From contig JAQCHP010000049.1 in the NCBI GenBank assembly GCA_027619595.1, forward strand, positions 1 through 32,255: a DNA stretch of 32,255 bases, given 5' to 3'. This DNA comes from Planctomycetota bacterium (GTDB lineage: Bacteria > Planctomycetota > Planctomycetia > Pirellulales > Pirellulaceae). Below, one piece after another: positions 1 to 32,255 of this stretch. Within the stretch, counting starts at the first letter, position 1; the number at the start of each line of letters is the position of its first letter. Under the pieces are notes generated by a model that was not told the origin of the DNA, did not search any database, and saw only the letters and a list, made by a program, of their open reading frames with translations. Position numbers and translations under genes: made by a program.

Positions 1-513
1 GACCATCCGTTCTCTTCGTATGCACACAGGTATCGCGGGGACGCTGCTTGGCTATCCCCGCTGTTCCTGAATGAACGAGCGATCGCTTACGACCAAGTGG
101 CGCAAGTGACCGAAGGCGAAGACGGCGTGAGGCGGCTCGTGGCCCAGGCGAACGTCCTGCCATCGCCGCGCTGTTCTGAAAAGGGGACCCTCCCGCTGCA
201 TTGGACCGAATTTCAAGAAATCAGCGAATGGACGGCATTACACCTTGGTGTTCGTCGAGGCCGTAGTTCGAGGGACGCACAGGTAACGGTACCGGAGCGG
301 ATTGAGGAACTGCTCCAGAGTCTAGGCATCGACCCCAAACATTGGTTGGACACGATCGACCGCTATGCGGAAATGTTCCACAATTTTGTTGCAATGCCAA
401 GCCAAATGGAGGCGATTGCCCGTCGCTTGAAGCGGAAGTACGTGAAGGGGGTTCGCGCTTGCCGAACTTGCTTTGTGGAGCAACCGTCAAACTCACAAAA
501 GGTTTCGGGATAG
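1..513 (+). CDS. REP-associated (Y1/IS200-like) transposase, C-terminal part, cut by window edge
   Basis: The reading frame is open from base 1 to a TAG stop at 511-513, so only the last 170 residues are visible. The protein aligns throughout with the C-terminal part of the second transposase at 26789-27904: both have HPFSSY, then NER/DER-x-x-AYDQVAQ, VAQAN, PSPRCSEKG, PLHW, IEELL-SLGIDPK, DTIDRYAE and a final KGxRACR segment. By that alignment about 200 N-terminal residues, including the HUH motif and catalytic Tyr, lie outside the window. This is the C-terminal extension typical of large planctomycete Y1-transposase-domain proteins, not the catalytic core. Whether the copy is intact cannot be judged. 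The two copies are in opposite orientation. Confidence 0.85.
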   Translation, partial: DHPFSSYAHRYRGDAAWLSPLFLNERAIAYDQVAQVTEGEDGVRRLVAQANVLPSPRCSEKGTLPLHWTEFQEISEWTALHLGVRRGRSSRDAQVTVPERIEELLQSLGIDPKHWLDTIDRYAEMFHNFVAMPSQMEAIARRLKRKYVKGVRACRTCFVEQPSNSQKVSG

Positions 514-880
514 CGGTCCGCCGGAACTCCCAGGCTAGTAGTCTGCTGGAGTTTCCCAGGCTGGCCCTTTGGCCATACTTGAAGTGCTCTTCAGCACCTT
601 CTGCGCTCAGCTTGCGCAAACGCCCGGCGAGTTTCCGCCTTGTCGTAAGCGATTCCGCCGTTCCAGGCGGATTTAGCATCAAAAATCCAACTTCGGCAGC
701 CGATTCCCAACCCAAATCCCATCCTCCGTTCCCAGAAAATAAAACATGACTGTCTTATTCAAAATATGCAGAAATATGACTGTCCCTGTCTTTCTTGACT
801 GTTCCTGACTTTCTGTTGTTGCAATTAAACAACGGACAGCCGTGACTCTGCAGTCTGATGCGATAGGGTCGGTCGAGTTA
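514..880. other. Gene-free 3' flank of the transposase, rich in short hairpins
   Basis: I see no convincing gene here. The stretch holds a near-repeat, GGAACTCCCAGGCTAG at 523-538 and GGAGTTTCCCAGGCTGG at 548-564. It also has three compact hairpins: TGGCC/GGCCA (562-575, loop CTTT), GTGCT/AGCAC (584-597, loop CTTC) and TCCGCC/GGCGGA (654-671, six-base loop). A segment CACCTTCTGCGCTC followed three bases later by TTGCGC (595-617) recurs downstream of the second transposase copy (26729-26751 on the other strand). This supports the flank being part of the same mobile unit. Confidence 0.6.
748..813 (+). repeat. GACTGTC repeat cluster downstream of transposase copy 1
   Basis: GACTGTC occurs at 748-754 and again as GACTGTCCCTGTC at 778-790. 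A decayed GACTGTTCC follows at 797-805 and GACTTTC at 807-813. The same octamer and its following GTCTTT stretch occur 3' of the second transposase (26515-26586) in the same orientation relative to the gene, so this is probably the element's 3' end or a REP-like target array. Confidence 0.65.
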
Positions 881-2299
881 TCAATTGGTAATCGTGCGTG
901 GAATCGATTCGGTTTGCGACTTGATATGTTGCAAGACTCGGTCGTGAATGCGGTGAACAAGTCCATCGGCCCAAACGTTCCAATAAGCGATCGGGTAGAT
1001 GCGAAGCTGGTACCAAGTGCGACCTTCCAAACGCGTACCGCCGTCGGGTAATGGCACGAGTCGGAATTCTCCACGTTGACTGCGGAAGGACGAACGGAGG
1101 TGCGGCGGATGAAGATGTCCGTACGGCGTGAGTTCAAGCATCGGCTCCGGCTGTTCCGCAACATCGAATGCGAGTTGACGTGGCTCATCCCAGACAGTGA
1201 TTGGTTCCACGAACGTGCCAGTCGTGAATTCGCAATAGCGAATGGCGCCCACCCCCGTCCCTTCAATCCGCGCTCGCATGGGGGTGGCAATGCCTAGTCT
1301 GAAAAACCAAGCGGGTTGGGCTTTGATGTCGGTGAATCTCACGACATTCTGCCAAACGTGTGACGGAGGGGCATCAATGTCGACACTCGACATCACTTCA
1401 AATTCAGGTACTGTTTGAAAGTATGGTTCGATGCCGGCGAGCACCGGAAGGAGAAGAAGGCTATGCAGCATTCCCTTTTTTTCGTCGCGGCCGCACAGGC
1501 CCGTAGCGATTCCGTACCCGAGGACGCCGCCGAGGATTCCCAACGGCACCATGATCGGAATTGCCATGGCGATACAAATGAACCCTTCAAAACCGATGAA
1601 GAGAAATGCGAAACAGCCGACGGTGACGGCTAATGCGGCATACGCGAGTGATTCCCAGAATGGACGGGCAATGGGGCGATTCAAAACGAATGTCATAAGG
1701 GCACCCGTAATCAAGGGCGTCCCAAAGAACAGTGCATGGCCGTAGCTGTCGGCTAGGTAGACACTCCCCAGTGCCATGGCGATCATGTAGACGACGCCAC
1801 CTGCCAACCCTGCTAATGTGGCGTACGGGGCTGAGGTTGGAGTTGCTGTCGTCTCCATAGGTTCCATCGCAGATGCGGGGATGCTGTCGGCAGCCGCTGG
1901 TTGAATCTTATCGGAGGCCAAGGACCAATACAGCATGGCTGGGATATTGACGATCGGTACGACCACGATCAGGCCCCACCAGGGTGATTGCCCCAGATAA
2001 GCAGCCCTCCTGACACTCATCGATAACGCAATCCAGAGAAAGGGGAGTGTCCAGAAGATCCAAACGGTTGTCAGCCAATTTGGGGCATCCGCGGCGTACT
2101 GCTCTCGTGCAGCAAGTGTTGGATTGATGAAATCGAATGGCGAAAAGAATCGGTTCGCCCCGAGCGCCTGGATTCCGGCCTCAACGCCGTACTTAAACCC
2201 TATCAAGACGAACCCGACTGTAGCGTACAATGCGCGCGGTACCGGTTTGCTAAGTCCAAAGATGTCCGACAGCCAAATTCGTAGTGGTTCGGATTCCAC
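881..2299 (-). CDS. Multi-pass membrane protein with C-terminal SRPBCC (START-like) domain
   Basis: The protein has 472 residues from a GTG start preceded by GGAAGGGAG, a good ribosome site. The N-terminal half is membrane-embedded, with helices near residues 22-35, 75-93 and 108-126. The segment RRAAYLGQSPWWGL (97-110) resembles the Arg-rich plus Trp-Trp pattern of DUF805-type proteins. A Pro/Thr/Ala linker (about 132-158) leads to four or five more helices (160-290). Residues about 300-465 read as a soluble SRPBCC/polyketide-cyclase-like domain: SSVDIDAPPSHVWQNVV at the start and the terminal amphipathic helix VHRIHDRVLQHIK. SRPBCC folds bind hydrophobic ligands; the ligand here is unknown. 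It stands alone, with a 430-bp divergent spacer upstream. The function is not recognised beyond the domain architecture. Confidence 0.75.
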   Translation of the reverse strand: MESEPLRIWLSDIFGLSKPVPRALYATVGFVLIGFKYGVEAGIQALGANRFFSPFDFINPTLAAREQYAADAPNWLTTVWIFWTLPFLWIALSMSVRRAAYLGQSPWWGLIVVVPIVNIPAMLYWSLASDKIQPAAADSIPASAMEPMETTATPTSAPYATLAGLAGGVVYMIAMALGSVYLADSYGHALFFGTPLITGALMTFVLNRPIARPFWESLAYAALAVTVGCFAFLFIGFEGFICIAMAIPIMVPLGILGGVLGYGIATGLCGRDEKKGMLHSLLLLPVLAGIEPYFQTVPEFEVMSSVDIDAPPSHVWQNVVRFTDIKAQPAWFFRLGIATPMRARIEGTGVGAIRYCEFTTGTFVEPITVWDEPRQLAFDVAEQPEPMLELTPYGHLHPPHLRSSFRSQRGEFRLVPLPDGGTRLEGRTWYQLRIYPIAYWNVWADGLVHRIHDRVLQHIKSQTESIPRTITN

Positions 2300-2731
2300 A
2301 GACTCCCTTCCTTTGGATTGTTAACACGCACGGCTCAGCAATTCGCTTGATTCATGCGCGGAGCATCCCTAGGGGACTGCCCGACAAACATAAGGGCAAG
2401 TCTGCCGGCAACCCCGGAGCATATCGCATGGACTTCGCAGAGTTGGGTGGCACCCCGAATCGTCAGGAAGGCAGTCTAAACGAGAATTCTACATGCGGCA
2501 GCTACTTTTCGGTGGGGGTGGCTCTCTACCGTACTGCCCACAACTAGCCAAGCGTAGAAACAGGCTTCCTCCGGGAAGGAGTTAGCGGGACATGCTGCCA
2601 CGATTGGCCGGGATCGGTTAGAATGCTGAGCTGGAATATTGATACAGACAAACGATATTTTGCCCCTTTTGCTCTCGTTTCAAGTCAATTCGCCGACTCG
2701 ACGGCCACTCATACGAAGAGAGGTTGAACGT
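2300..2731. other. Divergent intergenic spacer, no gene seen
   Basis: This spacer separates the SRPBCC membrane gene (leftward) from the small membrane gene (rightward) and presumably carries both promoters. A short hairpin CTTCC-TCCG-GGAAG lies near 2563-2576. The reading frames inside show no family-like sequence, and I could not pick a promoter with confidence. Confidence 0.4.
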
Positions 2732-3001
2732 ATGGAAAACCTTTTGGCAATTTTTTGTGGAATTCTTGCGATGGCCTTCTTTGTGTGGCTGCTTATTCCA
2801 TCGTCGAATTCCAAGTCGGATCCCAATGGCGAACTGATCGACCCTTCCGATGCGCGGCAGCTTGGGTTGTTAATTGGTTTATCCGGAGGAAGCATTGCCG
2901 ACGCGGCGGTGGCCAGATTTGCATTGGAGCGATTTGAGCAAGTTCACGGGCGTCGGGCGACCACGAAGGAAATCGGCATGGTGATTGGGTTATTGAAGTA
3001 A
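2732..3001 (+). CDS. Small single-helix membrane protein, unknown function
   Basis: The protein has 89 residues. The ATG at 2732 was chosen because AGAGAGG lies 8-9 bases upstream and the protein then opens directly with a transmembrane helix (ENLLAIFCGILAMAFFVWLL, residues 2-21). A longer frame from 2639 would add 31 polar residues without a ribosome site. After the helix comes a short polar linker and a soluble part with LGLLIGLSGGSIADAAVARF and a final TTKEIGMVIGLLK. It is probably anchored in the cytoplasmic membrane. The product is not recognised. It converges on dtd with 53 bp between the stops. Confidence 0.6.
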   Translation: MENLLAIFCGILAMAFFVWLLIPSSNSKSDPNGELIDPSDARQLGLLIGLSGGSIADAAVARFALERFEQVHGRRATTKEIGMVIGLLK

Positions 3002-3054
3002 GCAAATTGGTTTTCACCCGTACCGTGATGGCTTTAGGGTCAGCCTCGAACGAT

Positions 3055-3504
3055 TCATAGTGCCGCTCGACTGTCCAATATGATCGTGACCGGCCCGTCG
3101 TTGATGAGTTCCACTTGCATATTGGCGCGAAAACGTCCCTGAGCTGTGGGCACACCCAGAAGTGCGAGTCGGTCGATCAGCATCAGATACAGTTGTTCGG
3201 CGAGGGCAGGGGGGGCTGCGTCGACGAAACTCGGACGCTTTCCCTTACGACAATCTGCCAAAAGTGTGAACTGGCTGACTACGAGGACTTTCCCGCCAAC
3301 GTCCAGTATCGACAGGTTCATTTTTCCGGCGGAGTCGTCGAAAATCCTCAGTCCGGCGATTTTTTCGGCCAAGCTTTCAACCTCCCGCTGAGTGTCGCCT
3401 TGAGCCACGCCTAGAAGGACCAGCAAACCGTGTTCGATTTGGCCGACCGATTCGGTGCCGACGACGACATTTGCCTGCCGAACACGTTGAATACAAGCTC
3501 GCAT
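3055..3504 (-). CDS. dtd: D-aminoacyl-tRNA deacylase
   Basis: At 149 residues it has the usual length for the family. It starts with the standard MRACIQRV. The two signature segments are present: SQFTLLAD (77-84) and NDGPVT (135-140), the latter with the Gly-cisPro pair at 137-138 that enforces chirality. The enzyme hydrolyses D-amino acids (and glycine) mischarged on tRNA in the cytoplasm. It is a single gene, divergent from the ZIP transporter with a spacer of about 110 bp and converging on the small membrane protein. Nothing looks truncated or altered. Confidence 0.95.
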
Positions 3505-3617
3505 AGGGCACTCTCGGAATAAAGGAATATCTCAAGCTGGGATTGTATTGGAACCAGAATGCGTACAAACTTCCGGGTTGGAGTTTTTTCAGCCAAAATG
3601 AGGACGAGACAGTCGAG

Positions 3618-4502
3618 ATGTTGTTGCAGCTTGTGCCAATCCTGGCCGCCTATTGCCTGACAATCGCCTTGGCCTCGTTGGCCGGTGGGGCGTTTCCTCT
3701 TCTTTCGCGACTTTCCCATACAGGAATGCAAGTGGCAATTAGCTTTGTTGGGGGCGTCATGTTAGGGGTAGGAATGCTCCACATGCTCCCGCATGCCGCG
3801 ACTGCGTTAGGGAGTCCTTCCGCGGCCGCGAGTTGGATGTTGGTTGGTTTTGTCGTGATGTTCTTTCTTCAGCGGTTTTCCCATTTTCATCACCATGAGG
3901 CTGGTTCTGAAAGTGGTATTCGATCGGCTCAAGATTCGACCTTGGTTCCTGTGCACGATGCTTCCTGTCAGCATGGCCACAGCCAGGATGTTACTGCCGG
4001 ACCTGGATACGGAGGCCCCGATCGCGCGGCATCTATCAGTTGGGCTTCCTTCGCCCTTGGGTTGGGCTTACATAGCCTGCTGGATGGCATCGCATTAGCC
4101 GCTAGCGTACACGCGGATAGCTCGCACCGACTGGCGGGACTTGCAACCTTTCTGGCAATACTTTTGCATAAGCCTTTTGATTCTCTCACGATCACGTTGT
4201 TGATGGCCAGCCGGGGCGCGTCACTGGAGATGCGACAATGGGTCAATCTGCTGTTTGCTTTGATCGTTCCGCTGGGAGTTTCTTTGTTTTTCCTGAGTTC
4301 GTCGGTGGGGGTCTCCGGGCACGCCTTTACAGGACCTGTCTTGGCATTTGCCGCCGGTGGTTTCTTGTGTATCTCCGCCAGTGATCTATTACCTGAAGTG
4401 CAATTTCACAGCCATGATCGTCTGCGGCTATCCGTGTCGCTGCTCGCTGGCGTGTTCTTGTCGTGGTTAATTGAAATGAGCCACACAAAGCAGTGGTTCT
4501 AG
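3618..4502 (+). CDS. ZIP-family divalent metal transporter
   Basis: The protein has 294 residues with about eight hydrophobic helices. The ZIP signature is visible: HSLLDG in helix 4 (H152, D156) and LLHKPFDS in helix 5 (H184, D188), the metal-transport pair. Between helices 3 and 4 lies a His-rich cytoplasmic loop (HFHHH at 89-93, then HDASCQHGHS), as in zinc/iron-regulated permeases. It likely imports Zn2+ or a similar ion. The start is uncertain: an in-frame TTG at 3543 would add 25 polar residues, but ATG 3618 begins at the first helix, with GAG immediately upstream and AGGA 13 bases away. The gene converges on the next one with a 20-bp gap. Confidence 0.85.
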   Translation: MLLQLVPILAAYCLTIALASLAGGAFPLLSRLSHTGMQVAISFVGGVMLGVGMLHMLPHAATALGSPSAAASWMLVGFVVMFFLQRFSHFHHHEAGSESGIRSAQDSTLVPVHDASCQHGHSQDVTAGPGYGGPDRAASISWASFALGLGLHSLLDGIALAASVHADSSHRLAGLATFLAILLHKPFDSLTITLLMASRGASLEMRQWVNLLFALIVPLGVSLFFLSSSVGVSGHAFTGPVLAFAAGGFLCISASDLLPEVQFHSHDRLRLSVSLLAGVFLSWLIEMSHTKQWF

Positions 4503-4522
4503 GCAGTAGTTCTACAAGATCA

Positions 4523-5332
4523 TCAACGATTGCGTTCGTACGTAGCGGGGTCGGCGTAGGGAATGTACTTTGATTCCCGATCGTCGCCTAGTTCACGCTG
4601 CATGAATCGATCGATCGGATAACTTCGCGGCGATAATTGTTCGAACAATGGAACGGGCGACTCCCCTTCCGTTGCGTAGCCTGAGTTGCGTACGATCGGT
4701 TCGTTAAAGACCAACGTGGTCAGTAAGAGTAAGATTCCGTAGGTAAATATGTTCGCTGATTGGCTCGAGCTCCACAATTTGAGCGCGGTGCCGAACGACC
4801 GCTTGACTCTCATGCGTCCCCGATGCGGTTCGACACTATAAAGTTCGTCTAACACGAGGTGGCTCAAGAATCCCAATGCAACTGCGAATACTTTGAACAT
4901 GCGAATTTCAAAGTTTTGGCTCGGACATAGGAAAAATGCCACAAGGCCCGCTATTCCTGCCGCCGGAATACTGTGCCACATTCCCCGGTGAACTGTGGTT
5001 CGACGAATGAACTCAGCGAAAACAAAGCGGATAAAAAGGTACATGCCACCGGCCGCTAACACGCGTGCTTCGGGCTCGAGTAAAGGTGCGCCATAGTGCT
5101 TGATGACACCGTCCATGATCATCATCGGGACTACCGAGGCCAGGAAGGTCATCGTTTCGCGCAAGGGTATTCCATTCTCGCTATCGACGTCCGGCAGCAT
5201 GCCAGAAATTCCACACAACCCCCCTGCCAGGGCACATGACACAGGGCTGAACTCACCAAAAACGTAGCCGCCTACACCGATGCCAATCCCCAGCACGGTG
5301 CTCGTGCCAATATGCATGTGGAAATTTGCCAA
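4523..5332 (-). CDS. Membrane-bound metal-dependent hydrolase, YdjM/DUF457-like
   Basis: About 269 residues. Polar motifs sit between hydrophobic helices: HMHIGTS at the N terminus, LPDVDSENG (D48, D50), VHRGMWHS (H115, H120) and GFLSHLVLDE (H158, D162). This is the pattern of the YdjM-like inner-membrane hydrolases, whose substrate is poorly defined. I chose TTG at 5330-5332 because AAGGAG lies nine bases upstream. The ATG five codons further in is an alternative. The frame stays open up to 5623, but those extra 97 residues look unlike the family and would run through the divergent promoter region. The C-terminal 60 residues are polar and Pro-rich. Confidence 0.75.
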   Translation of the reverse strand: MANFHMHIGTSTVLGIGIGVGGYVFGEFSPVSCALAGGLCGISGMLPDVDSENGIPLRETMTFLASVVPMMIMDGVIKHYGAPLLEPEARVLAAGGMYLFIRFVFAEFIRRTTVHRGMWHSIPAAGIAGLVAFFLCPSQNFEIRMFKVFAVALGFLSHLVLDELYSVEPHRGRMRVKRSFGTALKLWSSSQSANIFTYGILLLLTTLVFNEPIVRNSGYATEGESPVPLFEQLSPRSYPIDRFMQRELGDDRESKYIPYADPATYERNR

Positions 5333-5621
5333 GATCCTCGACTCCTTCGCGAATTCATTCCCAGTCGCCAGTCGCACTGTAGTCGCGGACGACAGTTCTC
5401 GCCAATATCGATTGACGAAGTACCTTTCAATATCCGACAGTCTGCTAGCAGTCGCATATAGGGCTTGATACAACAACTGATCTTTGAGCGACTTGTGGTC
5501 GACGGCTATACTGGGCTTCACCCGCGAGGTGCAGATTGACTCGCGAAGTATTGGCATTTCATACCGGACATTGTTAAGTTTGGCGGGCGAGTTGTCGCAG
5601 CGTCGTGAAGGAACGGAAACC
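5333..5621. promoter_or_regulatory. Divergent spacer between YdjM-like gene and cvpA-like gene
   Basis: This segment lies between the preferred starts of two divergent genes and should contain both promoters. It is open in frames on both strands by chance (extended leftward frame to 5623, rightward from 5484), but neither extension looks conserved. No specific operator was recognised. Confidence 0.4.
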
Positions 5622-6398
5622 ATGCAGGTTTACGACATCATCATGTTGGTCGTTTTAGTAGGCGGCGCACTATTTGGTGCCTGGAAGGGAATGGCGTGGC
5701 AACTCGCTTCTGTATCGGCAATTGTTTTGAGTTACATCGTAGCTGTTCAATTTCGAGACCCAGTGGCAGCACACATAGAAGCTCCAGGTCCTTGGGACAA
5801 GTTTCTGGCGATGTTATTGTTGTATGTCGGAACTTCATTGGTTGTCTGGATTGCGTTCCGGATGGTTGCAGGAACGATCGAGAAGGCGAAACTCAAGTCG
5901 TTTGACAGTCAGATGGGCGCCCTGGTCGGATTGGCCAAAGGGGTTCTGCTTTGCGTTGTAATTACGCTGTTTGCTGTTAGGTTGTTGGGTGAGTCGGAAC
6001 GTACGGTCATAATCAATTCGCATTCCGGATACTATATCGCACAGCTTTTGCATCGTTCCAAAGCAATCTTACCGGAAGAAATATCAAAAGTAATTGACCC
6101 GTATATCCACAACCTCAACGGACGATTGCAGGAAGAACCGCCTGACTTGCTTCCACAGATTCCCAATCTTCCGACGGCAGGGGGGGGAATTGCGGATTGG
6201 CTGAAAGTGCCACGGCCAGAGGGCGGCGGGACGGGTCTGAGTGAAGATTCAGGACGGACCGGAAATCGAAGTGGGCCTGGTTGGCTACCTGGTTCCAGTG
6301 CTCCGGCGTCTCGTCGGAATGAACAAATGCCGAGTGAAAATTTCACGCCGTTGCCAGGCCAAGCAGGGCGGAATTCAGCAACTCCTGGATTGCGTTAG
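5622..6398 (+). CDS. CvpA family membrane protein
   Basis: The protein has 258 residues from the ATG at 5622, with AAGGA nine bases upstream. The first 140 residues contain four hydrophobic segments in the CvpA arrangement: YDIIMLVVLVGGALFGAWKG, an LASVSAIVLSYIVAV helix, the LAMLLLYVGTSLVVWIAFRM helix, and GALVGLAKGVLLCVVITLFAV. The rest is a soluble tail with Pro/Gly-rich, low-complexity sequence from about residue 180 on. The E. coli family member is linked to colicin V production and envelope function; the precise role here is unknown. The start upstream at 5484 is rejected for lack of a ribosome site. It converges on accA with a 130-bp gap. Confidence 0.82.
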   Translation: MQVYDIIMLVVLVGGALFGAWKGMAWQLASVSAIVLSYIVAVQFRDPVAAHIEAPGPWDKFLAMLLLYVGTSLVVWIAFRMVAGTIEKAKLKSFDSQMGALVGLAKGVLLCVVITLFAVRLLGESERTVIINSHSGYYIAQLLHRSKAILPEEISKVIDPYIHNLNGRLQEEPPDLLPQIPNLPTAGGGIADWLKVPRPEGGGTGLSEDSGRTGNRSGPGWLPGSSAPASRRNEQMPSENFTPLPGQAGRNSATPGLR

Positions 6399-6528
6399 GG
6401 CGTGCACGAAGTTCGGTGAAAAAGGTTGTGGTGGAACAAAGAGTCCTGAGAAGGTGTCTCTGAGTCACTGCCAGAGTAATGGGCGATTTTCCCCGGGAAA
6501 TAAAGGCCTCGACCGAACATAAGAAACA

Positions 6529-7530
6529 TTATCGGACGTTGGCGAGGGGGTCGCTTACGCCCGTTTGCTCTTCGAGAAACCGTCCCATCCGACGGAACTT
6601 TTCATACCGCAAATTCCGCAGTTGATCACTCGGCAGTTGCTTCAATTCGCGCAGCGTGCGGCTCAGGTAGGACTTGAGCCGGATCGCCATCTGTCGAGGT
6701 TCACGGTGTGCGCCGCCAAGTGGTTCCTCAATGATGTCATCTACGATCCCAAATTCTTTAAGGTGACGACTTGTGAATCGGAGCGCCGTAGCTGCCTTCT
6801 CCGCGTGGATATGACTCTTCCACAGGATTCCCGCGCAGCCCTCAGGACTTATCACGGAATAGTACGAATGTTGCAACATCGCAACCCGATTGCCCACGCC
6901 AATTCCCAACGCACCGCCACTGCCTCCTTCGCCAATCACGACGCATATGATGGGCGTGTTGAGGCGAGACATTTCGAACATGTTTTCCGCGATGGCTTGC
7001 GATTGCCCACGTTCCTCGGCACCGATTCCGGGATAGGCACCCGGTGTGTCAATCAAACAGATGATGGGCAAGCCGAACTTGGCTGCCATCTGCATCTTCT
7101 TTAAAGCCTTGCGATATCCCTCGGGGTGAGCACAGCCGAAGTAACAGGCAATCCGCTCCTTGGTGGTTCGACCTTTCTGGTGCCCAATTACCATGACTTT
7201 GGTTTGATCGAGCTGTGCGAAGCCGGCGACAATTGCTCGGTCATCACCGAACAGCTTGTCTCCATGCAGTTCGATGAATTCGTCAAAGACGAGATGTAAG
7301 TAATCAGAAGTCTGAGGTCGGTCATCATGCCGTGCAACACGTACGACTTGCCACGGCGTGAGATTTGAATATGTCTCGCTGGTGACTTCGGCGAGTTGCC
7401 GTCGAATTTCGCGAATCGCAGTTTCCGTGGATTCTAAACGTGGCGAAATACGCTCAAGCTCGGTAAGTTGTTGTTCCAATTGAAATATCGGAGCTTCGAA
7501 TTCAAGTCCGTTTGCGGATCGCATCGCCAT
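6529..7530 (-). CDS. accA: Acetyl-CoA carboxylase carboxyltransferase, alpha subunit
   Basis: The protein has 333 residues. The N-terminal coiled region LEFEAPIFQLEQQLTELER and TPWQVVRVARHDDRP are typical of AccA. The carboxyltransferase core is clear: ELHGD-LFGDDRAIV, GHQKGR-TKERI-FG-AHPEGYRKA, LIDTPGAYPGIGAEERGQS, GEGGSGGALGI and SVISPEGCAGILW. With AccD it transfers the carboxyl group from biotin to acetyl-CoA to make malonyl-CoA, in the cytoplasm. I chose the ATG at 7528-7530; a GTG three codons upstream is possible. It follows the kinase gene by about 45 bp on the same strand. accD is not in this window, which is common in bacteria. Confidence 0.96.
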   Translation of the reverse strand: MAMRSANGLEFEAPIFQLEQQLTELERISPRLESTETAIREIRRQLAEVTSETYSNLTPWQVVRVARHDDRPQTSDYLHLVFDEFIELHGDKLFGDDRAIVAGFAQLDQTKVMVIGHQKGRTTKERIACYFGCAHPEGYRKALKKMQMAAKFGLPIICLIDTPGAYPGIGAEERGQSQAIAENMFEMSRLNTPIICVVIGEGGSGGALGIGVGNRVAMLQHSYYSVISPEGCAGILWKSHIHAEKAATALRFTSRHLKEFGIVDDIIEEPLGGAHREPRQMAIRLKSYLSRTLRELKQLPSDQLRNLRYEKFRRMGRFLEEQTGVSDPLANVR

Positions 7531-7575
7531 GGGTATCACTTAGTCTGGAATTGGGTTTCGTCTGGAACTAGATTA

Positions 7576-8511
7576 TCAGCGCCGTCGTTGCTGTCCTTTG
7601 AACAGACGCATCGTACGAATCTTTTCTAAGAAGTCCTTTAGTCGCTGCGGCCGGTCTTCTTTGCGTTTCGACATGAGCAGGGAAACTGCTTCGGAGAACT
7701 CAGGAGTAACGTCCGGGTTTCCCGATATCAGCGATGGAGCCGGCGTCCGGAGGTGTTTTTGTAGGAGATCGTCCGTGCTTTCACCGGTAAATGGCGGTTT
7801 GCCACAGATGACTTCGTAGATCGTGCAACCATAGCTATAAATGTCGGCGCGATGATCAACGGCCTGTCCGCGTATCTGTTCGGGTGACATATAACTGCGA
7901 GTTCCTTGGATCTTGCTCTTGCCGGAAAAAAGTCGAGCAAGTCCCGTTTGGGGACGTCGGGCGATGGCAAAGTCAATCAGCCGAACATCGCCCGCGTCGT
8001 TGATGAGATAATTATCAGGTTTCACGTCCCGATGGACCCAACCTTGTTCATGCAGGTAATCCAAGCCGGCTGCCGTCTTTTCGACAACGCCCGTGACGAT
8101 TTCCTTGTCAAATTCGCTGCGGCTGCGGACCCATTGTTTCAGGTTTTGACTGACAAAATAGTCCAAGACCAAATAGGGAATCTGGCCCCGATCGATGTTG
8201 AATTCATGGACATGTATGACACTCGGGTGATCGAGATTCTTGCCAACGCTGTATTCGTGTTTGAGCAACGCGATTTCATCTTTGTCGTTCCTGTAGTCGG
8301 GCTGCAACGCCTTCAACGCGCGGCGTACGTCGTTGACGTCGCTAATGACTTCCCAGATTTGGCACGTTTGACCGGCTCGGACCAGCTTCAACAACCGATA
8401 GGGACCAATGTAATTTCTGCCTGCAGCGTTCACGGATCTGCTTGTGGTCTCATGGGTTAGGGAAATTCGTGTGGTCGTTTTGAGTGTATTCAATAGGCGG
8501 GCATTCTCCAA
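7576..8511 (-). CDS. Hanks-type Ser/Thr protein kinase with altered DFG and glycine loop
   Basis: The frame has 311 residues. Kinase subdomains are in order: ALK with Lys67, helix-C Glu86, HRDVKPDN at 160-167 (catalytic D162), DFA at 180-182 in place of DFG, GTRSYMSPEQ at 203-212 (SPE for APE), and RADIYSYGC with D223. The nucleotide loop near 44-54 (VRAGQTCQIWE) keeps only one of the usual glycines. The protein is short and soluble, with no transmembrane sensor domain. It may phosphorylate cytoplasmic targets or be a weak or pseudo-kinase. The start is uncertain: TTG 8511 has no clear ribosome site, while TTG seven codons in has GGAG upstream. It lies 25 bp after the GT4 gene and about 45 bp before accA. 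Confidence 0.85.
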   Translation of the reverse strand: MENARLLNTLKTTTRISLTHETTSRSVNAAGRNYIGPYRLLKLVRAGQTCQIWEVISDVNDVRRALKALQPDYRNDKDEIALLKHEYSVGKNLDHPSVIHVHEFNIDRGQIPYLVLDYFVSQNLKQWVRSRSEFDKEIVTGVVEKTAAGLDYLHEQGWVHRDVKPDNYLINDAGDVRLIDFAIARRPQTGLARLFSGKSKIQGTRSYMSPEQIRGQAVDHRADIYSYGCTIYEVICGKPPFTGESTDDLLQKHLRTPAPSLISGNPDVTPEFSEAVSLLMSKRKEDRPQRLKDFLEKIRTMRLFKGQQRRR

Positions 8512-8536
8512 GCCCGGCTGTCGTGCGGGAGTGCTG

Positions 8537-9730
8537 TCAAGGCGAGCGTTGGATGATTTTGGTTCGCTCAGGAGCTGCTTGCAGGGAACGTTCGTACACC
8601 TGTCGAATGCGGCCGGTCATATGATGGTGGCAAAAGACTTGCTGGCACTTTAAACGACCGCGAGAGGCAAATTGATCGCGTTCCGTAGGTGAACCAGCCA
8701 AACGCAAAATTGCTGTGGTGAGTTCGGCGGTGTCGCCTGGTCGAACCAACAGGCCGGTCTCTTGATGACGAATCACTTCGCCCGCTCCATCTATGTCAAA
8801 ACTGACCGCCGTGCGTCCCGCCAATAAAGCCTGCGGAAGAACACGCGCCAGTCCTTCACGCAGGCTCGTGTGTACTACAAGATCCATGGCAGCCAGTGCT
8901 TTCGGGATTTCTGAGGGAGGCAGAAGTCCCGTAAAGCGAAAATGGTGGGTAAGCCCGGCTGCTGCGATTCGGCGTGCGATCGATTCGCGGAGGATTCCGT
9001 CCCCTACCAGAAGGAATCGCAATCGTGGATTTTGGCGAATCGCTTGATGAGCCGCGTCGATGAGAAATTCGTGTCCTTTGAGGTAGAAGAGCCGTGCGAT
9101 CTTGCCTACGACAAAGTCATCGGAAGTAAACTGCCAGCGAGCCCTCGCCGCCTCGCGATGACGATCTGCCTGTAAGAAAGGCTCGATTTCCATACCGCTA
9201 TAGATCGTCGTGAATTTTTCTCTCTCCGCAACTTGCGCATCGACCAGCAAGTTGGTCATGGCGTCCGCGACGCTAATCAATGCGTGACAACGTCGTGCCG
9301 CAAAGTGTTCACAATTCCGAAAAAAATACCGTGCTGCCTGGCTTTGGTAGGCGTGAAATGGCGCGCCATGCACCGTATGGATGATGGCGGGTACGTGTTT
9401 CGACCACGCTGCGGTACGTCCCAGGACGCCCCCCTTTGCGCTATGCGTATGGACGACGTCCGGTTGGAATTGCCCTATCACGCGGCGGAGGCTCCTATAG
9501 GCCTTCAGGTCATACCAAGGATGAAGATTGCGCCGCAAGTTGTGGTCGATAATTATCCGGACCCCGCGACGCCGAGCGTCCTCCTCCAGGTCCCCTTCCC
9601 GCCCAGGACTCGGGCCACTAATCAATAACACTTCATCGCCAAAGTCCTTTTGCAAGTCTTCGCAACATAAGACCGTGTTCTCTTGGGCTCCGCCAATGAT
9701 CAGCCGCGTGATGATGTGCGCTATTCGCAT
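8537..9730 (-). CDS. Family 4 (GT-B) glycosyltransferase
   Basis: The protein has 397 residues and starts at ATG with a canonical MRIAHIITRLIIGGAQENT N terminus. The N-terminal acceptor domain has PDVVHTHSAKGGVLGR and IIHTVHGAPFH. The C-terminal donor domain has VGKIARLFYLKGH, RFLLVGDG and SLREGLARVLPQALLAG. Such enzymes transfer sugars from nucleotide donors, usually in glycan or glycolipid synthesis at the cytoplasmic membrane face. The usual E-x7-E pair reads E292 with Gln at 300, so the second Glu is replaced. It is first in a leftward run with the kinase and accA. No neighbouring polysaccharide genes indicate the substrate. Confidence 0.9.
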   Translation of the reverse strand: MRIAHIITRLIIGGAQENTVLCCEDLQKDFGDEVLLISGPSPGREGDLEEDARRRGVRIIIDHNLRRNLHPWYDLKAYRSLRRVIGQFQPDVVHTHSAKGGVLGRTAAWSKHVPAIIHTVHGAPFHAYQSQAARYFFRNCEHFAARRCHALISVADAMTNLLVDAQVAEREKFTTIYSGMEIEPFLQADRHREAARARWQFTSDDFVVGKIARLFYLKGHEFLIDAAHQAIRQNPRLRFLLVGDGILRESIARRIAAAGLTHHFRFTGLLPPSEIPKALAAMDLVVHTSLREGLARVLPQALLAGRTAVSFDIDGAGEVIRHQETGLLVRPGDTAELTTAILRLAGSPTERDQFASRGRLKCQQVFCHHHMTGRIRQVYERSLQAAPERTKIIQRSP

Positions 9731-9837
9731 GGTTTGGTCGACCCCGTTTCCGGTGTATCCCCCCTGCTCCGTTTTAGGCTCGATAGGCCCTGGAGACCGA
9801 CGATGGGCCGATTTCCGCTAAGGTAGTAATTCGCATG

Positions 9838-9897
9838 TTATTTTAAAAATATGCCGATATGTAAAATAAGGGATGGAATTCGGGCTGGTTATTTTAC
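9838..9897. promoter_or_regulatory. AT-rich Fic leader with three TTATTTTA boxes (candidate operator)
   Basis: The octamer TTATTTTA occurs at 9838-9845, inverted at 9862-9869 and direct again at 9889-9896. The second and third extend to a perfect 9-bp inverted pair, GTAAAATAA (9861-9869) and TTATTTTAC (9889-9897), centred about 55 bases upstream of the Fic start codon. The surroundings are otherwise GC-rich, so the boxes stand out. An operator for autoregulation is inferred, not shown. Confidence 0.5.
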
Positions 9898-9933
9898 GCC
9901 GGCAAAACGAGCGGCTTGAAACGGGGGGGTATT

Positions 9934-11076
9934 ATGCGGTCGGGCACATTTGTAAAACAAAAGCATGGATATCGGGCGTTTATACCAGCCAGCCTCCCAC
10001 CCGACCCTCCTATTGTAATGGATGGGGAGCTTGTGCGGCTGTTATCGGCGGCGGATCGGGCGCTCGGACGGCTGGACGGGGTGGCCACGGTTCTGCCCAA
10101 CCCGGAACTCTTTGTTGCGATGTACGTTCGGCAGGAAGCTGTTCTGAGTTCTCAAATTGAAGGGACGCAAAGTACCCTCGAGGACGTCCTGGAATTTGAA
10201 GTGGATGGCGCTGCGGGGACCACGGCACCTCAAGATGTGGAAGAGGTCGTCAACTATGTGCGGGCGATGCAGTACGGACTCCGTCGCATGGAGGAACTCC
10301 CCCTTTCCCTGCGTTTGATTCAGGAAATTCACGGGCAACTCCTGCAAGGTGTGCGAGGAGCCGAACGGACTCCAGGCGAGTTTCGTCGCAGCCAGAATTG
10401 GATTGGGCCGACCGGCAGTACACTCGAGACTGCCAGTTTTGTACCCCCGCCCGTCCATGAAATGCACAGTGCCTTGGGGAACTTCGAGAAATTCTTGCAC
10501 GATGAAGAGAGTGTGCCGGTCTTGCTGCAATGTGGGCTGGCACATGCCCAGTTCGAAACAATCCATCCGTTCCTTGACGGTAATGGACGCGTGGGACGAC
10601 TTCTGATCACCTTGCTACTGTGTCAACGTGGAATCTTGCACCGCCCCCTGCTCTACTTAAGCCTATTCCTGAAATCAAACCGGTCAGAATACTATGATCG
10701 TCTGATGGCAATTCGACTTCACGGACATTGGGAAGGCTGGCTAAAGTTCTTTCTGCGCGGCGTGTTTGATGTCAGCCAATCTGCAACAAATACCGCACAG
10801 GCCATACTCCATATGCGTGAACAGCATCGTCAGGCCATTGCCGAAAAACTTGGCACGCGAGCTGCCTACGGACTCAAGTTACTAGATATTCTTTTCGAAC
10901 AGCCAATCCTCTCCGTACAAGCGGTTGAGGAGCGGCTGGAATGTGCTTACGTTACGGCCAACAAGATCATTGACCAACTGGTCGAACTCAACGTATTGCG
11001 TGAGTTTACTGGCGGGCAGCGAAACCGACGCTATCGCTACGAACCCTACGTGGCCCTCTTCGAAGGGATCCGTTAA
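9934..11076 (+). CDS. Fic family protein (putative AMPylase) with C-terminal winged helix
   Basis: The protein has 380 residues from ATG 9934, with a G7 run five bases upstream; a TTG at 9916 is less likely. The catalytic Fic motif is intact: HPFLDGNGRVGR at 211-222. The inhibitory motif S-x-x-x-E-G is present at 72-77 on the N-terminal side (class II arrangement), so the enzyme is probably self-restrained. The N-terminal part matches the Fic_N type (AFIPASLPPDPP, then a helix with LG-LDG). The C-terminal 80 residues (LKLLDILFEQPILSVQAVEERL, then YVTANKIIDQLVELNVLRE) form a winged helix. Fic enzymes usually transfer AMP to target proteins. Solitary gene, no toxin-antitoxin partner. The winged helix and leader boxes suggest self-regulation. 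Confidence 0.92.
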   Translation: MRSGTFVKQKHGYRAFIPASLPPDPPIVMDGELVRLLSAADRALGRLDGVATVLPNPELFVAMYVRQEAVLSSQIEGTQSTLEDVLEFEVDGAAGTTAPQDVEEVVNYVRAMQYGLRRMEELPLSLRLIQEIHGQLLQGVRGAERTPGEFRRSQNWIGPTGSTLETASFVPPPVHEMHSALGNFEKFLHDEESVPVLLQCGLAHAQFETIHPFLDGNGRVGRLLITLLLCQRGILHRPLLYLSLFLKSNRSEYYDRLMAIRLHGHWEGWLKFFLRGVFDVSQSATNTAQAILHMREQHRQAIAEKLGTRAAYGLKLLDILFEQPILSVQAVEERLECAYVTANKIIDQLVELNVLREFTGGQRNRRYRYEPYVALFEGIR

Positions 11077-11117
11077 GGCCGACGGCGTAAGGCTGATATC
11101 ACTGGCGCTTGCTATTA

Positions 11118-12140
11118 TTACTTGCGTTTCGCCGACAAACCTCGCTCGATCAGCAGTTCGGCAATCTGCACGGCATTCGTTGCCGCTCCCTTCCGCAGAT
11201 TATCACTCACACACCAGAACGATAGTCCGTTATCGCACGATAGATCCTCTCGAATCCGTCCGATAAAAACATCGTCCGAGTCATTGCAATGCATTGGCAT
11301 CGGATACTCACCTGCATCCAAATTGTCTATCAGGGAAATGCCGGCCGCGTCGTGAAACAACTCGCGGGCCTTCGCGGCGCTGATCTTTCGGTCGGTCTCT
11401 ACGAGGATCGACTCGCTATGGCAATTGGATACAGGGACGCGGACGCAGGTCGGGCAAATTCGCAGCGATTCATCGCCAAAGATCTTGCGAGTCTCCAAGA
11501 CCATCTTGATTTCCTCGGAAGTGTAGCCATCCTGCTTGGGTGAACCAATCTGAGGAATGAGATTAAAAGCGATGGGATGCTTAAAGGTTTCGTATTCATA
11601 CGCTTGGTTATGTAAGAATGCATGTGTCCCCTGAGTCAAATCGCGTTGACCTGCCACTCCCGCCCCGCTCGTAGCCTGATAGGTACTCACCACGACGCGA
11701 CGAATGCGCCCGAAGTCATGCAACGGTTTCATGGCTACGACCATTTGCGTGGTAGAGCAATTGGGACTCGCGATTAGGCCTCGGTGTCCATCGACGGCAG
11801 TTGGATTTACCTCCGGTACCACCAGCGGAACCGTGGGGTCCATACGCCACGCGCCACTTTCGTCGACGACCAGTGTTCCACGTCTTACGGCGTCCGGGAT
11901 GAAATCGCGAGCGACGTCGTCGGGCGTACTGGCTAGGCAGAGGTCGATATCATCGAATGCCTCTGGTCGCAACAATTGGACTGTATGCTCTGTACCTCGG
12001 AAGGCGAGCTTCTGTCCCGCAGAACGAGCGGATGCCAGGAATGTGATGCGTTCAAACGGATAGTTGCGTTCTTCGAGCAACCTACGGATGAGCCCCCCAA
12101 CAGCGCCGGTTGCGCCGACAAGTGCAAGATGCGAGAACAT
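11118..12140 (-). CDS. asd: Aspartate-semialdehyde dehydrogenase
   Basis: The protein has 340 residues from the ATG at 12138-12140, with AGGA ten bases upstream. The NADP-binding start LALVGATGAVGG, the catalytic cysteine in SPNCSTTQ (C128), TYQATSGAG, and His241 in VPVSNCHSES are all present. It reduces aspartyl phosphate to aspartate semialdehyde, feeding lysine/diaminopimelate, threonine and methionine synthesis in the cytoplasm. In the HSES motif, Cys240 replaces the Gly often found there; I would not read loss of function into that. It lies downstream of the HTTM gene on the same strand with a 170-bp gap, and converges on the Fic gene 41 bp away. Confidence 0.95.
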   Translation of the reverse strand: MFSHLALVGATGAVGGLIRRLLEERNYPFERITFLASARSAGQKLAFRGTEHTVQLLRPEAFDDIDLCLASTPDDVARDFIPDAVRRGTLVVDESGAWRMDPTVPLVVPEVNPTAVDGHRGLIASPNCSTTQMVVAMKPLHDFGRIRRVVVSTYQATSGAGVAGQRDLTQGTHAFLHNQAYEYETFKHPIAFNLIPQIGSPKQDGYTSEEIKMVLETRKIFGDESLRICPTCVRVPVSNCHSESILVETDRKISAAKARELFHDAAGISLIDNLDAGEYPMPMHCNDSDDVFIGRIREDLSCDNGLSFWCVSDNLRKGAATNAVQIAELLIERGLSAKRK

Positions 12141-12312
12141 CAATCGGAAATCCTACGAGTAAGAGTATGGGAAATATCCCGTCGCAACAGAAGCTGACGC
12201 GGGAACGGAGTCGATCTGGCTAGGGATGGCACGCTGGGCTGAACGCGTGCTGTATCCTGCACCAAAACCGAGCCGGCAGTATAAAGGAAAAGCTTGTTCG
12301 ATGGCGTGGGGG

Positions 12313-13293
12313 TCAATTGGGCCGCTGCAGGGATGCTCCCCCCCTGCCCTGCCCTGCCCAGGCCGGACGAGCCAGTTGTGCTACGATTTTCCGCACGATT
12401 CCCGGCGAAATGAACGCGAAATTCCCGTACAACATCACCAATCCAAAAGTTGTCATGCCCATAGCGAGTGCGATCCCGAGGTGTAGTGGAATTGCCAGGG
12501 CGAGTACGATCGGCCGCGTGAGCCGATGCCAAATGAATACAATGTACGAAAGCTCCCAGAATAGCGTGAGGTGGGTCATCAGGTTGACAAGGATTTGGTG
12601 TTGAGCCATCCAGGTCATGTCGATTGTCTGGTATTCATAGTTCGCAAACGCACCCCACAACGCTGAGCCATCCCACCAACTGCTGCCCAGCAGTTTCCCC
12701 AGCGCAGCGAACAGGTAGATAAGGCACATATGGATTTGGATCATCCGTATCGAAATATTGGCGCCGATGGACGGCGCGCAGGTTGTACGCGTGGTTCCCC
12801 GCCAACGAGCATCAAACGAGTACATCGCGCCGCTAGGTCCAATCATCAAGTAGAGCGATAGCATGGCATTGATTTGATCGAGTCCGTAGAGTGCCCCGAC
12901 TCCGCGGTGGGAATAGCTGATCGAAAGCAACCACGCCAGAACCGAGGTAACGCGGGTCCACATCCCCAATGTGAACGCGGCCAGCACGAACAATCCGATG
13001 ACGTGTACCGACGTAAGTGCTAACGCGTTATGCTCGAATGCGTACACGTGACTCCACCCCGACCACGAACCTCCTTGAAATGCGCGCGAGAAGTCGAATG
13101 CCAGTTTTCCTTGGGGGCCCCACATCTCGCTCAGGTTGACGCCCCAGACTAGGTGTGTGTAGAAGAGCATCGAGCCTGCTAAGACGCGAATCACACAGAG
13201 AGTAGCCGGGTCTTGCGCCGTGAACCAAAATCGGTTCCAGCCATCGACGCTTGCGGCGCGTAGTTCACGCAGATAGCCGACAATTAGATTCAC
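12313..13293 (-). CDS. HTTM-domain (vitamin K-dependent carboxylase-like) membrane protein
   Basis: The protein has 326 residues from a GTG at 13291-13293, with GGAG eight bases upstream. The start overlaps the TGA of the preceding gene as GTGA, showing translational coupling; the longer frame to 13623 lies inside that gene and is rejected. The sequence has about eight hydrophobic helices and HTTM-like features: ATLCVIRVLAGSMLFYTHLV near the start, YSHRGVGALYGLDQINAMLSLYLMIGP in the middle, and QIHMCLIYLFAALGKL followed by SSWWDGSALW. HTTM proteins are membrane homologues of the gamma-carboxylase; bacterial substrates are mostly unknown. The fused lumenal part of true carboxylases is absent here. 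Confidence 0.82.
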   Translation of the reverse strand: MNLIVGYLRELRAASVDGWNRFWFTAQDPATLCVIRVLAGSMLFYTHLVWGVNLSEMWGPQGKLAFDFSRAFQGGSWSGWSHVYAFEHNALALTSVHVIGLFVLAAFTLGMWTRVTSVLAWLLSISYSHRGVGALYGLDQINAMLSLYLMIGPSGAMYSFDARWRGTTRTTCAPSIGANISIRMIQIHMCLIYLFAALGKLLGSSWWDGSALWGAFANYEYQTIDMTWMAQHQILVNLMTHLTLFWELSYIVFIWHRLTRPIVLALAIPLHLGIALAMGMTTFGLVMLYGNFAFISPGIVRKIVAQLARPAWAGQGRGGASLQRPN

Positions 13294-13925
13294 AATTTGG
13301 TCTCCAATAATTCCTCCAGCGACCGTTCTAGATACAGACTCGGATCGGTAAGAAGTCGTCCGTTTGCTACGTCCTGCGGTGCAGCCAGCGTGTGTTCCAT
13401 CAGAAACAGCGTGACCTTTCCTGTCCCATGCCGGGCTTGAAGAGAACGCTGAATTCCGGCCACGAGTTTCTTTGCCAGCTCGCGTTGTGCCAGAAGTCCG
13501 TCTCGGTCTTCTGCCGGCACCGTGTCGATTGGAGGTGAATTTGTGAGAACAAAAAGGGTTTCGGCAATCATCAGGTGCCGGTGGTAATGTAGACGCGGCC
13601 AATGTTGAATCGGGTCGGGCCACTGCCCTGCGGCGATCAGTTCGCCATCCGCCTTGCGAACTTCGTAGCGGATCAAATGACTTGCTTCCGGATTAGGAGC
13701 AAAGAACCGGTAGCCGTGGTTCAGGTAGGTCGCCTGCAGGTAAGGTTGAAAAAAGACCGACGCTTCGCGGTTCATGCGGCTGAATGGCGGGACCGCTCCC
13801 CAGACCCCTAAGACGACAGCCGTGACGTGGAACAGGATGAGCAGCGAAGCAAACCAACGTTGTCCACGAGTCCAGGGGACACCCGAACCGTGTGACGGCG
13901 GCGTTAAAGTCTTGTGGTCGCGCAT
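13290..13925 (-). CDS. Membrane-anchored partner of the HTTM protein, unknown function
   Basis: The protein has 211 residues from ATG, with AAGGC close upstream. One hydrophobic helix (about residues 24-46, FASLLILFHVTAVVLGVWGAV) anchors a soluble, probably periplasmic domain. A short motif, YLNHGYRFFAPNPEASH, follows the helix. The remainder is charged and helical, ending in a Leu/Glu-rich tail. The stop overlaps the HTTM start by four bases, and such single-helix proteins next to HTTM genes are a planctomycete theme as far as I recall, so a two-protein membrane complex is likely. No enzymatic motif was recognised. Confidence 0.72.
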   Translation of the reverse strand: MRDHKTLTPPSHGSGVPWTRGQRWFASLLILFHVTAVVLGVWGAVPPFSRMNREASVFFQPYLQATYLNHGYRFFAPNPEASHLIRYEVRKADGELIAAGQWPDPIQHWPRLHYHRHLMIAETLFVLTNSPPIDTVPAEDRDGLLAQRELAKKLVAGIQRSLQARHGTGKVTLFLMEHTLAAPQDVANGRLLTDPSLYLERSLEELLETKL

Positions 13926-14011
13926 ACTGCCTTTATCGACAGGTGGCTCGAAATTCGATTGCCGTATTCAAGCAGCAGGAACCGACTCGAGCCAAAAACT
14001 GGACGCGGCCA

Positions 14012-14053
14012 ACAAAAAAAACCCTTGCGGCAGATGTAACTGCCGCAAGGGTT
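14012..14053 (-). terminator. Strong rho-independent terminator of the TIGR03000 gene
   Basis: A perfect 14-bp stem, AACCCTTGCGGCAG (14020-14033) with CTGCCGCAAGGGTT (14040-14053), encloses a six-base loop. Read leftward it is followed by an uninterrupted run of eight T. It lies about 50 bp beyond the stop of the gene at 14102-15256. A weaker T run on the other side could make it partly bidirectional. Confidence 0.93.
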
Positions 14054-14101
14054 GTACGTTTTTTCGCGAAGTTCCAGTTCTTGACGACCGGAATATTTAA
14101 C

Positions 14102-15256
14102 CTACTGATTCGAGGCTAGCTTCAACGATTCGGCGAAGTCGAAGGAAACGGTCCGAGCCTCCCCAGCATTCAGCGTGAACTGTTGCTCTTTGGTCAATGT
14201 CTCGCCGTTCTCTTCCAAGGTGACTTCTACCTTGTAATTTTCCCACTTCTGACCAGCCGACAACCGCTTGGTCGAGAATACCCGTACGGCTCCAGTCGAC
14301 GTGGTTTCCACGCCGGCCAAACGGACGCGAGCATTTTCCGGAACTTCAATGGTCAGCGTTGTCGCAACCTTGTCGGAAGTCTTGTCGTTCACCATGGCTA
14401 CCGCAGCTTGGGTACCAGGACGCAGACGAACCGTTTTCGTGTCGGTTACCTCACGGCCATCACGGGCCACGCGGGCCTCGACTTTGTACGTGTACTGGAA
14501 ACCGGCTTGCAATCCCTTGGACATATAGCGTCGGATCGTACCGGTGCTCGATGTCTTGCGGCCATTGACAAATACTTCCGCGTCTGCCGGTACGTGCAAT
14601 GTGAGAAGAGCGCTATCGGTGGGGACCACCTGTGCTCCGGTCTCGGGTGTAACGTCCGCAGGTGCAGCGGGAGCAACCGTCCCTTCCAGAACAGTACCTT
14701 CTACTGGCGTCCCTTCGATGACGGAACCTTCCACGATCGTGCCATCAACAACTGCCGGTGCATAGCCGGCTGTTACCTGTCCGCCGCTTGATCCGCCTGA
14801 GGATCCACCGGACGAACCGCCCGAAGAACCATAGGAATACGAAGTTACATAGGCACCACCCGACGATCCACCGCTTGAACCCCAGCTCCCATGGCTGGAA
14901 GAACCGACATAACCGCCGCCCGATGAACCCCAGCTTCCGCCGCTGCTCGCATAGGCCGCGCGCCAAGCTTGTCGAGCTTCCTTGGCAGCATGCCAACGAG
15001 CAAACAATCCTCCGCCCGAAGATCCACCCGACGAACCATACGACGAGGAAACATAGCCGCCGGTGCTACCGTAACTGGCGCCCGAACTGCCTCCCGCGCT
15101 ACCCCAATCTGCGCCACCCGAGCTGCCACCACTGGAAGCCCAGCCACCGCTAGAACCCCAGCTGCCCCAACGGGCCTGGGCCGTAGATGAAAACGATACG
15201 AGGGTCAGCACACCAACGGCCCCCACCAACAGTTTGTGTCCCATGCGTAGGATCAT
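14102..15256 (-). CDS. Secreted Ser/Gly-rich protein with two TIGR03000-type domains
   Basis: The protein has 384 residues; ATG 15256 has GGGAG ten bases upstream. A signal peptide (HKLLVGAVGVLTLVSFSSTAQA, cut near 28) leads into a low-complexity region (about 30-160) of SSGG repeats mixed with Trp, Tyr and a charged insert ARWHAAKEARQAWRAAY. Next come four EGT-type short repeats (170-194). Two tandem copies of the planctomycete TIGR03000 domain follow, at about 214-286 (VPADAEVFVNG, TSSTGTIRRY, YTYKVEA, DGREV) and 298-374 (VPENARVRLAG, TTSTGAVRVF). The second copy has diverged. It is likely a cell-surface or matrix protein. It is monocistronic, with a strong terminator behind. Confidence 0.88.
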   Translation of the reverse strand: MILRMGHKLLVGAVGVLTLVSFSSTAQARWGSWGSSGGWASSGGSSGGADWGSAGGSSGASYGSTGGYVSSSYGSSGGSSGGGLFARWHAAKEARQAWRAAYASSGGSWGSSGGGYVGSSSHGSWGSSGGSSGGAYVTSYSYGSSGGSSGGSSGGSSGGQVTAGYAPAVVDGTIVEGSVIEGTPVEGTVLEGTVAPAAPADVTPETGAQVVPTDSALLTLHVPADAEVFVNGRKTSSTGTIRRYMSKGLQAGFQYTYKVEARVARDGREVTDTKTVRLRPGTQAAVAMVNDKTSDKVATTLTIEVPENARVRLAGVETTSTGAVRVFSTKRLSAGQKWENYKVEVTLEENGETLTKEQQFTLNAGEARTVSFDFAESLKLASNQ

Positions 15257-15313
15257 CGAAACTAATCTCCCTGTAATTTTGCTTGTCCGGAAACTGATCT
15301 AATCTAGGCTCGC

Positions 15314-15333
15314 CAGGGCGCTACAGCGCCCTG
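15314..15333. repeat. Short GC-rich hairpin CAGGGCGC-TACA-GCGCCCTG
   Basis: A perfect 8-bp palindromic stem with a TACA loop lies between the PCMT-like gene and the TIGR03000 gene. No T run follows on either strand, so it is not a canonical terminator. It may be a REP-like element or a structure in the upstream region of the TIGR03000 gene. Confidence 0.5.
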
Positions 15334-15506
15334 CGTACAACATACTAACCGTAGGTTATAGTTCAAGATGTCTGGGCAAAATTTTATGGCTGGGTGATAT
15401 GCGTGGTTCTGGGAGAGATTGCAGTTTGATCGCGGGAGAATCCTGCAAAGCCTCTTTGACCGGCACATTCGCTACGAACCGATTATTCGGTGGACGAACG
15501 CGGCGA

Positions 15507-16931
15507 CTATAAGGACGGCGATAGCGTAATGGCGTCGACGTCGAATTGGCCCGTGGCCCCAAACAGTCCTACCCTGAGAATCGCCTCGCGACAGGCCTCG
15601 GGGACCGGAAACGACTCCCGGACCGTCGACCAGGAATGCGTGCCTTGCCACGGACCTAGCCACTGTCGTCCCAATTCGCGTCGGTCCTGGTCGTAAAACG
15701 TAATCACAATCGCCGCCTGAAGATCGGGCGACACCCCCGAGACGACGCCCGTAACGCGAACTTTTGCCGCCAGATGTACTTGTTGGATCCGCCGACCGTC
15801 TAAGCCTAGGCCCTGCAGCAAATGTGCGGAACGGCCGGGATCGAGGTTCTCGAATCGAGCCAACCGGCGTCCCTCGGGCGCTTCCTCCGTCTCGACGGTC
15901 TCCACTTGTTGCTCGTAATACCATCCGGGAATCCCAGGTCGATTCTCTGTCGTTCGCTTGGTCGGGGCTGTCGTCTCTTGGTCCGGTTCCTGTAGCGGTA
16001 ACGGTTCGGGTGGGGCCGCCGGATCGGCAGTCGGTTGGATCAGCGAGGTCGTTTCAAAATTTCCATTGACCAAATTCACGGTGGAAGGATCGGCGGAAGC
16101 GGGCCGGCTTGCATCTGCCGTCCCGGTCATGGGCACAAACAGGGTGGGGAGGAGCGCCGTTCGCTCCAGTTTGCCGTTGATCTTTTCCAAGAGGTAAAGG
16201 ACTTGCTGGTACCGCTCTCCCACCGGGATCACCATCTTTCCTCCTTCGCGAAGTTGGTCCACCAATGGTTGAGGGATATCGTGTGGCGAACACGTGACAA
16301 TGATTTTATCAAAGGGTGCTTTTTCAGACCAACCTTGATATCCATCGCCAATCCGCACAAACACGTTCCTATAGTTTAATTGTTTGAGCGTATGCATCGC
16401 GCGTTGTCCCAGCGGTTCGACAATTTCGATGCTGTAAATTTCGTGCGCCAGTGGGCTCAAGATTGCGGCCTGATAGCCACTTCCGGTCCCTATTTCTAAC
16501 ACGCGATCTGTTGGTTGTGGATCGAGTTCTTGTGTCATCTGTGCCACAATGAGCGGTGACGAAATCGTTTGTTGAAATCCGATCGGCAATGCCATGTCAA
16601 AATAGGCTTGGTGACGCACGCCTGGAGGGACAAAACGATGCCGCGGCGTTGTTTGAACTGCCTGGAGTACACGCTCGTTGTAAACCAACCCACTTCGTCG
16701 CAATTCGTCGGCCAACTTGCGTCCGAGAATTTTATGCGTAGGTTCGTCCGCACAGGCGGTACGAGAAAACATTGTCACGGCACTTAGACACAGGACAGTT
16801 AGGCTCAAGGCCGTTGCTAACGACAGGCTCGCCACAATGCCAGGCCACACATCGACGCCACACACAAGCCGGAAGAGCCTATTTCGACCGCTCGCGTGCC
16901 TCGATTTCAAACGGGTTTTCCCAATAGCCAT
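15507..16931 (-). CDS. Exported protein-L-isoaspartate O-methyltransferase-like protein with extra C-terminal domain
   Basis: The protein has 474 residues, about twice a normal Pcm. Residues about 28-61 form a signal or anchor helix ending in SRTACADEP. The PCMT domain (about 66-270) follows: VPPGVRHQAYFDMALPIGFQQTIS and the SAM motif VLEIGTGSGYQAA (144-156), then IIVTCSPHDIP and GGKMVIPVGE. A Pro/Thr-rich linker (about 285-335) joins a C-terminal beta-rich domain (GWYYEQQVE, LQGLGLDGRRI, VDAITLSPSL) resembling carbohydrate-binding jelly rolls. Pcm normally repairs isoaspartyl residues in the cytoplasm; an exported form would need periplasmic SAM, so its activity and location are puzzling. 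It overlaps the upstream HEXXH gene by 53 bp. Confidence 0.82.
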   Translation of the reverse strand: MAIGKTRLKSRHASGRNRLFRLVCGVDVWPGIVASLSLATALSLTVLCLSAVTMFSRTACADEPTHKILGRKLADELRRSGLVYNERVLQAVQTTPRHRFVPPGVRHQAYFDMALPIGFQQTISSPLIVAQMTQELDPQPTDRVLEIGTGSGYQAAILSPLAHEIYSIEIVEPLGQRAMHTLKQLNYRNVFVRIGDGYQGWSEKAPFDKIIVTCSPHDIPQPLVDQLREGGKMVIPVGERYQQVLYLLEKINGKLERTALLPTLFVPMTGTADASRPASADPSTVNLVNGNFETTSLIQPTADPAAPPEPLPLQEPDQETTAPTKRTTENRPGIPGWYYEQQVETVETEEAPEGRRLARFENLDPGRSAHLLQGLGLDGRRIQQVHLAAKVRVTGVVSGVSPDLQAAIVITFYDQDRRELGRQWLGPWQGTHSWSTVRESFPVPEACREAILRVGLFGATGQFDVDAITLSPSL

Positions 16932-17262
16932 CGCGTTTTTTCACCGTGAGCCAAAACCAGTGGAAAAAATAAGCAGGGACGAACATGGGTCCCCACCTTT
17001 CATATTGTAGGACGTGAATCCATTCGTGCTGTCGTACATTGCGGAGATCGACTGGGGAACGAGCCAACACGACGTGTCCGAGCGTCACGGCCAGCGCACC
17101 TCGCGTGTGAGGCACACTTCGCAAGAGTGGGGAAAGGAGTCCGCCAGAGAATTCTAACATGCGACCGGTACGGCAGAAGGATCCGCCCGTTGCCAAACCG
17201 ATCAAACCGATCGCCAGACCCCATGCGGACCAGGGACTTGCCCAAATCACCACGACAATCAA
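16879..17262 (-). CDS. Small membrane protein with HEXXH motif, possible zinc metallopeptidase
   Basis: About 127 residues. One or two hydrophobic helices open the protein (IVVVIWASPWSAWGLAIGLIGL). Then comes RQHEWIHVLQYERWGPMFV, with HEXXH at residues 79-83 and a downstream NPFEIEARE that could supply the third ligand. The pattern HE-x-x-HV-x-Q is seen in several small zinc peptidase-like families. The start is uncertain: TTG 17262 begins five bases after the ABC gene's stop, but has only a poor ribosome site; the frame extends to 17349 inside that gene. It overlaps the PCMT-like gene by 53 bp, so the two are probably coupled. Peptidase activity is inferred only from the motif. Confidence 0.65.
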   Translation of the reverse strand: MIVVVIWASPWSAWGLAIGLIGLATGGSFCRTGRMLEFSGGLLSPLLRSVPHTRGALAVTLGHVVLARSPVDLRNVRQHEWIHVLQYERWGPMFVPAYFFHWFWLTVKKRDGYWENPFEIEARERSK

Positions 17263-17267
17263 CCGAA

Positions 17268-18212
17268 TTATTGACCAGATGTTTCGGATGATCGCATACC
17301 CTTGGTGAGAGCCATGAACGCGGCTTCCAGATTGAGCTCTTCTTCGCAAAACAATTTTATACCAAAACCAGCTTCGATCAATGCACGCGACAAATGACTG
17401 TATTCGGCGACGCCATCTTGAAGCTGTACCCGCAGATGGTCCCCCTCCTCTTTTACAGAAACCACGATTGGCTGCGTTTCCAGGAACTGTCTCGCATCCT
17501 GGGAACGGTTCACGACGGCGATCCGCAGAAGCACATGATTGCGTACCTGTTTCATTACTTCCGCCACGTCGGCGTTGACGTTCATCACCCCCCGGTCAAT
17601 GATGCCAATCTTGTTACAGACGTCTGCCAATTCCGGCAAGATGTGGCTCGATACGATGACGGTCTTGCCCATGGTGCCGAGTCGCTTAAGTAGGTTACGC
17701 ATATCGATCCGAGCGCGAGGATCGAGTCCGCTCAGAGGTTCATCCAGCAGGAGGACCTGTGGATCGTGCAACAGTACGCGGGCCAAGCCCAGTCGCTGCG
17801 TTTGTCCGCGAGAGAGCGTGGTGGCAAAAGCGTCTCGTTTAAAAGCAAGGTCGACGACGTTGAGCGTTTCTTCGCATACGGCGCGACGTCGCGGTCCGTT
17901 GATGCGATAGGCGGCCGCAAAAAACTCTAAGTATTCTATGACTTTCATGTCGTCATAGACACCAAAGAAATCGGGCATGTAGCCCACTAACCGCCGAACT
18001 TCTTGAGGGTGTGTGTAGACGGAATAGTTTCCCACATACGCTTCTCCCCAAGTTGGAGCCAAGAGCGTCGATAAGATCCGCATGGTGGTGGTTTTGCCGG
18101 CTCCATTCGGTCCGATAAACCCGAACAAGTCACCCCGGTCGAGTTTGAGCTCGATCGATTGGATCGCGAAAAGGTCGCCGTATTTCTTGGTGAGGTCTCG
18201 AGTTTCGATCAC
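17268..18212 (-). CDS. ABC transporter ATP-binding protein
   Basis: The protein has 314 residues from a GTG at 18210-18212, with AAGGAA about eight bases upstream; starting there gives the standard MIETRDLTKKYGD N terminus. A GTG 11 codons upstream lacks a ribosome site. Walker A is GPNGAGKT (34-41), the signature is LSRGQ (133-137), and Walker B is VLLLDEP (153-159), followed by a normal D-loop and SSHILPEL. The last 80 residues are the C-terminal extension of the NatA/CcmA-type exporters. No permease gene is beside it; the adjacent GldG-like protein has only two helices, so the partner permease is elsewhere or absent. Confidence 0.9.
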   Translation of the reverse strand: MIETRDLTKKYGDLFAIQSIELKLDRGDLFGFIGPNGAGKTTTMRILSTLLAPTWGEAYVGNYSVYTHPQEVRRLVGYMPDFFGVYDDMKVIEYLEFFAAAYRINGPRRRAVCEETLNVVDLAFKRDAFATTLSRGQTQRLGLARVLLHDPQVLLLDEPLSGLDPRARIDMRNLLKRLGTMGKTVIVSSHILPELADVCNKIGIIDRGVMNVNADVAEVMKQVRNHVLLRIAVVNRSQDARQFLETQPIVVSVKEEGDHLRVQLQDGVAEYSHLSRALIEAGFGIKLFCEEELNLEAAFMALTKGMRSSETSGQ

Positions 18213-18266
18213 TCTCGTATTTCCTTGCTCATAGCTGCGTGCCACCTGGTTGGAGCCGTAGGATGC

Positions 18267-20501
18267 CTATTCGTAGTTCAACGCACGTGCCCGCTGCGGG
18301 GTGGCTAATTTAACGGGTAGAACAATTCGGAAGAAGGTTGTACCGTCAATTCTTGGTGCCGCCGCGTTTCCGCCCGACATCGACCAACGAACGTGTGGCA
18401 CTTTTGTGCGCCCGAAAACAATGGCGCGACCCAAGTTTAAATGGTCACTGAGATCGAGTTTCGCCGTTTGTCGGTGGAGCAGGCTCGTGTAGGTGTAGCC
18501 CCCTGCTGCTCGATGAAACATCATCATACGCACAATCTCTGGCACAGTAGCGGATACGCGGTTCCAAGGTGTGGCGATATCACGTGCATCCCTTCCAGCT
18601 TCGGTGACGAACCGACGTTGCGTCAAGAGAGCTTGCAAGTCCCGCGGACTTCCCAACTTCTGGAACTCAAGTTTTTGCCCTGGCACCCACATACCTGAAA
18701 CCGGGTAGACCCAACGGCCGTGGCAAATCCACACTTCGTGGAGTTCGATGCCCCATTGGTTGACGACCGATCCATTGAGGAGGTTGTCGAAGTCTGCGGT
18801 CAAAACGTCTTCCTGAGGAGTTGTCCTCTTACCGGTCCATTGTCCATAGAAGGAATGGCTCGAGTTTGCGTGGAACGGGTAATCCATCAATCTCGCCGAA
18901 ATCCACGAACCCTCCGGTCGCGCGTGCAAACTCACGTCGTGTCGATACCGATCTCCCATCGCCAGTGGCTGTGGCGATTGATCCATGCCGCCGAACCCTT
19001 CACCCGATAGACCTTGCCAGCTGGCCACAACGTCGAACACTTCCGCATCCGGTTTCGAAGTTGGCGTTTCTAGGCCGATGGTAGTTTGTTCGCTCCGGGG
19101 GCTAAACGCGTTCATCCAACTCATGCCTCGCGTGACGCCAGTCTCTTGATCGATGTCCACAACGTGCACTTCGTTTACAGCCCAGGCCGTCCCCTTCCAA
19201 AGTTGGTTCAGCCAAACGGTCAGACTGCAGAAGCCTATGACAATCAAGGGAAAGGTAATCCAGGTCCACGTCGGTCGCTTGAGCCAATGGGTAACCAGAA
19301 GAAAATCTACCGGCCCCACAAAACCGACGTAGGCCAGTGCCAAGACGCCCGCCAGGAGGACCGGAACGATATGCACTGAATCGAATTGATCGAGTGCACT
19401 GCGCAATTGTCCCGTCAAATCGCGGTACCCCAAGTGAGATGCTTGACCGTGTCGGACACTGGCATCGCCTGTCTCCTCTTTTCCTAAACTCGTTTCGATG
19501 CACCGATTGATGAATTCCGCCGTGCCAGGCCAGCCTTGGATAGGTGGCCGATTCATATCCATTGCCAAAAAAGTAATCTGTCCTAGTCCGTACGGTGCTT
19601 GTACCCATATCGGACGCTGACTCCGACCAATGCCTTCCCAAACAACCACCTTCCCGCGCGGATTATCTAAGTTGCCGACGCGGACTCCCGTCCCCCCGAT
19701 CGCGATCGGGCCTTTCGCGCCAAAGTGGCCCTCCAAAGCGCTCAGCTTGGGTACCGATGCGACACCATTCCAATCTCCAGGGAGCAACCTTCGCCAGCCA
19801 GGATTCTGTTCGACTAGTGATGTGACCCCATCGGCGCCATACCAAATTAGTCGTCCACCCAGCTTGATCCACTGTTCGATGGCGGCCACTGCCCCGGGGG
19901 AAATCCGGGTCGCCGCCGATGCGTCGGTCGATAGGACGAGTACATCCAGCGAATCGTACCCGAGCCACTGTTCCGGGAGAGGTTGTCGTGTGGGGTCGAG
20001 GGGGCATAGCTCGATCCGTTCACTTGCTCGTCGGTCCGACAGTCGGAGTTGTTGCCGAAAGCCTGGGTCTGCACCGATTATCCCAATGGTGGGTTGGCTC
20101 GCGCGGATTCCTCGTGCCGTCCGATGATTGGGGTTGGACCAGACGACGCGTGATCCATTTTCAATGGCGAATTCAACCTGGACAGTCGAGTTCTGTCGGC
20201 CAAATCGCACGTATTGAACAAGCCACTGCGAACTTTCGCCCTGAATTTCTTGTGGGGCCGACGATGCGTAGTCGACGTGCATGTCATCCGAGTCGAGGAC
20301 ACGGACACGTAATTCGCCGCGTACGAGCGATTTTCCTGTTCGAACCTGGACATACATTGGAGTCCAGGCTCCTAACTTGATTTTTCCCTGCAGTCCCCAT
20401 TGAACGTCAGAAATTTCGAGTGTCGGCACTTCTGCCGCAGCAGACACGGATTGGCTGCCGCTTATTGCGACGAGAACGAGAGCAAGAATTTTGCGTAGCA
20501 C
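18267..20501 (-). CDS. Large GldG-like membrane protein with glutamine-amidotransferase-like domain
   Basis: The protein has 744 residues with a GTG start and GAAGGGAA upstream. A signal peptide (1-22) precedes beta-rich sequence. Residues about 136-335 resemble the class I glutamine-amidotransferase-like domain of GldG-type proteins: QWLGYDSLDVLVLS and IEQWIKLGGRLIWYG. Two transmembrane helices (about 379-402 and 413-431) flank the motif GPVDF (396-400), which is common in this protein type. A periplasmic C-terminal domain of 300 residues follows. No catalytic amidotransferase triad was recognised. Its gene starts one base inside the MazG-like stop (TAGTG) and sits 54 bp before the ABC ATPase, so all probably act together at the membrane. 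The role is unknown. Confidence 0.72.
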   Translation of the reverse strand: MLRKILALVLVAISGSQSVSAAAEVPTLEISDVQWGLQGKIKLGAWTPMYVQVRTGKSLVRGELRVRVLDSDDMHVDYASSAPQEIQGESSQWLVQYVRFGRQNSTVQVEFAIENGSRVVWSNPNHRTARGIRASQPTIGIIGADPGFRQQLRLSDRRASERIELCPLDPTRQPLPEQWLGYDSLDVLVLSTDASAATRISPGAVAAIEQWIKLGGRLIWYGADGVTSLVEQNPGWRRLLPGDWNGVASVPKLSALEGHFGAKGPIAIGGTGVRVGNLDNPRGKVVVWEGIGRSQRPIWVQAPYGLGQITFLAMDMNRPPIQGWPGTAEFINRCIETSLGKEETGDASVRHGQASHLGYRDLTGQLRSALDQFDSVHIVPVLLAGVLALAYVGFVGPVDFLLVTHWLKRPTWTWITFPLIVIGFCSLTVWLNQLWKGTAWAVNEVHVVDIDQETGVTRGMSWMNAFSPRSEQTTIGLETPTSKPDAEVFDVVASWQGLSGEGFGGMDQSPQPLAMGDRYRHDVSLHARPEGSWISARLMDYPFHANSSHSFYGQWTGKRTTPQEDVLTADFDNLLNGSVVNQWGIELHEVWICHGRWVYPVSGMWVPGQKLEFQKLGSPRDLQALLTQRRFVTEAGRDARDIATPWNRVSATVPEIVRMMMFHRAAGGYTYTSLLHRQTAKLDLSDHLNLGRAIVFGRTKVPHVRWSMSGGNAAAPRIDGTTFFRIVLPVKLATPQRARALNYE

Positions 20502-20818
20502 TACGGCTTCCCTTCATCAGGGCAACTGCAGACGAAGTGTCCGCACCCGGGACATCCGGATCCGTATTTTTTACGCAAAGCGTCCGAGAGATCGATACCG
20601 CGGATATTGGCGATGGTTGTCAGCCAAGCCAACACATCGGCGAATTCTCCCATCTGCTCGTCAATCGATCCTTCCCGCAGCGCTGCCGCCAGTTCTCCAA
20701 CTTCCTCCATCAACCACATAAAGGTGCCGTCGACTCCGCGGGCCAAGTCCTTTTCCAAATACATGTCCCGCATGGAATGCTGGAAATCTCGTAGGCACAG
20801 GGGTTCAAATTTTGCCAT
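20501..20818 (-). CDS. MazG-like nucleotide pyrophosphohydrolase with C-terminal Cys cluster
   Basis: The protein has 105 residues from ATG 20816-20818. The upstream frame to 20956 is possible, but its 46 extra residues look non-conserved and neither start has a strong ribosome site. The MazG-type metal motif is visible: EEVGEL with E38, E39 and E42, then EFADVLAWL with E58 and D61. The C terminus carries four cysteines, C89, C92, C97 and C99 (CPGCGHFVCSC), a possible zinc site. MazG-like enzymes hydrolyse NTPs or dNTPs to monophosphates; the substrate is unknown. It is the first gene of the leftward operon, and its stop overlaps the next GTG. Confidence 0.82.
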   Translation of the reverse strand: MAKFEPLCLRDFQHSMRDMYLEKDLARGVDGTFMWLMEEVGELAAALREGSIDEQMGEFADVLAWLTTIANIRGIDLSDALRKKYGSGCPGCGHFVCSCPDEGKP

Positions 20819-21006
20819 CAGCGGTGTGCTCGTTGCCTTACTTTCGAAATCAACTCCAAAGGCCAGGTTGCGCGTCGTGACGATCCTCGAGATACGGGAA
20901 ATACCGAAAAGAAAGCCAAGCGGACGCAGCGCGGTTCCCTTGGGTCGCCGGGCCATGGGCTCTATTATTGACGAAAAGTCATGAAGAGACAGGGTGGGAG
21001 GATCGG

Positions 21007-21360
21007 ATGGCCGAAGAAAATAACTTCACAACGGTGGCTCAAGTAGGGGACATTCCGGAAGGAGAAGGACGCGCCTTTGCGGTACGCGGCCGAATGGTTG
21101 CGGTTTTCTTGGACCAGGGAGCGTACCACGCGATCGACGACCTCTGCCCCCATATGGGGGCATCCCTAGCTGCCGGGGCACTCGTTGACGGCGACGTTTT
21201 GTGCCCGTGGCACGCTTGGCGATTCCGGATCTGTGACGGAACCTGGTGCGACAACCCGAAGATCCATATCGATCGGTTCGAAGTGCGCGTGAAAGACAAT
21301 CATATCCAGGTCTGCGTGCCGTTGCCTTCCGACGTCCTACCCACCACCAAGCCCAACTAG
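21007..21360 (+). CDS. Rieske [2Fe-2S] ferredoxin-like protein
   Basis: The protein has 117 residues from ATG 21007, with GGAGG five bases upstream (a TTG at 20968 is rejected). The two cluster-binding motifs are complete: C-P-H-M-G (C47, H49) and C-P-W-H (C66, H69). The rest is a compact NirD-like small Rieske fold, with no transmembrane helix or signal, so a soluble cytoplasmic electron carrier or reductase subunit. No dioxygenase or nitrite reductase partner is nearby. It is divergent from the MazG-like operon and ends with a TAG that shares bases with the stop of the opposite gene. Confidence 0.93.
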   Translation: MAEENNFTTVAQVGDIPEGEGRAFAVRGRMVAVFLDQGAYHAIDDLCPHMGASLAAGALVDGDVLCPWHAWRFRICDGTWCDNPKIHIDRFEVRVKDNHIQVCVPLPSDVLPTTKPN

Positions 21361-22145
21361 GCGCGGCGGCGACGCAACGCCAACCAAGCGGTGAATCCTA
21401 GACCCAACAGACTCGATCCCACAGGTTCGGGAACGGCTGAGGTAGGCGCGACATCCGCTTGCGTCCAGCAGTTAAAGATCACCGCAAGATCGGCACCGTC
21501 GACATTGCCGTCCCCCGTGAAATCGGCGGGGTTCGCGCCGACGTTATTCCCCCAGCTGTTAAAGACGGCCGCCGCGTCAGCTCCGTCGGTAACGTTGTCT
21601 CCGGTGAGGTCCGCTCCACACTCCTTACCGATATACGTGTACCCGTCGTTATTGTTGAAAATCGAAATACTGATCGGTGCGCTAACGGTAATCCTACCGG
21701 CGGCCCGCAATGCGTTGAGGGTTGCCACGCGATCACCCGCGACGGGGTTGGCCCAGCGAAACGCCCAATCCAGCCCCAACCCTGATGTATTGGCGTCGAA
21801 TCGAAGGTCCAGCACACTCGTATCGAGAATATTCAAGGTGTTTCCGTTGAGCGTCAATCCGGCTTCGGAACCGATCGCCTGAGTCACGGTAACTTGCGAT
21901 CCGGTACGCATCTCGAGAAACGTATCCACAATATCGTTGCTGCCGGTGAGATTGAGTGAGCTACGTTCCACGGAAAGGTTGTTCACGCGAATGGCGCCGT
22001 CGTCAAGTACCTGTCCGGCATTATTGAACCGTCCCACAAACAAGGTGTTGGCGGTCAGCGAGTGGCCATTCAGGTCTAACGTGGCCGCACTGGTCCCTGT
22101 GCCTCGGATGTCAACATCGCCCGTCAAGTTGAGCGCTCCGCCCAC
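21357..22145 (-). CDS. C-terminal part of repeat surface protein: dockerin-like module and PEP-CTERM-like tail
   Basis: This is a 262-residue frame opened after a one-base frameshift in the repeat gene upstream; the GTG at 22145 is only the first start codon in the new frame. Residues 1-110 continue the repeat pattern in diverged form (DIRGTGTSAATLDLNGHSL, VGRFNNAGQVLDDGA). Residues about 177-228 form a dockerin-like double calcium motif: DLTGDNVTDGAD and DFTGDGNVDGAD, each followed by a hydrophobic FNSW or FNCW. The tail is a PEP-CTERM-like sorting signal: VPEP at 238-241, a hydrophobic stretch SSLLGLGFTAWLAL, then RRRR. The protein would be secreted and attached or processed at the envelope. 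Read with the upstream part it is one gene. Confidence 0.8.
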   Translation of the reverse strand: MGGALNLTGDVDIRGTGTSAATLDLNGHSLTANTLFVGRFNNAGQVLDDGAIRVNNLSVERSSLNLTGSNDIVDTFLEMRTGSQVTVTQAIGSEAGLTLNGNTLNILDTSVLDLRFDANTSGLGLDWAFRWANPVAGDRVATLNALRAAGRITVSAPISISIFNNNDGYTYIGKECGADLTGDNVTDGADAAAVFNSWGNNVGANPADFTGDGNVDGADLAVIFNCWTQADVAPTSAVPEPVGSSLLGLGFTAWLALRRRRA

Positions 22146-22147
22146 GT

Positions 22148-23824
22148 TCAGCAGGCTCCCCTGATCGAGTACGAGCGCACTCGTATTCGATTAGTCGCGG
22201 CCACGGTGTTGACCGTCGCCCCAGTCCCCACGAACACGCTCTTGGCGGCCGTATTGGCGTGCAGATTGAGCGTTCCTGCGGAGTCTGCCGCGACGGTGTC
22301 GGCCACACTGTCGTTGGCGTCCAACGTGAACGTGCCACGGCTCACACCCAGGCTGCCGGTTGCTACGATCGCACCATCGTTGATAATGTCGCCCGCATGG
22401 GTGAATCGGCCAATGTAGATATTACGGGCCGTGATATTGCGGCCATTGGCATTGATCGTAGCTACGCTTGTGCCGTTACCACGGATGTCGATATCTTCAG
22501 TGAGCGTTAGGTTGGCCCCAAGATTGAGCAGACTCCCTTCATCCAATACGAGCGCACCGGTACTCAGATTGGTCGCGGCAACTGTATTGATTCTTGCACC
22601 GCTGTGCACGTTGCCGTTCTTGGCGGCGGTGTTTGCGTGCAAGTTAAGCGTTCCTGCGGAGTCTGCCGCGACGGTGTCGGCCACACTGTCGTTGGCGTCC
22701 AACGTGAACGTGCCACGGCTCACGCCCAGGCTGCCGGTTGCCACGATCGCACCATCGTTGATAATGTCGCCTGCATTGTTGAATCGGCCGATGTAGATAT
22801 TACGGGCCGTGATGTTGTGATCATTGGCATTGATCGTGGCTACGTTTGCGCCGGTACCACGGATATCGATATCTTCAGTGAGCGTTAGGTTGGCCCCAAG
22901 ATTGAGCAGACTCCCTTGATCGAGTACGAGCGCACTGGTATTCAGATTGGTCGCGGCAACTGTATTGATTCTTACACCGCTGTGCACATTGCCGTTTTTG
23001 GCGGCGGTGTTTGCGTGCAAGTTAAGAGTTCCTGCGGAATCTGCCGCGACGGTGTCGGCCACGCTGTCGTTGGCGTCCAACGTGAACGTGCCACGGCTCA
23101 CGCCCAGGCTGCCGGTTGCCACGATCGCACCATCGTTGATAATGTCGCCTGCATTGTTGAATCGGCCGATGTAGATATTACGGGCCGTAATGTTGCGGCC
23201 ATTGGCATTGATCGTGGCTACCGCTGCCGCAGTACCCCGAATATCAATTTCACCTGCCACGGAGAAGTCGGCACCTAGGCTCAAGAGGCTCGCCGCATCA
23301 ACGACGGCCGCGGACGAAGTCACGTTTCCGATCGCTGCGGTATTTACTTGCGCTCCCACACGAATAGACAAGTTGGCGGTTACATCGTTGGCGCTAAGGC
23401 TTAATGCGTTGGCGTTATGAACAGACAAATTTACGGTCGTGAATCGGCCTCCGTTGTGAAGGACGTTGCCAGTGCCGCCAAAGGGACTGATCAAGATGCT
23501 GTTGGCGGTTAAGTTAAATCCGGCAAGGTTGAAGGTTCCGGTGTTGCCGGCAGAATTTCCGAGTCGCAAATCGTTCACTGTTTGATTTGCACCTAAGGAG
23601 ATCGTAGCGACGGCCGCTGAACCCACAGGAGAGTTGCTGCCGATAAACGCATCGTCAAGTGTCCCCGGCGGACCGCCCGCTGGAGTCCAGTTCGCAGCGA
23701 CTCCCCACAGGCCATTTGCTACAGCTCCAAACTGAGCTGCCGTGGCTTGCGTCGAACCGATCGCCACAACGGCCACAGTCGCAATGAAGAATCGGCGTAC
23801 GGAAAAGTTTTGTTGCGAAATCAT
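22148..23824 (-). CDS. N-terminal part of repeat surface protein (frameshifted)
   Basis: The frame starts at ATG 23824, with GGAG seven bases upstream, and reads to a TGA at 22148. A signal peptide is clear (RRFFIATVAVVAIGSTQATAAQ). The body consists of beta-helix-like repeats rich in Asn, Ala and Thr. The 126-residue unit occurs almost unchanged three times: TINANGRNITARNIYIGRF, DGAIVATGSLGVSRGTF, NDSVADTVAADSAGTL. It resembles autotransporter-type passenger repeats of PEP-CTERM proteins. The last 13 residues, after VAATN, are out of frame: by comparison with the other copies one base is missing between 22188 and 22189. Without it the gene would run on to 21357 as one protein of about 822 residues. 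Confidence 0.8.
   Translation of the reverse strand: MISQQNFSVRRFFIATVAVVAIGSTQATAAQFGAVANGLWGVAANWTPAGGPPGTLDDAFIGSNSPVGSAAVATISLGANQTVNDLRLGNSAGNTGTFNLAGFNLTANSILISPFGGTGNVLHNGGRFTTVNLSVHNANALSLSANDVTANLSIRVGAQVNTAAIGNVTSSAAVVDAASLLSLGADFSVAGEIDIRGTAAAVATINANGRNITARNIYIGRFNNAGDIINDGAIVATGSLGVSRGTFTLDANDSVADTVAADSAGTLNLHANTAAKNGNVHSGVRINTVAATNLNTSALVLDQGSLLNLGANLTLTEDIDIRGTGANVATINANDHNITARNIYIGRFNNAGDIINDGAIVATGSLGVSRGTFTLDANDSVADTVAADSAGTLNLHANTAAKNGNVHSGARINTVAATNLSTGALVLDEGSLLNLGANLTLTEDIDIRGNGTSVATINANGRNITARNIYIGRFTHAGDIINDGAIVATGSLGVSRGTFTLDANDSVADTVAADSAGTLNLHANTAAKSVFVGTGATVNTVAATNRIRVRSYSIRGAC
22240..23235. repeat. 378-bp in-frame tandem repeats in the surface-protein gene
   Basis: ATTACGGGCC occurs at 22421, 22799 and 23177, exactly 378 bases apart each time, and the intervening sequence is nearly identical. 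378 bases is 126 codons, so the reading frame is kept. Diverged copies flank the array on both sides. The near identity indicates recent duplication or gene conversion. Confidence 0.92.
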
Positions 23825-24305
23825 GGCGCCGCTCCGGATACGTTTGCACTGCCACATAACCGAAACGCCGCCGGTGCGTGCCACAAACGATGACCGAAGT
23901 ACCGCGACGCTTCGGAACTAAGTCCTAAGACGGACGGCCACTGAGTATATATCCCCCTCTAATGGGTGTCAATTGTTTTCGCCTTAGATTTGGTAGGTTT
24001 TTTGGGATGGTTGCACCTTGCTGTGCGATCGGCGTGTCGACGAGGGGACCACTCGGGTCAAGACAATGTTGCACGCCCGATAATTTTGGTTATGCTGGTG
24101 TGCTAATCGTTTGGTTGAATCGCCCGGTCACTTTTGGGCATCGAAACAGTTCCCCTCAAAATGCATGAAAAGATGTTCTCGCTCCGGTAGCCGTTGTCGA
24201 CCCGGCAAGAACGCTTAACCCCAACGCTGCTAGTTGGCACCCCTGCCCTTTTGGCCCGCACTTATATCCCTTCGGCCGCAAACCCTGAATCAGAAAAGAA
24301 ATTTT
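23825..24305. other. Divergent intergenic region, no gene seen
   Basis: This spacer lies between the repeat surface protein (leftward) and the hydrolase-like gene (rightward). A weak hairpin CCGAAG/CTTCGG lies near 23896-23917. An AT-rich patch, GAGTATATATCCCCC, lies around 23943-23957 and could be part of a promoter. The frames here lack family-like sequence. No operator or RNA gene was recognised. Confidence 0.4.
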
Positions 24306-25988
24306 ATGATCACTTCCCAACGCTTCGTGAAAGCGCCAGGCGATTCCACTTTTTGGCTGCGGCCCCTACCGAAGAGGAGAAGTGGCCGTCGATTGCTCAT
24401 CTTATTGGCCAGCCTGTGGTGGGTGGGGAGCATCCAACCCGCCTGGGCCGAAACGCCCAAGACCACACACGACGCGTGCCGATTGATTGCGACTTGGGAC
24501 CAGCAGAGCATGTGGTGCCTCCAGATGGCATATGCGAATCGCAAACAGACGCCCACTGCTGAGAACCTCAAGGCGATCCTTGAGTCCGTAGTCGACGAAC
24601 ATGCCAAGGTTGGAGTGGATCGGTTAGTCCATTGTGTGTTTGCGCTGCCGGAAGGGGTCGTCCCGTCTGGCATGAAATCGTTTTACCGGCGTGGCTGGAC
24701 CGGTGGATTATCTGGTAATGACCATTGTCGAATCGATGTGATGGAGGCGGGCGGATACGACACCATCCAGGTAATGCTCGACCGATCGCGCCAACAGGGA
24801 ATGCAATTCCTCGCTGGGCTTCGTATGAATGACCGACACGGTGACGCCGGCAAGTCAGAATTTGGCCAGGCGCACCCCGAATGGCTCTTAAAGGATCCGA
24901 AAATCCCGGCGCTGGATTACCGTCACGCTGGAGTTCGGCAGGCAGTATTGGAGGTGGCCCGCGAAGTGTTGGAGAAGTACGACGTCGACGGGATCGAACT
25001 TGATTGGATGCGTCACTGCCACGTTTTCGAGCCAGCAGAGGCCGAGCAAAATGCGCCGATCTTGACTGAGTTTGTAGCCGACATGCGGAAGCTCCTGGAC
25101 GAAGCGGCCCGGAAACGGGGGCGCGGTCGACTGTTGCTGGGGGTGCGTGTTGCCCAGACGGCGGACGAATGTCGCGCTTTAGGCTACGATGTGCAGGCTT
25201 GGGTGCAACAGGGTACGATCGATTACCTCTGCCCCTCCGACTTTTTCTATAACGACTACAACGTCGAGACCGAAAAGTTCGTGAAGGTGACCCGTGGGAC
25301 CGACTGCAAGGTCTATCCTTCCATTCACCCCAAGATTGCCCACAACCATTTTCACGACACTCCGACAGTAGCGAACTATCGAGCCAATGCCAAGAATTTT
25401 TACGCCTACGGTGCAGATGGTGTTTCGGTATACAACTACCACTATCACTGGCGTGCCGATATGGGACCGGAAGACGACTGGCCGGGGGTCATGCAGCACT
25501 TGGCAGAAGTGCGAGATCCAGCGAGGGTCGCACGCGGCGACCGGCACTACATGTATTATCCGCTTTGGCTTCCCGGCAAATGTCCCACTGGTGCTCAGTT
25601 CGACAAGACGAACACCATAAATTTACGGCGAGATCAACCGCACGGATCGGTTACCTTCCGCATGGCTGAGGACTTAGCCGATTTGACCTGGGACGCAAGA
25701 TTGGAGTTCAAGTTCATTGGGACCATCGAGGGGGGGACACTGCGAGTTCGGTTGAATGGCCACGAGTATGAAGCAGACCGAATTGGCTCGACGCTGGTTG
25801 CCGACGGGCGACCGGAGTCGGCTGGCCGGGCCCTTCCGGCCTACCATCTCTACCGGCTTCCGCTTGATGCCAAGATTGCCCGCTGGGGGGACAACGTCTT
25901 GGAGCTTACGTGGACCCATTTGCCGAAAAGCTCAGACGAGGCGACCTGGCTTGCGCAGGAATTCGAAGTCTTCGTTACTGCAAAGTAG
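24306..25988 (+). CDS. Secreted glycoside-hydrolase-like (TIM-barrel) protein
   Basis: The protein has 560 residues from ATG 24306; the in-frame start at 24234 would add 24 residues before the signal. A signal peptide follows a basic stretch (PKRRSGRRLLILLASLWWV, cut near AWA at 48). The main domain (about 60-430) reads as a (beta/alpha)8 barrel of the putative glycosyl-hydrolase type: DYRHAGVRQAVLEVAREVLEK, then YDVDGIELDWMRHCHVF (acidic residues D228, E231, D233), and YGADGVSVYNYHYH. A C-terminal beta domain (about 450-560) contains LEFKFIGTIEGGTLRVRLNG. It probably acts on a polysaccharide outside the cytoplasm; the exact family and substrate are not recognised. Monocistronic. Confidence 0.75.
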   Translation: MITSQRFVKAPGDSTFWLRPLPKRRSGRRLLILLASLWWVGSIQPAWAETPKTTHDACRLIATWDQQSMWCLQMAYANRKQTPTAENLKAILESVVDEHAKVGVDRLVHCVFALPEGVVPSGMKSFYRRGWTGGLSGNDHCRIDVMEAGGYDTIQVMLDRSRQQGMQFLAGLRMNDRHGDAGKSEFGQAHPEWLLKDPKIPALDYRHAGVRQAVLEVAREVLEKYDVDGIELDWMRHCHVFEPAEAEQNAPILTEFVADMRKLLDEAARKRGRGRLLLGVRVAQTADECRALGYDVQAWVQQGTIDYLCPSDFFYNDYNVETEKFVKVTRGTDCKVYPSIHPKIAHNHFHDTPTVANYRANAKNFYAYGADGVSVYNYHYHWRADMGPEDDWPGVMQHLAEVRDPARVARGDRHYMYYPLWLPGKCPTGAQFDKTNTINLRRDQPHGSVTFRMAEDLADLTWDARLEFKFIGTIEGGTLRVRLNGHEYEADRIGSTLVADGRPESAGRALPAYHLYRLPLDAKIARWGDNVLELTWTHLPKSSDEATWLAQEFEVFVTAK

Positions 25989-26788
25989 AGCTGGTCCAGT
26001 TATTTTCATAATCTCGTGTGGGACACCAGCAATAATACGCACGATCACGGTAGGTGACACGTACAAGCATCCGAACCTGCGAAGTATTGCTGCCATTTGT
26101 CAAATTACCGGACCTATTGTTGCCCAAAACGGCCTATATCCACAGTTTACGACGGTTCTCCGAAATCCATGTTGTCCGGAACGGAGCGGATGTCAGGGTA
26201 TCTGGATCAGAAGGCCTTCCAAACCTCTTCAGAAGGTGGCTTCGTCAACTAGGTCGGTTCACTAGCGACTGCGAGTCCGTCTGGGGCCGGACTAGGTGCC
26301 CCAAAGGCAATCGCTTCGGCCGCGTGAACCAGCGAGCGCGTGAACTAGTGAGTCGAGTGCCTTTGCGAATGCGAACACTTGACGACCCGTCCCGCAACCG
26401 GCATCGACGATGACTCCGAATTGCTACTTCCGAAACAGACGCTGGACATGCCGGGTGTGCGCGTCGTCGCCGGGCCCAAGCTTTTCCATAGAAAAAGACA
26501 CGGGAAAAAGACACGGACAGTCAGGGAAAAAGACGCGGACAGTCAGAAGAAGCTGGGGACAGTCAGTTTTTGGGTTTGGGACAGTCGATCTTTGGATTTC
26601 CTTGGAGGAATGGGATGGCTGCGGCGTTTGTGGTGGCTGGCTCGGCGGTCGCCGGAGGGCTATTCGGGAGAAATGCGTCGTCAGACGGCCGAATTCATTG
26701 AAATGACGGCGAGAAATGGTGCGTCATGGCGCAACGGGAGCGCAGAAGGTGGGGCGGTGTTCAAAAAATCAGAGACTAAGACTGATCG
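25989..26788. other. Gene-poor region with possible methyltransferase relic and repeat array
   Basis: No intact gene is seen in these 800 bases. On the minus strand at 26292-26423, an open stretch between stops encodes FGVIVDAGCGTGRQVFAFA, which looks like motif I of a class I SAM methyltransferase without the rest of the fold. From about 26490 to 26590 a GGACAGTC array lies next to the transposase. The frames on the plus strand (such as 26054-26413) resemble nothing I know and are not called. Confidence 0.4.
26488..26588. repeat. GGACAGTC tandem array at the 3' side of transposase copy 2
   Basis: GGACAGTC occurs at 26515-26522, 26537-26544, 26557-26564 and 26579-26586, spaced 22, 20 and 22 bases. 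The first two sit in a nearly repeated unit, GGGAAAAAGACRCGGACAGT. The same motif lies downstream of copy 1 on the opposite strand, and the last copy here forms one arm of the inverted repeat bounding the element. Confidence 0.85.
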
Positions 26789-28046
26789 CTAAACCGATAG
26801 TTCGGGTGACTTTACTTTGGGCTCCACGAAGCGAGCACGGCAAGCGCGAATTCCTTTTAGGTATTTCTGGCGCAGGCGACGGGCGGTCAATTCCAGCTGA
26901 CTTGGCATCGCCACGAAGTCGTAGAATAGCTCCGCATAGCGATCGATGGTGTCAATCCAGAATTTGGGATCGATCCCCAGGCTCAGCAGCAACTCCTCGA
27001 TCCGCTGCGGGACGATTACCTCGTATTTCGCTCCATCACTGCCGTCGTAGCGTGCACGGATGTGGCTCGCCGTCCAGAGTGTAATGTCCCGATAGTCGGA
27101 CCAATGCAACGGGGACATCCCCTTTTCGGAACAACGGGGGGATGGATACTCGTTCGCCTGTGCCACCAGGCACGTCACACCATCCTGGCCTTCTGTCATC
27201 TGCGCAACTTGGTCGTAGGCGACAGACCGCTCATCAAGGAACATCGGCGCCAGCCAGTCGGCTTCGCCCCGCTCTCGCCGAGAGTACGAAGAAAAGGGAT
27301 GCCCCTCCACCGTGTCACAGAGTCCGCCTCGGAAAGCATTAAGAGCAATATACACGCTGCAAGCCAGCATACATCCGTCACCGTCGATCCGCTTACAGCG
27401 GAACCGTTCCGCGACAAAATGTCCCTTCTTTTCGTCCCGACGATTGAATTCTTTAGCGATCGGCTCGAGGAGACACTTTTGGAAGTGAGACAGGCTACTT
27501 AGCTCGCGACGTGCCTTCTTGATCAAGTCTTTATCGGCCACGGCGCGGTCGAGGTCCTCTTCAGAGAGGACATGGTTCTTGCTTTCCCTGGCGGCAATAT
27601 CGGTCGGATGGAGTCGCAACCACCGGCGCGCCACCTCACGGTCCGACCAAGCTGATACAACATCGGGTCGATTTCTCAGCAGCGTATGGATGTGATTCGA
27701 TAGGAGAGAAAAATCGAGCACATCGACGGCGCACAGCGAAGCGAGCAATTGCAGGCGAATTTCACAGAAATCCCATCTCCCCACATTTTCCGCTTGCGAT
27801 TTTTCGTCCGGCCCGATCAAGAAGAGCTGTCGGACACAACGTGAAATGCAGTGATAGATCCCCGGATTGTATGGGTCGAACGTGTCCTTGCGTGGCCTTG
27901 CCATGGGATTTTCCTTTCGTCGTTGCTCGCCGTGAATCGGCGATTGGTTGCGACCGGAGGTGCATTGGACAACCAACGCGATGAAATACCTCCAGTGAGG
28001 GGCAATCGGCCGATACCTGACTAGTCCGATCGACTTCGACTGTCCC
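26578..28046. mobile_element. Putative RAYT/IS200-like element bounded by an 11-bp inverted repeat
   Basis: GGGACAGTCGA at 26578-26588 and its exact reverse complement TCGACTGTCCC at 28036-28046 enclose the transposase gene. Classical IS200/RAYT elements do not have terminal inverted repeats, so these arms may be REP-type palindromic sites recognised by the enzyme and not transposon ends. No target-site duplication was looked for successfully. Confidence 0.55.
26789..27904 (-). CDS. REP-associated (Y1/IS200-like) transposase, full length
   Basis: The protein has 371 residues from ATG 27902-27904, with AAAGGA eight bases upstream; the longer frame to 28048 runs into the flanking repeat and is rejected. 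The N terminus MARPRKDTFDPYNPGIYHCISR is typical for Y1 transposases. The metal-binding HUH motif is H71-I-H73 in LLSNHIHTLLRNRP. The candidate catalytic tyrosine is Y185 in SVYIALNAFRGGL, matching the YxxLNPxRAG segment of RAYTs. The protein is about twice as long as IS200 transposase because of a helical insert (about 100-165) and a C-terminal extension shared with the copy at 1-513. It would nick single-stranded DNA through a 5'-phosphotyrosine. The frame is intact. Confidence 0.85.
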   Translation of the reverse strand: MARPRKDTFDPYNPGIYHCISRCVRQLFLIGPDEKSQAENVGRWDFCEIRLQLLASLCAVDVLDFSLLSNHIHTLLRNRPDVVSAWSDREVARRWLRLHPTDIAARESKNHVLSEEDLDRAVADKDLIKKARRELSSLSHFQKCLLEPIAKEFNRRDEKKGHFVAERFRCKRIDGDGCMLACSVYIALNAFRGGLCDTVEGHPFSSYSRRERGEADWLAPMFLDERSVAYDQVAQMTEGQDGVTCLVAQANEYPSPRCSEKGMSPLHWSDYRDITLWTASHIRARYDGSDGAKYEVIVPQRIEELLLSLGIDPKFWIDTIDRYAELFYDFVAMPSQLELTARRLRQKYLKGIRACRARFVEPKVKSPELSV

Positions 28047-28437
28047 ACAACACACCGAGACGCATTTCTGGGCGAAAAGCGAACAAGGAATCTAGGAAAA
28101 TATCGAGAGTTTTTGTCGACGGAGTTTGCTGGAGTGGGTTGGTGTACGAGGAGAAGTCGGCGTCAGAAGCCGAGGAGAGTCGATACACGCCCGAAACGTG
28201 GATCCGCTGAATGTGATTTCACGGGCGACGTATATTTTTAGGAATAGTCGATAAGAGGCTGGCAAGACGCCGGACGAGCACTGTCAGACGATAGGATGGT
28301 TTTCGTTCGACGACCATATTCACGGCAGGACGAACCTGTAGTCCTACCGCTCGCTGAGGTCTTGGGAGCTTGTTTGCCGGCTCGACCGAAACCGGGTGCC
28401 AGCGCAAAGCGGCTGATGGGAGATGATGCGCGTTCGT
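27905..28437. other. Upstream flank of transposase copy 2 and gene-free spacer
   Basis: This spacer holds the leader of the transposase and the right arm of its inverted repeat (28036-28046). From 28047 to 28437 no gene, terminator or regulatory site could be supported; the short minus-strand frames there show no recognisable sequence. Confidence 0.45.
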
Positions 28438-29118
28438 TTACAGGGTGAAGCTTTCCCCGGGTTGCAGGACCTGTGGCATGGCCTGTGTTTCGGCTACCAC
28501 GCGTCGCGACCATCGTTCCACATCTTGCGCAATGGGTGGCCAGGTGTTGTAGTGTGATGGTGCAACTTTCGCCGGCCGTACGTAACGGACTGCCTCCAGG
28601 CTATCATCGATCCCCATCGTGTATCGGTCGCCGATCGGTAACACAGCTAGGTCAATTCCCAGGTCGCCGATTAATCGCATGTCGCTAAATAAGGCCGTAT
28701 CGCAGGCGAAATAGACGCGTTTTCCATCAGCTTCCACCACGTATCCCGCTGCCTCGCCACCGTAGCTGCCGTCGGGCAACTGCGAGCTGTGGAAAGCCAC
28801 GGTCATTTTGATTCGAGCATAAGGAAGTTGCAGCCATCCGCCGCGATTCATCCCTTCCGTTCGCTCAATCCCCTGCGTTGTGCGGAACCATTCGGCAATC
28901 TCATGAATCGCGACAATCGTTGCATCACAGCGTCGAGCTATCTCTGCTGCGTCGGCCGTATGGTCAAAGTGGCCATGAGAAATGAGGATATGATCAACGC
29001 GGATCTGATCGGATTTGTACGGTGCTACGGGTGAGTCGTTGAGAAATGGATCTAATACGAGTCGATGTTCACCAATCTCCATCAACCAACTGCCATGGCC
29101 TAACCAAGTGACTTGCAT
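28438..29118 (-). CDS. UPF0173-type metal-dependent hydrolase (metallo-beta-lactamase fold)
   Basis: The protein has 226 residues from ATG 29118, with only a weak ribosome site. It starts with the typical MQVTWLGHGSWLME. The metal motif is SHGHFDHTADA (H48, H50, D52, H53). Further ligand segments follow: AFHSSQ, FACDTALFSDM and PSHYNTWP near the C terminus. This order is that of the YtkL/UPF0173 family, cytoplasmic hydrolases of unknown substrate. It follows pgi by 102 bp on the same strand and may be co-transcribed with it. Confidence 0.93.
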   Translation of the reverse strand: MQVTWLGHGSWLMEIGEHRLVLDPFLNDSPVAPYKSDQIRVDHILISHGHFDHTADAAEIARRCDATIVAIHEIAEWFRTTQGIERTEGMNRGGWLQLPYARIKMTVAFHSSQLPDGSYGGEAAGYVVEADGKRVYFACDTALFSDMRLIGDLGIDLAVLPIGDRYTMGIDDSLEAVRYVRPAKVAPSHYNTWPPIAQDVERWSRRVVAETQAMPQVLQPGESFTL

Positions 29119-29220
29119 GATTTGCTCGCGTTTCGGGTTACAAATGTTGGCGTTCGCTGGATGACACGTTTGATAAACACGACGCGTCGCGGACCCTAAA
29201 TTCGCAGTTTAATAAAGCAC

Positions 29221-30642
29221 CTAAAGTCCCAGCTCCCTCCGCATGATCTTCTTGTATCCCTCCACCCCTGGCTGGCCGTACGGATTGATACCCATCATGC
29301 GTCCTTCAACGACGGTCGCCAACATGAGCATTTGCAGCAATTGCCCTACGTGATAGGCATCGACTCGCGGTAGGCAGATCGTAGCGGTCGGACGTTCGTC
29401 CATCGCGTACGATTCGTTCGTTCCTCGGATCGCAGCAGACATTAGCTCCGGTAGCGTCGCATGCTTTAACGAATCCAGGCCATCCTGATTGTGTCCGCAT
29501 TCGCCGACCGGTAGCGGAGGCTCGCGCCACGCTTCCACGACCAGATTGGTAATCAATTTGTCGCGTGCCCCTTCTTGGTGCTGTTGAGCACGCGAGTGGA
29601 GATCTCGCGTGTTGACTACGGTGAGCGGAGTTGCTCCTCGTCCATGCTTGCCAAGGCTTTCTGCGAAGAGCTGATCGTACCAAAGCCCTACCGATTCCAG
29701 GGACGACGCCCACACGGAGAGTAAGCGAAGCATCCGACCAGCGTGTCGCTCCATGTATTGCCCCACCGCTGCATAGTCGAGCACGGGATTGCTTCCGAAA
29801 GGCGCCTGACGAAATTTTTCGTTCATCGCGCAAGCTCCTTCGAGCAGTTGGATAATGTCGATCCCCAGCAGAGCCGCCGGGAGCAGACCAACCGCTGACA
29901 GCACAGAGAACCGCCCCCCTACCCCGTCCGGTACCGGATATCGTTCCGTACATCCAAGTGCGTCTGCCAACTCAGACAATTTCCCCGTCCCGGTCACTGG
30001 CACGATCCGTTCCGCAACTCGTTGGGCGTTGCCTGCGTGACGTTGCTGAAGTGCCGAGACCATCTGGCGAAATGCGGCGGCCGTTTCAAGTGTACCGCCG
30101 CTCTTGCTAATGACCACAACTCCCCAATCAGTATCGACGGTGGAGTCGGGACCGGCGTTCAGCAGTCGAAGCAGCCCCTGCGTTTCATCATTATCGACAT
30201 TGTTCCCGCCAAAAACCATGCGTGGGTGCTGTCGACGCTCCTTACGCGATAATTCATTGAAGTAGGGCAAACAGCAGGATTCCATGAGCGCTCGCGCGCC
30301 CATGTACGATCCTCCGATACCGAGAACCACAACGCGATCGACGATTTGTGATAGGCGGTTGGCTGTTCTTAGGATCTGACCAACTTCGCTTCCATTCTTG
30401 TCCTGCTGATAATCCTTCAACAACCGTTCCGGTAAAGTAAGAAATCCGGCGTCCAAGGGGTCCTTTTCCGGAGGCAGCTTTGTCTGTCCTTCGAACAACT
30501 GCATGTCGGTGACCAGGACTTCATCCCGAGCGGCTTGCGCTCGATCTGCTTGGCTCATAAACTGCGACTTACTCAGGCCACCGGGAATATCCCATAGTCC
30601 GCTCGCATCGTATTGCAGTAACTTTCGTCCGTGTGTCGTCAT
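29221..30642 (-). CDS. pgi: Glucose-6-phosphate isomerase
   Basis: The protein has 473 residues from the ATG at 30640-30642, with AAGGA nine bases upstream. VLGIGGSYMGARAL (107-120) and VISKSGGTLET (178-188) form the sugar-phosphate site. The PGI signature GVGGRFSVLSAVGLLPAALLG (240-260) and GLWYDQLFAESLGK carry the catalytic Glu328; H349 in LHSRAQQHQEG is another active-site residue. The C-terminal lysine lies in GVEGYKKIM. It interconverts glucose-6-phosphate and fructose-6-phosphate in glycolysis and gluconeogenesis. The protein is of the shorter bacterial type. It is divergent from apgM, another glycolytic enzyme, across a 254-bp spacer. Confidence 0.96.
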   Translation of the reverse strand: MTTHGRKLLQYDASGLWDIPGGLSKSQFMSQADRAQAARDEVLVTDMQLFEGQTKLPPEKDPLDAGFLTLPERLLKDYQQDKNGSEVGQILRTANRLSQIVDRVVVLGIGGSYMGARALMESCCLPYFNELSRKERRQHPRMVFGGNNVDNDETQGLLRLLNAGPDSTVDTDWGVVVISKSGGTLETAAAFRQMVSALQQRHAGNAQRVAERIVPVTGTGKLSELADALGCTERYPVPDGVGGRFSVLSAVGLLPAALLGIDIIQLLEGACAMNEKFRQAPFGSNPVLDYAAVGQYMERHAGRMLRLLSVWASSLESVGLWYDQLFAESLGKHGRGATPLTVVNTRDLHSRAQQHQEGARDKLITNLVVEAWREPPLPVGECGHNQDGLDSLKHATLPELMSAAIRGTNESYAMDERPTATICLPRVDAYHVGQLLQMLMLATVVEGRMMGINPYGQPGVEGYKKIMRRELGL

Positions 30643-30896
30643 GACCAAGGATCCTTCAAGGTTTGAGTTTGCGGAAGCGATAGATTTCTTGCTACTTGCA
30701 CATCCTGCCGTCGTGATCGCTCAAGGAATCTAACACCTTTTGGCCCGCCACGAAAGAAGTCTCATCACGGTAACCTAAGTGTTGGCCGACGCATTCCTCC
30801 TTTCCCTCGGCAGTGATGTCACCCTCGTCGGATGGGGAACTTGTGGTATGCTCTACACGGAATAAATTTGCCCGCACCCGCAGCAGGAACGTACAG

Positions 30897-32102
30897 ATGG
30901 ATATTCACGATTTGACCCGTAGTTTGCACACGTCGAATGATCGCAAAATCGTCATGATGGTGGCCGATGGACTGGGCGGTTTGCCGATGGAATTGCACGG
31001 CAAGACAGAACTCGAATCGGCACGTACCCCCGAACTCGACACGCTGGCGCAACGTGGCGTACAGGGGGGTAGTATTCCGGTGCTGCCCGGAATTAGCCCC
31101 GGAAGCGGGCCGGGCCACCTCGGTTTGTTCGGCTACGATCCGCTCAAATACGTCATCGGTCGCGGGGCCTTGGAGGCGACCGGTATCGGATTCTCCTTGC
31201 AAGCGGGCGATGTTGCCGTCCGTTGCAATTTTTGTACGCTCGACGCGGCGGGCAATATCTCTGATCGTCGAGCCCAACGCATCTCTTCGGAAGAGAGTGC
31301 GCCGTTGGCAATCCGATTGCGAGAAGTAAAAATCCCAGGTTGTGAAGTCTTTGTGGAGCCAGTCAAAGAACATCGATTCGTAGTCGTCTTTCGCGGCAAG
31401 GAACTCGGAGGTCAAGTTGCCGATACCGATCCACAGCGAACGGGAATCCCGCCACTCGATCCGGTGGGTCACGATGAATCAAGTCGGAAGACGGCGGCCA
31501 TAGCAAAGCAGTTTTTGTTGCAAGCGACGAAGTTGCTGTCGGGCGAATCGAAGGCGAATGGCCTTACGATGCGTGGTTTTGCCTCGCCGCCGGTCCTCCC
31601 GTCGTACGAGGAGGTGTACGGTCTCAAAGCGGCTGCCATCGCGGTCTATCCCATGTACAAGGGGCTCGCCAGCTTGGTCGGTATGACTGTGCTCGGAAAA
31701 CCTCAGTCGCTAGCCGAGCAAATTGAACTCATGGAATCCCATTGGAAGAAATTCGATTTCTTTTTTGTGCACTTCAAGTATACGGACAGCACGGGAGAGG
31801 ACGGCGATTTCTCCAGGAAGGTGCAGCGTATCGAGGAACTCGACGCGATTTTGCCCCGCGTGATGCAACTCAAGCCCGACGTGCTGATCGTCACCGGTGA
31901 CCACAGCACACCCAGCTACTTGCGAGCGCACAGTTGGCATCCGGTCCCCACGCTTCTCGTATCGGACTGCTGTCGTCCGGACGGCTCCCACGCGTTTAAC
32001 GAGTCGACGTGTATTCGCGGCGGTTTGGGGCAATTTGAATCGAAGTATCTCATGTCCTTGGCGCTGGCGAATGCTCAACGGCTCGATAAGTACGGAGCGT
32101 GA
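30897..32102 (+). CDS. apgM: 2,3-bisphosphoglycerate-independent phosphoglycerate mutase, archaeal type
   Basis: The protein has 401 residues from ATG 30897, with AGGA nine bases upstream; an in-frame start at 30813 would add 28 residues without a ribosome site. IVMMVADGLGGLP carries the first metal Asp (D24). PGISPGSGPGHLGLFGYDP holds the candidate phosphorylated serine (S70), followed by VIGRGALEATGIG. The C-terminal metal site is VTGDHSTPSYLRAHSWHPVP. These are alkaline-phosphatase-superfamily motifs in the ApgM arrangement, distinct from bacterial GpmI. It interconverts 3- and 2-phosphoglycerate. It is a full-length single gene, ending about 150 bp before the window edge. Confidence 0.94.
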   Translation: MDIHDLTRSLHTSNDRKIVMMVADGLGGLPMELHGKTELESARTPELDTLAQRGVQGGSIPVLPGISPGSGPGHLGLFGYDPLKYVIGRGALEATGIGFSLQAGDVAVRCNFCTLDAAGNISDRRAQRISSEESAPLAIRLREVKIPGCEVFVEPVKEHRFVVVFRGKELGGQVADTDPQRTGIPPLDPVGHDESSRKTAAIAKQFLLQATKLLSGESKANGLTMRGFASPPVLPSYEEVYGLKAAAIAVYPMYKGLASLVGMTVLGKPQSLAEQIELMESHWKKFDFFFVHFKYTDSTGEDGDFSRKVQRIEELDAILPRVMQLKPDVLIVTGDHSTPSYLRAHSWHPVPTLLVSDCCRPDGSHAFNESTCIRGGLGQFESKYLMSLALANAQRLDKYGA

Positions 32103-32255
32103 TCAACTGCAGTCCCATTACGACTTTGTATGAATAATGAAATTTGGAATCTATTTTGAGATATCGACGGGTACTGGGCAACGCCGTAGCTGATTTATTT
32201 TGCAAAAAACTGGGGTTTGGTTGAAATTGCAACAACGAAAAAGGAGCATTTCTTT

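Follow-up and report, generated by a model that had tools for sequence, protein, structure and literature searches.

The fic Locus and Its Upstream Boxes

The window, i.e., the whole stretch of DNA analysed here, comprises 32,255 nucleotides of a planctomycete genome of the family Pirellulaceae (GenBank assembly GCA_027619595.1, contig JAQCHP010000049.1). On its forward strand lies a fic gene (9934–11076) encoding a SoFic-like, class II protein of 380 amino acids with Fic_N and Fic domains and a C-terminal winged helix. A gap of 203 bp separates the ATG of fic at 9934 from a divergent glycosyltransferase gene starting at 9730, and this gap contains the three copies of an AT-rich box that a previous sequence-only reading of the DNA had placed ahead of the Fic gene. 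The box TTATTTTA is found on the forward strand at 9838–9845 (box 1) and 9889–9896 (box 3), and on the reverse strand at 9862–9869 (box 2), where the forward strand reads TAAAATAA. Boxes 1 and 2 make up an 8-bp inverted pair with 16 bp between the arms (TTATTTTA-16 bp-TAAAATAA, 9838–9869, the N16 dyad). The perfect 9-bp inverted pair described in the same reading is also there, being formed by GTAAAATAA (9861–9869) and TTATTTTAC (9889–9897) with 19 bp between the arms. The most conserved dyad is, however, that of boxes 1 and 2 (N16) and not that of boxes 2 and 3 (N19), box 3 being a recurrent additional half-site in the leaders of homologues. A sigma-70-type promoter was looked for here and none was found.

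In the window TTATTTTA occurs at these three sites only, the chance expectation from a composition-matched simulation being 0.43 per window. Three copies of some 8-mer inside 60 bp were obtained in 6 of 60 windows simulated in this way, so the cluster on its own is just mildly unusual, and the boxes are judged to be real by the comparison with homologue leaders rather than by the statistics of the cluster.

Several other features of the window may be mentioned. Two open reading frames near the contig ends, 97–513 (forward strand) and 26789–28048 (reverse strand), have visibly similar translations, the first being much shorter. No Pfam match was obtained for either of them; by resemblance they may possibly encode a REP-associated transposase. 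Tandem repeats of 13 and 22 bp (GAAAAAGACACGG and ..GACAGTCA) are found at 26491–26599, approximately 190 bp from the second of these frames, and a repeat containing TGACTGTCCC at 777–814. In addition, a tandem array with a unit of 378 bp (2.6 copies, 94% matches) occupies 22240–23221 within a long repetitive open reading frame.

Domain Content of the Fic Protein

The Fic protein matches the Pfam families Fic_N (107 bits) and Fic (69 bits). It carries the Fic motif HPFLDGNGRVGR at residues 211–222 (10564–10599), which together with the two domains agrees with the HPFxDGNGRxGR signature of the SoFic family. Residues 72–77 (10147–10164) read SSQIEG and correspond to the class II inhibitory motif (S/T)xxxE(G/N). 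The inhibitory motif is present in all 98 aligned homologue proteins and the Fic motif in 97 of the 98, L070 being the one without it. The PADLOC SoFic profile, for which no cut-off is stated, matches residues 12–376 with 419 bits (4.4e-126). The NCBIfam SoFic equivalog NF046030 is reached with 185.3 bits against a curated cut-off of 550, and the protein is thus not a close SoFic orthologue. The SoFic-like C-terminal domain PF21248 scores 23.4 bits with a cut-off of 27, while the fold agrees with that of 3ZCN and 3EQX.

In an AlphaFold2 model built from 47 sequences (mean pLDDT 91.7) the helices 307–322, 328–335 and 339–351 form a winged helix, the domain spanning residues 307–368 (10852–11037). 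The C-terminal HTH or winged helix that characterises Fic-HTH proteins of the CccR type is present in the model, and the earlier description of a self-inhibited Fic protein with a C-terminal winged helix agrees with both motifs and the predicted fold. The predicted recognition helix is made of residues 339–351 (10948–10986), and it includes Val340 (codon 10951–10953), the helix position with the strongest association to the inner triplet of the boxes (see below). Foldseek places the SoFic structure 3zcn first with a TM score of about 0.8, and CbFic2 (8cil, 0.61) and CccR (7xux, 0.59) lower. Between the stop codon of fic and the end of the convergent gene there are 41 bp (11077–11117). This is too short for a gene of 47 amino acids, and a small downstream antitoxin gene of the Sofic-AS1 type has no room without overlap.

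Conservation of the Dyad in Homologue Leaders

The discovery set consisted of 101 loci, including the best 80 of at least 581 confirmed relatives, and yielded 98 usable proteins. Rows with broken or short frames (L047, L059, L076), without a leader (L021) or with partial genes (L011, L014) were not used, and L002, L005 and L008 were replaced by L105, L106 and L114, which represent the same loci. The validation set of 79 leaders, 23 from the phylum of the window and 56 viral, was obtained later, after 29 of 108 loci had been dropped because of their shortness or an identity of 90% or more to another row. The dyad was sought in the 130 bp before fic and in the 130 bp behind it. Spacing was counted without any model, as the number of leaders with TTATT followed by AATAA at each gap from 0 to 44; the N16 dyad corresponds to a gap of 22 bp between these outer bases.

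Exact TTATT and AATAA at 22 bp were found in 12 of the 98 discovery leaders (next best gap 2) and in 14 of the 79 validation leaders (next best gap 3). Thus, the comparison of leaders that had been proposed as a check on the boxes supports them in both sets. When one mismatch was allowed, the same gap was found in 22/98 discovery leaders, with a median of 3 over the gaps, and in 22/79 validation leaders. Downstream of the stop codons there were no exact matches at this gap in either set, and 2/98 and 2/79 with one mismatch. A frozen dyad model (p ≤ 0.01) detected the dyad in 21 of the 79 new leaders, two of which (L311 and L329) belong to viral contigs already seen before validation, vs. none of 77 downstream stretches.

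In the discovery set the model dyad is present in 21 leaders under nine different phylum-level labels (Acidobacteriota, Melainabacteria, Poribacteria, Thermodesulfobacteriota, Bacteroidota, Pseudomonadota, Planctomycetota, Actinomycetota and Myxococcota), and since many of these genomes are metagenome bins, single labels may be wrong. Five of the 21 are the window and genomes of its order or family, and two are labelled only as bacteria. Judged by this conservation, the repeated boxes are a real and widely conserved DNA control site.

The spacing of 22 bp is, with up to one mismatch, absent from 133 of the 177 leaders, and another large clade has a different dyad, ATATTAAAGGC-n-GCCTTTAATAT. 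Six plasmid homologues were also examined. In two of them the leader holds a perfect 8-bp inverted repeat, and the N16 dyad is absent among the repeats of this kind. The Citrobacter plasmid homologue, for which blastn against E. coli genomes gave no match, has TTATTAAA-N6-TTTAATAA, ten bases shorter than N16. Plasmids pAQ6 of Picosynechococcus PCC 7002 and pSYSX of Synechocystis PCC 6803 each carry a homologue preceded by boxes of a different kind. The leaders of three archaeal homologues (L079, L089, L093) contain several copies of TTAACTTAGA-like boxes, which differ from those of the TTATT type. A second palindrome nearer to the gene was noticed in the close relatives L004 and L106, e.g., TGTTTCAGGCGCCTGAAACA in L106.

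Box 3 lies at +51 from the left arm of the dyad. Four extra offsets from the left arm had been noticed post hoc and were then tried on 20 new leaders, the background being 0.087 for each window of 3 bp. The forward-strand offset of +51 came first (7 exact, 10 within 1 bp), as did −27 for the inverted form (7 exact, 9 within 1 bp). Among the discovery leaders +51 tied for first place with −41, which was weak in the new leaders (4 of 20), and +65 was not replicated (2/20). The offset +41, first noticed in two viral leaders, was found in 8/20.

Arm Symmetry and the Recognition Helix

The inner triplets of the dyad were compared in the 44 of the 177 leaders that have the N22 spacing with at most one mismatch, the outer bases being fixed by the search itself. 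The triplets vary on both arms together. When the more symmetric site was taken wherever there were several candidates (five leaders had more than one), 110 of the 132 inner bases were dyad-symmetric, with a mean of 68 and a maximum of 88 when the right arms were dealt out among the leaders. Sites picked regardless of symmetry gave 108/132 (null maximum 85), and the 26 leaders with exact outer bases 72/78 (null maximum 58). The fully symmetric triplets are TTA (11), TCA (8), AAA (5), TTG (1), TGC (1) and GCA (1).

Similarity of the triplets tracks residue 340 of the recognition helix (r = 0.336, p = 0.0005, catalytic identity controlled; 39 leaders, 13 positions), in a test from which 5 of the 44 rows, whose arms share at most one inner base, were left out (L041, L070, L073, L244, L347), exceptions to the residue-340 pattern being among them. 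The second-best of the 13 positions is residue 344 (r = 0.171, p = 0.002). When all 44 leaders are counted, N340 goes with TCA-type triplets in 7/8 cases, and V340, which is the residue in the window, with TTA on both arms in 8/15. P340 goes with AA-containing triplets on both arms in 9/12, while the remaining three leaders belong to a different operator type. The six A340 proteins are mixed (TTA, TCA, ATA), and the two with G340 have TCA on one or both arms.

For the helix as a whole the correlation with the triplet is r = 0.099 (p = 0.025) with catalytic identity controlled, and it is not significant (r = 0.063, p = 0.09) when the rest of the winged helix is controlled too, the rest of the domain itself giving r = 0.162 (p = 0.011). 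In a catalytic-domain tree of 41 rows with uneven branch support, P340 together with AAA is found in two clades that lie apart, and both proteins with G340 fall among relatives that have V340; L061, L072 and L073, in which the N22 match falls in leaders of the AAN type, were left out of the tree. Leader similarity measured by 7-mers also tracks helix identity (r = 0.124, p = 0.0005; 94 leaders, catalytic domain and rest of the winged helix controlled), vs. r = 0.006 (p = 0.34) for the downstream stretches, and this correlation is nearly gone for pairs below 62% catalytic identity (r = 0.023). The inner triplets tend to change along with the recognition helix, and the comparison suggests that residue 340 reads them. 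The association is moderate, and residue 340 does not appear to decide the triplet alone.

A rule assigning leaders to helix classes (VTA, AAN, xNA, PTA) was also considered as a full code and was rejected, as it failed on new leaders (AAN 2/10, VTA 1/2). In the discovery set it had placed 21/25 and 22/26 leaders in their own class and 1/26 and 0/25 across classes, in a test that was no clean hold-out because the model had seen all members and the spacing had been fixed from all of them; the classes, moreover, had been defined after the leaders had been looked at. The N16 dyad itself held in validation across many helix types.

Sites Elsewhere and Neighboring Genes

The genome of the window is a 5.18 Mb draft, 96% complete. 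In it, TTATTTTA-N14..20-TAAAATAA occurs once, at fic, and this dyad is the only N16 site with at most two mismatches. When three mismatches are allowed there is one further site, the reversed control pattern giving five. Among 392 genomes of the same phylum the exact N16 dyad is present in eight and the reversed control pattern in four. The window is one of the eight. In L102 the dyad lies directly before a fic gene of 42% identity, in L099 (1501–1532) it follows the stop codon of a fic gene (40% identity) at a distance of approximately 40 bp, and in the remaining five no fic was found inside the 3-kb locus. In viral contigs fic directly follows the dyad in 2 of 80 loci, among the matches listed.

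Neighboring genes were grouped by single-linkage clustering, some of the flanks being shorter than 3 kb. The most widespread family was found at 14 of 79 loci, which makes a general linked regulator unlikely. A second family occurs at 9/79 loci, and L035, L050, L067, L071 and L078 have both. These shared families are probably type I restriction-modification genes; the homologue on pSYSX adjoins an annotated restriction subunit S.

A Putative Operator of the fic Gene

We consider it likely that the Fic protein itself binds the boxes as half-sites of an operator, most likely for negative feedback on fic. The sequence-only reading had suggested that the protein represses its own gene through these sites. 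The autoregulatory part of this suggestion stands on the comparison of leaders and on the analogy with CccR, and direct autoregulation of fic may be called well supported; repression is the probable sign of it. The coupling of expression to the AMPylation state, put forward in the same reading, is not supported by any of the results. The support comes from the fixed spacing, the recurrence before fic under nine phylum-level labels and the dyad-symmetric changes, as well as from the helix-residue association, the single site in the genome, the lack of a general neighbor family and the CccR precedent. Taken together, it is very probable that Fic binds its own operator.

In the geometry that we infer, a Fic homodimer would set its two C-terminal winged helices on TTATTTTA-N16-TAAAATAA, and the third half-site, 27 bp further on, would probably be a second and weaker contact, the dimer and this half-site covering approximately 60 bp upstream of fic. 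Binding upstream of the start codon would most likely lower the transcription of fic. Fic proteins built in this way are defence enzymes with a potential for toxicity, and the purpose of the feedback, as we infer it, would be to keep a potentially toxic AMPylator scarce.

The same boxes could be read by some other regulator of the host. Other winged-helix repressors are generally known to read similar AT-rich dyads. Such a regulator would, however, have to explain why fic genes of unrelated genomes and viral contigs are repeatedly preceded by the dyad, although no neighbor family exceeds 14 of 79 loci (with some flanks below 3 kb), why the sole site in the genome is at fic and why the inner triplet varies with an amino acid in the recognition helix of Fic, and we find it unlikely. 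It is less probable still that the boxes serve mainly the divergent glycosyltransferase gene. They do lie between both genes, but homologues keep the dyad before fic without any general neighbor family (only the fic flanks, 130 bp each, were searched), and this target seems highly improbable. An equally slight chance is given to the boxes being plain promoter elements (a −10-like TAAAAT and an AT-rich upstream element) with no dedicated regulator. TAAAAT is similar to the −10 hexamer and the region is intergenic between divergent genes; on the other hand, no sigma-70-like site was found, a single site in 5.18 Mb means that the boxes are no general promoter, and the inverted symmetry, the change of the inner triplet and the third box would be left unexplained.

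The arms might also form an RNA hairpin in the 5′ leader, acting as an attenuator or in translation control. Symmetric base changes would preserve an RNA stem too, and some of the seven relatives' dyads that were folded do so better than shuffled sequences (z down to −4.4). The dyad of the window, however, is unremarkable (z −0.68) and stays unpaired in the optimal structure of the 99-nt leader (z +0.48), so for this dyad a hairpin is unlikely. Departures from pairing are G-U in 20 cases vs. mismatches in 21, the fixed spacing and recurrent outer bases are as for DNA half-sites, and a third half-site at a fixed offset is not accounted for by a stem; as a general explanation of the arms we regard the hairpin as very improbable.

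To return to an operator bound by Fic, a broader proposal can be made, though tentatively and with more doubt than confidence. The SoFic-type family might consist of one-component autoregulators, each gene carrying its own operator across phyla and viral contigs, in which TTATT is fixed and the inner triplet varies, residue 340 largely setting the triplet (V: TTA, N: TCA, P: AAA). As ATP binding is reported to move the C-terminal domain (PMC12249575, from the part of the text available), occupancy of the operator could report the nucleotide state, and activation during infection would derepress the gene. A fixed operator across phyla, if true, would mean that the control of expression travels with the gene, and such control would help to explain how fic has entered so many genomes. 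It would also assign a definite function to the C-terminal domain of SoFic-like proteins and provide a DNA signature for finding and annotating their genes, and it would offer a hypothesis of specificity set by one residue (340).

Comparison With Known Systems

Among the matches listed, which included few subscription journals and preprints, CccR was the only autoregulated Fic-HTH protein found, and no operator for a SoFic-like Fic protein was found. In the available part of the SoFic structure paper nothing on DNA binding or a role in transcription was found (PMC3667792).

A functional parallel is CccR of Yersinia pseudotuberculosis (PDB 7XUX), like the protein studied here a class II Fic with a C-terminal HTH and an inverted repeat in its own leader. 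According to the accessible portions of the report, autorepression was demonstrated by lacZ fusion, EMSA and footprinting on the inverted repeat of its own promoter, and requires dimerisation (PMC9755527). In a dimerisation mutant the operator was bound 148-fold more weakly, whereas toxicity and AMPylation were affected marginally, and the authors regard the two activities as independent (PMC9755527). The CccR operator is AGATAATCAT-N26-ATGATAATCT, whereas the window has TTATTTTA with N16 and N19. The two proteins are distant (phmmer E 1.2e-13 over residues 64–277; Foldseek TM 0.59), and CccR is described as a type VI secreted effector (PMC9755527).

CbFic2 of Coxiella burnetii (PDB 8CIL) is likewise a class II Fic protein, and its two-stranded wHTH is reported to bind DNA and to dimerise there. 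The available part of the paper describes no operator; the experiments employed random DNA, the binding of which stimulates the (de)AMPylation of histone H3 (PMC10628234).

By profile and fold the protein resembles the anti-phage AMPylators SoFic/Sofic (PDB 3EQX, 3ZCN), with the PADLOC score of 419 bits, a TM score of about 0.8 and a shared inhibitory motif. Sofic-AS1 has a small downstream antitoxin gene, for which the 41 bp behind the fic gene of the window leave no room without overlap. In the text available, the C-terminal domain of E. coli Sofic is treated as a regulator of toxicity, with no mention of transcription, of an HTH or helix-turn-helix, or of a winged fold (PMC12249575). E. coli Sofic is reported to be dimeric and to move its C-terminal domain upon ATP binding (PMC12249575), and by analogy with this movement it is conceivable that binding of the operator is coupled to the state of the enzyme.
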